Positions 1 to 41,606 of a stretch of DNA of 41,606 nt are shown piece by piece. This stretch comes from a candidate division Zixibacteria bacterium RBG_16_53_22. Lineage in GTDB: Bacteria > Zixibacteria > MSB-5A5 > UBA10806. The DNA is taken from the NCBI GenBank assembly GCA_001775395.1, contig MEWP01000008.1:1-41606 (forward strand). Reading direction: 5' to 3'. The translations under genes and the position numbers were made by a program. Within the stretch, counting starts at the first letter, position 1; each line of letters begins with the position of its first letter. Under the pieces are notes generated by a model. That model saw only the letters and a program-made list of their open reading frames with translations, was not told where the DNA came from and did not search any database.

Positions 1-2
1 AC

Positions 3-1193
3 CCCGGAAGCCACGATTTCAAGCAGGTCAAGGCGCTGTTGGATCAGGCTGTTGCCAAATCCGAAGGCGAAATCGAGATTGGGCTCCTGGCACCGGCATC
101 GGGCAATTACCAGGAATATGGCCGTTCCATGATAGAGGCGGCCAGGCTGGCCATGCAGGAGATTCCGAGAGACTCGGTCAAAATCGAGCTTTCAATCAAG
201 GATACTCAGGGCAGCCCCATAATCGCAGCCGACATGGCCAATGTAATCAGTGAGGAAGAGCCGATCGCGGTTGTTGGGCCGTTGCGATCGGAGTCGGCCA
301 TAAGCGCCGCGATCGTGCTCAACGAGCGCGGCATTCCGATAATCACACCCACGCCCTCCGAGGCCGGGATTGCAAAAATCGGTCCCAATGTATTCCAGAT
401 TTCATCCCCAATCGAGGAGATAGGACGCGCTATCGCCGAATACGCGGTCGTGGAACTGGGGATCAGGGAATTTGCCATAATTGCGCCTGACGATGCCGGT
501 GGAACGAAGATCGCCAATTCTTTTTCCAAGCTTGTTTACGAACTTGGCGGCGACGTTGTCCTGACGACATATTACACGTCGGGAATATCCGATTTCAAGG
601 GGCAACTCGGACCATTGCGCGATATCCTCCTTGTCAAGACTCAAAGTCAGCTTGCCGCCGGCATCCTTGACAGCGCCGATTTCCGGGATCCAAAAAGGGA
701 TACGCTCCTTTCTGCAGAAGATTGGCCGGTTAGACTGGGTGGCCTGTTTCTTCCCGGCGATCCCGAAGACCTGAAGCTCTTGATACCCCAGGTAAAATAT
801 CATGTCATCAGAACACAGCTTCTGGGCAGCGACGGCTGGGATTCCGAGAAGCTTCTGCGTGAGGTCGACTCTTATGTGAGCGGCGCCATTTTCGCTACGG
901 ATTTTCGCGCTCGACCCGATAATCCCGATTGGGCTCAATTCGATAAATCGTTTTCCGCCGCCTACAACCATTCCCCGGACCGGGTGGCCGCCTTAACCTA
1001 CGATGCTGTCCGCATGGTGATAAGGGGCATCCTCGAGGGCAACCGCAATGCCGACGACATGCGCCAATACTTGAACCGTCTCGAAGATTACCAGGGCGTT
1101 TCCGGCTCCATCTCGTTTAATGGCCGAGACCGCGCCAACAACGGTGTGGCCATTTATTCGGTCGATGGCAGAAAGTTGGCCGAAGGAAAATGA
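3..1193 (+). CDS. Periplasmic ligand-binding protein (Peripla_BP_6 / LivK type), 5' end outside window
   Basis: The reading frame is open to the left edge (PGSHDFKQVKALLDQAV...), so the gene starts upstream; the TTG at 39 is only the first start-like codon inside the window. The visible 396 residues form one type I periplasmic-binding fold. They begin with a typical IGLLAPASG strand-loop, followed by YGRSMIEAARLA, a VVGPLRSESA segment and IITPTPSE. This is the layout of branched-chain amino-acid binding proteins (Peripla_BP_6). The lost N-terminus may carry a signal peptide and perhaps TPR-like helices, since the residues before the fold look helical. No transporter permease is adjacent, so a sensing or cell-envelope role is as likely as uptake. 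The stop overlaps the larE start (ATGA), so the two are probably co-translated. Confidence 0.8.
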   Translation, partial: PGSHDFKQVKALLDQAVAKSEGEIEIGLLAPASGNYQEYGRSMIEAARLAMQEIPRDSVKIELSIKDTQGSPIIAADMANVISEEEPIAVVGPLRSESAISAAIVLNERGIPIITPTPSEAGIAKIGPNVFQISSPIEEIGRAIAEYAVVELGIREFAIIAPDDAGGTKIANSFSKLVYELGGDVVLTTYYTSGISDFKGQLGPLRDILLVKTQSQLAAGILDSADFRDPKRDTLLSAEDWPVRLGGLFLPGDPEDLKLLIPQVKYHVIRTQLLGSDGWDSEKLLREVDSYVSGAIFATDFRARPDNPDWAQFDKSFSAAYNHSPDRVAALTYDAVRMVIRGILEGNRNADDMRQYLNRLEDYQGVSGSISFNGRDRANNGVAIYSVDGRKLAEGK

Positions 1194-2032
1194 ATATGTT
1201 GATGATTGAAAATAAAATTGATGCTATAGCGACGCGCCTCAGGTCGCTGGGCCGGGTCGTGATCGGCTTTTCCGGGGGAATTGACTCCACGCTCGTCCTG
1301 AAGCTGGCAGTTGATGCGCTTGGGCCCGAGAATGTTTGGGCTGTCACCGGCGATTCCGAATCGCTCCTGCCCGAGGAGCTCGAGCAGTGCCGGGCGCTGG
1401 GTAGACAAATCGGGATACTGCAAGCGAACTTCATGGAAATTCGCACTAATGAACTCTCCGACCCAAAATACAGGGCCAATCCGATCGACCGCTGTTTTTA
1501 TTGCAAGCACGAGCTCTTTTCGCGCTTGCAGGAGATCGCCCGCCAGGTGGGAGCCTCATCTGTCCTCGATGGTTCCAACGCCGACGATAAGCGGGACTGG
1601 CGCCCCGGGCGTCGGGCGGCCGGCGAGCTTGGCGTGGTCTCGCCGCTGGCCGAGGCGAGTATCACCAAAGCGGAAATCCGCAATCTGGCGAAAATCCTGG
1701 GACTTCCTAATTGGAATAAGCCAGCCCTGGCTTGTCTCTCGTCGCGAATCCCATATGGCTCGGAGGTTACTGTGGAAAAGCTGAATCAGGTGGCCGAGGC
1801 TGAACGATTCCTGCGCTCGCTGGGATTCACTCAACTGCGAGTTCGCCACCACGATAAAATTGCGCGCATAGAATTATTGAAAGATGAAATGCCTCGCCTC
1901 AATGAGGCCGGATTGACAGAACGTATCGTATCAAGGCTTAAGGAGTTCGGATTCACCTATATTACAATTGACCTTCAGGGGTACCGCAGTGGCAGTATGA
2001 ACGAGGGATTAACAAAGGACCAGGATAAATGA
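1190..2032 (+). CDS. larE: ATP-dependent sacrificial sulfur transferase LarE
   Basis: The 280-residue product is a PP-loop ATP pyrophosphatase with SGGIDS at residues 28-33. The rest matches LarE, which adds sulfur to pyridinium-3,5-biscarboxylic acid mononucleotide during synthesis of the nickel-pincer cofactor of lactate racemase and related enzymes. Three cysteines stand out: C102 and C105 in RCFYCK, and C182 in ACLSSRIPYG. C182 sits where the sacrificial cysteine of the Lactobacillus enzyme lies. LarE proteins with the extra CxxC pair are thought to bind a [4Fe-4S] cluster and act catalytically, which I infer here. Neither larB, larC nor larA is in the window. The gene overlaps both neighbours by 4 bases (ATGA). 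Confidence 0.88.
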   Translation: MNMLMIENKIDAIATRLRSLGRVVIGFSGGIDSTLVLKLAVDALGPENVWAVTGDSESLLPEELEQCRALGRQIGILQANFMEIRTNELSDPKYRANPIDRCFYCKHELFSRLQEIARQVGASSVLDGSNADDKRDWRPGRRAAGELGVVSPLAEASITKAEIRNLAKILGLPNWNKPALACLSSRIPYGSEVTVEKLNQVAEAERFLRSLGFTQLRVRHHDKIARIELLKDEMPRLNEAGLTERIVSRLKEFGFTYITIDLQGYRSGSMNEGLTKDQDK

Positions 2033-2250
2033 GCGAGGATCAATCCAGGCGTGTCGCCCTGAAAGTCAGTATCGCCGGCCAGACTCATGACATCACATTC
2101 GATGAACTGACCTTATCGAACAACCTGGGGCTTGAGGCGTTGGTTACGCTTTTGGTCGAGAAGGGGATTTTCAAGCCCGATGAATTGCAGGGCATGATGG
2201 ACCGCATCCGTCGCGACCGCTACCGTGGCTCGGAAGATATAAAAGAGTGA
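2029..2250 (+). CDS. Small hypothetical protein, 73 aa
   Basis: The ATG overlaps the larE stop (ATGA) and the stop touches the next ATG (TGATG), so the gene is translationally coupled on both sides. The protein is charged and soluble, with no signal peptide or membrane span. It has a short beta-rich start (VALKVSIAGQTHDITF) and then helices ending in a basic segment (MMDRIRRDRYR). I do not recognise the family. The tight packing between larE and the next gene argues for a real gene rather than a chance frame. Confidence 0.6.
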   Translation: MSEDQSRRVALKVSIAGQTHDITFDELTLSNNLGLEALVTLLVEKGIFKPDELQGMMDRIRRDRYRGSEDIKE

Positions 2251-2729
2251 TGGAATCCCTCGCATGGAAATCGCACCCCGCCCGCGAACGCCCGCTGGCA
2301 ACGGCCTTCGTGGTGATATTTGTCGCGGTCATCATGAGCATGGTCTATTACGTCATGGATAGAAGCATTTTCATGATGGCGTTGGCCGGGCTGATTTTCA
2401 CGGTCTCGCTCTCGACATTCTTTTTTCCAACCACATACACTATCGATGATAACAAGGTCACAATCAAATATTCATTTTCGGCTAAAGAGCGCAACCTGTC
2501 TGCTTTTCGGAAGGCTTTTCCGGAGACGCGCGGAATCCTGCTCTCGCCCTACCTTTCACCAACCAGGCTCGAGAATTTCCGCGGTTTCTATCTTCGCTAC
2601 GGCAAGGGCAACAAGGCCGAGGTAGACTCATTCGTGACGATGCTGCTGGATAAGCAGCGGCAGCGGACGGAACTCGAATCGACCCCAGAACGGGCCCGTC
2701 CGGACGAGGTTAGCCCCGATGCCGTTTAA
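2250..2729 (+). CDS. Hypothetical membrane protein with two N-terminal spans
   Basis: The ATG at 2250 directly overlaps the stop of the gene before (TGATG); a GTG at 2247 is possible but less likely. The product is about 159 residues. Two adjacent hydrophobic spans (about residues 20-36 and 41-58) are followed by a cytosolic part with TIDDNKVTIKYSFSAKERNLS, which resembles the membrane-bound bacterial PH-like (YdbS/DUF304-style) pattern, but the match is weak. The C-terminus is polar and low in complexity. It overlaps the next gene by 11 bases. The function is unknown. Confidence 0.65.
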   Translation: MESLAWKSHPARERPLATAFVVIFVAVIMSMVYYVMDRSIFMMALAGLIFTVSLSTFFFPTTYTIDDNKVTIKYSFSAKERNLSAFRKAFPETRGILLSPYLSPTRLENFRGFYLRYGKGNKAEVDSFVTMLLDKQRQRTELESTPERARPDEVSPDAV

Positions 2730-3123
2730 GACGCCGCTTGGGGGACATGAACTCCCTCACGATAAAGATGTCCTCACGCCCGAGGAACAGGAGCTCATGC
2801 GCAAGCTCGCCCAAAAGGTGGTCGACTGGCAGATGACAGTGCCGGCCATTCTGTTTCTGGAGTCGACCAAGCCGCTCAGCTATATCGGTACACAGGTGAT
2901 GGTCTTTTTCGAGCCGTTTGTCAGCGCCATTTTCGATGTCAAGGACTACAACCTTTTCCGCCAGATGATGGAAAACCGCGATAATGTCGAGCGGCTATTG
3001 CAGAAAATCGAGGAGCTCGACGCTATCCAGCAGGAGAAGGAGCGCGAACAGAAACGCCTCCTGAAAGCCGATAGGAAGGCCGGACATAAACGCAGTATCT
3101 GGCGCTGGCTTTTCGGCCGGTAG
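2719..3123 (+). CDS. Hypothetical helical protein, 134 aa
   Basis: The ATG lies inside the end of the previous gene, the fifth overlapping or touching gene in this operon. The protein starts with an acidic helix (LTPEEQELMRKLAQKVVDW), then has a mildly hydrophobic middle (VPAILFLE, QVMVFFEPFVSAIF) that could sit against a membrane. It ends in a long charged coiled-coil-like helix (residues about 85-120) and a basic RSIWRWLFGR tail. I do not recognise a named domain. A peripheral membrane role next to the two-span protein before it is an inference from context only. Confidence 0.6.
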   Translation: MPFKTPLGGHELPHDKDVLTPEEQELMRKLAQKVVDWQMTVPAILFLESTKPLSYIGTQVMVFFEPFVSAIFDVKDYNLFRQMMENRDNVERLLQKIEELDAIQQEKEREQKRLLKADRKAGHKRSIWRWLFGR

Positions 3124-3145
3124 GAGATTTTTATTCTTTGTAGGT

Positions 3146-3198
3146 AAGACCCGTGCTTGCCCCTGCCGAGGCCATTTGGCCGAGTGCGGGGTGGTCTT
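3146..3198. repeat. REP-like hairpin with CGAG-hairpin-CGAG core
   Basis: AAGACC at 3146-3151 pairs with GGTCTT at 3193-3198. CCCC at 3160-3163 pairs with GGGG at 3188-3191. The centre reads CGAG, GCC, ATTT, GGC, CGAG (3167-3184). The same core and the preceding GTAGGT occur in the REP left of the RAYT gene at 26131. No T-run follows, so this is not a simple terminator. Confidence 0.6.
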
Positions 3199-3359
3199 GG
3201 CTCTTTTATTTTTTAATCCCTCGGAATAGAAGACTTCTTTATTTTTGTATAGAAAAATATCAGACTTCAGAAGACGCTATACACGCATAGGCATGCCGAC
3301 ACTTTTTCCGCTTGAAGAGGCACGCTGATTGCCCTTTTCATAAATAATGTCCCTCGTAT

Positions 3360-3394
3360 AAACAAAAGCCGTCGGGTCAGGCGACCCCGACGGC
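3360..3394 (-). terminator. Rho-independent terminator of the PLP enzyme gene
   Basis: Read on the minus strand, GCCGTCGGG and CCCGACGGC (arms 3386-3394 and 3368-3376 on plus) form a 9-bp GC-rich stem followed at once by TTTTGTTTAT. It lies about 60 bases past the stop of the minus-strand gene at 3455. Confidence 0.75.
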
Positions 3395-3414
3395 ACGTGA
3401 ATAATCATATGAAT

Positions 3415-3438
3415 GCGTCAGGTCTGAGGACCTGACGC
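3415..3438. repeat. Perfect palindrome GCGTCAGGTC-TGAG-GACCTGACGC
   Basis: The arms are 10 bases, the loop 4. The right half plus flank (3425-3445) recurs with 18 of 21 matches at 39087-39107, and the GTCAGGT arm recurs in the palindrome at 38973-38994. This marks it as a dispersed element rather than a local terminator. Confidence 0.6.
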
Positions 3439-3454
3439 CACCCGGAAGCATTCC

Positions 3455-4732
3455 CTACATTTTCGCCAGCGCTTGATCGAGATCAGCAATGATGTCCCTG
3501 GGGTCCTCGAGGCCGACCGAGATGCGAATCAGCGAATCGGTCAGACCGACCTTCCGGCACATCTCCTCGGGCAGGTTCTGATGCGTCATCTGGCGTGGAT
3601 GCGAGATCAACGTCTCGGTCCCGCCCAGGCTGACCGCCAACCGGCAGACCCTGACATTGTTCAAGACTCGGAAAGCCTCGGCCTTGCCGCCCTTGATATT
3701 GAATGAGATCAGCGCGCCGGGACCGCAGCATTGTTTCTTGTAGATAGCGTATTGCGGATCGGATTTTTCCAGGAGACCTGAGTATATCACTTTGGCCACC
3801 TTGGGATGATCCTTGAGGAATTCAGCTACCAGCATGGCGTTCTCGGATGATTTGCGCATCCGGATATCGACTGTCTCCAATGAACGCGCGATAAGCCAAC
3901 AACAGAACGGGTCTGTGGTCGGCCCCAGCACCGAGCGGTAAGACTTAACCTTCGTCATCTCGCTCTTCTTGCCCACCACGAACCCGCCTATCAGGTCGGA
4001 GTGCCCGCCGATGAACTTGGTGGCCGAATAAACGACCAAGTCGGCGCCCAGCGGAAAACAATGCTGGAAAACCGGCCCCATGAAGGTGTTATCAACCGCG
4101 ACCAGAATACGCCCATTGGATTTCTCATACTTCTTGGCCAGTTCAGCTATGGCCGCGATATCGGTATGCACGATAGATGGGTTAGCGGGAGTCTCGATAA
4201 ACAGCATGGCGACATGCCCCTTGTGCTTCTCAATGGCCTGCTGGTACTCCTCGGGATCGGATGAAAAAACCGCCTGAGCCTTGATCCCGAATTTTGAGAG
4301 GACATCTTCGAATAGATGCTCGGTGGCGCCGTATATCGGGAAAGAATAGATAATAACATCGCCCGGTTTCAGAAGCGCCAGGCACATAGTCGAGATGGCT
4401 GACATGCCCGAGGGCAGGACGGCGGCGGCCTCGGCGCCCGGTTCGAAAACCATCAGCTTGTCCTCGACAATCTCCATATTGGGATTGTTCATTCGCGAAT
4501 AGATAAGGCCCAGCTCGGCTCCGTCGCCACGGGCCTCGGGGTGATTTTGAAGATAAAAGAACCTCTCACCTTCCTCGGCGGTCTTGAATAGGAATGTCGA
4601 TGTCGGGAAGATCGGGACCTTGACCGACATCTCGGATAGCTCCGGGTCATACCCGGCGCTTAAGACTCTGGTTTGAGGCTGGCATTCGGGAAGGACCGAT
4701 TTCCACCACTGCTTCTTATTTTCACCGTGCAC
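3455..4732 (-). CDS. Cys/Met metabolism PLP-dependent enzyme (cystathionine gamma-synthase / methionine gamma-lyase family)
   Basis: The 425-residue protein has the family landmarks in order: IYSRMNNPN (77-85), PSGMSAI (107-113) that grips the phosphate, VDNTF (213-217), and YSATKFIGGHSDL (235-247) with the PLP-binding Lys239. The C-terminal part has SLGGTETLISHP, also typical. Family members act in trans-sulfuration or in cleavage of methionine or cystathionine. The exact substrate cannot be read from sequence; the position of the methionine gamma-lyase cysteine near SGM is not Cys here, which makes a synthase or cystathionine lyase role somewhat more likely. The start is GTG at 4732 behind GAGG. 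The gene stands alone, with a candidate promoter at 4796-4824 and a terminator at 3360-3394. Confidence 0.85.
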   Translation of the reverse strand: MHGENKKQWWKSVLPECQPQTRVLSAGYDPELSEMSVKVPIFPTSTFLFKTAEEGERFFYLQNHPEARGDGAELGLIYSRMNNPNMEIVEDKLMVFEPGAEAAAVLPSGMSAISTMCLALLKPGDVIIYSFPIYGATEHLFEDVLSKFGIKAQAVFSSDPEEYQQAIEKHKGHVAMLFIETPANPSIVHTDIAAIAELAKKYEKSNGRILVAVDNTFMGPVFQHCFPLGADLVVYSATKFIGGHSDLIGGFVVGKKSEMTKVKSYRSVLGPTTDPFCCWLIARSLETVDIRMRKSSENAMLVAEFLKDHPKVAKVIYSGLLEKSDPQYAIYKKQCCGPGALISFNIKGGKAEAFRVLNNVRVCRLAVSLGGTETLISHPRQMTHQNLPEEMCRKVGLTDSLIRISVGLEDPRDIIADLDQALAKM

Positions 4733-4795
4733 AAATTACCTCGCATCTCAAGGAAAGTTAAATTCGAAACGTCCAAATCAAAATGAAGGCGTTGG

Positions 4796-4824
4796 AATAT
4801 ATGAATTTTGGTTCGATGGGGCAA
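4796..4824 (-). promoter_or_regulatory. Candidate sigma70 promoter for the PLP enzyme gene
   Basis: On the minus strand TTGCCC (4824-4819) and TATATT (4801-4796) are 17 bases apart, giving a leader of about 55 bases to the GTG at 4732. Pattern match only. Confidence 0.4.
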
Positions 4825-4871
4825 ATAAAATGCGTGAATTGGGCGGAAAGCATGCCACCCCGGATTGTAGG

Positions 4872-4997
4872 CTACTTGATCAACAGCATCTTCCTGGCTT
4901 TGGAGAACTCATCCGCCTTGATGCGATAGAAATAGATACCCGAGGGTAGCTGACCGGTGTCCGACGCCGCGCGGTTGGCGCCGGCGATTAGTCTCCG
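4872..4997 (-). pseudogene. Remnant of a T9SS/Por-type C-terminal sorting tail
   Basis: The minus strand encodes 41 residues with no start codon, bounded upstream by a stop at 4998-5000. The core, TGQLPSGIYFYRIKA, then FSKARKMLLIK and a stop, is the usual end of proteins with a FlgD-like/Por secretion tail. Compare GSGVYYARL and ISKKMLLVR at the end of the intact gene at 20773. It lies just past the stop of the LVIVD gene (5018), in a different arrangement from that gene's dockerin-like end. Most likely it is what is left of an older secreted-protein gene, or of a tail exchange. Confidence 0.7.
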
Positions 4998-5017
4998 CTA
5001 GTGGCGGTGCAAGCGAC

Positions 5018-7099
5018 TTACTGTGTAGATGGTGGGCAACTCGGACAATTGAGCAACGTCGATTGGAGCCCCTTGAGATAAGTCACTAAGTAGGTTATGT
5101 CCACGCCATTAAAGGCACAGTTGCCATTGACGTCCCCGGCGGCGAAGAAAGGGAACTGCAAAGGACAAATGTTACAAGAGCCAGGTGGCGCCCCTTCACC
5201 GCTGAGATAGTTGATGCCATAGACGACATCTGCACAGTCAGCCACGCCACTTCCATTTATATCGCCAGGGAGATAGTTGCAGCTCGTTCTTATGGTTATG
5301 AGAGAATAGGTGTCGGCCACATAGGCATAGGGCCCCGAGACGAAAACGCCCTCGGCAATGCCTGGCGTGTGATAACTTCCTGCTGCTGATGGATCTGCCG
5401 GATTGAAGATATTGATAATCTGCAGCCCGGAATAGAAATCCGCCACATAAGCGTAGGAGCCGGAGATTGATACACTGTTAGCAAAGGATGGGGTATCATG
5501 ACTTGCCGCCAAAATCGGATTAGCGGGATTGCTGATATCAATAATCTGCAGGCCACGACGATAATCAGCCACATAGGCGTAGGAACCGGCGACGAAAATC
5601 CCTACGGCATTGCCCGGGGTGTCCCAACTTCCCGCTAAAGTAGGATGAGATGGATAGCCGATACTGATTATCAGCAGGCTGAGATCATCGGCCACATAGG
5701 CGTAGGAGCCTGCCACGAAGACTCCCCAGGCATTACCGGGTGTGTCATATCTTCCTGCAAATGACGGATTAGCCGGTTCGCGGATATTGATAATTTCAAG
5801 ACCCCAATCCCAATCGACCACATAGGCGTAGTTTCCGGCCACGGAAACCCCACAGGCACTGCCCGGCGTTTCATAGCTTCCCGCCAATGCCGGGTTGGCT
5901 GGATCGCCGATGTTTATGACCTGCAGACCAGAGTGGTAATCGGCGACATAAGCATAAGAACCAGAGGCAAAAACGTCTAGGGCATAGCTTGGCGTATCAT
6001 AGGATCCCATGAACAGCGGATCGGCCGGAATGCCAATATTGATGATTTGTAGACCGGAACCGCCAGCGGCCACATAGGCGTAAGAACCGGAAGCAAAAAC
6101 GCCTTGGGCATTATCAGGCGTTTCATACATTCCTTCCAATAGCGGATCAGCAGGATCTGAGATATTTATAATCTGCAAACCTGAATTCCCGTCAGCCCCG
6201 AAGGCGTAAGAACCGGAGACGAAAATACCGTGAGCAACGCCTGGCGTGTTATATCTTCCCGCCAATGACGGGTTGGGCGGATCGCTGATATTGATAACTT
6301 CAAGACCCCAAAACCGATCGGCCACAAAAGCATAGGAGCCGGAGATGAAAACACCCTCAGCCTCGCCCGGGGTGTCATAGCTTCCATCCAATGATGGATT
6401 TGCAGGATTGTTGATGTTAATCATCAGCAGACCAAAATAGTAATCGGTCACATAGGCCCAGGAGTCAGAGACAAAGACGCTCCAGGCATATTCTAGCGTA
6501 TAACAGCTTCCCTCCAATGACGGATTTGTCGGATTGCTGATGTTGATAATTTGTAGACCGGAAGTGCCATCGGCCACATAAGCGTAAGGACCGGAGACGA
6601 AAACATCCTCAGCATTGTCTGGAGTGTCATAGCTTCCCGCTAAAGTCGGATAGGTTGGATTTGAGATATTGACTATCTGCAAACCTGAATTGCCATCAGC
6701 TATATATGCATAAGAGCCGGAGACGAAAACACTACGAACATAGCCTGGCGTATCAAAGCTTCCCGCTGCTACCGGATAGACTGGATTACTAATATTCATT
6801 ATCCGCAGACCTGAAGTATCAGCCATATAGGCATAGGAACCCGAGACCTCGATTCTCCTTTTTGAGAGCCCTGATAGAGAGCCCTCAATATAAAGCTGAC
6901 TCGCAAATGCGGGGGCATGCAGATTTGAAATATCGAGAATAACCAAGCCATCTACAAATGCGCAGTAAGCATAATTCCCCACCACTTCCACATCCATCAC
7001 CCCGGTCCAGAGGGTAGAGCTGATGTATTCAATCTCCTGGGCCGGCAGTAAGCTGGACACTGCAACGATCACACACAGAGCCAAACATACTGTTTTCAT
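5018..7099 (-). CDS. Secreted LVIVD-repeat beta-propeller protein with dockerin-like C-terminus
   Basis: A signal peptide (MKTVCLALCVIVAVSSLLPAQ) leads a chain of about 14 tandem repeats of about 42 residues, each close to YDTPG..xGVFVSGSYAYVAD, then SGLQIINIS and NPxNPSLAG. This is the LVIVD repeat, which folds into beta-propeller blades. The last about 85 residues hold two EF-hand-like dockerin motifs (PGDINGSGVADCADV and AGDVNGNCAFNGVDI) with conserved cysteines and a CPSCPP end. The same end is found on the two BNR proteins at 16631 and 18695. The protein should be exported and bind calcium; ligand or partner is unknown. The start is the ATG behind GGAGG. The upstream leader carries a small GGCAC-GTGCC hairpin (7123-7137). 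Confidence 0.88.
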   Translation of the reverse strand: MKTVCLALCVIVAVSSLLPAQEIEYISSTLWTGVMDVEVVGNYAYCAFVDGLVILDISNLHAPAFASQLYIEGSLSGLSKRRIEVSGSYAYMADTSGLRIMNISNPVYPVAAGSFDTPGYVRSVFVSGSYAYIADGNSGLQIVNISNPTYPTLAGSYDTPDNAEDVFVSGPYAYVADGTSGLQIINISNPTNPSLEGSCYTLEYAWSVFVSDSWAYVTDYYFGLLMININNPANPSLDGSYDTPGEAEGVFISGSYAFVADRFWGLEVINISDPPNPSLAGRYNTPGVAHGIFVSGSYAFGADGNSGLQIINISDPADPLLEGMYETPDNAQGVFASGSYAYVAAGGSGLQIINIGIPADPLFMGSYDTPSYALDVFASGSYAYVADYHSGLQVINIGDPANPALAGSYETPGSACGVSVAGNYAYVVDWDWGLEIINIREPANPSFAGRYDTPGNAWGVFVAGSYAYVADDLSLLIISIGYPSHPTLAGSWDTPGNAVGIFVAGSYAYVADYRRGLQIIDISNPANPILAASHDTPSFANSVSISGSYAYVADFYSGLQIINIFNPADPSAAGSYHTPGIAEGVFVSGPYAYVADTYSLITIRTSCNYLPGDINGSGVADCADVVYGINYLSGEGAPPGSCNICPLQFPFFAAGDVNGNCAFNGVDITYLVTYLKGLQSTLLNCPSCPPSTQ

Positions 7100-7479
7100 A
7101 ATCGGCCTCCGCTGTCACGGGCGGCACAAATGGTGCCTTTTTAGTGTCAACTGAGAAATGATATCCCGAATAAAGCTAGAGTGAAGAGGTGGCGAATGTC
7201 AACATAATTCTGCCGCAGGCATCTCAAAAGGCCTGGCACCTGACAAAAATCTATTGGTTTCTTTCTTTCCGGCTCAAAAATAGACGTCGTGCGTAAAAGG
7301 GTCTGTTCGGCTCGAAGAGCCGGGGATGCCGGTCATGGCTTCCCGGATACGGCCGAAAATACTGGAAATTTCACGGGCAGTATTGTATTTTATCGGTTTC
7401 GAAAATCGATGCAAGTGATCGATTCTTGAAGACTGGGATAATTACCGTTAACTCTAAACAGAATTAGAAAGGTATCGCA
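7100..7479. other. Divergent intergenic region between LVIVD gene and gldA-like gene
   Basis: This space of about 380 bases holds no credible gene. Visible items are a hairpin at 7123-7137 in the leader of the minus-strand gene, a GGCACCTGAC half-site at 7235-7244 matching the palindrome arm at 38985-38994, a 6-bp hairpin CGGCTC-GAA-GAGCCG at 7308-7322 with no T-run, and the inverted repeat with extended -10 listed separately at 7404-7442. Confidence 0.5.
7404..7442 (+). promoter_or_regulatory. Candidate extended -10 promoter with operator-like inverted repeat
   Basis: AATCGAT (7404-7410) and ATCGATT (7418-7424) form a perfect 7-bp inverted repeat with a 7-base spacer. TGG-GATAAT (7434-7442) looks like an extended -10 box, about 37 bases before the ATG at 7480. 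The repeat covers the -35 area, so a regulator bound there could control the ABC operon. Pattern-based inference. Confidence 0.4.
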
Positions 7480-8448
<969 letters not shown>

Positions 8449-8458
8449 GAGAGATAAA

Positions 8459-10939
8459 ATGAAAAATATCATGACCGTATTCAAGCGCGAATTCTCATCT
8501 TATTTCAACTCGCCGATCGCCTACATTTTCATCATCGCCATACTGGCTGTCTGTTCGGGATTCTACATGTTCTTTTTCTTTTTCTCCGCCGGCCTGGCCG
8601 AAATGAGGGACTTTTTCTCGATAAACTCCTGGCTGATGCTCTTTTTCCTGCCGGCCATCACTATGCGATTGTGGGCCGATGAACTGAAGTCGGGATCGAT
8701 CGCTCTTCTGCAATCGCTTCCCATGAAGCCGAACGAGCTGGTGATGGGCAAGTATCTTGCTGGAATCGGATTCTACGTTTTGTATCTCATCGGCACCCTT
8801 CCGATACCGATTGCCATATCGTTCCTCGGCAAACCCGATTTAGGCCCCATTATCGGGGGATACCTCGGGCTGTTTTTCCTGGGGGGTCTCTACACCGCCA
8901 TCGGCCTTTTCTTCTCGGGGTTGTTCAAGGATCAGATTACCTCGTGGGTGATGGCGGTCATAGGATGCCTCTTCATGCATCTGTTAGGCTGGCTTCCGAT
9001 AGCGGCCCAGCTCGACTCCTGGATAAGCGGCCTGGGCACGTTCCTGCAGCGCGCTGTCGGCTCGGTGGGGCATTTCGAAAACATGTACAAGGGCATCATC
9101 ACCTTAAATGACATAATCTATTTTATCTCGTTTGCGGCGGTGTTTTTGGTATTGAATGCTCTCACGGTCGAGCAGCGCATGCGGCGCAAGGCCGATGTCA
9201 CGTTCTTTACCTCGGCGGCAGTCATGCTGGCCGTGGCCGCCATGCTGAATATTGTCATATACCGCGTGCCGCTCGGCAGATTCGACACCACCTCCGGCAA
9301 GATCTACACTGTCAGCAAATCCGCCCGGAATATCCTGAAAGAACTCAAGACCAAGGTCACGGTCAGATATTATGTCACGCCCGAGGACAAAATGCCCGCC
9401 GGCATGAAAGATATCCAAAGAAATATCACCGATAAGCTTGGCGAATTCACCCAGATTTCGGACAAACTTAAATTCGAGGTTATCGATCCCACCGCCGACC
9501 CTGAAGTCGCCGCCGAGCTCGACCAGAAAGGGATATCGGCCTTTACCCTGAGAACGGCCGAAAAGGACGCGGTGGGGATCAAGAAAGTCTATTCTTCGCT
9601 GGCGATATCATATCTCGATAAGCCCGATGACATCATTCCGCAGGTGCTTCCGCAGAGCCTGCCGATGCTGGAATACGAGATCTGCTCGAGGATCTTCCGC
9701 CTGACTCAATCCTCACAGCCGAGCCTGGCGCTGGTGGCGCCCTACGACCCGCTCGATCCCCGCTACAATGACCCGCGCATGAGGCAGTTTATGCAGATGC
9801 AGGGGCAGGAGATTCCCGAAAAGGGAGATCGATTCAAGAATCTTCCGGCCACATTCCGCAATCTGGGATACAATGCCAGCCGCATCGATCTCTCCTCGCG
9901 CGAGCGCCTGCCCGGCGATTTGAAGACCCTGATCGTGGTGGCCTCGCAAGGGCTTTCCGAGAGACAGCGCTACGAGATCGCCAAAGCGCTGGCCTCCGGC
10001 AAAAATGTCATACTGGCGGCCCAGGAGTACAAATATAACTACAATCCGATCCGCGGCACCGAAGTCATGATTATGCCGGCCAAAGTCGAGCCAGGTGTAA
10101 ATGAGCTCATATCCAGTTACGGCGTGACTCTTGGCGATAAAATTCTGATGGATGAGCAAAATCAGATCGTCAGTATCCAGACACAGGGCAAACTGGGCGG
10201 ATTTCTGCCGGTGCCGATCAACATCGATGTCCAATCGCCGGTGCAGATCAGAGTCGCCCCCGAGAATATGAGCTCCGATTACGCCTTCACATCGAATTTG
10301 GGGCCGATGGTTTACCTGTGGGGATCACCTCTGAAGTTAGACAAGGCCAGGATCACCTCCCTGGGATTGACAGAACACACCCTGATAACATCCAGCCCCA
10401 AAAGCTGGGAGATCGATTTCACCGGGGCGCCGATGGGCGCCGACAGCTATAGGCCATCCGCCTACTCCGGCAAACAAACTCTGGCGGTTATATTGAGCGG
10501 GCAGTTTCCCAATCCTTACGAGGGCAAGGCGCCACCCAAATGGCAGGACGAGCCCGACTCCACGCCGGCCCCATCGCAGCCGGAATATTTCCAGAAAGCC
10601 CCCGGCAAGCTATTATTGATCGGTTGCAGCGAAATTTTCGCCGACCAGTTTGTTTCCAGCGGCGAATACCAGATGGGCCGGCCTCCGCACGAGGAACTCC
10701 TTCTAAAGGCTGTCGAGGGCCTGACATTAAGCGAGGACCTGCTTAATATAAGCAGCAAGGCTGTCCAGGTGCGTTACCTGAAAGAAACCTCGCCGCTGGC
10801 CAAAATCCTGTGGCGCTCATTCACCATACTCCTGGCCCCGGCCATAATTATCGCTTTCGGGGTGGTGCGCATGTTCATGCGTCAGGAAAGACGTCAGGCA
10901 TACCGCCGGCTGCTGGAACAGACGAGTGGAGGGATGTAA
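8459..10939 (+). CDS. Fused ABC-2 permease (GldF-like) and GldG-like substrate-binding-type protein
   Basis: The chosen start is ATG 8459, behind GGAGAG and 10 bases after the stop of the ATPase gene; a frame from 8432 would lie inside that gene. Residues 1 to about 260 form a GldF-type permease with six hydrophobic spans, starting with VFKREFSSYFNSPIAYIF. From about 275 the protein becomes a GldG/ABC_transp_aux domain: a span, then ILKELKTKVTVRYYVTPED, and a long extracytoplasmic region with the typical LIVVASQGLSERQRYEI segment. A final span (ILLAPAIIIAFGVVRMF) closes it. In Flavobacterium GldF and GldG are separate proteins, so this is a fusion. It is part of an operon with the ATPase before and the DUF4340 gene 3 bases after. 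Confidence 0.85.
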   Translation: MKNIMTVFKREFSSYFNSPIAYIFIIAILAVCSGFYMFFFFFSAGLAEMRDFFSINSWLMLFFLPAITMRLWADELKSGSIALLQSLPMKPNELVMGKYLAGIGFYVLYLIGTLPIPIAISFLGKPDLGPIIGGYLGLFFLGGLYTAIGLFFSGLFKDQITSWVMAVIGCLFMHLLGWLPIAAQLDSWISGLGTFLQRAVGSVGHFENMYKGIITLNDIIYFISFAAVFLVLNALTVEQRMRRKADVTFFTSAAVMLAVAAMLNIVIYRVPLGRFDTTSGKIYTVSKSARNILKELKTKVTVRYYVTPEDKMPAGMKDIQRNITDKLGEFTQISDKLKFEVIDPTADPEVAAELDQKGISAFTLRTAEKDAVGIKKVYSSLAISYLDKPDDIIPQVLPQSLPMLEYEICSRIFRLTQSSQPSLALVAPYDPLDPRYNDPRMRQFMQMQGQEIPEKGDRFKNLPATFRNLGYNASRIDLSSRERLPGDLKTLIVVASQGLSERQRYEIAKALASGKNVILAAQEYKYNYNPIRGTEVMIMPAKVEPGVNELISSYGVTLGDKILMDEQNQIVSIQTQGKLGGFLPVPINIDVQSPVQIRVAPENMSSDYAFTSNLGPMVYLWGSPLKLDKARITSLGLTEHTLITSSPKSWEIDFTGAPMGADSYRPSAYSGKQTLAVILSGQFPNPYEGKAPPKWQDEPDSTPAPSQPEYFQKAPGKLLLIGCSEIFADQFVSSGEYQMGRPPHEELLLKAVEGLTLSEDLLNISSKAVQVRYLKETSPLAKILWRSFTILLAPAIIIAFGVVRMFMRQERRQAYRRLLEQTSGGM

Positions 10940-10942
10940 CAA

Positions 10943-11965
10943 ATGAGCAGGAAAACGCTGACAATACTTTTCGCCGCATTCGTGGTGCTCATGGGGATAT
11001 TCTTCGTTCAGAAATATCTTGGCCAGCCTTCGAAAAAACCCTCGAGCCTCTCAGAGCTGAATCTGGAATTCGATCCCCAAACGGTGCAATATATCCAGGT
11101 CTTCAAGCAGGATTATCCCGATTCCGGGATATATTTTGCCCGTCAGGATACAGGCTGGATAATCGCAAATGAATACAACACGGCCGCCAAGAAAGAGGAA
11201 GTGCAGAAAATATTAGACGATGTTCAGGGTGTCACAGGCACTGTCAGGGGAGAATCGGAAGACCTGTATGGCGATTTCGAGATCGGCGACCGCAATGCTT
11301 TGCAGATCAAATTTCTGGGGGCTGATAACACTCAGTTACTTCACATCTATGTTGGTAAAGGCGGCCCCGACGGCCACACTTGTTTCGTCAGGCTTCCCGG
11401 CTCCCCCAAAGTCTTCTTGGCCAATCAAAACCTCATCTCCCGTTTTGCGGCCTGGGCGGCCCCGCCGGAAAAGAAACTTCCCACCGATCGCTGGATGAAC
11501 CTGCGGCTCTCTCCGGTAAAAACACAGGATCTGGCGGCTTTCAAGGTTCATATGCCGAAGATCGATTATGAATTCACGCTGGTGACCGAGCCGCCTGTCG
11601 ATTCCGGCGGCGCGCCGGGCAAGATTTGGAAACAGGTATCGCCGACCAAAGGGAACATTCTCGAGGAGGCCAAGATCAGAAGCCTTCAGAGCGCGGTAGG
11701 GAATCTCACCGCTCAGGGTGTGGCCAATCCCGATTACGCCTCTGGTTTTGGCTTTGAGAAACAAGCGTATTCGATCACGGTAAACGATACCATCGGCAAT
11801 TCCGACCTCATCATTTTCAGCGGCAAGATCGACACGCTCGAGCAGCGCTACGTGATAGTGCGAGGGCAGCCGACTGTTTACCGCGTCAATAAGAGTGTCT
11901 TCGAGAGGGTATTTGTGACTCCATTCGAGAAGCCGCAAGAGCCCAAGACGGCAGCGAGCAAGTAG
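10943..11965 (+). CDS. DUF4340 domain protein
   Basis: The 340-residue protein has one N-terminal membrane anchor (TLTILFAAFVVLMGIFFVQ) and then an extracytoplasmic region. Repeated elements such as WIIANEYNTAAKKEEVQKIL and GPDGHTCFVRLPGSPKVFLA are typical of DUF4340. In many genomes this family sits just downstream of GldG-type genes, as here with only 3 bases between. It is probably a periplasmic accessory part of the same ABC system; its role has not been worked out. A terminator follows within 30 bases, which closes the three-gene operon. Confidence 0.82.
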   Translation: MSRKTLTILFAAFVVLMGIFFVQKYLGQPSKKPSSLSELNLEFDPQTVQYIQVFKQDYPDSGIYFARQDTGWIIANEYNTAAKKEEVQKILDDVQGVTGTVRGESEDLYGDFEIGDRNALQIKFLGADNTQLLHIYVGKGGPDGHTCFVRLPGSPKVFLANQNLISRFAAWAAPPEKKLPTDRWMNLRLSPVKTQDLAAFKVHMPKIDYEFTLVTEPPVDSGGAPGKIWKQVSPTKGNILEEAKIRSLQSAVGNLTAQGVANPDYASGFGFEKQAYSITVNDTIGNSDLIIFSGKIDTLEQRYVIVRGQPTVYRVNKSVFERVFVTPFEKPQEPKTAASK

Positions 11966-11986
11966 GGGATTCCATTAAAGCGATAG

Positions 11987-12020
11987 AAAAGGGACGGATC
12001 TGTAAACCCGTCCCCTTTTT
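11987..12020 (+). terminator. Rho-independent terminator of the gldA-gldFG-DUF4340 operon
   Basis: GGGACGG (11991-11997) pairs with CCGTCCC (12008-12014), preceded by AAAA and followed by CTTTTT. Confidence 0.8.
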
Positions 12021-12109
12021 ATCAATGGAAGCCATCTGGTCCGACCCTTGACGAATACTTGTATATTAAGTGCTAACACAGGCCATTGAGAAGCTGTGTA
12101 TTCCAGTTG

Positions 12110-12898
12110 TCAAACTCTTCTGGCCAATAACAAGACATTTGAACTGATGTGAGGAATCACTGGAGCGCTGCCGAACTCCCTCTTGATTCGTTTTTCGAAT
12201 ATATTTAGAGCATTGTGAAATTCGTCATGGCTGTATAGCGAGAAGGTAGAGTAATGATGGGCAAGGGCCAACTCCCTGAGTTTCCGGAATGACATATAAC
12301 GTCTGAAATTGAAGAATCTTATTTCCTCGAGATGTAATTGTGATAGGGAAGCGATCATCTTTTCCAACTTGTCCAGCGAATACAGCCTGTTTTCCATTTC
12401 GCTGAATTCTGGGAAATAGCGTCCCCAGATCGTCTGACGATTTTGTTCCGGAGTCCTGGTATAGATCGCAAGGAGTCCATTTTCTTTCATGCTTTTGGCG
12501 GCTTCGCTGAGGAATTTCGCCAAGTCAAAATGATGAATAGCATTAAATGCCATGACTAAGTCAGCGACCTTGGCCTTACAGGGTACGAAGCTGGCAGTCG
12601 CCACCAAGAAAGCTTTTTCAATTACCTTAGCATTATGCTCAAATGCCTGTCGGCAGCGAAGAAGCATATCACGACTCAAGTCGACACAAAGGAGCTTGAT
12701 CCGCGACCGTACTTGTTCGACCAGTTGTTCCACATAACGCCCTGTCCCGCATCCGATATCGAGAACGGAGATCTCCTGGACGGAATCCGCCAATTTCGAA
12801 ACAATATAATTTACCGGTTCTATGTCCGTTACCCTAACTTCCCTATACTTATGCGACACTCGACTGAAATGTGAGTGGGTATCAAATGCTTCTTGCAT
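12110..12898 (-). CDS. Class I SAM-dependent methyltransferase
   Basis: The protein of about 262 residues has motif I VLDIGCGTGRYVEQL near residue 47, an acidic motif II (LLCVDLSRDML), and VADLVMAFNAIHHF as motif IV/post-motif. This is the Methyltransf_11/25 type used on small molecules or lipids. Two ATGs are adjacent; AGGAGG at 12904-12909 is only 2 bases from the first but 5 from the second, so the start at 12898 is preferred. It stands alone. Its base and codon use is visibly more AT-rich than its neighbours, which hints at horizontal gain. The substrate is not evident. Confidence 0.78.
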   Translation of the reverse strand: MQEAFDTHSHFSRVSHKYREVRVTDIEPVNYIVSKLADSVQEISVLDIGCGTGRYVEQLVEQVRSRIKLLCVDLSRDMLLRCRQAFEHNAKVIEKAFLVATASFVPCKAKVADLVMAFNAIHHFDLAKFLSEAAKSMKENGLLAIYTRTPEQNRQTIWGRYFPEFSEMENRLYSLDKLEKMIASLSQLHLEEIRFFNFRRYMSFRKLRELALAHHYSTFSLYSHDEFHNALNIFEKRIKREFGSAPVIPHISSNVLLLARRV

Positions 12899-13156
12899 CA
12901 TGCCCTCCTTGATTCAGTGACTAAATTTATTCTGATTTGAAGATCAATGGTGACTGGCTACAGCAGGCCGTATACCTAATATATAAAATTCGAGTCTCTC
13001 TTCGCAACCCAATTTCACTAGAGAAATTCCATATCGGGTCGCCTGCTCTGCCTTATTTATTTGCCTGGCGCGCTGGTGAGACGCTTCCGGATGACATCAG
13101 GCAAACTTGCCCGGAATAGTATGGTGGCTGGTATTCAGCCCAATTGAACTCTTGGT

Positions 13157-16100
13157 CTAATCGAAATAATCCCCTCTGGCAGTGGAAATACCTTCTGACT
13201 TCTCGATTTTGATATCGGGAATCGATTTGATATTGATCCTCAGGAAATACCCTGAGGCTCGGCCCGACGGCACCCACGAAAAAACCGCCTGCCAGCAGTG
13301 CAGGTCGCGGGCGACATTGACCGACTGAGATTCTATCCGCTTGCTCTTAACATCGTAATGGCAAAAATACGATATTCGCCAGTTTTTTGTCGGCTGGCCA
13401 TCGAGGTTGACAGTCACCTTCTTGCTGATGCTCTTGGATACGCCGCGCGATTCCGTGTAGCTGTAGACAATCGAGGCGTTTATCCCAACATCGGAGAATT
13501 GGCCCGAGCCGCCGACCTTTGGAGCGAAAACCTGTTTGGCGATATCTTCGGCTTTCGGAGTTCCCGTTTGCTCCCCCTCACCGGATGGACGATAGCTGAA
13601 ACTGGTCGATGTCGAAATTGATTGGCTGAGCAGCCTCGGATTATTCCACGGCCGGCGCACATCGCGATTAAGCTCATAAAGCGAATGCGAAGCCGAGTAT
13701 TCCAGGCTGAATTTTGGTATCGCCGATGTTCTCAGTGAGGTCGAGATTGGAGAAAAACGGAGGCTGTCGGCCGCGAAATTGTAATTTCCGCCGAAATTCA
13801 GGGAGAAGAGATCGAGCTTCTTTTCGACCTCACCGGCCAGATGCTTGGCCTGGAAAAGATTGTTCAGCCCGAAAGAGATCGTTTTGCTCCTGCGGCTGAA
13901 ACCGCCCACGCCGACATAGCTCATGAAACGCTGGTTATTCTTGACCTCCGGCGAGAAGGAGTACGTCACCGCTGGGGTCATGACATGCCTCAGGCCGGTG
14001 ATACCGATAATGTTCGGAAAGACGGTGCCATAGATCGAGGTGTTGGCGCCGATACTCAGGCTGTATCTTTCCTGCGAGACGACTTTCCCGGCCTCCAGCC
14101 CAAGCGAATCGGTGACAGCGTTCTTCTCCACTCGGGCTACGTTCTGAGCGAGATTAAGCCCCGGATTGACAGTCAGTATCCCCAGGATTTTTTGCGGCGC
14201 TGTCAGTCCGGTCTGGTTGGCCATGGTTTGATAATTCCTCTGGACAAACGTCGAATCGTTGACCTTCAGGCGGTTGCGCACGTTCTGGGATGTGCTGTTC
14301 ATGGAAATATAGATGGAATGGTAAAACCTCTTGCGGGGCTGGTCGGTCTCTTCGCCGGGACGGATACGCTCCTTGTTCTTCGTCGCCGACGGCTCGGGGA
14401 AGATCGGCAACGATGAACGCGAAAATCTCACCGACGGCAGCGTCTCTCGCTTCTCATCGGTGTCGAGATTCCAGTTCTGGCTGGCCACTATCGCCAGCGA
14501 CGAGTTGCGCCATTTCTTGTTCAAGCTCATGTCGGAGTTAATCGAGCGATTGAGTCTTTCGGAGGGGTCAAAGACATTGTCCTCGATGTAGTTCTTGTCG
14601 GACAAGAACTGCCCGGAACCGGTCAAGTTGACACTGGGAGAAATCGTCTGGTTATGGCTGAATCTGAAGCTCCACCGATTCCTGACGCTCTTGACATAAC
14701 GCGATTGATCCCAACTCGTGCTGCGCGTATAACTGGCCCCGACATTGCCACTCAGCTTGTAGCGAGCCGTATAAGAGAGGCTGCTGTTTAAGATAGTCCG
14801 GGAATTCTCGTAGAAATCGAGACTGGCGGTCATATCCCAGTATTCCGAGGCCGCCCAGTAATATCCGACATTTCTAATGAAGCGGTCGCCGCGCTCGAAA
14901 TTGCCAATGTCAAACGGCAGGAACCCGGAATGCCGGCCCTTGCGAATCGGAAAGACATAATAAGGCACGGCAAAAACCGGCAGCTTCCCGATTAAGAGAA
15001 TTACCGGGCGGGCCACAACCTTATCCTTGCCGATCATCTTCATCTTATTGCTATGGAAGAAATAATGCGGTTCCGGTTTGTCGCATGAGGTGTAATCGCC
15101 CTGCGAGACGAAGAGAACATCCTCCGATGCCTGCCTTATCGCCTGGCCGGTATAGAAGCCGCCTTCGAACTTGGTTCGCGCCATCCTGACCTGGCCCTTG
15201 CGCGACTCGAGGTTGTACGACATGCGCTCGCCAAATAACTCCTCTGTTCCCTGCTTGAGAACCGGCGCCTCACCGCCGCCGCTGGACGAGTCATCGCTCA
15301 GCGGGCGGGCGACCAGAATTTTGCTGTCGGTATTGTATCGAATGTCTCCGGCGTCCAGCTCCATATCGCGGTAGCGGAGATTGCCATTTTTCAGTAGCCT
15401 GATTTCGGCCTCGTCGAATTTGTAATCGATCGTGGCAGCCGAATACCTGGTGGTGTCGAAATAAGGCTCGCCCTTGTCGAATTTCGGCTCGATAAACTCA
15501 CCCCGGGCCCCACCGGCGATCATCACGCGCTCGATTACGCCATTGTCGAAAAAGAGCGTTATCGAGTCCCCCGAGGCCCTATTGGTGCCCGAAATTAGAG
15601 TGTCGGTGACAGCCGGGTCATAGAGGCTGGTGGCATTGCGCCGCGTGACCATCTCGCTGATCTTGTCATTTTCGAAAAAGGCTTCCAACTCCCGCCCCGT
15701 GATCTCGGCCGTGGAATATTCCAGTAGTGCCGAATCGGGAAGGGTGCGATAGAGCGCCCTGGCATCGCCGCGCACAAGGAGGCTGCGGATTCTGCGGTCT
15801 TCGGTGAAGATCGAGATGGAATCGCCCGAAAGCTCATTTTCGCCCTGCAGAATCACCGGTTTTCCGGTAAGCACCACATGCTCCGGCTCACGGAAAAATT
15901 CGGCCTGGCCGGACCTGGCCAGGAGATTGTTTCTCGTAATAACCACCGAGTCGGTTGCCACGCCCCGCTTCTCATCGGCAAAATAACTCATCTGCCTGGA
16001 ATCGATAACCATCCTGGCGGTATCATCATTGGGATTGAAAATCAGCTCCGGGTTCCCGAAAGCATCGAACTGCTTCAAGTCGCGGAAGTAGTCGATCCTC

Positions 16101-16495
16101 TGGCTGGTCAGAACCGCATCCTGTTGGAAATCGACCATCCTGACATTCTGCATGGCTGTAATTCGGCGATCGCGCCGATAATAGGTCATGGTTTGGGCCG
16201 TGATTCGACGGTTATCGTCCCGGACCTGCACCGAATCGACAAACTGGATTAGCCCGGCTTTGCGATACCAGGTGGCCCGCTGGCTGAACAGATCGGCCTT
16301 GTCATGGCTGAAATGCACGTTGCCAACCAGGTTTATTATATCACCGTCGCCGCCGGAGCTTAGAAGCTGATCGGCGTGCTCGAGCACCAACGGCCCCGAT
16401 TTTTCGTCGGCAATAGAATTATTGACGGTGAATAGCTGGAGGACGGCCAGGGCGACGGCTCCAATAGTGCCGGCCGATTTCGGATAACTACCCAT
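13157..16495 (-). CDS. lptD: LptD-like LPS assembly outer-membrane protein with long OstA N-terminus
   Basis: The 1112-residue protein has a signal peptide (about 1-30). Next comes a very long beta-jellyroll region of OstA/LptA type (about 35-450, with repeated patterns such as INLVGNVHFSHDKADLFSQR and VVITRNNLLARSGQAEFF). Then comes a beta-barrel rich in alternating aromatic strands. Two cysteines sit in LptD-like contexts: YTSCDKPEPHYFF near 475 and RDLHCWQAVFSW near 1070. LptD receives LPS from the periplasmic bridge and puts it in the outer leaflet. In E. coli LptD the periplasmic part is much shorter (784 residues in all). The kdsC-lptB block in this window lacks lptA, so this extended N-terminus may take over some of the bridge. 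The gene is monocistronic on the minus strand. Confidence 0.82.
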   Translation of the reverse strand: MGSYPKSAGTIGAVALAVLQLFTVNNSIADEKSGPLVLEHADQLLSSGGDGDIINLVGNVHFSHDKADLFSQRATWYRKAGLIQFVDSVQVRDDNRRITAQTMTYYRRDRRITAMQNVRMVDFQQDAVLTSQRIDYFRDLKQFDAFGNPELIFNPNDDTARMVIDSRQMSYFADEKRGVATDSVVITRNNLLARSGQAEFFREPEHVVLTGKPVILQGENELSGDSISIFTEDRRIRSLLVRGDARALYRTLPDSALLEYSTAEITGRELEAFFENDKISEMVTRRNATSLYDPAVTDTLISGTNRASGDSITLFFDNGVIERVMIAGGARGEFIEPKFDKGEPYFDTTRYSAATIDYKFDEAEIRLLKNGNLRYRDMELDAGDIRYNTDSKILVARPLSDDSSSGGGEAPVLKQGTEELFGERMSYNLESRKGQVRMARTKFEGGFYTGQAIRQASEDVLFVSQGDYTSCDKPEPHYFFHSNKMKMIGKDKVVARPVILLIGKLPVFAVPYYVFPIRKGRHSGFLPFDIGNFERGDRFIRNVGYYWAASEYWDMTASLDFYENSRTILNSSLSYTARYKLSGNVGASYTRSTSWDQSRYVKSVRNRWSFRFSHNQTISPSVNLTGSGQFLSDKNYIEDNVFDPSERLNRSINSDMSLNKKWRNSSLAIVASQNWNLDTDEKRETLPSVRFSRSSLPIFPEPSATKNKERIRPGEETDQPRKRFYHSIYISMNSTSQNVRNRLKVNDSTFVQRNYQTMANQTGLTAPQKILGILTVNPGLNLAQNVARVEKNAVTDSLGLEAGKVVSQERYSLSIGANTSIYGTVFPNIIGITGLRHVMTPAVTYSFSPEVKNNQRFMSYVGVGGFSRRSKTISFGLNNLFQAKHLAGEVEKKLDLFSLNFGGNYNFAADSLRFSPISTSLRTSAIPKFSLEYSASHSLYELNRDVRRPWNNPRLLSQSISTSTSFSYRPSGEGEQTGTPKAEDIAKQVFAPKVGGSGQFSDVGINASIVYSYTESRGVSKSISKKVTVNLDGQPTKNWRISYFCHYDVKSKRIESQSVNVARDLHCWQAVFSWVPSGRASGYFLRINIKSIPDIKIEKSEGISTARGDYFD

Positions 16496-16570
16496 TCATT
16501 CAACTTATACGGAAATATGGTGATTTTGGCAATTAAAAACAACGGCCACAATCGGCTTGGAATCAAGGTT

Positions 16571-16605
16571 GAAAATAGAAGGGCCCCGGCCTGCCGACCG
16601 GGGCC
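16571..16605 (-). terminator. Terminator of the BNR/dockerin-like gene at 16631
   Basis: On the minus strand GGCCCCGG and CCGGGGCC (16605-16598 and 16589-16582) form an 8-bp stem followed by CTTCTATTTTC. The stem is close in sequence to the terminator at 18636-18670. Confidence 0.7.
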
Positions 16606-16630
16606 TTTTGTGAACTTATGGGATATCCAG

Positions 16631-18487
16631 CTAATCCCCGCGCGTGGCCGGCGGGCATGACGGGCAGAAGAGGAGCGCCGGCTGCAACTGCTTCAAGTAG
16701 GCCACAAAGAAGGTGATATCTATCCCATTGAAGCCGCAGCTGCCGTTGACATCCCCGGCCGCCATCAGGTCTTGGCCAAGCGACGGGCAATCGAAACAGG
16801 TGTCCGGCGGAGGAGTGCCACCCTTCAGAAACGCCACGCCATAGGTGACATCGATGCCGTTGGCGAAACCGTTGCTGTTGATATCGCCGGGAATGTAGAC
16901 ACAGCCGCTAAGCGGGCTCATCGTGACCGAAACGATGGTGATGGAATCTGACGCCACGACTATTCCCGAAAGATCAACGGCGTCATACCCTTCCTTGACG
17001 AAGTGCTCGCGGTATGTGCCCGGGTCGAGAGTCACCTGATATGTGCCGCCGGCATCGGTCGTGTCTGATGCCATGAGAGTATTGAATACGTCATAGGTTT
17101 CCACCAAGACGTCGGCAATCGGTGTCGTATTGTCTGTCTCATGCACCACACCGGAGATAGTGCCGGGCGACGGGGGAGCGACTCCCAGCACATCGCCGCG
17201 GGAATACATAATCTCGTAATAGCCCGAGGATCCGCCCAAATCCATACAATCCTCGTGCCAGATCACATGCAAGGTATCACCGGTGGAAACACAGATATGA
17301 GCGCCGTAAGCGGGACGGGTATCGCCGCCTTCGAAATGATCGATTAATTCGGCGGCCACATTACCCGACCAGGTATTTCCGCCATCGGTTGAAAGAGAGA
17401 CTCGAGTGCGAGCACCACTGAGATCAGGACGCCAATTGGTATATGAAACGGCCAGGTGACCCTGCGATGTTGCCACAATAGCGGCATCGGTCGAGCTGGA
17501 ATCGTCATAAGCGTCATAATCAACGTTTTGCTCGGCGTCGAGGCCACTCCAGGTTGTGCCGCCATCCGTGGACCGGGAATAATACATGGCGCCTTTGGCG
17601 TTATTCCTGGCCTCCCAGACCACATGCATGGAACCATCTGGCGCTACCGCAATCGATGGTTCCCAGGTCGAACCCGCGTGAGGCAGTGTTATTGGGAAAT
17701 CCGCCGTTTCGCTTGAAAACTGAGTCTCGCCAGCCAACTTCTTCCCAAAGTGGACGGTGTTGGTGTCGGTTTCATTTCTTTCCATCCAGACGACATATAC
17801 ATTATCGCTGTTGTCTATGGCTATTTCGGCTTGCTGAGCGGCATTTCCATCGGGGAACGATATTATCCTGTCGGCGGTTTGGCTGGTCCAGGTATCGCCG
17901 TCGTCGCTTGAGAAACCATAATGTATCTCGGCATTGCTGCCGTTACTTTGCTGCCAGACTACGTGAAGGTTATTATTGTTGTCGGCCGCGATTTTTGGCA
18001 GCGATGGCCTTAATCCACCCGGATCGCTGAGTGGAAAATCGGCCCCAGTATTTATCCAGGTATCACCGCCGTCGGTGGATTTTATGAACATGATTTCATT
18101 TCCGACATTGGTCAGCGACTCGGCCCAGACCACACAAATGTGCCCCTGGCCGGTTAACGCCAGGCCGACTCCTCGATCCAAAGGATTGAAAACCGATTCT
18201 CCATCGGATGCGCTGATTCTCTGGTCGGCGGTTGAACTACTCCAGGTGCGGCCATTGTCGGTGGATTTTCCAAAATACAACTCATACGGAACAAGGGACC
18301 TGCCCTGCGCCCAGACTGCGTAAAGAAGCCCATTGGGACCCGCCACGATACGATTGCTCGTGCTTAGAAAATCGCTTGGTCCCGGAAAATAACTTACCAA
18401 TTGATCGCCGGCAAGTCCGCTCCAATCGGCCCAAGCCGCCGGGCCCAGAAAGGCGACCAATATTAAACCCACAACCGCTTTTCGCAT
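16631..18487 (-). CDS. Secreted BNR/Asp-box propeller protein with carboxypeptidase-regulatory-like and dockerin-like domains
   Basis: A signal peptide (MRKAVVGLILVAFLGPAAWA) is followed by a sialidase-like propeller with five Asp-box motifs, such as KSTDNGRTWS and RSTDGGTTWS. A CarboxypepD_reg-like beta-sandwich follows at about 440-527 (GTISGVVHETDNTTPIADV). Residues 528-618 are paired EF-hand dockerin-like motifs, ending in CPSCPP. Asp-box folds occur in sialidases but also in many non-catalytic proteins, and no sialidase FRIP-Arg triad is evident, so enzyme activity is doubtful. The ATG is behind CGGAGG. It has its own promoter (18550-18577) and terminator, and is a paralogue of the next gene, 18695-20572. 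Confidence 0.85.
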   Translation of the reverse strand: MRKAVVGLILVAFLGPAAWADWSGLAGDQLVSYFPGPSDFLSTSNRIVAGPNGLLYAVWAQGRSLVPYELYFGKSTDNGRTWSSSTADQRISASDGESVFNPLDRGVGLALTGQGHICVVWAESLTNVGNEIMFIKSTDGGDTWINTGADFPLSDPGGLRPSLPKIAADNNNNLHVVWQQSNGSNAEIHYGFSSDDGDTWTSQTADRIISFPDGNAAQQAEIAIDNSDNVYVVWMERNETDTNTVHFGKKLAGETQFSSETADFPITLPHAGSTWEPSIAVAPDGSMHVVWEARNNAKGAMYYSRSTDGGTTWSGLDAEQNVDYDAYDDSSSTDAAIVATSQGHLAVSYTNWRPDLSGARTRVSLSTDGGNTWSGNVAAELIDHFEGGDTRPAYGAHICVSTGDTLHVIWHEDCMDLGGSSGYYEIMYSRGDVLGVAPPSPGTISGVVHETDNTTPIADVLVETYDVFNTLMASDTTDAGGTYQVTLDPGTYREHFVKEGYDAVDLSGIVVASDSITIVSVTMSPLSGCVYIPGDINSNGFANGIDVTYGVAFLKGGTPPPDTCFDCPSLGQDLMAAGDVNGSCGFNGIDITFFVAYLKQLQPALLFCPSCPPATRGD

Positions 18488-18549
18488 TTCGTCCTCCGTT
18501 GTGAAAAATCTAAGATGATTTTATTTTTGAAGCCAATGAACAGAAGAGC

Positions 18550-18577
18550 ATTATAATATTACCACTTTAATACTCAA
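18550..18577 (-). promoter_or_regulatory. Sigma70-like promoter of the gene at 16631-18487
   Basis: On the minus strand TTGAGT (18577-18572) and a consensus TATAAT (18555-18550) are 16 bases apart. A second option pairs TTGACC (18585-18580) with TAATAT at 18 bases. The leader would be about 55 bases. Confidence 0.55.
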
Positions 18578-18635
18578 CGGGTCAACAATAAAAATTGTTG
18601 CTTTGGTTCCAAAATCCCAAATGCGTTAAGCATCA

Positions 18636-18670
18636 AGCAAATGAAAAGCCCCGGTCAGGAGGCCGGGGCT
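18636..18670 (-). terminator. Terminator of the BNR/dockerin-like gene at 18695
   Basis: On the minus strand AGCCCCGG and CCGGGGCT (18670-18663 and 18654-18647) form an 8-bp stem followed by TTTCATTT. Confidence 0.75.
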
Positions 18671-18694
18671 TAAGAAAATCAGATGAATATGGCA

Positions 18695-20572
18695 TTAATC
18701 CCTGCGTGTCGCCGGGGGGCATGACGGGCAGAAGAGGAGCGCCGGCTGGAGCTGTTTCAAGTAGGCCACGAAGAAGGTGATATCTATCCCGTTGAAGCCG
18801 CAACTGCCGTTGACATCACCAGCCGCCATCAGGTTCTGGCCGACCGCCGGGCAGTCGAAACAGGTGTCTGGCGGAGGGGTACCGCCCTTCAGGAACGCCA
18901 CCCCATAGGTGACATCGATGCCATTGGTGAAGCCGTTGCCGTTGATATCGCCGGGGAGGTACTGACAGCCGCTGATAGCGACCATGTTTATTGAAACCGG
19001 GGTGGTCTCGCCGGAGAGGACAACGATATCGATCAGGTCGGCTTCATCATATCCCGGTTTTGAGAAATGCTGACGGTAAGTGCCCGCATAGACAGTCACA
19101 TCGTATTCGCCAGCGGACCCGGTCGTGTCAACCTCGATGCGCTGATCAAGGCTGTCGTAAGTATCCACGAAAACATCGGCTATCGGCGTCGTGCCGTCCT
19201 GCTCGAACACATGGCCGGAGATCGAACCGGGGACCGGCAGTGCCGTGCCCAGCGTGTCGCCCTTGGAATAGTGGATGTCGTAATATCCTGAAGACGCAAC
19301 ACCCTCATTCCAGAATACGTGAAACGTATCGCCGCGAGAGACAAAAATATCTGGCCTATAAGCTCCGTGGCCATCGGGATAGCTCAGCAAGTCGATATCC
19401 GTATTACCAGTCCAAGTGACGCCGCCGTCATACGAGTAGCTGGCAAATATCTCGGCGTCGGAAAAGCCAGTTGGGGTCTCATTCCATACAGCGGCAAGAT
19501 TGCCCTCGGTTGTAATGGCTACGGCAGGATAAAAAACCCCGGAGCCATCTGCAGTGCCACGATCAACGAGTATTGGGCCCGCTAACCCGCTCCAATTAGA
19601 TCCGCCATCGGTAGATCCTGTAAAGAAAACTTCATAATAAAACGGAGATACACTGGCTCGGGTCGCGCGCCAAATAACATAAATGTTGTTTTGAAGATCA
19701 GCTAAAATGTATGGATCAGATGACGATCGAATGCCCGTCGAAATCGGGAGATCAGCGGTTTCGGAATTAAAGGTTGCTCCACCATCCGTGGATTTGCCGT
19801 AGTGTATTTTTTTGCTGGTAATGTCGCCGGATTCGCTTTCCGCCCAGACGACATAGATGTTGTTATTCCTGTCAACGATGATGTCAGGGTTTGCTGCGGC
19901 GTATCCATCATCGAACGAAATAACCCTGTCTGCCAATGAACTGGTCCAGGTATCGCCTAAATCAGTTGATTTGCCAATATGAATCTCGGCATGACCGCTT
20001 GGGGCGTTTTGGTGCCAGACCACGTACATATTGTTGTTGTAGTCTATTCCTAACGAGGGGTCATAGGCGTTAACATTCGGCGCACCGGTATAGCTTACAG
20101 GAAAATCCGCATCCGAATGTATCCAGTTATCGCCCTGATCGGTCGATTTCAAAAGCATGATCTCAAATGCGTCGGCACTTCCCAATGACTCCGCCCACAC
20201 GACATATATATTTCCTGAATTATCCATGTCCATATCAAGAGGCCTTTCACCAGCCACGGGGCTACCACACGCGTGTTGACCGTCATTGGCATTTATACGG
20301 CGATCAGCAGTCTCGGATGACCATGAAGTACCATTGTCCGTCGACTTGCCAAAGTAAAGTTCATAGGTCTCCCCGGAACGCCCTTGTCGCCAAGCTAAGT
20401 ATATATTACCCTCGGGGCCTACCGCGGCCCGCGCATATTGGGCCAAATACCATGATGGCTCGGGCCCTACATAGTAGCTGACATTTCTATCCGCCACCGC
20501 ACCCGTCCAACCCGCCACAGCGCTTGATGCAAGGGTCAGCACCAAGACCAACATCAACAGGGCTTTTTTCAT
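18695..20572 (-). CDS. Secreted BNR/Asp-box propeller protein with dockerin-like end, paralogue of the 16631 gene
   Basis: The frame is open back to 20776, but the real start is ATG 20572: it follows GGAGG at 7 bases and begins a clear signal peptide (MKKALLMLVLVLTLASSAVAG). The product is about 625 residues. Six Asp-box-like motifs (such as KSTDLGDTWT and YSYDGGVTWT) make the propeller. A CarboxypepD_reg-like sandwich (SISGHVFEQDGTTPIADVF) and the dockerin-like pair with CPSCPP end follow. The last about 90 residues are nearly identical to those of the gene at 16631 at protein and DNA level, pointing to tandem duplication or gene conversion. It has its own promoter and terminator. Confidence 0.86.
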   Translation of the reverse strand: MKKALLMLVLVLTLASSAVAGWTGAVADRNVSYYVGPEPSWYLAQYARAAVGPEGNIYLAWRQGRSGETYELYFGKSTDNGTSWSSETADRRINANDGQHACGSPVAGERPLDMDMDNSGNIYVVWAESLGSADAFEIMLLKSTDQGDNWIHSDADFPVSYTGAPNVNAYDPSLGIDYNNNMYVVWHQNAPSGHAEIHIGKSTDLGDTWTSSLADRVISFDDGYAAANPDIIVDRNNNIYVVWAESESGDITSKKIHYGKSTDGGATFNSETADLPISTGIRSSSDPYILADLQNNIYVIWRATRASVSPFYYEVFFTGSTDGGSNWSGLAGPILVDRGTADGSGVFYPAVAITTEGNLAAVWNETPTGFSDAEIFASYSYDGGVTWTGNTDIDLLSYPDGHGAYRPDIFVSRGDTFHVFWNEGVASSGYYDIHYSKGDTLGTALPVPGSISGHVFEQDGTTPIADVFVDTYDSLDQRIEVDTTGSAGEYDVTVYAGTYRQHFSKPGYDEADLIDIVVLSGETTPVSINMVAISGCQYLPGDINGNGFTNGIDVTYGVAFLKGGTPPPDTCFDCPAVGQNLMAAGDVNGSCGFNGIDITFFVAYLKQLQPALLFCPSCPPATRRD

Positions 20573-20642
20573 AACTTCCTCCAATTTCCGTAAAATCGTC
20601 ACCCGGCATCTGAGAAGCAAAAAGCAAAGAAGCTTTAAAAAC

Positions 20643-20670
20643 AATATACCGCAGTTCTGCCAGAAATCAA
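20643..20670 (-). promoter_or_regulatory. Sigma70-like promoter of the gene at 18695-20572
   Basis: On the minus strand TTGATT (20670-20665) and TATATT (20648-20643) are 16 bases apart, with a leader of about 65 bases to the ATG. Confidence 0.5.
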
Positions 20671-20694
20671 CAAAATAGGGAATGTATGCGGTTC

Positions 20695-20729
20695 CAAAAT
20701 CGAAAGGGCGCCCGAGATTTCGGACGCCC
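20695..20729 (-). terminator. Terminator of the WD40-like/T9SS-tail gene at 20773
   Basis: On the minus strand GGGCG-T-CCGA pairs with TCGG-G-CGCCC (arms 20729-20720 and 20715-20706), followed by TTTCGATTTTGG. Confidence 0.65.
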
Positions 20730-20772
20730 TCGCCAGCCGCTGCGCGATAATCCACAACGCCGCGGCAATTTA

Positions 20773-23529
20773 TCAACGCACCAGCAGCATCTTCTTTGAA
20801 ATCCGGGTGCTGTTGACAGTCAGGCGGGCATAATACACACCGGAGCCAGCCTCACGCCCGTCGTCCGTCCTGCCATTCCAGATCGCAGTATGATATCCAA
20901 CGTCGAATTGCCTGTCGAGCAAGGTCCCGACTTTCCGGCCGAGAACGTCGAATATCTCAAGCTTCACCCAGCCCGTATTTGGCAGGCCGAATCGCATCGT
21001 GGTTGTGGGATTAAAGGGATTCGGGAAGTTCTGCCCGAGCGTGACCTTTTCAGGCAATCCGGAGTAATATTCCGATTCCACACCCACTCCCGATGATAAT
21101 GTCATCCTGAACATCCAGTCGTAGAAGGGATAGAGGTTCCATCCGGAGGCGTCGTTATGCCAGTATGAGAAACGATCCATCGTACCGCTGCCGTCAGCAC
21201 CGATATAAGGTCCTGACGCCGTTATGTCCGGCCAATGGACAACCACCCACAGCGGCTCCGTCGCCATTACAGGTGCTGAAAAGTCAAAGCTGGCCCAGTT
21301 GTCCGGGGCGGGCAATTCAGGATTCTCGATTGCGGCGTGGTAATTGGCCGTATCCGGCAGGCCATCAAGCTCCGCCGTCACCAGAAGATAATCCAAAGTG
21401 CCATCGTAAGCCGCCGGAGCAATATAAATCCTGACATTAGTGATGGTGAATGGAGCGATGACATTAGGATTGAATTTCTCCGCGAATTTGCGATTCGATG
21501 AGCTCGGGTAGGCATCAACCCAAATCGAGACGTCGGGGCGGCCGTCGTCGTAGAGCATCTCCTGGACCACGTGGAATTCCCTGGTGATAGTGTTGTTGGT
21601 GGGGGTATAGTCGCTGTCGACCGTGGCGGTGAATATCGCCCTGTAAAGCCCGTTGATATTCGGGGTCCATCCCTCGAATTCCAACTCCTCTTCGGCGTAC
21701 GGTTCCAGGTCGTAAACCGTGGAAATCGTCGAGAACAACTCGGCGCCGGTGGAATCCTGGATGGATAGAGTCACGTCGACGGTCTCGTAAAAAGAGCCCA
21801 TATTCTTGAATGTCGCCTTGGCCGTGACCGGCCATTCCACTGTTGCCTCGTCGAATGGAGACTGCACCGACATGGCCTGGATGTCATGCCAGCTGCGGAG
21901 CATTAACGTCATCTCATTGTTGGACAAATCTTGATCGCCCGCCATTGACGCCGAGAACTTTATGCGATACCTGCCGCTGCCGGGCATCGTGAACGCCGGA
22001 TAGAAGACCGGGTATATCTGGAAGGACGGGAGATTGAGCACGTTTACCACGTTGCTGTAGATTACCTGGTCATTTTGCATATTGATAACGGTGCAGGCCG
22101 TGGCGAAGGTGGCCTCCTGGCTTCCGACATTGATATATGTCGCGGAGGGTATTGCAACTTCACCGGGCGCCAGAAATTCGCCCGGCTCGTCTATCGAGGC
22201 CACCGCGACATCGTTGGTCAGCGGGTCGCGTACTTTTATGGAATAGAGCATGCCGCCATTGCCGAATTGCCTGGCATGAACGGCCTTGCCTCCGGCGGAG
22301 GCATAATGTCCGGAGTCGGATATGGCCACCGAGAATACCGAACCCGGCTCATCGAGATCGTCGGCCAGCAGGAAAATGGGCACGCTGCTGGTTCGAATAA
22401 AGCAGGTTACGACATCGCCAAATGTAGCGCCATATTGACCCCAACTGCCGGCGATCGCATACCGGCCGGTCGTCGAAAGAGCCACCGAGGCCACCATATC
22501 ACCGTATTCATCGTAATCTATCAATTCGGTGCCGGAGTCACCATCCCACATCTGGAATTTTCCGCCGCCAATCTGCCCGCCGACAAAATCGAGTGTCCCG
22601 CAAACCACTGTTGAGCCGTCATCGGAAAGATCGACAGCCGTCACCCAGTCGTGGCCGGTGGCTCGGATCCAGTGAGTATCATAAGTGGTCCCACTCCATT
22701 GATAGAGATAAACCACGCCTGTATAATCGCCGTTGGCGATACGCGAGCCGTTGGACGAGACCTTGGCGATACCCTGGGAATAATTCGGCAGAGCCTCCCT
22801 GACATTGCCGCTGGGAATTTCATAGACATAAAGCTGCCCGTAGCAGGACACCACCGCCACGCTGCCGTCGAGCGATAGATCCACGCCGTATAGACCCTGG
22901 GTCGGCACGAAATGGCGGGTGAAGATGGTATCCTCGGTGGCAATGCTATAGATGGCCAGGACTCCATCGTTCGCTCCCATCGCGGAGACTATAGCCAACA
23001 GATTACCATTGCCCGAAAACGAAGCTCCGCCGCCATTATAGCCGGCATCAAAGGCATACTGATAATCGGGAAGGGGCGATTCATGATTCCACAGGAAAAG
23101 GGGCAGGCCGGCGCCTGTACCAGCGAATTTTGAATCGCTGGCTCCCACGGGCATGGTCCAGGGGGTTTCGACATTGTAGCGCCATAAGGGGTATTCCAGG
23201 CCGGCCGAGGCGTAAGCGGAGTAACGCATATTGTTAAGCCACCAGCCGGCGAAAATCATCGAGCCGTCAGGTGAGGTTGTCGTGTTTTCGGCAATGGCGA
23301 ATTCATGGCCGCGATCGACCCAGACCACCTGGCCCAGAATGTCGGGATTCCTGATCGGCAGGCGGCGCTCGAAATTGGTCGGGGTCTGCAATTGCCCGGG
23401 AGTCGTGGCTCTCATCAACTGCCGGCCGTTTCGGCTGGCAAAATCATACCGGATAAACCCGTTGTCATCCGATGCCGATGCCGCGAAGCAAAGGATGATG
23501 ACCAATAAAACTATCAGCCATATTCTCAT
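20773..23529 (-). CDS. Secreted WD40-like propeller protein with CARDB-like repeats and T9SS-type C-terminal tail
   Basis: The 918-residue protein starts with a signal peptide (MRIWLIVLLVIILCFAASAS) behind GGGAGGG. Residues about 60-430 are propeller blades with the pattern VAVDLSDDGSTVVCGT and VFSVAISDSGHYASAGG. Two CARDB/Ig-like sandwiches follow (DVAVASIDEPGEF at about 440-550 and DIQAMSVQSPFDEATV at about 555-660). The end has LGQNFPNPFNPTTTMRFGLP, a FlgD-like KLEIFDVLGRKVGTL, and GSGVYYARL...SKKMLLVR, which is the Por/T9SS type A sorting tail. Unlike its neighbours it has no dockerin-like pair. It should be exported and anchored or released at the cell surface. Confidence 0.86.
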   Translation of the reverse strand: MRIWLIVLLVIILCFAASASDDNGFIRYDFASRNGRQLMRATTPGQLQTPTNFERRLPIRNPDILGQVVWVDRGHEFAIAENTTTSPDGSMIFAGWWLNNMRYSAYASAGLEYPLWRYNVETPWTMPVGASDSKFAGTGAGLPLFLWNHESPLPDYQYAFDAGYNGGGASFSGNGNLLAIVSAMGANDGVLAIYSIATEDTIFTRHFVPTQGLYGVDLSLDGSVAVVSCYGQLYVYEIPSGNVREALPNYSQGIAKVSSNGSRIANGDYTGVVYLYQWSGTTYDTHWIRATGHDWVTAVDLSDDGSTVVCGTLDFVGGQIGGGKFQMWDGDSGTELIDYDEYGDMVASVALSTTGRYAIAGSWGQYGATFGDVVTCFIRTSSVPIFLLADDLDEPGSVFSVAISDSGHYASAGGKAVHARQFGNGGMLYSIKVRDPLTNDVAVASIDEPGEFLAPGEVAIPSATYINVGSQEATFATACTVINMQNDQVIYSNVVNVLNLPSFQIYPVFYPAFTMPGSGRYRIKFSASMAGDQDLSNNEMTLMLRSWHDIQAMSVQSPFDEATVEWPVTAKATFKNMGSFYETVDVTLSIQDSTGAELFSTISTVYDLEPYAEEELEFEGWTPNINGLYRAIFTATVDSDYTPTNNTITREFHVVQEMLYDDGRPDVSIWVDAYPSSSNRKFAEKFNPNVIAPFTITNVRIYIAPAAYDGTLDYLLVTAELDGLPDTANYHAAIENPELPAPDNWASFDFSAPVMATEPLWVVVHWPDITASGPYIGADGSGTMDRFSYWHNDASGWNLYPFYDWMFRMTLSSGVGVESEYYSGLPEKVTLGQNFPNPFNPTTTMRFGLPNTGWVKLEIFDVLGRKVGTLLDRQFDVGYHTAIWNGRTDDGREAGSGVYYARLTVNSTRISKKMLLVR

Positions 23530-23853
23530 TTACCCTCCCAAGTTGTTGGAAAAACCTCAATGTTATGATTCTGACTTGATTTTTTTAACATAATCGCCAG
23601 GCTCCAGATTCGGAATCTGCGGCAAAGTCGAATAGCCGCCATCCATTCTTGAATATAAGGATAGTTGTGTCTAATTCAAGGGAAATGCGCATGGGTTTGG
23701 AAATATCGGTCTGGGGCGCCGAATGGCGAGATTTCAGGGCGGTCGCGCGGTCTCACCGGAAGGGGATCGGCCTGACATGTGGTCATATCTCTCAGTCGGG
23801 GGCATCGTTATCTATTGACTTGGCGGCATCGAAACCATAAATTTTCAGCCAGC
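23530..23853. other. Divergent intergenic region upstream of ftsK
   Basis: These 324 bases hold no supported gene; a 63-codon frame from 23649 has no ribosome binding site and no recognisable product. CAGATTC-G-GAATCTG (23605-23619) is a perfect 15-base palindrome and could be an operator. The ftsK promoter candidate is listed separately. Confidence 0.45.
23815..23843 (+). promoter_or_regulatory. Candidate promoter just before ftsK
   Basis: TTGACT (23815-23820) and TAAATT (23838-23843) are 17 bases apart. The ATG at 23854 follows only 10 bases after the -10 box, so a transcript from here would be nearly leaderless, consistent with the poor ribosome binding site of this gene. Confidence 0.35.
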
Positions 23854-26115
23854 ATGAAGCTCTTAAAGGAATTGGAGAGGGATAGCAGGAATAAGATCCT
23901 GGGGCTTCTGCTATTCATTCTCGCGCTTTTGCTCCTGGTAAGCTCGGTTTCGTACTATTTCGGGCAGGACCATGGCGGCATACGGGCCGGTATCAAGGCC
24001 GGCGAATATTCCCGGCTTTGGGACGCTGACCCGTCAAACCGCGGCGGCATCCTGGGCGGCGCTATCGCCGCATTCCTCGATATCATCTTCGGCATCTGTT
24101 CGATATTCATACCTTTTGGCCTGGCGCTGTGGGGGATCAACCGCTTTTTCGGCCACTCTTTGGAAAATTTGACCAAGCAGACCGCCCTGACAGTGTTCTT
24201 TCTCCTTACCCTGGTTGTCCTGATTTCCCTGTTTCAGGCCCGCGCGGATTTCTCGCTACTGGGGCTGACATTCGGCGGCGCACTCGGCCATTTCCTCGCC
24301 AGCGGGCTTGTCGCACTTGTGGGCAGCCTCGTGGCCTTTACTCTGGTCCTGTCGCTTTTCATAACCGGGCTGATATTCGTCGTTCCGTCAATTGTCTCGG
24401 GTGGACGTAAGAGGGTTCTCGAATCGGCCGGCGGTATTTTCCGGGCTGTCATGGAACGGCTCAAACCTGCTCGCAAAACCAAAGCCAGGGTGCTGACTGA
24501 AACAAAGATTCCCGACGGCGGCGCAGCAAAGTTCAGGAAAAAGGAATCGGGCGAACAGGAATCAGCTTCCTTCGATGACAAGACTGCGGCGGAAATCGCC
24601 GCCACCTCACATGCCCCCCTGATCCCGGGCGCCGATCAACCGGAGGTTTCGGCTCTCAATCGTGTCAAAAGCACCCGTGTTACGATAGAGAAAGGCTCTT
24701 ACCGCCTGCCATCGATAGAGCTTCTGAGTGAGCCGCCCAAGGATGGGCCCGTAGTCGACGATTCCTATTACAAGAAGACCGCCGAGGCCCTCAGGCACAC
24801 GCTTCTGACTTTCGGCGTCGAGATCGAGGGAGGCGAGGTCAATATCCTTCCCGGTCCGATCATCACGCGGTTCGAATTCAAACCGGCCTCCGGTATCAAG
24901 GTGGCTCAAATCGTGAACCTGGCCGATGATTTGGCGCTGGCCATGCAGGCCGAGCGAATCAGGATCGTGGCCCCCATACCTGGGAAGCCGGCCGTCGGTG
25001 TCGAGATACCTAACAAGGTCAAGCGTGGCATTTATATTCGCGAGATTGTCTCCTCCGCGGCTTTCATGCAGGGTGAGGGACGGCTCCTTATGGCGCTGGG
25101 CAAAACCATCAGCGGTGAGCCATACGTTGTCGACCTGGCCAGGATGCCGCATTTGCTAATTGCGGGAGCCACGGGAAGCGGTAAATCGGTCTGCCTGAAT
25201 TGTATCTTGACCAGCCTTATTTACAGGCTCCACCCCGACGAGTTGAGATTCATCCTGATCGATCCCAAGCGCCTGGAACTCTCTGTCTATGACGGCCTGC
25301 CGCACCTCGAAAAACCAGTCGTGACCGAGATGAAGGACTCCGAGAAGATGCTCTCCGACGCCGTGCTGGAGATGGAAGACCGCTACCGCCGCCTGGCCAG
25401 GGCCGGATGCCGTAATATCATTGAATTCAACAACCGCGAAAAAGATATCCTGCCATATTTGGTGATCGTTGTTGACGAGTTGGCCGACCTGATGATGAGC
25501 GGCCTGTCCCGTGTCGAGGCCCTGATAACGCGCTTGGCGCAGATGGCCCGGGCGGTCGGTATCCATCTGATATTGGCCACGCAAAGGCCGTCGGTTGATG
25601 TAATCACCGGGTTGATCAAGGCCAACTTCTCGACCCGCATCGCATTCCAGACAGCATCTAAAGTCGATTCGCGAACTATCCTCGATGCCAACGGAGCCGA
25701 AAAGCTCTTGGGTCGCGGCGACATGCTCTTTTCCAGCCCCGGTTTCGCCGAACCGATGAGGATACATGGCGCCTATATTTCGGTGGAGGAGACCGAGCGC
25801 CTGGTGGAATATATCAGCCAGCAGGAATACCGCACCAGGCCGATCGAGATATTCGAGAAGAGCGAGGAAGAATCTATCCCCGGATTCGATCCGGCCTCCG
25901 ATCCTCTCTTCAAGGAGGCTGTCGAGCTGGTCATTCGTCACAAACAGGGTTCTGTTTCGCTCTTACAGAGACGATTGGGTGTCGGCTACCAGCGGGCGGC
26001 GCGATTGATCGACCAGCTCGAGCAGTACGGCGTTGTCGGCCCTTACGATGGCAGCAAGGCCCGCGAGGTCCTGGTCGATGAATCTTTCCTGGATTCGAGA
26101 GAGTATAAGAAATAA
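23854..26115 (+). CDS. ftsK: DNA translocase FtsK/SpoIIIE
   Basis: The product is about 753 residues when started at ATG 23854 (MKLLKELERDSRNKILG); a frame open from 23779 would add residues that do not look like a membrane protein start. About four membrane spans fill the first about 180 residues. A charged linker, the FtsK alpha/beta ATPase with Walker A GATGSGKSVCLN and Walker B VIVVDELADLMM, and a C-terminal gamma winged-helix domain (GSVSLLQRRLGVGYQRAARLI) follow. It moves chromosomal DNA at the closing septum and activates dimer resolution. ftsK followed by lolA is a common pair in bacteria; here a RAYT element lies between them. Confidence 0.95.
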   Translation: MKLLKELERDSRNKILGLLLFILALLLLVSSVSYYFGQDHGGIRAGIKAGEYSRLWDADPSNRGGILGGAIAAFLDIIFGICSIFIPFGLALWGINRFFGHSLENLTKQTALTVFFLLTLVVLISLFQARADFSLLGLTFGGALGHFLASGLVALVGSLVAFTLVLSLFITGLIFVVPSIVSGGRKRVLESAGGIFRAVMERLKPARKTKARVLTETKIPDGGAAKFRKKESGEQESASFDDKTAAEIAATSHAPLIPGADQPEVSALNRVKSTRVTIEKGSYRLPSIELLSEPPKDGPVVDDSYYKKTAEALRHTLLTFGVEIEGGEVNILPGPIITRFEFKPASGIKVAQIVNLADDLALAMQAERIRIVAPIPGKPAVGVEIPNKVKRGIYIREIVSSAAFMQGEGRLLMALGKTISGEPYVVDLARMPHLLIAGATGSGKSVCLNCILTSLIYRLHPDELRFILIDPKRLELSVYDGLPHLEKPVVTEMKDSEKMLSDAVLEMEDRYRRLARAGCRNIIEFNNREKDILPYLVIVVDELADLMMSGLSRVEALITRLAQMARAVGIHLILATQRPSVDVITGLIKANFSTRIAFQTASKVDSRTILDANGAEKLLGRGDMLFSSPGFAEPMRIHGAYISVEETERLVEYISQQEYRTRPIEIFEKSEEESIPGFDPASDPLFKEAVELVIRHKQGSVSLLQRRLGVGYQRAARLIDQLEQYGVVGPYDGSKAREVLVDESFLDSREYKK

Positions 26116-26130
26116 CATCGGGAAGTTGCT

Positions 26131-26181
26131 GTAGGTCGGGTTCATCGAGCGAGGCCATTTGGACGAGCGGGGGAACCCGAC
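26131..26181 (+). repeat. Left REP of the RAYT unit
   Basis: GTCGGGTTC (26135-26143) pairs with GAACCCGAC (26173-26181). The interior has CGAG, GCC, ATTT, GGA, CGAG, the same core as the hairpin at 3146-3198. GTAGG precedes the stem. Confidence 0.8.
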
Positions 26182-26192
26182 AATCTGAGAAA

Positions 26193-26666
26193 ATGAAAAC
26201 GCTACGCCGAATCGATTTGAGAGAGAGGTTGTATTTTTTGACGGTGGTGACCGATGGCCGCCGGCGCCTGCTTTTGAAAGACGTGGACATCTTCTGGCAA
26301 AGCTGGGACGAGCAGGAATTGGATGCCTGGGTCATTCTGCCCGAACACTTCCATGTGATGCTGGCCAACGGCGCCAGGTGCATTTCGGAGATCATGCATC
26401 GCTTCAAGCGCAGGTACTCGACCCGGCACGCCTTCAAATTCGGAACCGGCAAAGTGTGGCAGAACCGGTTTTGGGACCACATTATCCGGGACGAAGACGA
26501 CTATCACCAGCACCTCGACTACATTCACTTCAATCCGGTGAAGCACGGGCTAGTTGAAAAGGCGCACGATTATCCCCATTCGTCCATTAAAAAATTCAAG
26601 GATTGGTATCCTGAGGATTGGGGCGTATTAGAGACCGAGGAGCCACAAGGTGAGTTCGGGGAATGA
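26193..26666 (+). CDS. REP-associated tyrosine transposase (RAYT, Y1_Tnp / IS200-like)
   Basis: The 157-residue protein shows the Y1 HUH nuclease features: LPEHFHVML with His52 and His54 as the metal-binding HUH pair, KVWQNRFWDHIIRD (87-100), and YIHFNPVKHGLV with Tyr110 as the likely catalytic residue. The YxxxNPVxxGLV ending is the mark of RAYTs, the domesticated relatives of IS200/IS605 transposases that cut single-stranded REP hairpins. All key residues are present, so it is probably active. The start at ATG 26193 has only a weak binding site. The flanking hairpins are probably its substrate. Confidence 0.9.
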   Translation: MKTLRRIDLRERLYFLTVVTDGRRRLLLKDVDIFWQSWDEQELDAWVILPEHFHVMLANGARCISEIMHRFKRRYSTRHAFKFGTGKVWQNRFWDHIIRDEDDYHQHLDYIHFNPVKHGLVEKAHDYPHSSIKKFKDWYPEDWGVLETEEPQGEFGE

Positions 26667-26668
26667 AT

Positions 26669-26723
26669 GTCGGGTTCCGCCGACCTCGTCCTGCGGACTC
26701 GGTCTTCATGAACCCGACCTACC
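26669..26723 (-). repeat. Right REP of the RAYT unit, inverted
   Basis: GTCGGGTTC (26669-26677) pairs with GAACCCGAC (26710-26718), followed by CTACC. Read on the minus strand it begins like the left REP, and its inner hairpin is CGAG, TCC, GCA, GGA, CGAG: the stem bases differ from the left copy but still pair. Confidence 0.78.
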
Positions 26724-26776
26724 GAGTATGAATTCATGAAAGTAGCATTTAGCGACCTGATTGGAGAATAAGCAAA

Positions 26777-27373
26777 ATGTTGGCCGTTTTTATAACCCTA
26801 GCCCTGTTAACCTTGACCACGGATCCCCACGGCGATGAGCTTCTGAACAAGATGGCGCAGCGATATTCGGCCGCCGAGGGTATCCAGTGGACCATGCAGT
26901 CATCGGTGCATTCCCCGGCATTCGATGAAACCGAGACGACACCGGTGGAATTCGCGTTCAATACCCCGGATACTTTCTATTTCAAAAGCCCTCAGGAGGA
27001 GATCCTGGGGATTGCCGACACTATCTGGGTCATGTCCAAGCGGCACAAGCAGATTCAGAAGAAGATGACCGAGGCTTATGTCATGCCTGCCGACCTGATC
27101 ATCAATTGGCACGAGCGCTACGATATCGAGGGGTACTCGGTCAAAAAGGGCGTGAACGAGTTCGAACTCGCCGGGCACGATGGTGTAAGACCAACAGCCT
27201 TGAGATTAACTGTCAGCAAGGACGACCGTATCCAGAAAATCTATTATGAGGATTCGTCGGGCAACGATGTTACCCTGAAAATCAAAAGCGAGAAGCTCCT
27301 CCGGGCGCCCAGGCTCAATCTGTTCCACCAGAGGGTGCCTAAGGGCTATAGAATCATCGACTTAACAGAATAG
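26777..27373 (+). CDS. lolA: Outer-membrane lipoprotein carrier protein LolA
   Basis: A signal peptide (MLAVFITLALLTLTT) leads a 198-residue protein with the LolA pattern: LLNKMAQRYSAAEGIQWTMQSSV at the mature start, then FAFNTPDTFYFKSP and a GDTIWV-like strand (ADTIWVMS), and KIYYEDSSGNDVTLKI near the end. LolA carries lipoproteins through the periplasm from LolCDE to the outer membrane; BamD, encoded nearby, is a likely client. GGAG lies about 10 bases before the ATG. It follows ftsK in the usual order, apart from the RAYT unit between them. Confidence 0.85.
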   Translation: MLAVFITLALLTLTTDPHGDELLNKMAQRYSAAEGIQWTMQSSVHSPAFDETETTPVEFAFNTPDTFYFKSPQEEILGIADTIWVMSKRHKQIQKKMTEAYVMPADLIINWHERYDIEGYSVKKGVNEFELAGHDGVRPTALRLTVSKDDRIQKIYYEDSSGNDVTLKIKSEKLLRAPRLNLFHQRVPKGYRIIDLTE

Positions 27374-27474
27374 ATATTATTATCCAGGTTAAATGATTTG
27401 TATGGCAATTGTATCTGAAATGGTTATATTTTAGTTATGATTACCGCTAAAAATCCGGGGGGATCTCCCGCGTA

Positions 27475-28797
27475 ATGGGGGAAACAAAGCAAAAAACCTA
27501 TTACCTGGCGACATTGGGTTGCCCCAAGAACGAGGTTGATTCCGAGGCAATCGAGGCCGACCTGGTCGCGGCCGGGTTAATCAAGGCCAACGATTCAACG
27601 TCCGCGGATCTTGTTATTGTTAACAGTTGCGGCTTTGTCAATGACGCCAAAGTCGAGAGTATCCACACGGTGCTGGACCTCAATCAGGATCGAGGTAAGG
27701 ATTCCGTGCTGGTGCTTTGTGGATGCCTTCCTGCCAGGTATAACCTGACCCGTTCATTGGACGAGGTGGACATTTTCCTTCCCTGGAACAAGCATGAGGA
27801 GCTTCGCCAGCGGCTGGCCGAAATTGGCTGGCAGGTCGGGAAACTACCAATTGAATGTAAACGGATGCCACCTAAAACGCCCTACGGCTATATTCGCATA
27901 TCCGAGGGTTGCGACAACCACTGCGCCTACTGCGCCATCCCCGCCATTAAGGGGCCGTTCGTCAGCCGTCCCCCGGATGAGATCATCGAGGAGGCTGAAT
28001 TTCTATCCGCCAATGGGGTCAAGGAGTTGATTCTTATTGGCCAGGATACGACCCTTTACGGCAAGGGACTGGCCGAGCCGGCCTCTCTCGGGCGGCTCTT
28101 GAATAGACTCGCCGAGTTTTCATTGGATTGGATCAGGCTTCTTTACGCCCATCCGGCGCACCTGGACGATGAGGCGATCTCGGCCATGATTCAAAACGAC
28201 AGGGTGGTCAAATATGTCGATCTGCCTTTGCAGCATATCAACGACAGGCTGCTGAAGAAGATGAACCGCAAGGTGACACGGCGCCATATTGAAAAGCTGA
28301 TCGAAAAACTGCGTTCCCGGATACCTGGGATCGTGCTTCGCACTACATTCATCGTAGGTTTCCCCGGCGAGACCGACCTGGAATTCGCCGAGCTGCTGGA
28401 GTTCTGCGAAAAAACGGAATTTGACAATGTCGGAATTTTCAAGTATTCGCCCGAGGATGGCACCCCGGCCTACAGGTTCCGCGGCCGGCTCGATGTCGAG
28501 ACGATCGAGGAAAGATACTTGACTCTGCTCGATGCACAGAATATGATTTCAGCAGGCAAGCAGAAAGCGCGCCTGAAATCGAAAGAACGGGTTCTGCTGC
28601 ATGGGGTCGATGGCGATGGCAAGGGGTATGCTCGAGGCTGGTTTCAGGCCCCCGAGATCGACGGGCAGATTATTATCGAAAACTGCATGGCGGACCCCGG
28701 CGGGTTTGTCGACGTGGTGATCGAGCGAAATGACCCGTATGATCTGTTCGCCAGGCAACTTAACCGCCAATCTCCGGGCGGAGTAGATGGGAGGTAA
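27475..28797 (+). CDS. rimO: Ribosomal protein uS12 methylthiotransferase RimO
   Basis: The 440-residue protein has the UPF0004 cysteines Cys16 (TLGCPKNEVDSE), Cys52 (NSCGFV) and Cys84, and the radical SAM triad Cys146, Cys150, Cys153 in SEGCDNHCAYCAIP. A C-terminal TRAM-like domain closes it. SEGCDNHCxxCxIP and GCPKNxVDSE set RimO apart from MiaB. It adds a methylthio group to an aspartate of ribosomal protein S12 using two [4Fe-4S] clusters. The product is cytosolic. The stop overlaps the next gene. Confidence 0.95.
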   Translation: MGETKQKTYYLATLGCPKNEVDSEAIEADLVAAGLIKANDSTSADLVIVNSCGFVNDAKVESIHTVLDLNQDRGKDSVLVLCGCLPARYNLTRSLDEVDIFLPWNKHEELRQRLAEIGWQVGKLPIECKRMPPKTPYGYIRISEGCDNHCAYCAIPAIKGPFVSRPPDEIIEEAEFLSANGVKELILIGQDTTLYGKGLAEPASLGRLLNRLAEFSLDWIRLLYAHPAHLDDEAISAMIQNDRVVKYVDLPLQHINDRLLKKMNRKVTRRHIEKLIEKLRSRIPGIVLRTTFIVGFPGETDLEFAELLEFCEKTEFDNVGIFKYSPEDGTPAYRFRGRLDVETIEERYLTLLDAQNMISAGKQKARLKSKERVLLHGVDGDGKGYARGWFQAPEIDGQIIIENCMADPGGFVDVVIERNDPYDLFARQLNRQSPGGVDGR

Positions 28798-29458
28798 CGT
28801 GGCTTTGACAGGCAAAAAAATAAGAACGTCGGGAATCATAGTCTCCCGTCCTGTTAGCTTTACCTTTCTTTTAATCTATTTCCTGCAGGCGGTCTGCATC
28901 GTCTGGCTTATCTACCAGTATATCGAGCATCAGAAAACGATAACCAACCAGCAGAAGAAAATCGAGGAGCTCGAGCAGAAGGTCAAGATTCTCGACATTA
29001 TCGAGGAATACCAAATCGGTTTCAATGACCAGGAGGTCATGACTCTGACCAACGTCATTTTCGACGAGAGCGACAAATTCGGCCTCGACCCGCTTCTGAT
29101 ACTGGCGGTTATAATTGCGGAAAGCTCGTTCAGGAAACACCAGGTTTCCGAGATGGGCGCCGAGGGACTCATGCAGCTCATGCCTAAGACCGCCCAAACG
29201 GTGGCCGCCAAGTGGGGGATTGAATGGCCCCAGAAAGAGGGCCTGCGCAACCCGGGGCTGAATGTCAGGGTGGGCACGGCATATCTATTCGAATTGATCC
29301 TTGAATTCAAGGATATCAAGCGCGCTATCACGGCCTATAATATCGGGGTCGGCGTGACCAGGGAATACGCATATTTCGGCGCCACCCCGCCGGCCAGGTA
29401 TTATAACAAGGTCAGGAAAATTTATCAGGAATTGCGGAGCCGCTTTGAGAAAAAATAG
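28787..29458 (+). CDS. Membrane-anchored lytic transglycosylase (SLT domain)
   Basis: A type II membrane anchor (about 24-44) and a coiled coil (50-72) precede an SLT domain with catalytic Glu112 in AESSF, GLMQLMP (127-133) and AYNIG (183-187). It cuts peptidoglycan glycan strands, leaving anhydro ends, and would act on the periplasmic side of the inner membrane. Two starts are possible: ATG 28787 inside rimO, or GTG 28799 which has GGAGG four bases upstream. The anchor is kept with either. It is in the rimO-bamD run of plus-strand genes. Confidence 0.87.
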   Translation: MGGNVALTGKKIRTSGIIVSRPVSFTFLLIYFLQAVCIVWLIYQYIEHQKTITNQQKKIEELEQKVKILDIIEEYQIGFNDQEVMTLTNVIFDESDKFGLDPLLILAVIIAESSFRKHQVSEMGAEGLMQLMPKTAQTVAAKWGIEWPQKEGLRNPGLNVRVGTAYLFELILEFKDIKRAITAYNIGVGVTREYAYFGATPPARYYNKVRKIYQELRSRFEKK

Positions 29459-30050
29459 ATTATTCGTCGGCGGCGGCTGTCTTCTCGCGCTTTCGATTTC
29501 AACCGCGTCCGCCGGCCCGATATCCAACGAGCAAGTCGTTATAAGCGCCACCGCCCGCGCGATCGACACCCTCTATACCAGAGTGACACCCCGGGATTTG
29601 AACATCATATCCGATAGCGGGGGCCTGGACAAACTTATTTTATACGGTATCTCGGAGGGCTTGAGGGGGAAATTCGATCGTATCATGATTGCCACAAGCC
29701 CCGAGACCACCGGCTACAACCTCTATTTTGACATGCTGGGATTTGATCTGGGTTACCGCGCGGGATCGTCACGTGGATTTCTAAAGGGGCGAATGATCAG
29801 GCGTGAGCTGCAATGTGAACTGCGTATAAATATCAGAGATGGCAGGGATGGGGCCCTTCGCGAAACGAAGAATCTGGGCGTTGGCTACATCGACGAAATC
29901 GAGCGCTCCGATGTCAGTTTCGTGAACAGCCGCGAGATACCCGAGTTGGCCCCCGAGCCGCCCGGATCGAGCTGGTCGCGCTATGCCGAACCGTCGCTTG
30001 TGGTCGCCTCCGTGGGCGCGTTGGTTTACTTGTTTTTCGCTAACAGATGA
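29445..30050 (+). CDS. Secreted hypothetical protein with C-terminal membrane span
   Basis: A TTG start at 29445 overlaps the transglycosylase stop and lies behind GGAG. The first residues (MRKNRLFVGGGCLLALSISTASAG) are a good signal peptide, which supports this start. The 201-residue protein has no domain I recognise. It ends with a hydrophobic span (PSLVVASVGALVYLFFA) and a short basic end, so it may be anchored by its C-terminus. Its place just before bamD suggests an envelope role. Confidence 0.72.
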   Translation: MRKNRLFVGGGCLLALSISTASAGPISNEQVVISATARAIDTLYTRVTPRDLNIISDSGGLDKLILYGISEGLRGKFDRIMIATSPETTGYNLYFDMLGFDLGYRAGSSRGFLKGRMIRRELQCELRINIRDGRDGALRETKNLGVGYIDEIERSDVSFVNSREIPELAPEPPGSSWSRYAEPSLVVASVGALVYLFFANR

Positions 30051-30060
30051 GGTTGTCTTG

Positions 30061-30825
30061 ATGAAACGTCTGGTATTATCGGTTATTTTATTTGGAATGG
30101 TCGGCGCTGTGCTATCGTGCTCGAAAGGCGGCCTTAAGGAAATGCTGGGACCCCGGGAGCAGTTCCAGAAAGCAATGGCATACTATGATAATGAGGACTT
30201 TCTCAAGTCCCAGGCCGAATTCCAAAAGGTGGTATATGGGTTCCCCGGACAGCCGTTCGTGGACTCCGCCCAGTTTTACCTGTCGATGTCATATTATCAA
30301 ATTGAAAGCTATCCTGAGGCGATTGGGGAATTCAAGCGCCTGCTTCAGGCGTATCCAACATCGGCGCTGGCCGATGACGCCCAGTATTATGTCGGCATGT
30401 CTCATTTCAACGAGTCGCCGGGATTCACCAAGGATCAGACCGAAACTTATGCCGCTATCGACGAATTCGGAGTTTTCCTCGACAGGTTTCCATCGAGCTC
30501 TTACGCCGGGGACGTTCAAGCCAGGCTCGATATACTCTATGACAAGCTGGCCAGGAAGTTATTCAAGAGCGGCCAGTTGTATCTAAAGCTCAACGATTTC
30601 GAGCCGGCCCTGATATATTTCGAGCAAGTCAGGGACAATTATCCGGAGACCGAATGGGCCAGGTTGGCTCTCTACTACACCGGCGAGGCGCAACTTAAGC
30701 TCGGCCGCAAATCCGACGCTCTGGAGACATTCCAGAATTTCGTAACCGCCTTTCCCGACCATAAGCTCTCGAAAAAGGCCAGGGAACAGATAGAGAAGCT
30801 TAGCCCCGCTCAGGCAGGGGGATAA
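30061..30825 (+). CDS. bamD: Outer-membrane assembly lipoprotein BamD
   Basis: Started at ATG 30061 the product is about 254 residues, with a lipoprotein signal (MKRLVLSVILFGMVGAVLSC, lipid on Cys20). About five TPR-like hairpins follow: EQFQKAMAYYDNEDFLKSQA, FVDSAQFYLSMSYYQIESYP, and the rest. BamD is the essential TPR lipoprotein of the Bam complex that folds beta-barrels, such as LptD, into the outer membrane. An upstream in-frame extension to 29983 would destroy the lipoprotein signal, so it is rejected. nadD follows after 2 bases. Confidence 0.9.
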   Translation: MKRLVLSVILFGMVGAVLSCSKGGLKEMLGPREQFQKAMAYYDNEDFLKSQAEFQKVVYGFPGQPFVDSAQFYLSMSYYQIESYPEAIGEFKRLLQAYPTSALADDAQYYVGMSHFNESPGFTKDQTETYAAIDEFGVFLDRFPSSSYAGDVQARLDILYDKLARKLFKSGQLYLKLNDFEPALIYFEQVRDNYPETEWARLALYYTGEAQLKLGRKSDALETFQNFVTAFPDHKLSKKAREQIEKLSPAQAGG

Positions 30826-30827
30826 GA

Positions 30828-31406
30828 TTGGCGCGCGTGGGCATACTGGGAGGCACCTTCGACCCGCCGCACAATGGTCATATCGCCATAGCCAGGGCCG
30901 CGCTCGACCAACTGCGGCTTTCGAAGATTATTTTCGTGCCGGCGCGAATACAGCCCCATAAGATACTGACAACCACCGCACCGGCCGAGGCCAGGCTCGA
31001 TATGCTGCGACTGGCATTAGATGGCGACGACGCTTTCGAGATATCCGATATCGAGCTTCGGCGCAATGGGCCATCATATACGGTCGATACGCTGGAGGAG
31101 TTCAGACAAGAACGTCCGCATGACGATTTCTTTCTCATCATCGGCGCTGACAATATATCCGAGATCGAGACCTGGCACAATCCCGGCCGGATATTCGAGC
31201 TGGCCACTGTTGCCGCCGCCAACCGTCCCAATTTCACGCCATCGGGCAAATATATGCATGCAATTGTCTATTTTTCCATGACTCCCACCGATATCTCCTC
31301 GACTGAGATCAGGGAGCGGATCGCCGGCGGCCGGCCGATCTCGGAAATGTTGCCGTCCGTGGTAGAAGAATATATCAAGAAAAACGGACTATATTCCAAT
31401 GTCTAA
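30828..31406 (+). CDS. nadD: Nicotinate-nucleotide adenylyltransferase NadD
   Basis: The TTG start lies behind GGGGG at a good distance. The 192-residue enzyme has GGTFDPPHNGHI (8-19) with the HxGH nucleotidyltransferase signature His15-Asn-Gly-His18, FLIIGADN, and ISSTEIRERI near the end, the SSTxIR motif. It transfers AMP from ATP to nicotinate mononucleotide in NAD synthesis. It overlaps the polA start by 8 bases. Confidence 0.94.
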   Translation: MARVGILGGTFDPPHNGHIAIARAALDQLRLSKIIFVPARIQPHKILTTTAPAEARLDMLRLALDGDDAFEISDIELRRNGPSYTVDTLEEFRQERPHDDFFLIIGADNISEIETWHNPGRIFELATVAAANRPNFTPSGKYMHAIVYFSMTPTDISSTEIRERIAGGRPISEMLPSVVEEYIKKNGLYSNV

Positions 31407-34086
31407 GCTGATTTTGATAGATGGCTCGGCGGTGGCCTACAGGGCGTACTTTGCTTTCATCCGCAATCCCCTTATCAACTCACGGGGTGAGAACACCGGG
31501 GCGGTCTTCGGATTTATCAACTCTCTCATGAAAATCATCAAGGAACATAAGCCGGATTATATCGCCGTGGTTTTCGATACCGCCGCTCCCACATTCCGCC
31601 ACAAGATCCACGCCGATTATAAGGCAACGCGTCCCCAGATGCCTGTGGAGTTGATCGAGCAGCTTCCCTGGATCAATCAGGCGATCGATGCGTTCAGAAT
31701 CAAGACCCTGCGTATCGAAGGTTACGAGGCGGATGATATAATCGGCACGCTGTCGGAGAGGGCCGCCAGGACAGGCATGGAAACGCTGCTATTCTCGGGC
31801 GATAAGGACTTTTTCCAATTGGTGCGCGACGATGTCAGGATACTCCATCCCAGGGATTTCGCCATTCTCGATGCCGCCGGTGTCAAAGAGCGATTTGGGG
31901 TCCTGCCGGAGCAGGTGATAGATACCCTGGCTCTTATGGGTGACACCTCTGATAATATCCCCGGTATCCCCGGTGTTGGACCCAAGACCGCGGTCGGCCT
32001 GATAGAGGAGTTTGGCAATCTCGATAAGGTCCTCGAGGATGGACCGAAAAAAAGAAAGGGGAAACTGTCCGAGCTTCTCAAGGAGCATGCCGATCTGGCC
32101 AGGCTGTCGCGCGAGTTGGCCACAATCATGACCGATTGTCCGATCCAATTGGAATTCGACGAGCTCAAAACACGCGAGCCGGATTTGGATTCGCTTGTCC
32201 CGCTTTTGCGTCGGTTGGAATTCAAGGGGCTGGCCGATAAATTCGCCGCCCCCGCGGCTGAAAATCTATTCGATCAGCAGAGCGAAAAGACAGCCGACAA
32301 TTATAAGGCTGTCCAGACACTTGATGAGCTTGATACTATCCTCGCCGAGGCCGAGAAAAAAACGGAAATCGCGCTCGACACCGAAACCACGGGCCTGGAG
32401 GTCATTGAGGCCGGCTTGGTCGGAATCTCCCTCAGCATGCAAGAGGGGACTGCGTTCTATTTTCCGGTTGGCCACGCCGAGGGCAGTAACCTGCCGAAAA
32501 GCGAGGTCCTGGGGCGATTCTCTCGCTTTTTCCAATCGAAAACGAAGATTATCGGCCACAATATCAAATTCGACCGCCAGATTTTGCGCAATCACGGTGT
32601 CGAGATGCGCAACCTCTCTTTTGATACCATGATCGGCGCCTACCTTCTCGAGCCGGGCAAACGCTCTTATGACATGGATTCGCTGGCTCTCGAGTATTTC
32701 AATTATCGAAAAGTCTCGATTACGGAGTTGATCGGGTCCGGCAAGAAGCAGATAAGTTTCGCCCGGGTGCCGATTGAAAAGGCGGCGCCGTACGCCTGTG
32801 AGGACGCTGATTTCACATTGCGCCTTAAATCGCTTCTGGAGCCGCAACTGGCCAAGCTGAAGCTTCAGCCGCTGATGAACGAAATCGAAATGCCGCTGGT
32901 GCCGGTCTTGGGCGATATGGAGGCCGCCGGAGTCAGAATAGATACCGGATTTCTGAAGGAACTCTCGCTGGTCTATGGGCAAAAGATGAAAGAGGTCGAG
33001 GAGCGAATCTACAAGGAGTGCGGCGAGATTTTCAATATCAATTCGCCTCGGCAACTCGGGAAAATCCTGTTCGACAAGCTCAAGTTGGCCTCGACCAGGC
33101 GCACTGCCAAGGGCGGGGCCAGGGCAACCTCGGTTGACATTCTCGAAAAGTTGGCCGAGGCTCATCCTGTCCCCCGGATGGTTCTCGAGTATCGCCAGCT
33201 CATGAAACTCAAGTCCACCTATGTCGATGCCTTACCCCTTCTGGTCAGCCGGAAAACAGGACGGGTGCACACCAGCTTCAATCAGACAATTGCCGCCACC
33301 GGCCGGCTGTCATCATCCGATCCCAATCTGCAGAACATCCCGATCAAGACTGAGGAGGGTCGCGAGATCCGGAAAGCCTTCATCCCCGGCGACAAAGACT
33401 TCCGCATATTATCGGCCGATTACTCCCAGATCGAGCTTCGCATAATGGCCCATTTCGCCAACGACAGCACCATGATCAAATCGTTTCAGGCCAGCGAGGA
33501 TATTCATCGCCGCACCGCCGCTGAGGTCTATGGGGTGGATATCAAAGACGTTTCTCCGGAGCAGCGTCGCGCCGCCAAGACCGCCAATTTCGCCATCATC
33601 TATGGTGTTTCGGCATATGGGCTGTCGCAACAGTCGGAGCTGTCGCTTACGGAGTCGAAAGATTTCATCGATATCTATTTCGAGCGATACCCCGGTATCA
33701 GGAAATATACCGAGGAGATAAAAGAGTTCGCCCGCAAGAACGGCTATGTGACGACTCTGTTCGATCGTCGGCGTTATCTGACTGATATCAACGCCCAATC
33801 GGCCCAGGCCCGGCAATTTGCCGAGCGGATGGCAATCAACATGCCGATCCAGGGTACCGCCGCCGACATGATCAAGATCGCCATGATTCGGATTGCCGAT
33901 AAGATGCGGGGCATGAAATCGCGGATGATTCTGCAGGTGCACGACGAGCTTGTGTTCGATGTCCATGTCGACGAGGTGGATCGCCTCAGGGAAATGGTCG
34001 TGCGCGAAATGGAAGGGGCGGTGAAGCTTCGAGTCCCCATCAAGGCCGATGTTGCAGTCGGCCAGAACTGGCTGGAAGCGAAATAG
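31399..34086 (+). CDS. polA: DNA polymerase I
   Basis: All three domains are present in 895 residues. The N-terminal 5'-3' exonuclease (1 to about 290) has GYEADDIIGTL and GDTSDNIPGIPGVGPKTA. The 3'-5' exonuclease (about 300-480) keeps its acidic residues (Asp327 and Glu329 in ALDTETTG, NIKFD, YACEDAD), so proofreading should work. The polymerase has ADYSQIELRIMAHF, the O-helix RRAAKTANFAIIYG, and QVHDELVFD. It fills gaps in repair and lagging-strand synthesis. coaE lies downstream, a common association. Confidence 0.97.
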   Translation: MSKLILIDGSAVAYRAYFAFIRNPLINSRGENTGAVFGFINSLMKIIKEHKPDYIAVVFDTAAPTFRHKIHADYKATRPQMPVELIEQLPWINQAIDAFRIKTLRIEGYEADDIIGTLSERAARTGMETLLFSGDKDFFQLVRDDVRILHPRDFAILDAAGVKERFGVLPEQVIDTLALMGDTSDNIPGIPGVGPKTAVGLIEEFGNLDKVLEDGPKKRKGKLSELLKEHADLARLSRELATIMTDCPIQLEFDELKTREPDLDSLVPLLRRLEFKGLADKFAAPAAENLFDQQSEKTADNYKAVQTLDELDTILAEAEKKTEIALDTETTGLEVIEAGLVGISLSMQEGTAFYFPVGHAEGSNLPKSEVLGRFSRFFQSKTKIIGHNIKFDRQILRNHGVEMRNLSFDTMIGAYLLEPGKRSYDMDSLALEYFNYRKVSITELIGSGKKQISFARVPIEKAAPYACEDADFTLRLKSLLEPQLAKLKLQPLMNEIEMPLVPVLGDMEAAGVRIDTGFLKELSLVYGQKMKEVEERIYKECGEIFNINSPRQLGKILFDKLKLASTRRTAKGGARATSVDILEKLAEAHPVPRMVLEYRQLMKLKSTYVDALPLLVSRKTGRVHTSFNQTIAATGRLSSSDPNLQNIPIKTEEGREIRKAFIPGDKDFRILSADYSQIELRIMAHFANDSTMIKSFQASEDIHRRTAAEVYGVDIKDVSPEQRRAAKTANFAIIYGVSAYGLSQQSELSLTESKDFIDIYFERYPGIRKYTEEIKEFARKNGYVTTLFDRRRYLTDINAQSAQARQFAERMAINMPIQGTAADMIKIAMIRIADKMRGMKSRMILQVHDELVFDVHVDEVDRLREMVVREMEGAVKLRVPIKADVAVGQNWLEAK

Positions 34087-34160
34087 GAAATTTTCGAAAA
34101 GGAATCGGAAGGAAAAGAAGATTATGAATCCCAGCCACCAATTCCTGATTCTTAGTGTAA

Positions 34161-34187
34161 GGGCGTATTGCGATACGCCCCTACAAT
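34161..34187 (-). repeat. ATTGTAGGGGCGT palindromic repeat, copy before coaE
   Basis: GGGCGTAT (34161-34168) pairs with ATACGCCC (34173-34180). On the minus strand the element begins ATTGTAGGGGCGT (34187-34175), identical to 34818-34830 on the plus strand. GGGGCGTA/TACGCCCC palindromes of this kind occur in intergenic spaces of many bacteria. Confidence 0.7.
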
Positions 34188-34220
34188 ATAAATTATACGC
34201 CTGCTTAGGTTAGATCTGCT

Positions 34221-34838
34221 ATGCCTGAGAAACGCAAATCTGTCATAATCGGCCTGACCGGCGGCCCCGGGACCGGGAAATCGCTGGCCGCGAAGTTCCT
34301 TCGTAACAAAGGCGCCGTCGTCCTTTCCGGTGATGAGGCCGGCAAGAGGGCGGTGGAGACCCGGTCGGTGCGCGATAAGCTGGTTAAAGCGTTCGGGCGA
34401 GAAATCCTGAAGCGCGATGGCGGCCTCGACCGCAGAAAACTTGGCCGGATTGTTTTCGGTGATCCGGACGAATTGGAAAAACTAAATGACATTGTCCATC
34501 CAGGTCTACTGCGAATTCTAAAGGCCGATTTAGAGGAGCAGAAAAGGAAGCGCGTGCGCCTCGTTGTCATCGACGCCGCGCTGATTTTCGAATGGATGAT
34601 CGCCAACTGGTGCGATTATATCTTGGTGGTGACTGCCCGACGCGATATCCGCATGGAGCGTCTGATCAAATCCGGCCTGACACGCAAAGAAGCCATTGAC
34701 CGCATAAATTCCCAGATCCCCGACCGCGATAAGGCCGCCCTCGCCGATTATGTGATCGAGAACAACGGCACCAAGGCGGAGTTTCGGCGCAAGGTGGATG
34801 AGTTTGTGAATCTAATAATTGTAGGGGCGTTCAATTGA
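34221..34838 (+). CDS. coaE: Dephospho-CoA kinase
   Basis: The 205-residue kinase has the P-loop GGPGTGKS (14-21), SGDEAGKRAV where most CoaE have a DAD-like segment, DDxx-type lid residues, VVIDAALIFE and a TARRDIRMERLIKSG stretch. It phosphorylates dephospho-CoA in the last step of CoA synthesis. Its last residues, IVGAFN, are encoded by an intergenic-type palindrome (34818-34845), so the original C-terminus may have been replaced when the repeat landed there. The N-terminal MPEKRKS fits a normal start. Confidence 0.92.
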   Translation: MPEKRKSVIIGLTGGPGTGKSLAAKFLRNKGAVVLSGDEAGKRAVETRSVRDKLVKAFGREILKRDGGLDRRKLGRIVFGDPDELEKLNDIVHPGLLRILKADLEEQKRKRVRLVVIDAALIFEWMIANWCDYILVVTARRDIRMERLIKSGLTRKEAIDRINSQIPDRDKAALADYVIENNGTKAEFRRKVDEFVNLIIVGAFN

Positions 34839-34845
34839 ATGCCCC
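34818..34845 (+). repeat. ATTGTAGGGGCGT palindromic repeat overlapping the coaE 3' end
   Basis: GGGGC-G-TTCAA and TTGAA-T-GCCCC (34824-34845) form a 22-base palindrome with one G/T wobble. The first 13 bases match the inverse of 34175-34187 exactly. It supplies the last coaE codons and its stop. Confidence 0.7.
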
Positions 34846-34857
34846 ATGATCGAAAGG

Positions 34858-34999
34858 GTCATCGCGAGCGACCCATTTGGGGAGCCCAGACGGGTCCAAC
34901 GGACCCGGCGGGTCCGTCTGGACGTGGCGATCGCATTGCATTCAACCGACTTTTGGAAATGCGTGAGATTGCCACGGCTCAAATGGGCCCCGCAATGAC
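34858..34999. repeat. Compound inverted element with GTCATtGCG ends and an inner nested hairpin
   Basis: GTCATCGCG (34858-34866) and CGCAATGAC (34991-34999) are inverted with 8 of 9 matches. Each end unit goes on with CCCATTTG, then AGCC and GTGGCxATC. The left unit has a 35-base insertion between those two parts: CCAGACGG (34886-34893) pairs with CCGTCTGG (34914-34921), and inside it GGGTCC pairs with GGACCC. It fills most of the 34839-35064 intergenic space. Confidence 0.6.
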
Positions 35000-35064
35000 T
35001 GAGTGCCAGCAGGCATGTCCCGCCTTTTCTATTGACTAACATCGCATTATGAGATTAATTCGCA

Positions 35065-35643
35065 ATGAAAGTTATGGTGGTTTGCCCACTTTTGGGAGAA
35101 AGAATCGAATTGCGCAAAGGAAATTTCAAACAACTCAAGAACAAGCTCGGCAAGATCAAATTGTTGATTTTCGATGTCGACGGTGTCCTGACAGACAATA
35201 CGGTATGGATGGGGGCTGACGGCGCCGAGCTCAAACGCTTCAATGTCGCCGACGGCATGGGGGTCTATATCGCCCGCCGGGCCGGAATCCCGACGGCATT
35301 CATCTCCGGGCGGCCCTCGGTGGCGACTATCGCGCGGGTCAACGAGCTGGGAATCGAGGATTTTTTCCAGGAGCGCGGCCCCAAACGTGTCCCGTTTGAA
35401 AAGCTTCTGGGAAAATACAAGCTCACCGGCGAACAGGTGGCGTTCATGGGAGATGACGTTATCGACGTGCCGCTCATGAAACTGGCCGGAATATCGGCGA
35501 CTGTTCCGCACGCGCCGGCCTATATCAGGAAATACGCTGATATCGTGACCACGCACGAGGCCGGCATGGGCGCCGCCCGAGAGCTGGTCGATCTGGTCAT
35601 TCAAGCGAAAGGATTCGACCCTGTCGATCTCACTTATAAATAA
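35065..35643 (+). CDS. kdsC: 3-deoxy-D-manno-octulosonate 8-phosphate phosphatase KdsC
   Basis: The 192-residue HAD enzyme has LLIFDVDGVLTDN (34-45) with nucleophile Asp37 and Asp39, ISGRPS as motif II, KxxP-type KRVPFEKLL, and FMGDDVIDVPLM as motif IV. The lack of a cap domain and the DGVLTDN...GAELKRFNVADGMG run are typical of KdsC. It makes free KDO for LPS inner core. The first about 30 residues are longer than usual and the ATG has no clear binding site, so a later start (for example TTG 35110) is possible. kdsD overlaps its end. Confidence 0.92.
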   Translation: MKVMVVCPLLGERIELRKGNFKQLKNKLGKIKLLIFDVDGVLTDNTVWMGADGAELKRFNVADGMGVYIARRAGIPTAFISGRPSVATIARVNELGIEDFFQERGPKRVPFEKLLGKYKLTGEQVAFMGDDVIDVPLMKLAGISATVPHAPAYIRKYADIVTTHEAGMGAARELVDLVIQAKGFDPVDLTYK

Positions 35644-36586
35644 AGCCCGCGAGGTAGTCCTCAAAGAGGCCGAGGCCGTGCGTTCCATGGCCGACCGCCT
35701 CGATTCCAATTTCGAGAAGGCGGTCGATCTGCTATACAACTTGAAAGGCCGCGCCATCATATCCGGGATCGGCAAATCGGGCCAGATCGCCAGGAAGATT
35801 GCCGCCACGCTGTCCTCGACCGGCACGCCGGCCTTCTTCATCCACCCCACCGAGGGGATTCATGGCGATATCGGGATGGTGCTTTCCGGCGATGTTGCCA
35901 TTGTCATCAGTAAATCGGGTGACACCGAGGAAGTCATCAAGCTCCTGCCGATTTTCAAACGGCTCGAGGTTCCGATTATCGCGATCACAGGAGACACCAA
36001 TTCGCCGCTGGCCGAGGAGTCAGATGTCGTTCTCGACGCCTCTGTTGACTGCGAAGCCTGCCCGCTCGATCTGATACCGACATCATCCACCACGGCGGCG
36101 CTTGTCATGGGGGATGCCCTGGCGGTGGTTCTTCTCGAAATGCGCGGTTTCACCACCGACGATTTCTCATTCATCCATCCCGGTGGGGCGCTGGGCCGCA
36201 AGCTGGTCAAGGTCGGCGAGTTGATGCATACCGGCGCCGAGCTCCCGATCGTGCGGCATGATGCCGCTTTCAGAGATATGGTGCTGGAAATGACCTCGAA
36301 ACGATTCGGCTTGACGTTCGTAGTGGATGATAAGGGAAAAATGATCGGCATCTTTACCGATGGTGACCTTCGCCGTACGGTCGAAAGCCACGTCAATCCG
36401 ATGAACCTGACCGCCGGGCAAATCGCCACGCCAAATCCCAAGCGGATATCAGCCCACGAATTGGCGGCCACGGCGGTGGCTATCATGGAGGATTACAAAA
36501 TCACCAGCCTGGTTATCACCGATGATGAGAATAGGCCGGCCGGCCTGATCCACTTGCACGACCTGTTGAGGGCCAAGGTGGTCTGA
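35621..36586 (+). CDS. kdsD: D-arabinose 5-phosphate isomerase KdsD, probable CTG start
   Basis: SIS domain (GIGKSGQIARKIAATLSSTGTPAF) and two CBS domains (MHTGAELPIV and IFTDGDLRRTV regions) mark KdsD, which turns ribulose 5-phosphate into arabinose 5-phosphate for KDO. The first standard start is GTG 35678, but the frame is open upstream. The residues encoded there, KAREVVLKEAEAV, match the N-terminal helix of known KdsD (E. coli GKEVLAIERECL). AAAGGA at 35608-35613 lies 7 bases before CTG 35621, giving a normal length of about 321 residues. I therefore place the start at CTG 35621, overlapping kdsC; the codon itself is inferred. Confidence 0.9.
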   Translation: MSISLINKAREVVLKEAEAVRSMADRLDSNFEKAVDLLYNLKGRAIISGIGKSGQIARKIAATLSSTGTPAFFIHPTEGIHGDIGMVLSGDVAIVISKSGDTEEVIKLLPIFKRLEVPIIAITGDTNSPLAEESDVVLDASVDCEACPLDLIPTSSTTAALVMGDALAVVLLEMRGFTTDDFSFIHPGGALGRKLVKVGELMHTGAELPIVRHDAAFRDMVLEMTSKRFGLTFVVDDKGKMIGIFTDGDLRRTVESHVNPMNLTAGQIATPNPKRISAHELAATAVAIMEDYKITSLVITDDENRPAGLIHLHDLLRAKVV

Positions 36587-37566
36587 TGTCATCGGGCAGG
36601 AAAATCAAGAACGATATTATCTATGGCCTGCTAAGGGGCGTCATGTCTATTATCGAGTCCCTGCCGCGTGATATGGCTCTTAAGTTCGCGGGTGTGCTTG
36701 GCGAGATGGCGGCTATTTTCGATTCGAAAGAACGCCACCTGGCCGAGAATAATCTCCGCCGCGCCTACGGCAACGCTTGGGACGATGAGAAAATCGAAAT
36801 GGTGGCCCGCGAGTGTTTCGCGCAGCTCGCCCGTAACGCCGCTGATGTTATCCGCTCACAGCAGTGGGACGAGTCCGAGCTGGCTGACATGGTCCGGGAA
36901 GTGGTCGGTTTTGAACATTTCGAGACCGCCTATGCCAGGGGGCGCGGAGTCGTTGGTGTCACCGGCCATATCGGTAATTTCGAGCTATTGGCGGCCTGGT
37001 TTTCGTCGGTCAAGAGAGTTCGGCTCTCGGTAATCGGAAGGAAGTTGTATGACGAGAGACTCGATGAACTTGTTATTGAACATCGTGAACGCTGGGGCAT
37101 GGAGAATATTCCAAGCGATTCGCCGAAGCGGGTCCTCGAGGCTCTTCGCAACGGGCGGATGCTGGGCGTGCTGATGGACCTTGATTCCTCGCGTGTGGCG
37201 GGGTATTTCGTGCCATTCTTCGGACATCCGGCCAAAACCGCCGCCGGGGCGATCGCAATTGGCCGCCGAACTGGCAGCCCGGTCGTGCCGATGGCGCTTT
37301 TCCGTCGCCCAGACGATTATTACAAAATCGTGGTGCTGCCTGCATTCGATATCCCCTGCACCGATAATAAAGAGGAGGATATTATTATGGCGCTCGCGCA
37401 ATGCAACCGGGCATTGGAGGAACTCATCAATATCGATCCGACACAGTGGGCCTGGATACACAACCGCTGGAAAAGCAAACCGGCTTCGGGGTCGGATAAT
37501 AAAGGCGGCTTGCCGGTCGCCGACCCGGCCGCCGATGGGGAGGAGTTCGGCTTATCAAACGCTTAA
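36586..37566 (+). CDS. lpxL: Lipid A acyltransferase, LpxL/HtrB family
   Basis: The 326-residue protein has the HX4E catalytic motif His128-Glu133 in TGHIGNFE, then GVLMDLDSSRVAGYFVPFFGHPA, a GSPVVPMALFR strand and WAWIHNRWKSKP, all usual for lysophospholipid acyltransferases of LpxL/LpxM type. It adds a secondary acyl chain to KDO-lipid A at the inner membrane. The N-terminal part is only weakly hydrophobic. The TGATG junction with kdsD suggests coupling. A polar tail of about 28 residues follows the conserved end. Confidence 0.9.
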   Translation: MSSGRKIKNDIIYGLLRGVMSIIESLPRDMALKFAGVLGEMAAIFDSKERHLAENNLRRAYGNAWDDEKIEMVARECFAQLARNAADVIRSQQWDESELADMVREVVGFEHFETAYARGRGVVGVTGHIGNFELLAAWFSSVKRVRLSVIGRKLYDERLDELVIEHRERWGMENIPSDSPKRVLEALRNGRMLGVLMDLDSSRVAGYFVPFFGHPAKTAAGAIAIGRRTGSPVVPMALFRRPDDYYKIVVLPAFDIPCTDNKEEDIIMALAQCNRALEELINIDPTQWAWIHNRWKSKPASGSDNKGGLPVADPAADGEEFGLSNA

Positions 37567-38135
37567 TCTGCATAATGTCTGTTCTGGCGTTTACCGCCTG
37601 CGAGCAGACACCCAAGCCGACACCGCAGCAGGCCGCAGGCAAAATGCCGGATTCGATTCTCGAGCACGCGACCATAGTCATGACCTCGGCCGGGCTAAAA
37701 AAAGCCGTCATGCTGGCAGACACCCTGTACATTTTCGAAAAGGAAGATTCATCGACCGCGATTGCCGTCAAGGTCGATTTTTATAACGATGCCGGCCAAT
37801 TCCAGTCGACTCTGACTGCCAATCGCGGCCTGGTCCGCCAGAAACGCGAGACATTTACTGTCTGGGGCGATGTGGTCGTGGCCAACGACACCTCGCGTTT
37901 GGAGACGCAATCGCTCGACTGGGATGCCAAACGGGGCCTAATCGCCACCAGTGATTTCGTGGAATTCCAACGTCGTGATGACATTCTCACCGGTTACGGC
38001 ATGGAGGCCGACAGCAGACTCGAGAATGTGCGTATCCTGCGCGATGTCAAAGGCCGTATCAGCGATATCCCGCAATCTGAGGAAGCAATAGACAGCCTTG
38101 ACTCGCCTCGAAAAGAAAGCCAGGTTCCGGAATGA
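37554..38135 (+). CDS. lptC: LPS export periplasmic protein LptC, start uncertain
   Basis: The protein has the LptC/OstA-like beta pattern ([54 protein letters not shown]), which bridges LPS from LptBFG towards LptA/LptD. The first standard start, ATG 37575, leaves only MSVLAFTAC, too short for a lipoprotein signal. The open frame upstream reads [16 protein letters not shown], a good lipoprotein signal with Cys as lipid site, and GGAGGAG (37539-37545) ends 8 bases before the ATC at 37554. So a non-standard start at 37554 or 37551 is likely. Known LptC is usually held by a membrane span; a lipid-anchored form is an inference. It overlaps lpxL and lptB. Confidence 0.8.
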
Positions 38136-38914
38136 CCGATACCGGCCAGCCCAACGCCCTCAGGGAATCGCCCGCTCAGCCAACCCCGAAATCGAATCTT
38201 CGCTCGGAGAACCTGCTTAAAATCTACAAGCGACGCCGCGTGGTCAACGGTATCTCAATTGAAGTTAACTCCGGTGAGATCGTGGGGCTGCTGGGCCCCA
38301 ACGGGGCCGGCAAAACGACCACATTCTACATGATCATCGGCCTGATTCGCCCCAACAGCGGCAAGATTTTCATGGATGATCACAACCTGACCCGTCTTCC
38401 AATGTACAAACGCGCTCGACGGGGTATCGGCTACCTGCCGCAGGAACCATCCATTTTCCGCAAGCTCAATGTCGAACAGAATATTATGGCCATTTTGGAG
38501 ACGCTTCCCTTTTCTCGGAAAGAACGCAAGGAGCGCCTGGAGAAGCTACTCGAGGATCTCGATATCAAGCACCTGCGCAAATCGATGGCTTATAATCTCT
38601 CGGGTGGTGAGCGCCGGCGAGTCGAGATCGCGCGCGCCCTCGTAACCCAGCCCAAATTCATCCTGCTCGATGAGCCATTCTCGGGGATCGACCCGATCAC
38701 GGTCGAGGAGATTCAGCGCATCATAGCCCGCTTGCGCGAAAACGGCCTGGGCATCCTCATTACCGACCACAACGTGCGCGAGACCCTCTCGGTGACCGAC
38801 CGCGCTTATATCATTTTCGAGGGCACGATATTGAAATCGGGATCATCCCAATTTCTGGCCGATGACCCCGAAGCCCGCAAGATCTACCTTGGCGAGAAAT
38901 TTCGGCTAAATTAG
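38132..38914 (+). CDS. lptB: LPS export ABC transporter ATPase LptB
   Basis: Walker A GPNGAGKT (55-62), [14 protein letters not shown] (101-114) as the Q-loop region, signature LSGGE (156-160), Walker B LLDEP (178-182) and switch His213. The [15 protein letters not shown] and [18 protein letters not shown] segments are specific to LptB. It powers LPS extraction with LptF and LptG, which are not in the window. An extra, polar N-terminus of about 25 residues precedes the usual start. It overlaps lptC by 4 bases. lptA, usually found between the two, is missing. Confidence 0.94.
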
Positions 38915-38928
38915 CGAATCCCGTGCCG

Positions 38929-38956
38929 GTGCAGTCGGGTGGCAACCCGACTGCAC
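38929..38956. repeat. Perfect 12-bp hairpin GTGCAGTCGGGT / ACCCGACTGCAC
   Basis: The arms are 38929-38940 and 38945-38956 with loop GGCA. The GTCGGGT core is shared with the RAYT REPs. No T-run follows. Confidence 0.65.
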
Positions 38957-38972
38957 ATTAACAGCTTAGTAG

Positions 38973-38994
38973 GTCAGGTGCCCCGGCACCTGAC
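38973..38994. repeat. Palindrome GTCAGGTGCC-CC-GGCACCTGAC
   Basis: Perfect 10-bp arms and a 2-base gap. The outer GTCAGGT is shared with the palindrome at 3415-3438. Confidence 0.65.
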
Positions 38995-39030
38995 GCTCTT
39001 AATTTAATAATTAGCTGACAACTCAAAAGA

Positions 39031-39053
39031 GTCGAAACCACGGGGGTTTCGAC
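39031..39053. repeat. Hairpin GTCGAAACC / GGTTTCGAC
   Basis: The 9-bp arms are 39031-39039 and 39045-39053 with loop ACGGG. Confidence 0.55.
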
Positions 39054-39086
39054 CTAAGGCGGCGTCTGGAACACTTTCCTGGCGCC

Positions 39087-39107
39087 TGAGGATCTGACGT
39101 CACCTGG
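39087..39107. repeat. Degenerate copy of the 3425-3445 element
   Basis: It matches 18 of 21 bases of 3425-3445; all three differences are C in that copy and T in this one. Confidence 0.5.
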
Positions 39108-39133
39108 GATTGGCGTGTGATTGGCCAGCAAGC

Positions 39134-39176
39134 GTGTCGGGTCACGTCCGGCTGCTACCGGACTACGACCCGACAC
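39134..39176. repeat. Nested double hairpin GTGTCGGGTC / GACCCGACAC with inner GTCCGG / CCGGAC
   Basis: The outer 10-bp arms are 39134-39143 and 39167-39176; the inner 6-bp arms are 39146-39151 and 39158-39163. Confidence 0.65.
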
Positions 39177-39279
39177 AACGAGGGCAGGTTAGTGATAACA
39201 GCAATAGGCATTTGTGTGAAAATTCCGGGGAAACTCCGCAAATTGTTTTCCCTTTACACTGCCCCCCCGGAATCATAAA

Positions 39280-40479
39280 ATGCATGCGATGCGAGCGTGC
39301 GTTCTCATATTGGATTCCTGCGGTGTGGGGGAGATGCCCGATGCCGTCGACTATGGCGATATCGGGGCCAACACCCTTCGCAATATCGGCCTGGCGCTTG
39401 CCCGCCATCCATCTGGAGGGCTGTCGAAGGGCCTGGAGCTTTCCAGCATGGCCGGCCTGGGGCTGGGCAACATCGTCGATATCCCCGGCACGCCGCCGTC
39501 CAAAAAGCCCAAAATGTCATTCGGCAAAGCGGCCCAGCTTTCAGCCGGCAAGGATTCGACGGTCGGCCATTGGGAGCATTTCGGTATCATTACCAAAAGG
39601 CCTTTTCCCACCTACCCGAACGGTTTCCCGCCGGAGATCATCGCGGATTTCGAGCATCGCACGGGCCGCAAGGCGATCGGCAATAAGCCCGCCTCGGGCA
39701 CCGAGATCATCAAGGAGCTCGGCGAGACGCATATGAAGACCGGGGCGCTGATTGTCTACACCTCGGCCGATTCGGTTTTCCAGGTGGCGGCGCATCGCCA
39801 GATCGTCTCGATCGACGAGCTCTACCGTTGCTGCCGCATCGCCCGCGAGATCATGACCGGCGAGCATGGCGTTTCGCGAGTTATCGCCCGGCCGTTCGAT
39901 GGCGCGCCCGGGCAGTTCTATCGCACCGAGGAACGTCACGATTTCTCGCTGGCGCCGCCCTCGAAAACCGGCCTCGATATTCTCAAAGATGCCGGCTGCG
40001 ATGTTATCGGGATCGGCAAGATTTACGACCTGTTCGCCGGTTCAGGAATCACGCAGACCCACCCGAGCAAATCAAACGCCGATGGTATCGACAAATTGAT
40101 CGAAGTTCTGAGTTCCAATTTCAACGGCCTGGTGTATATTAACCTCGTGGATTTCGATATGCTCTGGGGCCATCGGAACGATCATATAGGCTTTGCCAAA
40201 GGCCTACGTTTTTTCGACAGCAGGCTTGACCGGATAACGGGTAAGCTTCGCGACGGCGACCTCTTCATCATCTCGGCCGACCACGGCTGCGACCCGACTA
40301 CGCCATCGACGGACCACTCGCGCGAATATGTCCCGATACTGGCCGGCATTTATCCGTTCAATAAGCGGGGCGCGTTGCTGGGAACCAGACAATCATTTGC
40401 CGATATCGGGGCGACAGTTCTCGAATTATTTGGGTTGACGCAGCCGGTTGGCGAAAGTTTCTTGCAGGAATTGAAATGA
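39280..40479 (+). CDS. deoB: Phosphopentomutase DeoB
   Basis: The 399-residue alkaline-phosphatase-fold enzyme starts with VLILDSCGVGEMPDA (8-22) holding a metal-binding Asp12. GKDSTVGHWEHFG (90-102) has the Thr94 that takes the phosphate, and DHGCDPTTPSTDHSREYVP lies near the end, with metal ligands. It interconverts (deoxy)ribose 1-phosphate and 5-phosphate, so it feeds deoxyribose 5-phosphate to DeoC, encoded three genes on. A second ATG at 39289 is an equally good start (MRACVLIL). The stop overlaps cdd. Confidence 0.94.
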   Translation: MHAMRACVLILDSCGVGEMPDAVDYGDIGANTLRNIGLALARHPSGGLSKGLELSSMAGLGLGNIVDIPGTPPSKKPKMSFGKAAQLSAGKDSTVGHWEHFGIITKRPFPTYPNGFPPEIIADFEHRTGRKAIGNKPASGTEIIKELGETHMKTGALIVYTSADSVFQVAAHRQIVSIDELYRCCRIAREIMTGEHGVSRVIARPFDGAPGQFYRTEERHDFSLAPPSKTGLDILKDAGCDVIGIGKIYDLFAGSGITQTHPSKSNADGIDKLIEVLSSNFNGLVYINLVDFDMLWGHRNDHIGFAKGLRFFDSRLDRITGKLRDGDLFIISADHGCDPTTPSTDHSREYVPILAGIYPFNKRGALLGTRQSFADIGATVLELFGLTQPVGESFLQELK

Positions 40480-40862
40480 TAGATTGGGAAAAACTGATCT
40501 CGGCTGCCAGAGCGGTCCGCGAGAATGCCTATGCAAGATTTTCCAACTTCAAAGTCGGCGCCGCAATTTTATCGGCTGACGGCCGTGTCTTCACAGGATG
40601 TAACGTCGAAAATTCATCGTATGGCCTGACCATCTGCGCCGAGCGGGCCGCGCTTTTCAAAGCCGTCTCCGAGGGCGCGAAAGATATTATCGCGCTGGCC
40701 TTGTTCACCGATTCCGCGCCGCCGGCCCGCCCATGCGGCGCCTGCCGCCAGGTCCTTTTCGAATTCAATCCCGACCTGGAGATCGTGTCGGCCAATTTGA
40801 GCGGGAATGTGGATAAATTCAAATTATCGGATATATTCCCCGAGGGATTCAGGCTCGTATGA
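40476..40862 (+). CDS. cdd: Cytidine deaminase
   Basis: The 128-residue, homotetrameric-type enzyme has CNVENSSYGLTICAERAA with zinc ligand Cys54 and catalytic Glu56, and PCGACRQ with zinc ligands Cys87 and Cys90. It deaminates cytidine and deoxycytidine to uridine and deoxyuridine, the entry to pyrimidine nucleoside breakdown. It overlaps deoB before and the microcompartment gene after by 4 bases each (ATGA), so all belong to one operon. Confidence 0.94.
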   Translation: MIDWEKLISAARAVRENAYARFSNFKVGAAILSADGRVFTGCNVENSSYGLTICAERAALFKAVSEGAKDIIALALFTDSAPPARPCGACRQVLFEFNPDLEIVSANLSGNVDKFKLSDIFPEGFRLV

Positions 40863-41122
40863 ACCTGGGACGTGTGATCGGCTGCCTGTGGGCATCGGCC
40901 AAGCACGAATCTCTTTCCGGAGGCAAGCTCCTGATTGTATCTATCCTGGATAACAAGGGCAACACTACGGGGGCATATGAGGTTGCCTACGACACGGTCG
41001 ACGCGGGAATAAATGATACTGTCATTACAGTCAGGGGATCATCGTCCAAAATGACATCGCAGACGGAGAGCGCCACCATTGATTGCGCTATCGTGGGAGT
41101 TGTTGATCATGTCGAAAGATGA
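40859..41122 (+). CDS. EutN/CcmL family bacterial microcompartment vertex protein
   Basis: The 87-residue protein has the full family pattern: [56 protein letters not shown] and a closing DCAIVGVVD. Members form pentamers that cap the twelve vertices of a protein shell such as the Eut, Pdu or carboxysome shell. The hexameric BMC-domain shell genes are not in the window and would be expected to the right. The gene sits between cdd and deoC with 4- and 14-base overlaps, which ties the shell to deoxynucleoside breakdown. Confidence 0.92.
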
Positions 41123-41606
41123 ATTGATCGAGAAAATTGTGAATGAGGTATTGGCCGGGCGTCAGGCGCTCTCGGGAAGGAATGATGATAGCGACGACGA
41201 CTGCGGTCGCTGCGACGGATGCGGGCACTGCGTTTCCGAGCGCCCCGAGGCGGTAGCCCGTATCGCCAACGCCGGCGCCGGGCGGCTGACCTCGACAATC
41301 GGCGTGGGCAAGAATATCGACGCGGCCATTGCGGCCATGATAGATCATACCATACTGAAACCCAACGCCACCGCGCGCGAGATCGAACAACTCTGCGGCG
41401 AGGCGCTTGAATTCGGTTTCTACTCGGTCTGTATCAACCCGACCCACATCGCCCGCTGTCGCTCAATACTGGCCGGCTCGCAGGTCAAAGTCTGCACCGT
41501 GGTCGGATTTCCCCTGGGAGCCAACAGCACGACCGTGAAATCTTACGAGGCCAAAAATGCCGAGGCGATGGGGGCCGATGAGATCGATATGGTCATCAAT
41601 ATCGGA
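41109..41606 (+). CDS. deoC: Deoxyribose-phosphate aldolase with N-terminal extension, 3' end outside window
   Basis: The frame runs from ATG 41109, inside the vertex gene, to the right edge (166 codons). From about residue 76 it is Deo[39 protein letters not shown] and [10 protein letters not shown], with the catalytic lysine beyond the edge. DeoC splits deoxyribose 5-phosphate into acetaldehyde and glyceraldehyde 3-phosphate. Before it lies an extra 75 residues: an amphipathic helix [17 protein letters not shown] like microcompartment encapsulation peptides, an acidic linker, then [10 protein letters not shown] (Cys32, 35, 38, 41), and a short link. A four-cysteine motif is not usual in DeoC and could bind a metal or an Fe-S cluster. 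Confidence 0.92.

Follow-up and report, generated by a model that had tools for sequence, protein, structure and literature searches.

We have identified a REPtron in a genome of the Zixibacteria, in which the gene for a REP-associated tyrosine transposase (RAYT) lies between two inverted copies of its own cognate REP. The element is well formed, a textbook case, and was very probably gained between ftsK and lolA after this genome's lineage split from its nearest sequenced relatives. It occupies a small part of the window, by which we mean the whole 41,606-nucleotide stretch of contig MEWP01000008.1 that was analysed. The features of the unit and its surroundings are as follows.

23779..26115, forward strand: ftsK, the left neighbour (Pfam domains; syntenic in eight relatives)
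26116..26130, no strand: spacer of 15 bases from the ftsK stop to the left REP, without counterpart in the near-zero gap of the relatives
26131..26181, forward strand: left REP (GTAG foot 26131-26134; arms 26135-26143 and 26173-26181)
26193..26666 including the stop, forward strand: rayt (tnpA-REP), 157 aa (NF047646, 4er8 and residue alignment)
26669..26722, reverse strand: right REP (arms 26669-26677 and 26710-26718; CTAC 26719-26722)
26723..26776, no strand: spacer of 54 bases from the right REP to the lolA start, without counterpart in the relatives
26777..27373, forward strand: lolA-like gene, the right neighbour (TIGR00547 match and synteny)

The original prediction had described a RAYT gene framed by inverted REPs, the right one two bases from the stop codon. 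Both statements agree with the sequence: the outer arms, 15 nt each, are fully complementary (15/15), and the right REP begins at 26669, two bases past the TGA at 26664-26666. The span given for the element, 26131-26723, was correct at its start and one base too long at its end, as the right REP ends at 26722.

The gene had also been read as encoding a complete Y1 HUH transposase of the RAYT class, and the intact protein of 157 aa does possess the HUH motif and the tyrosine. It matches the NCBIfam model NF047646 ("REP-associated tyrosine transposase") with 118.3 bits against a cutoff of 80, and in a PDB search E. coli TnpA-REP (4ER8) was its only solved relative by sequence (E = 5e-20; ~35% identical), a match that settles the fold. 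The Pfam Y1_Tnp model fell short of E 0.001, although the RAYT assignment is safe because of the NCBIfam and PDB matches. Alignment to 4ER8 was used to identify H52/H54 as the HUH motif and Y110 as the catalytic tyrosine, the latter being the residue whose E. coli equivalent we take to be Y115. N114 aligns as a catalytic residue, the C-terminal GE is present, and W89, Q90 and R99 match the residues with which the E. coli enzyme contacts GTAG. All of these positions are invariant across a ten-sequence RAYT alignment. The roles of W94, Q95, R104 and N119 have been described in E. coli TnpA-REP, with GTAG contacted by the W, Q and R residues (PMC6006769). With the catalytic and GTAG-contact residues in place and the hairpins paired, the enzyme and its likely substrate both appear intact, as had been proposed. 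A plasmid search returned distant RAYTs only, all below 60% identity, E. coli RayT being ~35% identical among the matches listed.

Each side of the gene carries a GTAG-GTCGGGTT...AACCCGAC hairpin, the two in inverted orientation, so that the GTAG foot and palindromic stem by which a REPtron is recognized are found in both window REPs. Following the foot, both have the basal stem arms GTCGGGTTC/GAACCCGAC. The apical part of the left REP is of the GCGAG-TCC..GGA-CGAGC type with one mismatch, and the right REP differs from it in its apical hairpin, which reads GACC-GA-GTCC GCA GGAC-GA-GGTC. The left apical subtype resembles that of copy C46 and the right one that of copy C15; since the subtypes differ, neither window REP is a recent copy of the other. 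No exact copy of the 13-mer GTAGGTCGGGTTC exists in the window outside these two REPs, and with up to two mismatches it has 5 matches versus 0.72 expected.

As the original prediction implied, the REP is not confined to this site. An exact-stem search of the 169-contig assembly found 14 full REP hairpins (reversed control, 0), nine of which stand away from both RAYT units of this genome, while a half-site search allowing 1 mismatch gave 20 matches versus 12 for the control. Among 58 genomes, namely this one and its relatives, the hairpin was found in 22, and the reversed control pattern gave 0 in all. Public records of relatives bear the label Candidatus Zixiibacteriota. RAYT genomes usually have >100 REP copies (PMC2817692); beside this the full REP number here, 14, is low and counts against the REPtron reading.

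Within the REP class of the window, the foot and the eight-base basal stem are constant, and apical length and sequence vary among the copies of one genome. Most apical parts still self-fold, such as those of the relative G015, which alternate between GGTCG-CTT-CGACC, GTCCG-CTT-CGGAC, GCCCG-CTT-CGGGC and GATCG-CTT-CGATC. In a thermodynamic test against single-base shuffles, the apical parts of five genomes gave a mean z of -1.4 to -2.1, and of the 13 apical parts examined from this genome, 3 do not fold more stably than their own shuffles do on average. Because this signal is moderate, we describe the apical parts only as mostly self-complementary. Within each of G015, G053 and G028, the REPs have foot and basal stem in common, and the apical stem differs from copy to copy with its pairing mostly preserved. 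Di Nocera et al. 2013 (PMC3733652) had already reported variable loops that are self-complementary in GTAG-3 and GTAG-14 REPs, and compensating stem changes in REPs are on record too (PMC2817692); a variable self-complementary apical part is therefore no new principle.

The pairing of a RAYT with its own REP extends well beyond the window. A strict two-sided matched-hairpin test, which overlooks stems with imperfections and the ends of contigs, was passed by 32 of 75 distinct RAYT loci, and the same brackets as in the window surround RAYTs of 46-55% identity in other genomes. When placed on a tree of 61 RAYTs, REP stem class required 5 changes, where the minimum is 4 and the mean after shuffling is 17.7 (0/200 shuffles as low). 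The GTCGGGTT stem class to which the window REPs belong is explained by one change and falls on one side of one branch (0/500 shuffles as low). In other RAYT clades the stems read GTCAGGA, GTCGAAAC, GTCGGAAC or GGCAG, and their loops are short in most cases. Across Zixibacteria, REP stem sequence is tightly bound to RAYT clade, as is expected where the two co-evolve. In a record labelled Ignavibacterium (L161), a RAYT 52% identical has the same REP brackets; the unit was transferred from one phylum to another, or else the contig is mislabelled.

The unit separates two cell-envelope genes that are otherwise adjacent. FtsK, on the left, was recognized by its Pfam 4TM, alpha, FtsK and gamma domains, and the LolA-like protein on the right by TIGR00547 with E = 1e-7, a match below the curated cutoff. 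All eight nearest relatives (G001-G008) keep the order ftsK-lolA-rimO with no RAYT match in between. In the genus-mate G001, which is only 69% complete and yet has the junction, 2 bases lie between the ftsK stop and the lolA start, and in G002-G004 the two codons overlap or come close to doing so. Neither GTCGGGTT nor AACCCGAC occurs in any of the junctions read or checked among these eight, so relatives that lack the RAYT also lack the hairpins at the site, as the original prediction required. The empty junctions, together with the lack of any such hairpin in them, make insertion the parsimonious reading, and the window unit has the occupied and empty sites (insertion polymorphism) expected of an autonomous insertion sequence. 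In the window genome the ftsK-lolA gap measures 661 bases, of which the REP-RAYT-REP unit makes up 592. It had been claimed that the insertion point could be read directly; this is true of the site, which lies between ftsK and lolA and is empty in relatives, and not of the exact base, because 15 and 54 flanking bases without counterpart separate the REP edges from the genes. These flanking bases may have been co-inserted or may be later drift.

The REP-RAYT-REP unit probably came here as one piece, either by its own reaction or carried in through recombination, and parsimony applied to the compared junctions suggests that the unit is mobile as a whole. It is rather unlikely that it was instead assembled stepwise, with a solitary REP arriving first at ftsK-lolA, the RAYT and the second REP being added later by REP-REP recombination, and the unit never moving whole. 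REPs alone do land in this gap, as in G005 (L125, C78:50062-50084), where a solitary REP of another family, GTAGGGGCGTATTGCATATGCCC, is found that has 98 copies in that genome at <=2 mismatches, and from which the junction appears to have been struck by GTAG elements twice independently. The differing apical subtypes of the window's two REPs likewise fit assembly in steps. Such a history needs more events, however; no intermediate with the window REP is seen in any relative's junction, and two-sided brackets of like kind recur at unrelated sites. It is improbable that the hairpins act mainly at the transcript level, attenuating or protecting mRNA in the ftsK-lolA interval, with the RAYT as a passenger. 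Expression of nearby genes is known to be influenced by REPs (see the review PMC8049555), and those of the window do split the conserved ftsK-lolA-rimO order, but neither hairpin is followed by a T-run, and the inverted bracketing and the co-variation of RAYT and REP are left unexplained. It is very improbable that the unit was already here in the ancestor and disappeared from all relatives. A RAYT unit can stay where it is over time, as does unit 1 of G003 and G004, found in the same neighbourhood and diverging at an ftsK-like rate, but several independent losses would be needed, each restoring the 2-base gap or overlap of G001-G004.

For TnpA-REP of E. coli, Stenotrophomonas and Marinomonas, REP binding, cleavage and rejoining have been studied biochemically (PMC8266576). 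By analogy with these enzymes, the window RAYT would bind REPs that fold up in single-stranded DNA, with GTAG guiding the choice of a nearby dinucleotide, mostly CT. Y110 would then cut the strand beside the hairpin, forming a 5'-phosphotyrosine, and the strands would be rejoined (PMC8266576). Such a cut-and-rejoin reaction could seed REPs elsewhere and may have placed the unit itself.

A sibling REPtron is present on contig C29 of the same genome (G000, L120:4254-4940), with a RAYT 74% identical in protein to the window copy. It is bracketed by the same REPs, and a further inverted copy lies in the stretch from the upstream REP to the start codon, making three REPs in all. Comparison of the window RAYT (C8) with that of C29 gave a pN of 0.15 and a pS of 0.73 (dN/dS about 0.06), from which it follows that both genes are kept under purifying selection and that their split is old. 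With synonymous sites near saturation, the pair is uninformative on recent movement. Near-identical multiple copies, a sign of recent transposition, were not found, the nearest RAYT copy being this one at 74% protein identity. The 3.86 Mb genome has 21 RAYT-like matches, of which the majority are only distantly related to the window copy; at several of these loci the REPs are of other kinds or none was detected.

Among known systems, the window REPtron is a clear example of an established kind of element, here in Zixibacteria. It shares with the E. coli REPtron (RAYT group 2, 4ER8) a Y1 HUH enzyme whose catalytic residues and W/Q/R contacts to GTAG are the same, inverted GTAG REPs on either side of the gene, and a REP structure in which a basal and an upper stem are combined with internal mismatches. 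It differs in its ~35% protein identity, its GTCGGGTT basal stem, its low REP copy number and the presence of two related units in the genome rather than one. The GTAG-3 and GTAG-14 REPs (PMC3733652), to which the window REPs are likened by description only, also have a GTAG foot, a fixed basal stem and a self-complementary loop that differs between subfamilies, whereas in the window REP class apical sequence and length differ between almost all copies of one genome. IS200/IS605 elements similarly place a Y1 HUH transposase between subterminal hairpins and leave an empty site in relatives, while the window unit has inverted GTAG hairpins, a RAYT-specific family match and no sign that the gene recently spread to many copies. 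In the usual description RAYTs are domesticated, single-copy enzymes passed on vertically, and REPtrons seem not to move as units (PMC6006769, PMC8049555). We propose tentatively, as plausible rather than probable, that in Zixibacteria the whole REP-RAYT-REP unit is mobile, unlike the REPtrons studied so far, and that an apical hairpin of almost any sequence is tolerated as long as the GTAG foot and the basal stem stay unchanged. A limited literature search found no dedicated description of REPtrons in this little-studied phylum, whose genomes have many RAYT clades, each with its own REP. With these many clades, and with junctions that do or do not hold a unit, comparison can be used to test whether units move and how REPs are recognized.

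Other RAYT loci of the relatives were also inspected. In unit 1 of G003 and G004, the RAYT (dN 0.077, dS 0.67) diverges at the pace of ftsK (dN 0.069, dS 0.74), as expected from vertical persistence. These two complete genomes of the same genus were considered as a clean empty-site pair, for which they proved uninformative, with unit 1 in the same variable neighbourhood in both. A RAYT insertion in G003 with a duplicated flank of ~85 nt was set aside, being of another RAYT type and without GTAG REPs. This locus (L205:7301-8110) has non-GTAG palindromic ends and is inserted at a gene's start, with ~85 nt of gene start and upstream sequence on both sides, and G004 has a single empty copy (L206:7241-7420). 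At L204:7890-8465, G004 has a RAYT with double REPs between fabG-like and probable thiolase genes (names from gene ends only), and the matching junction of G003 (L202:11050-12000) holds an unrelated stretch and other REPs.
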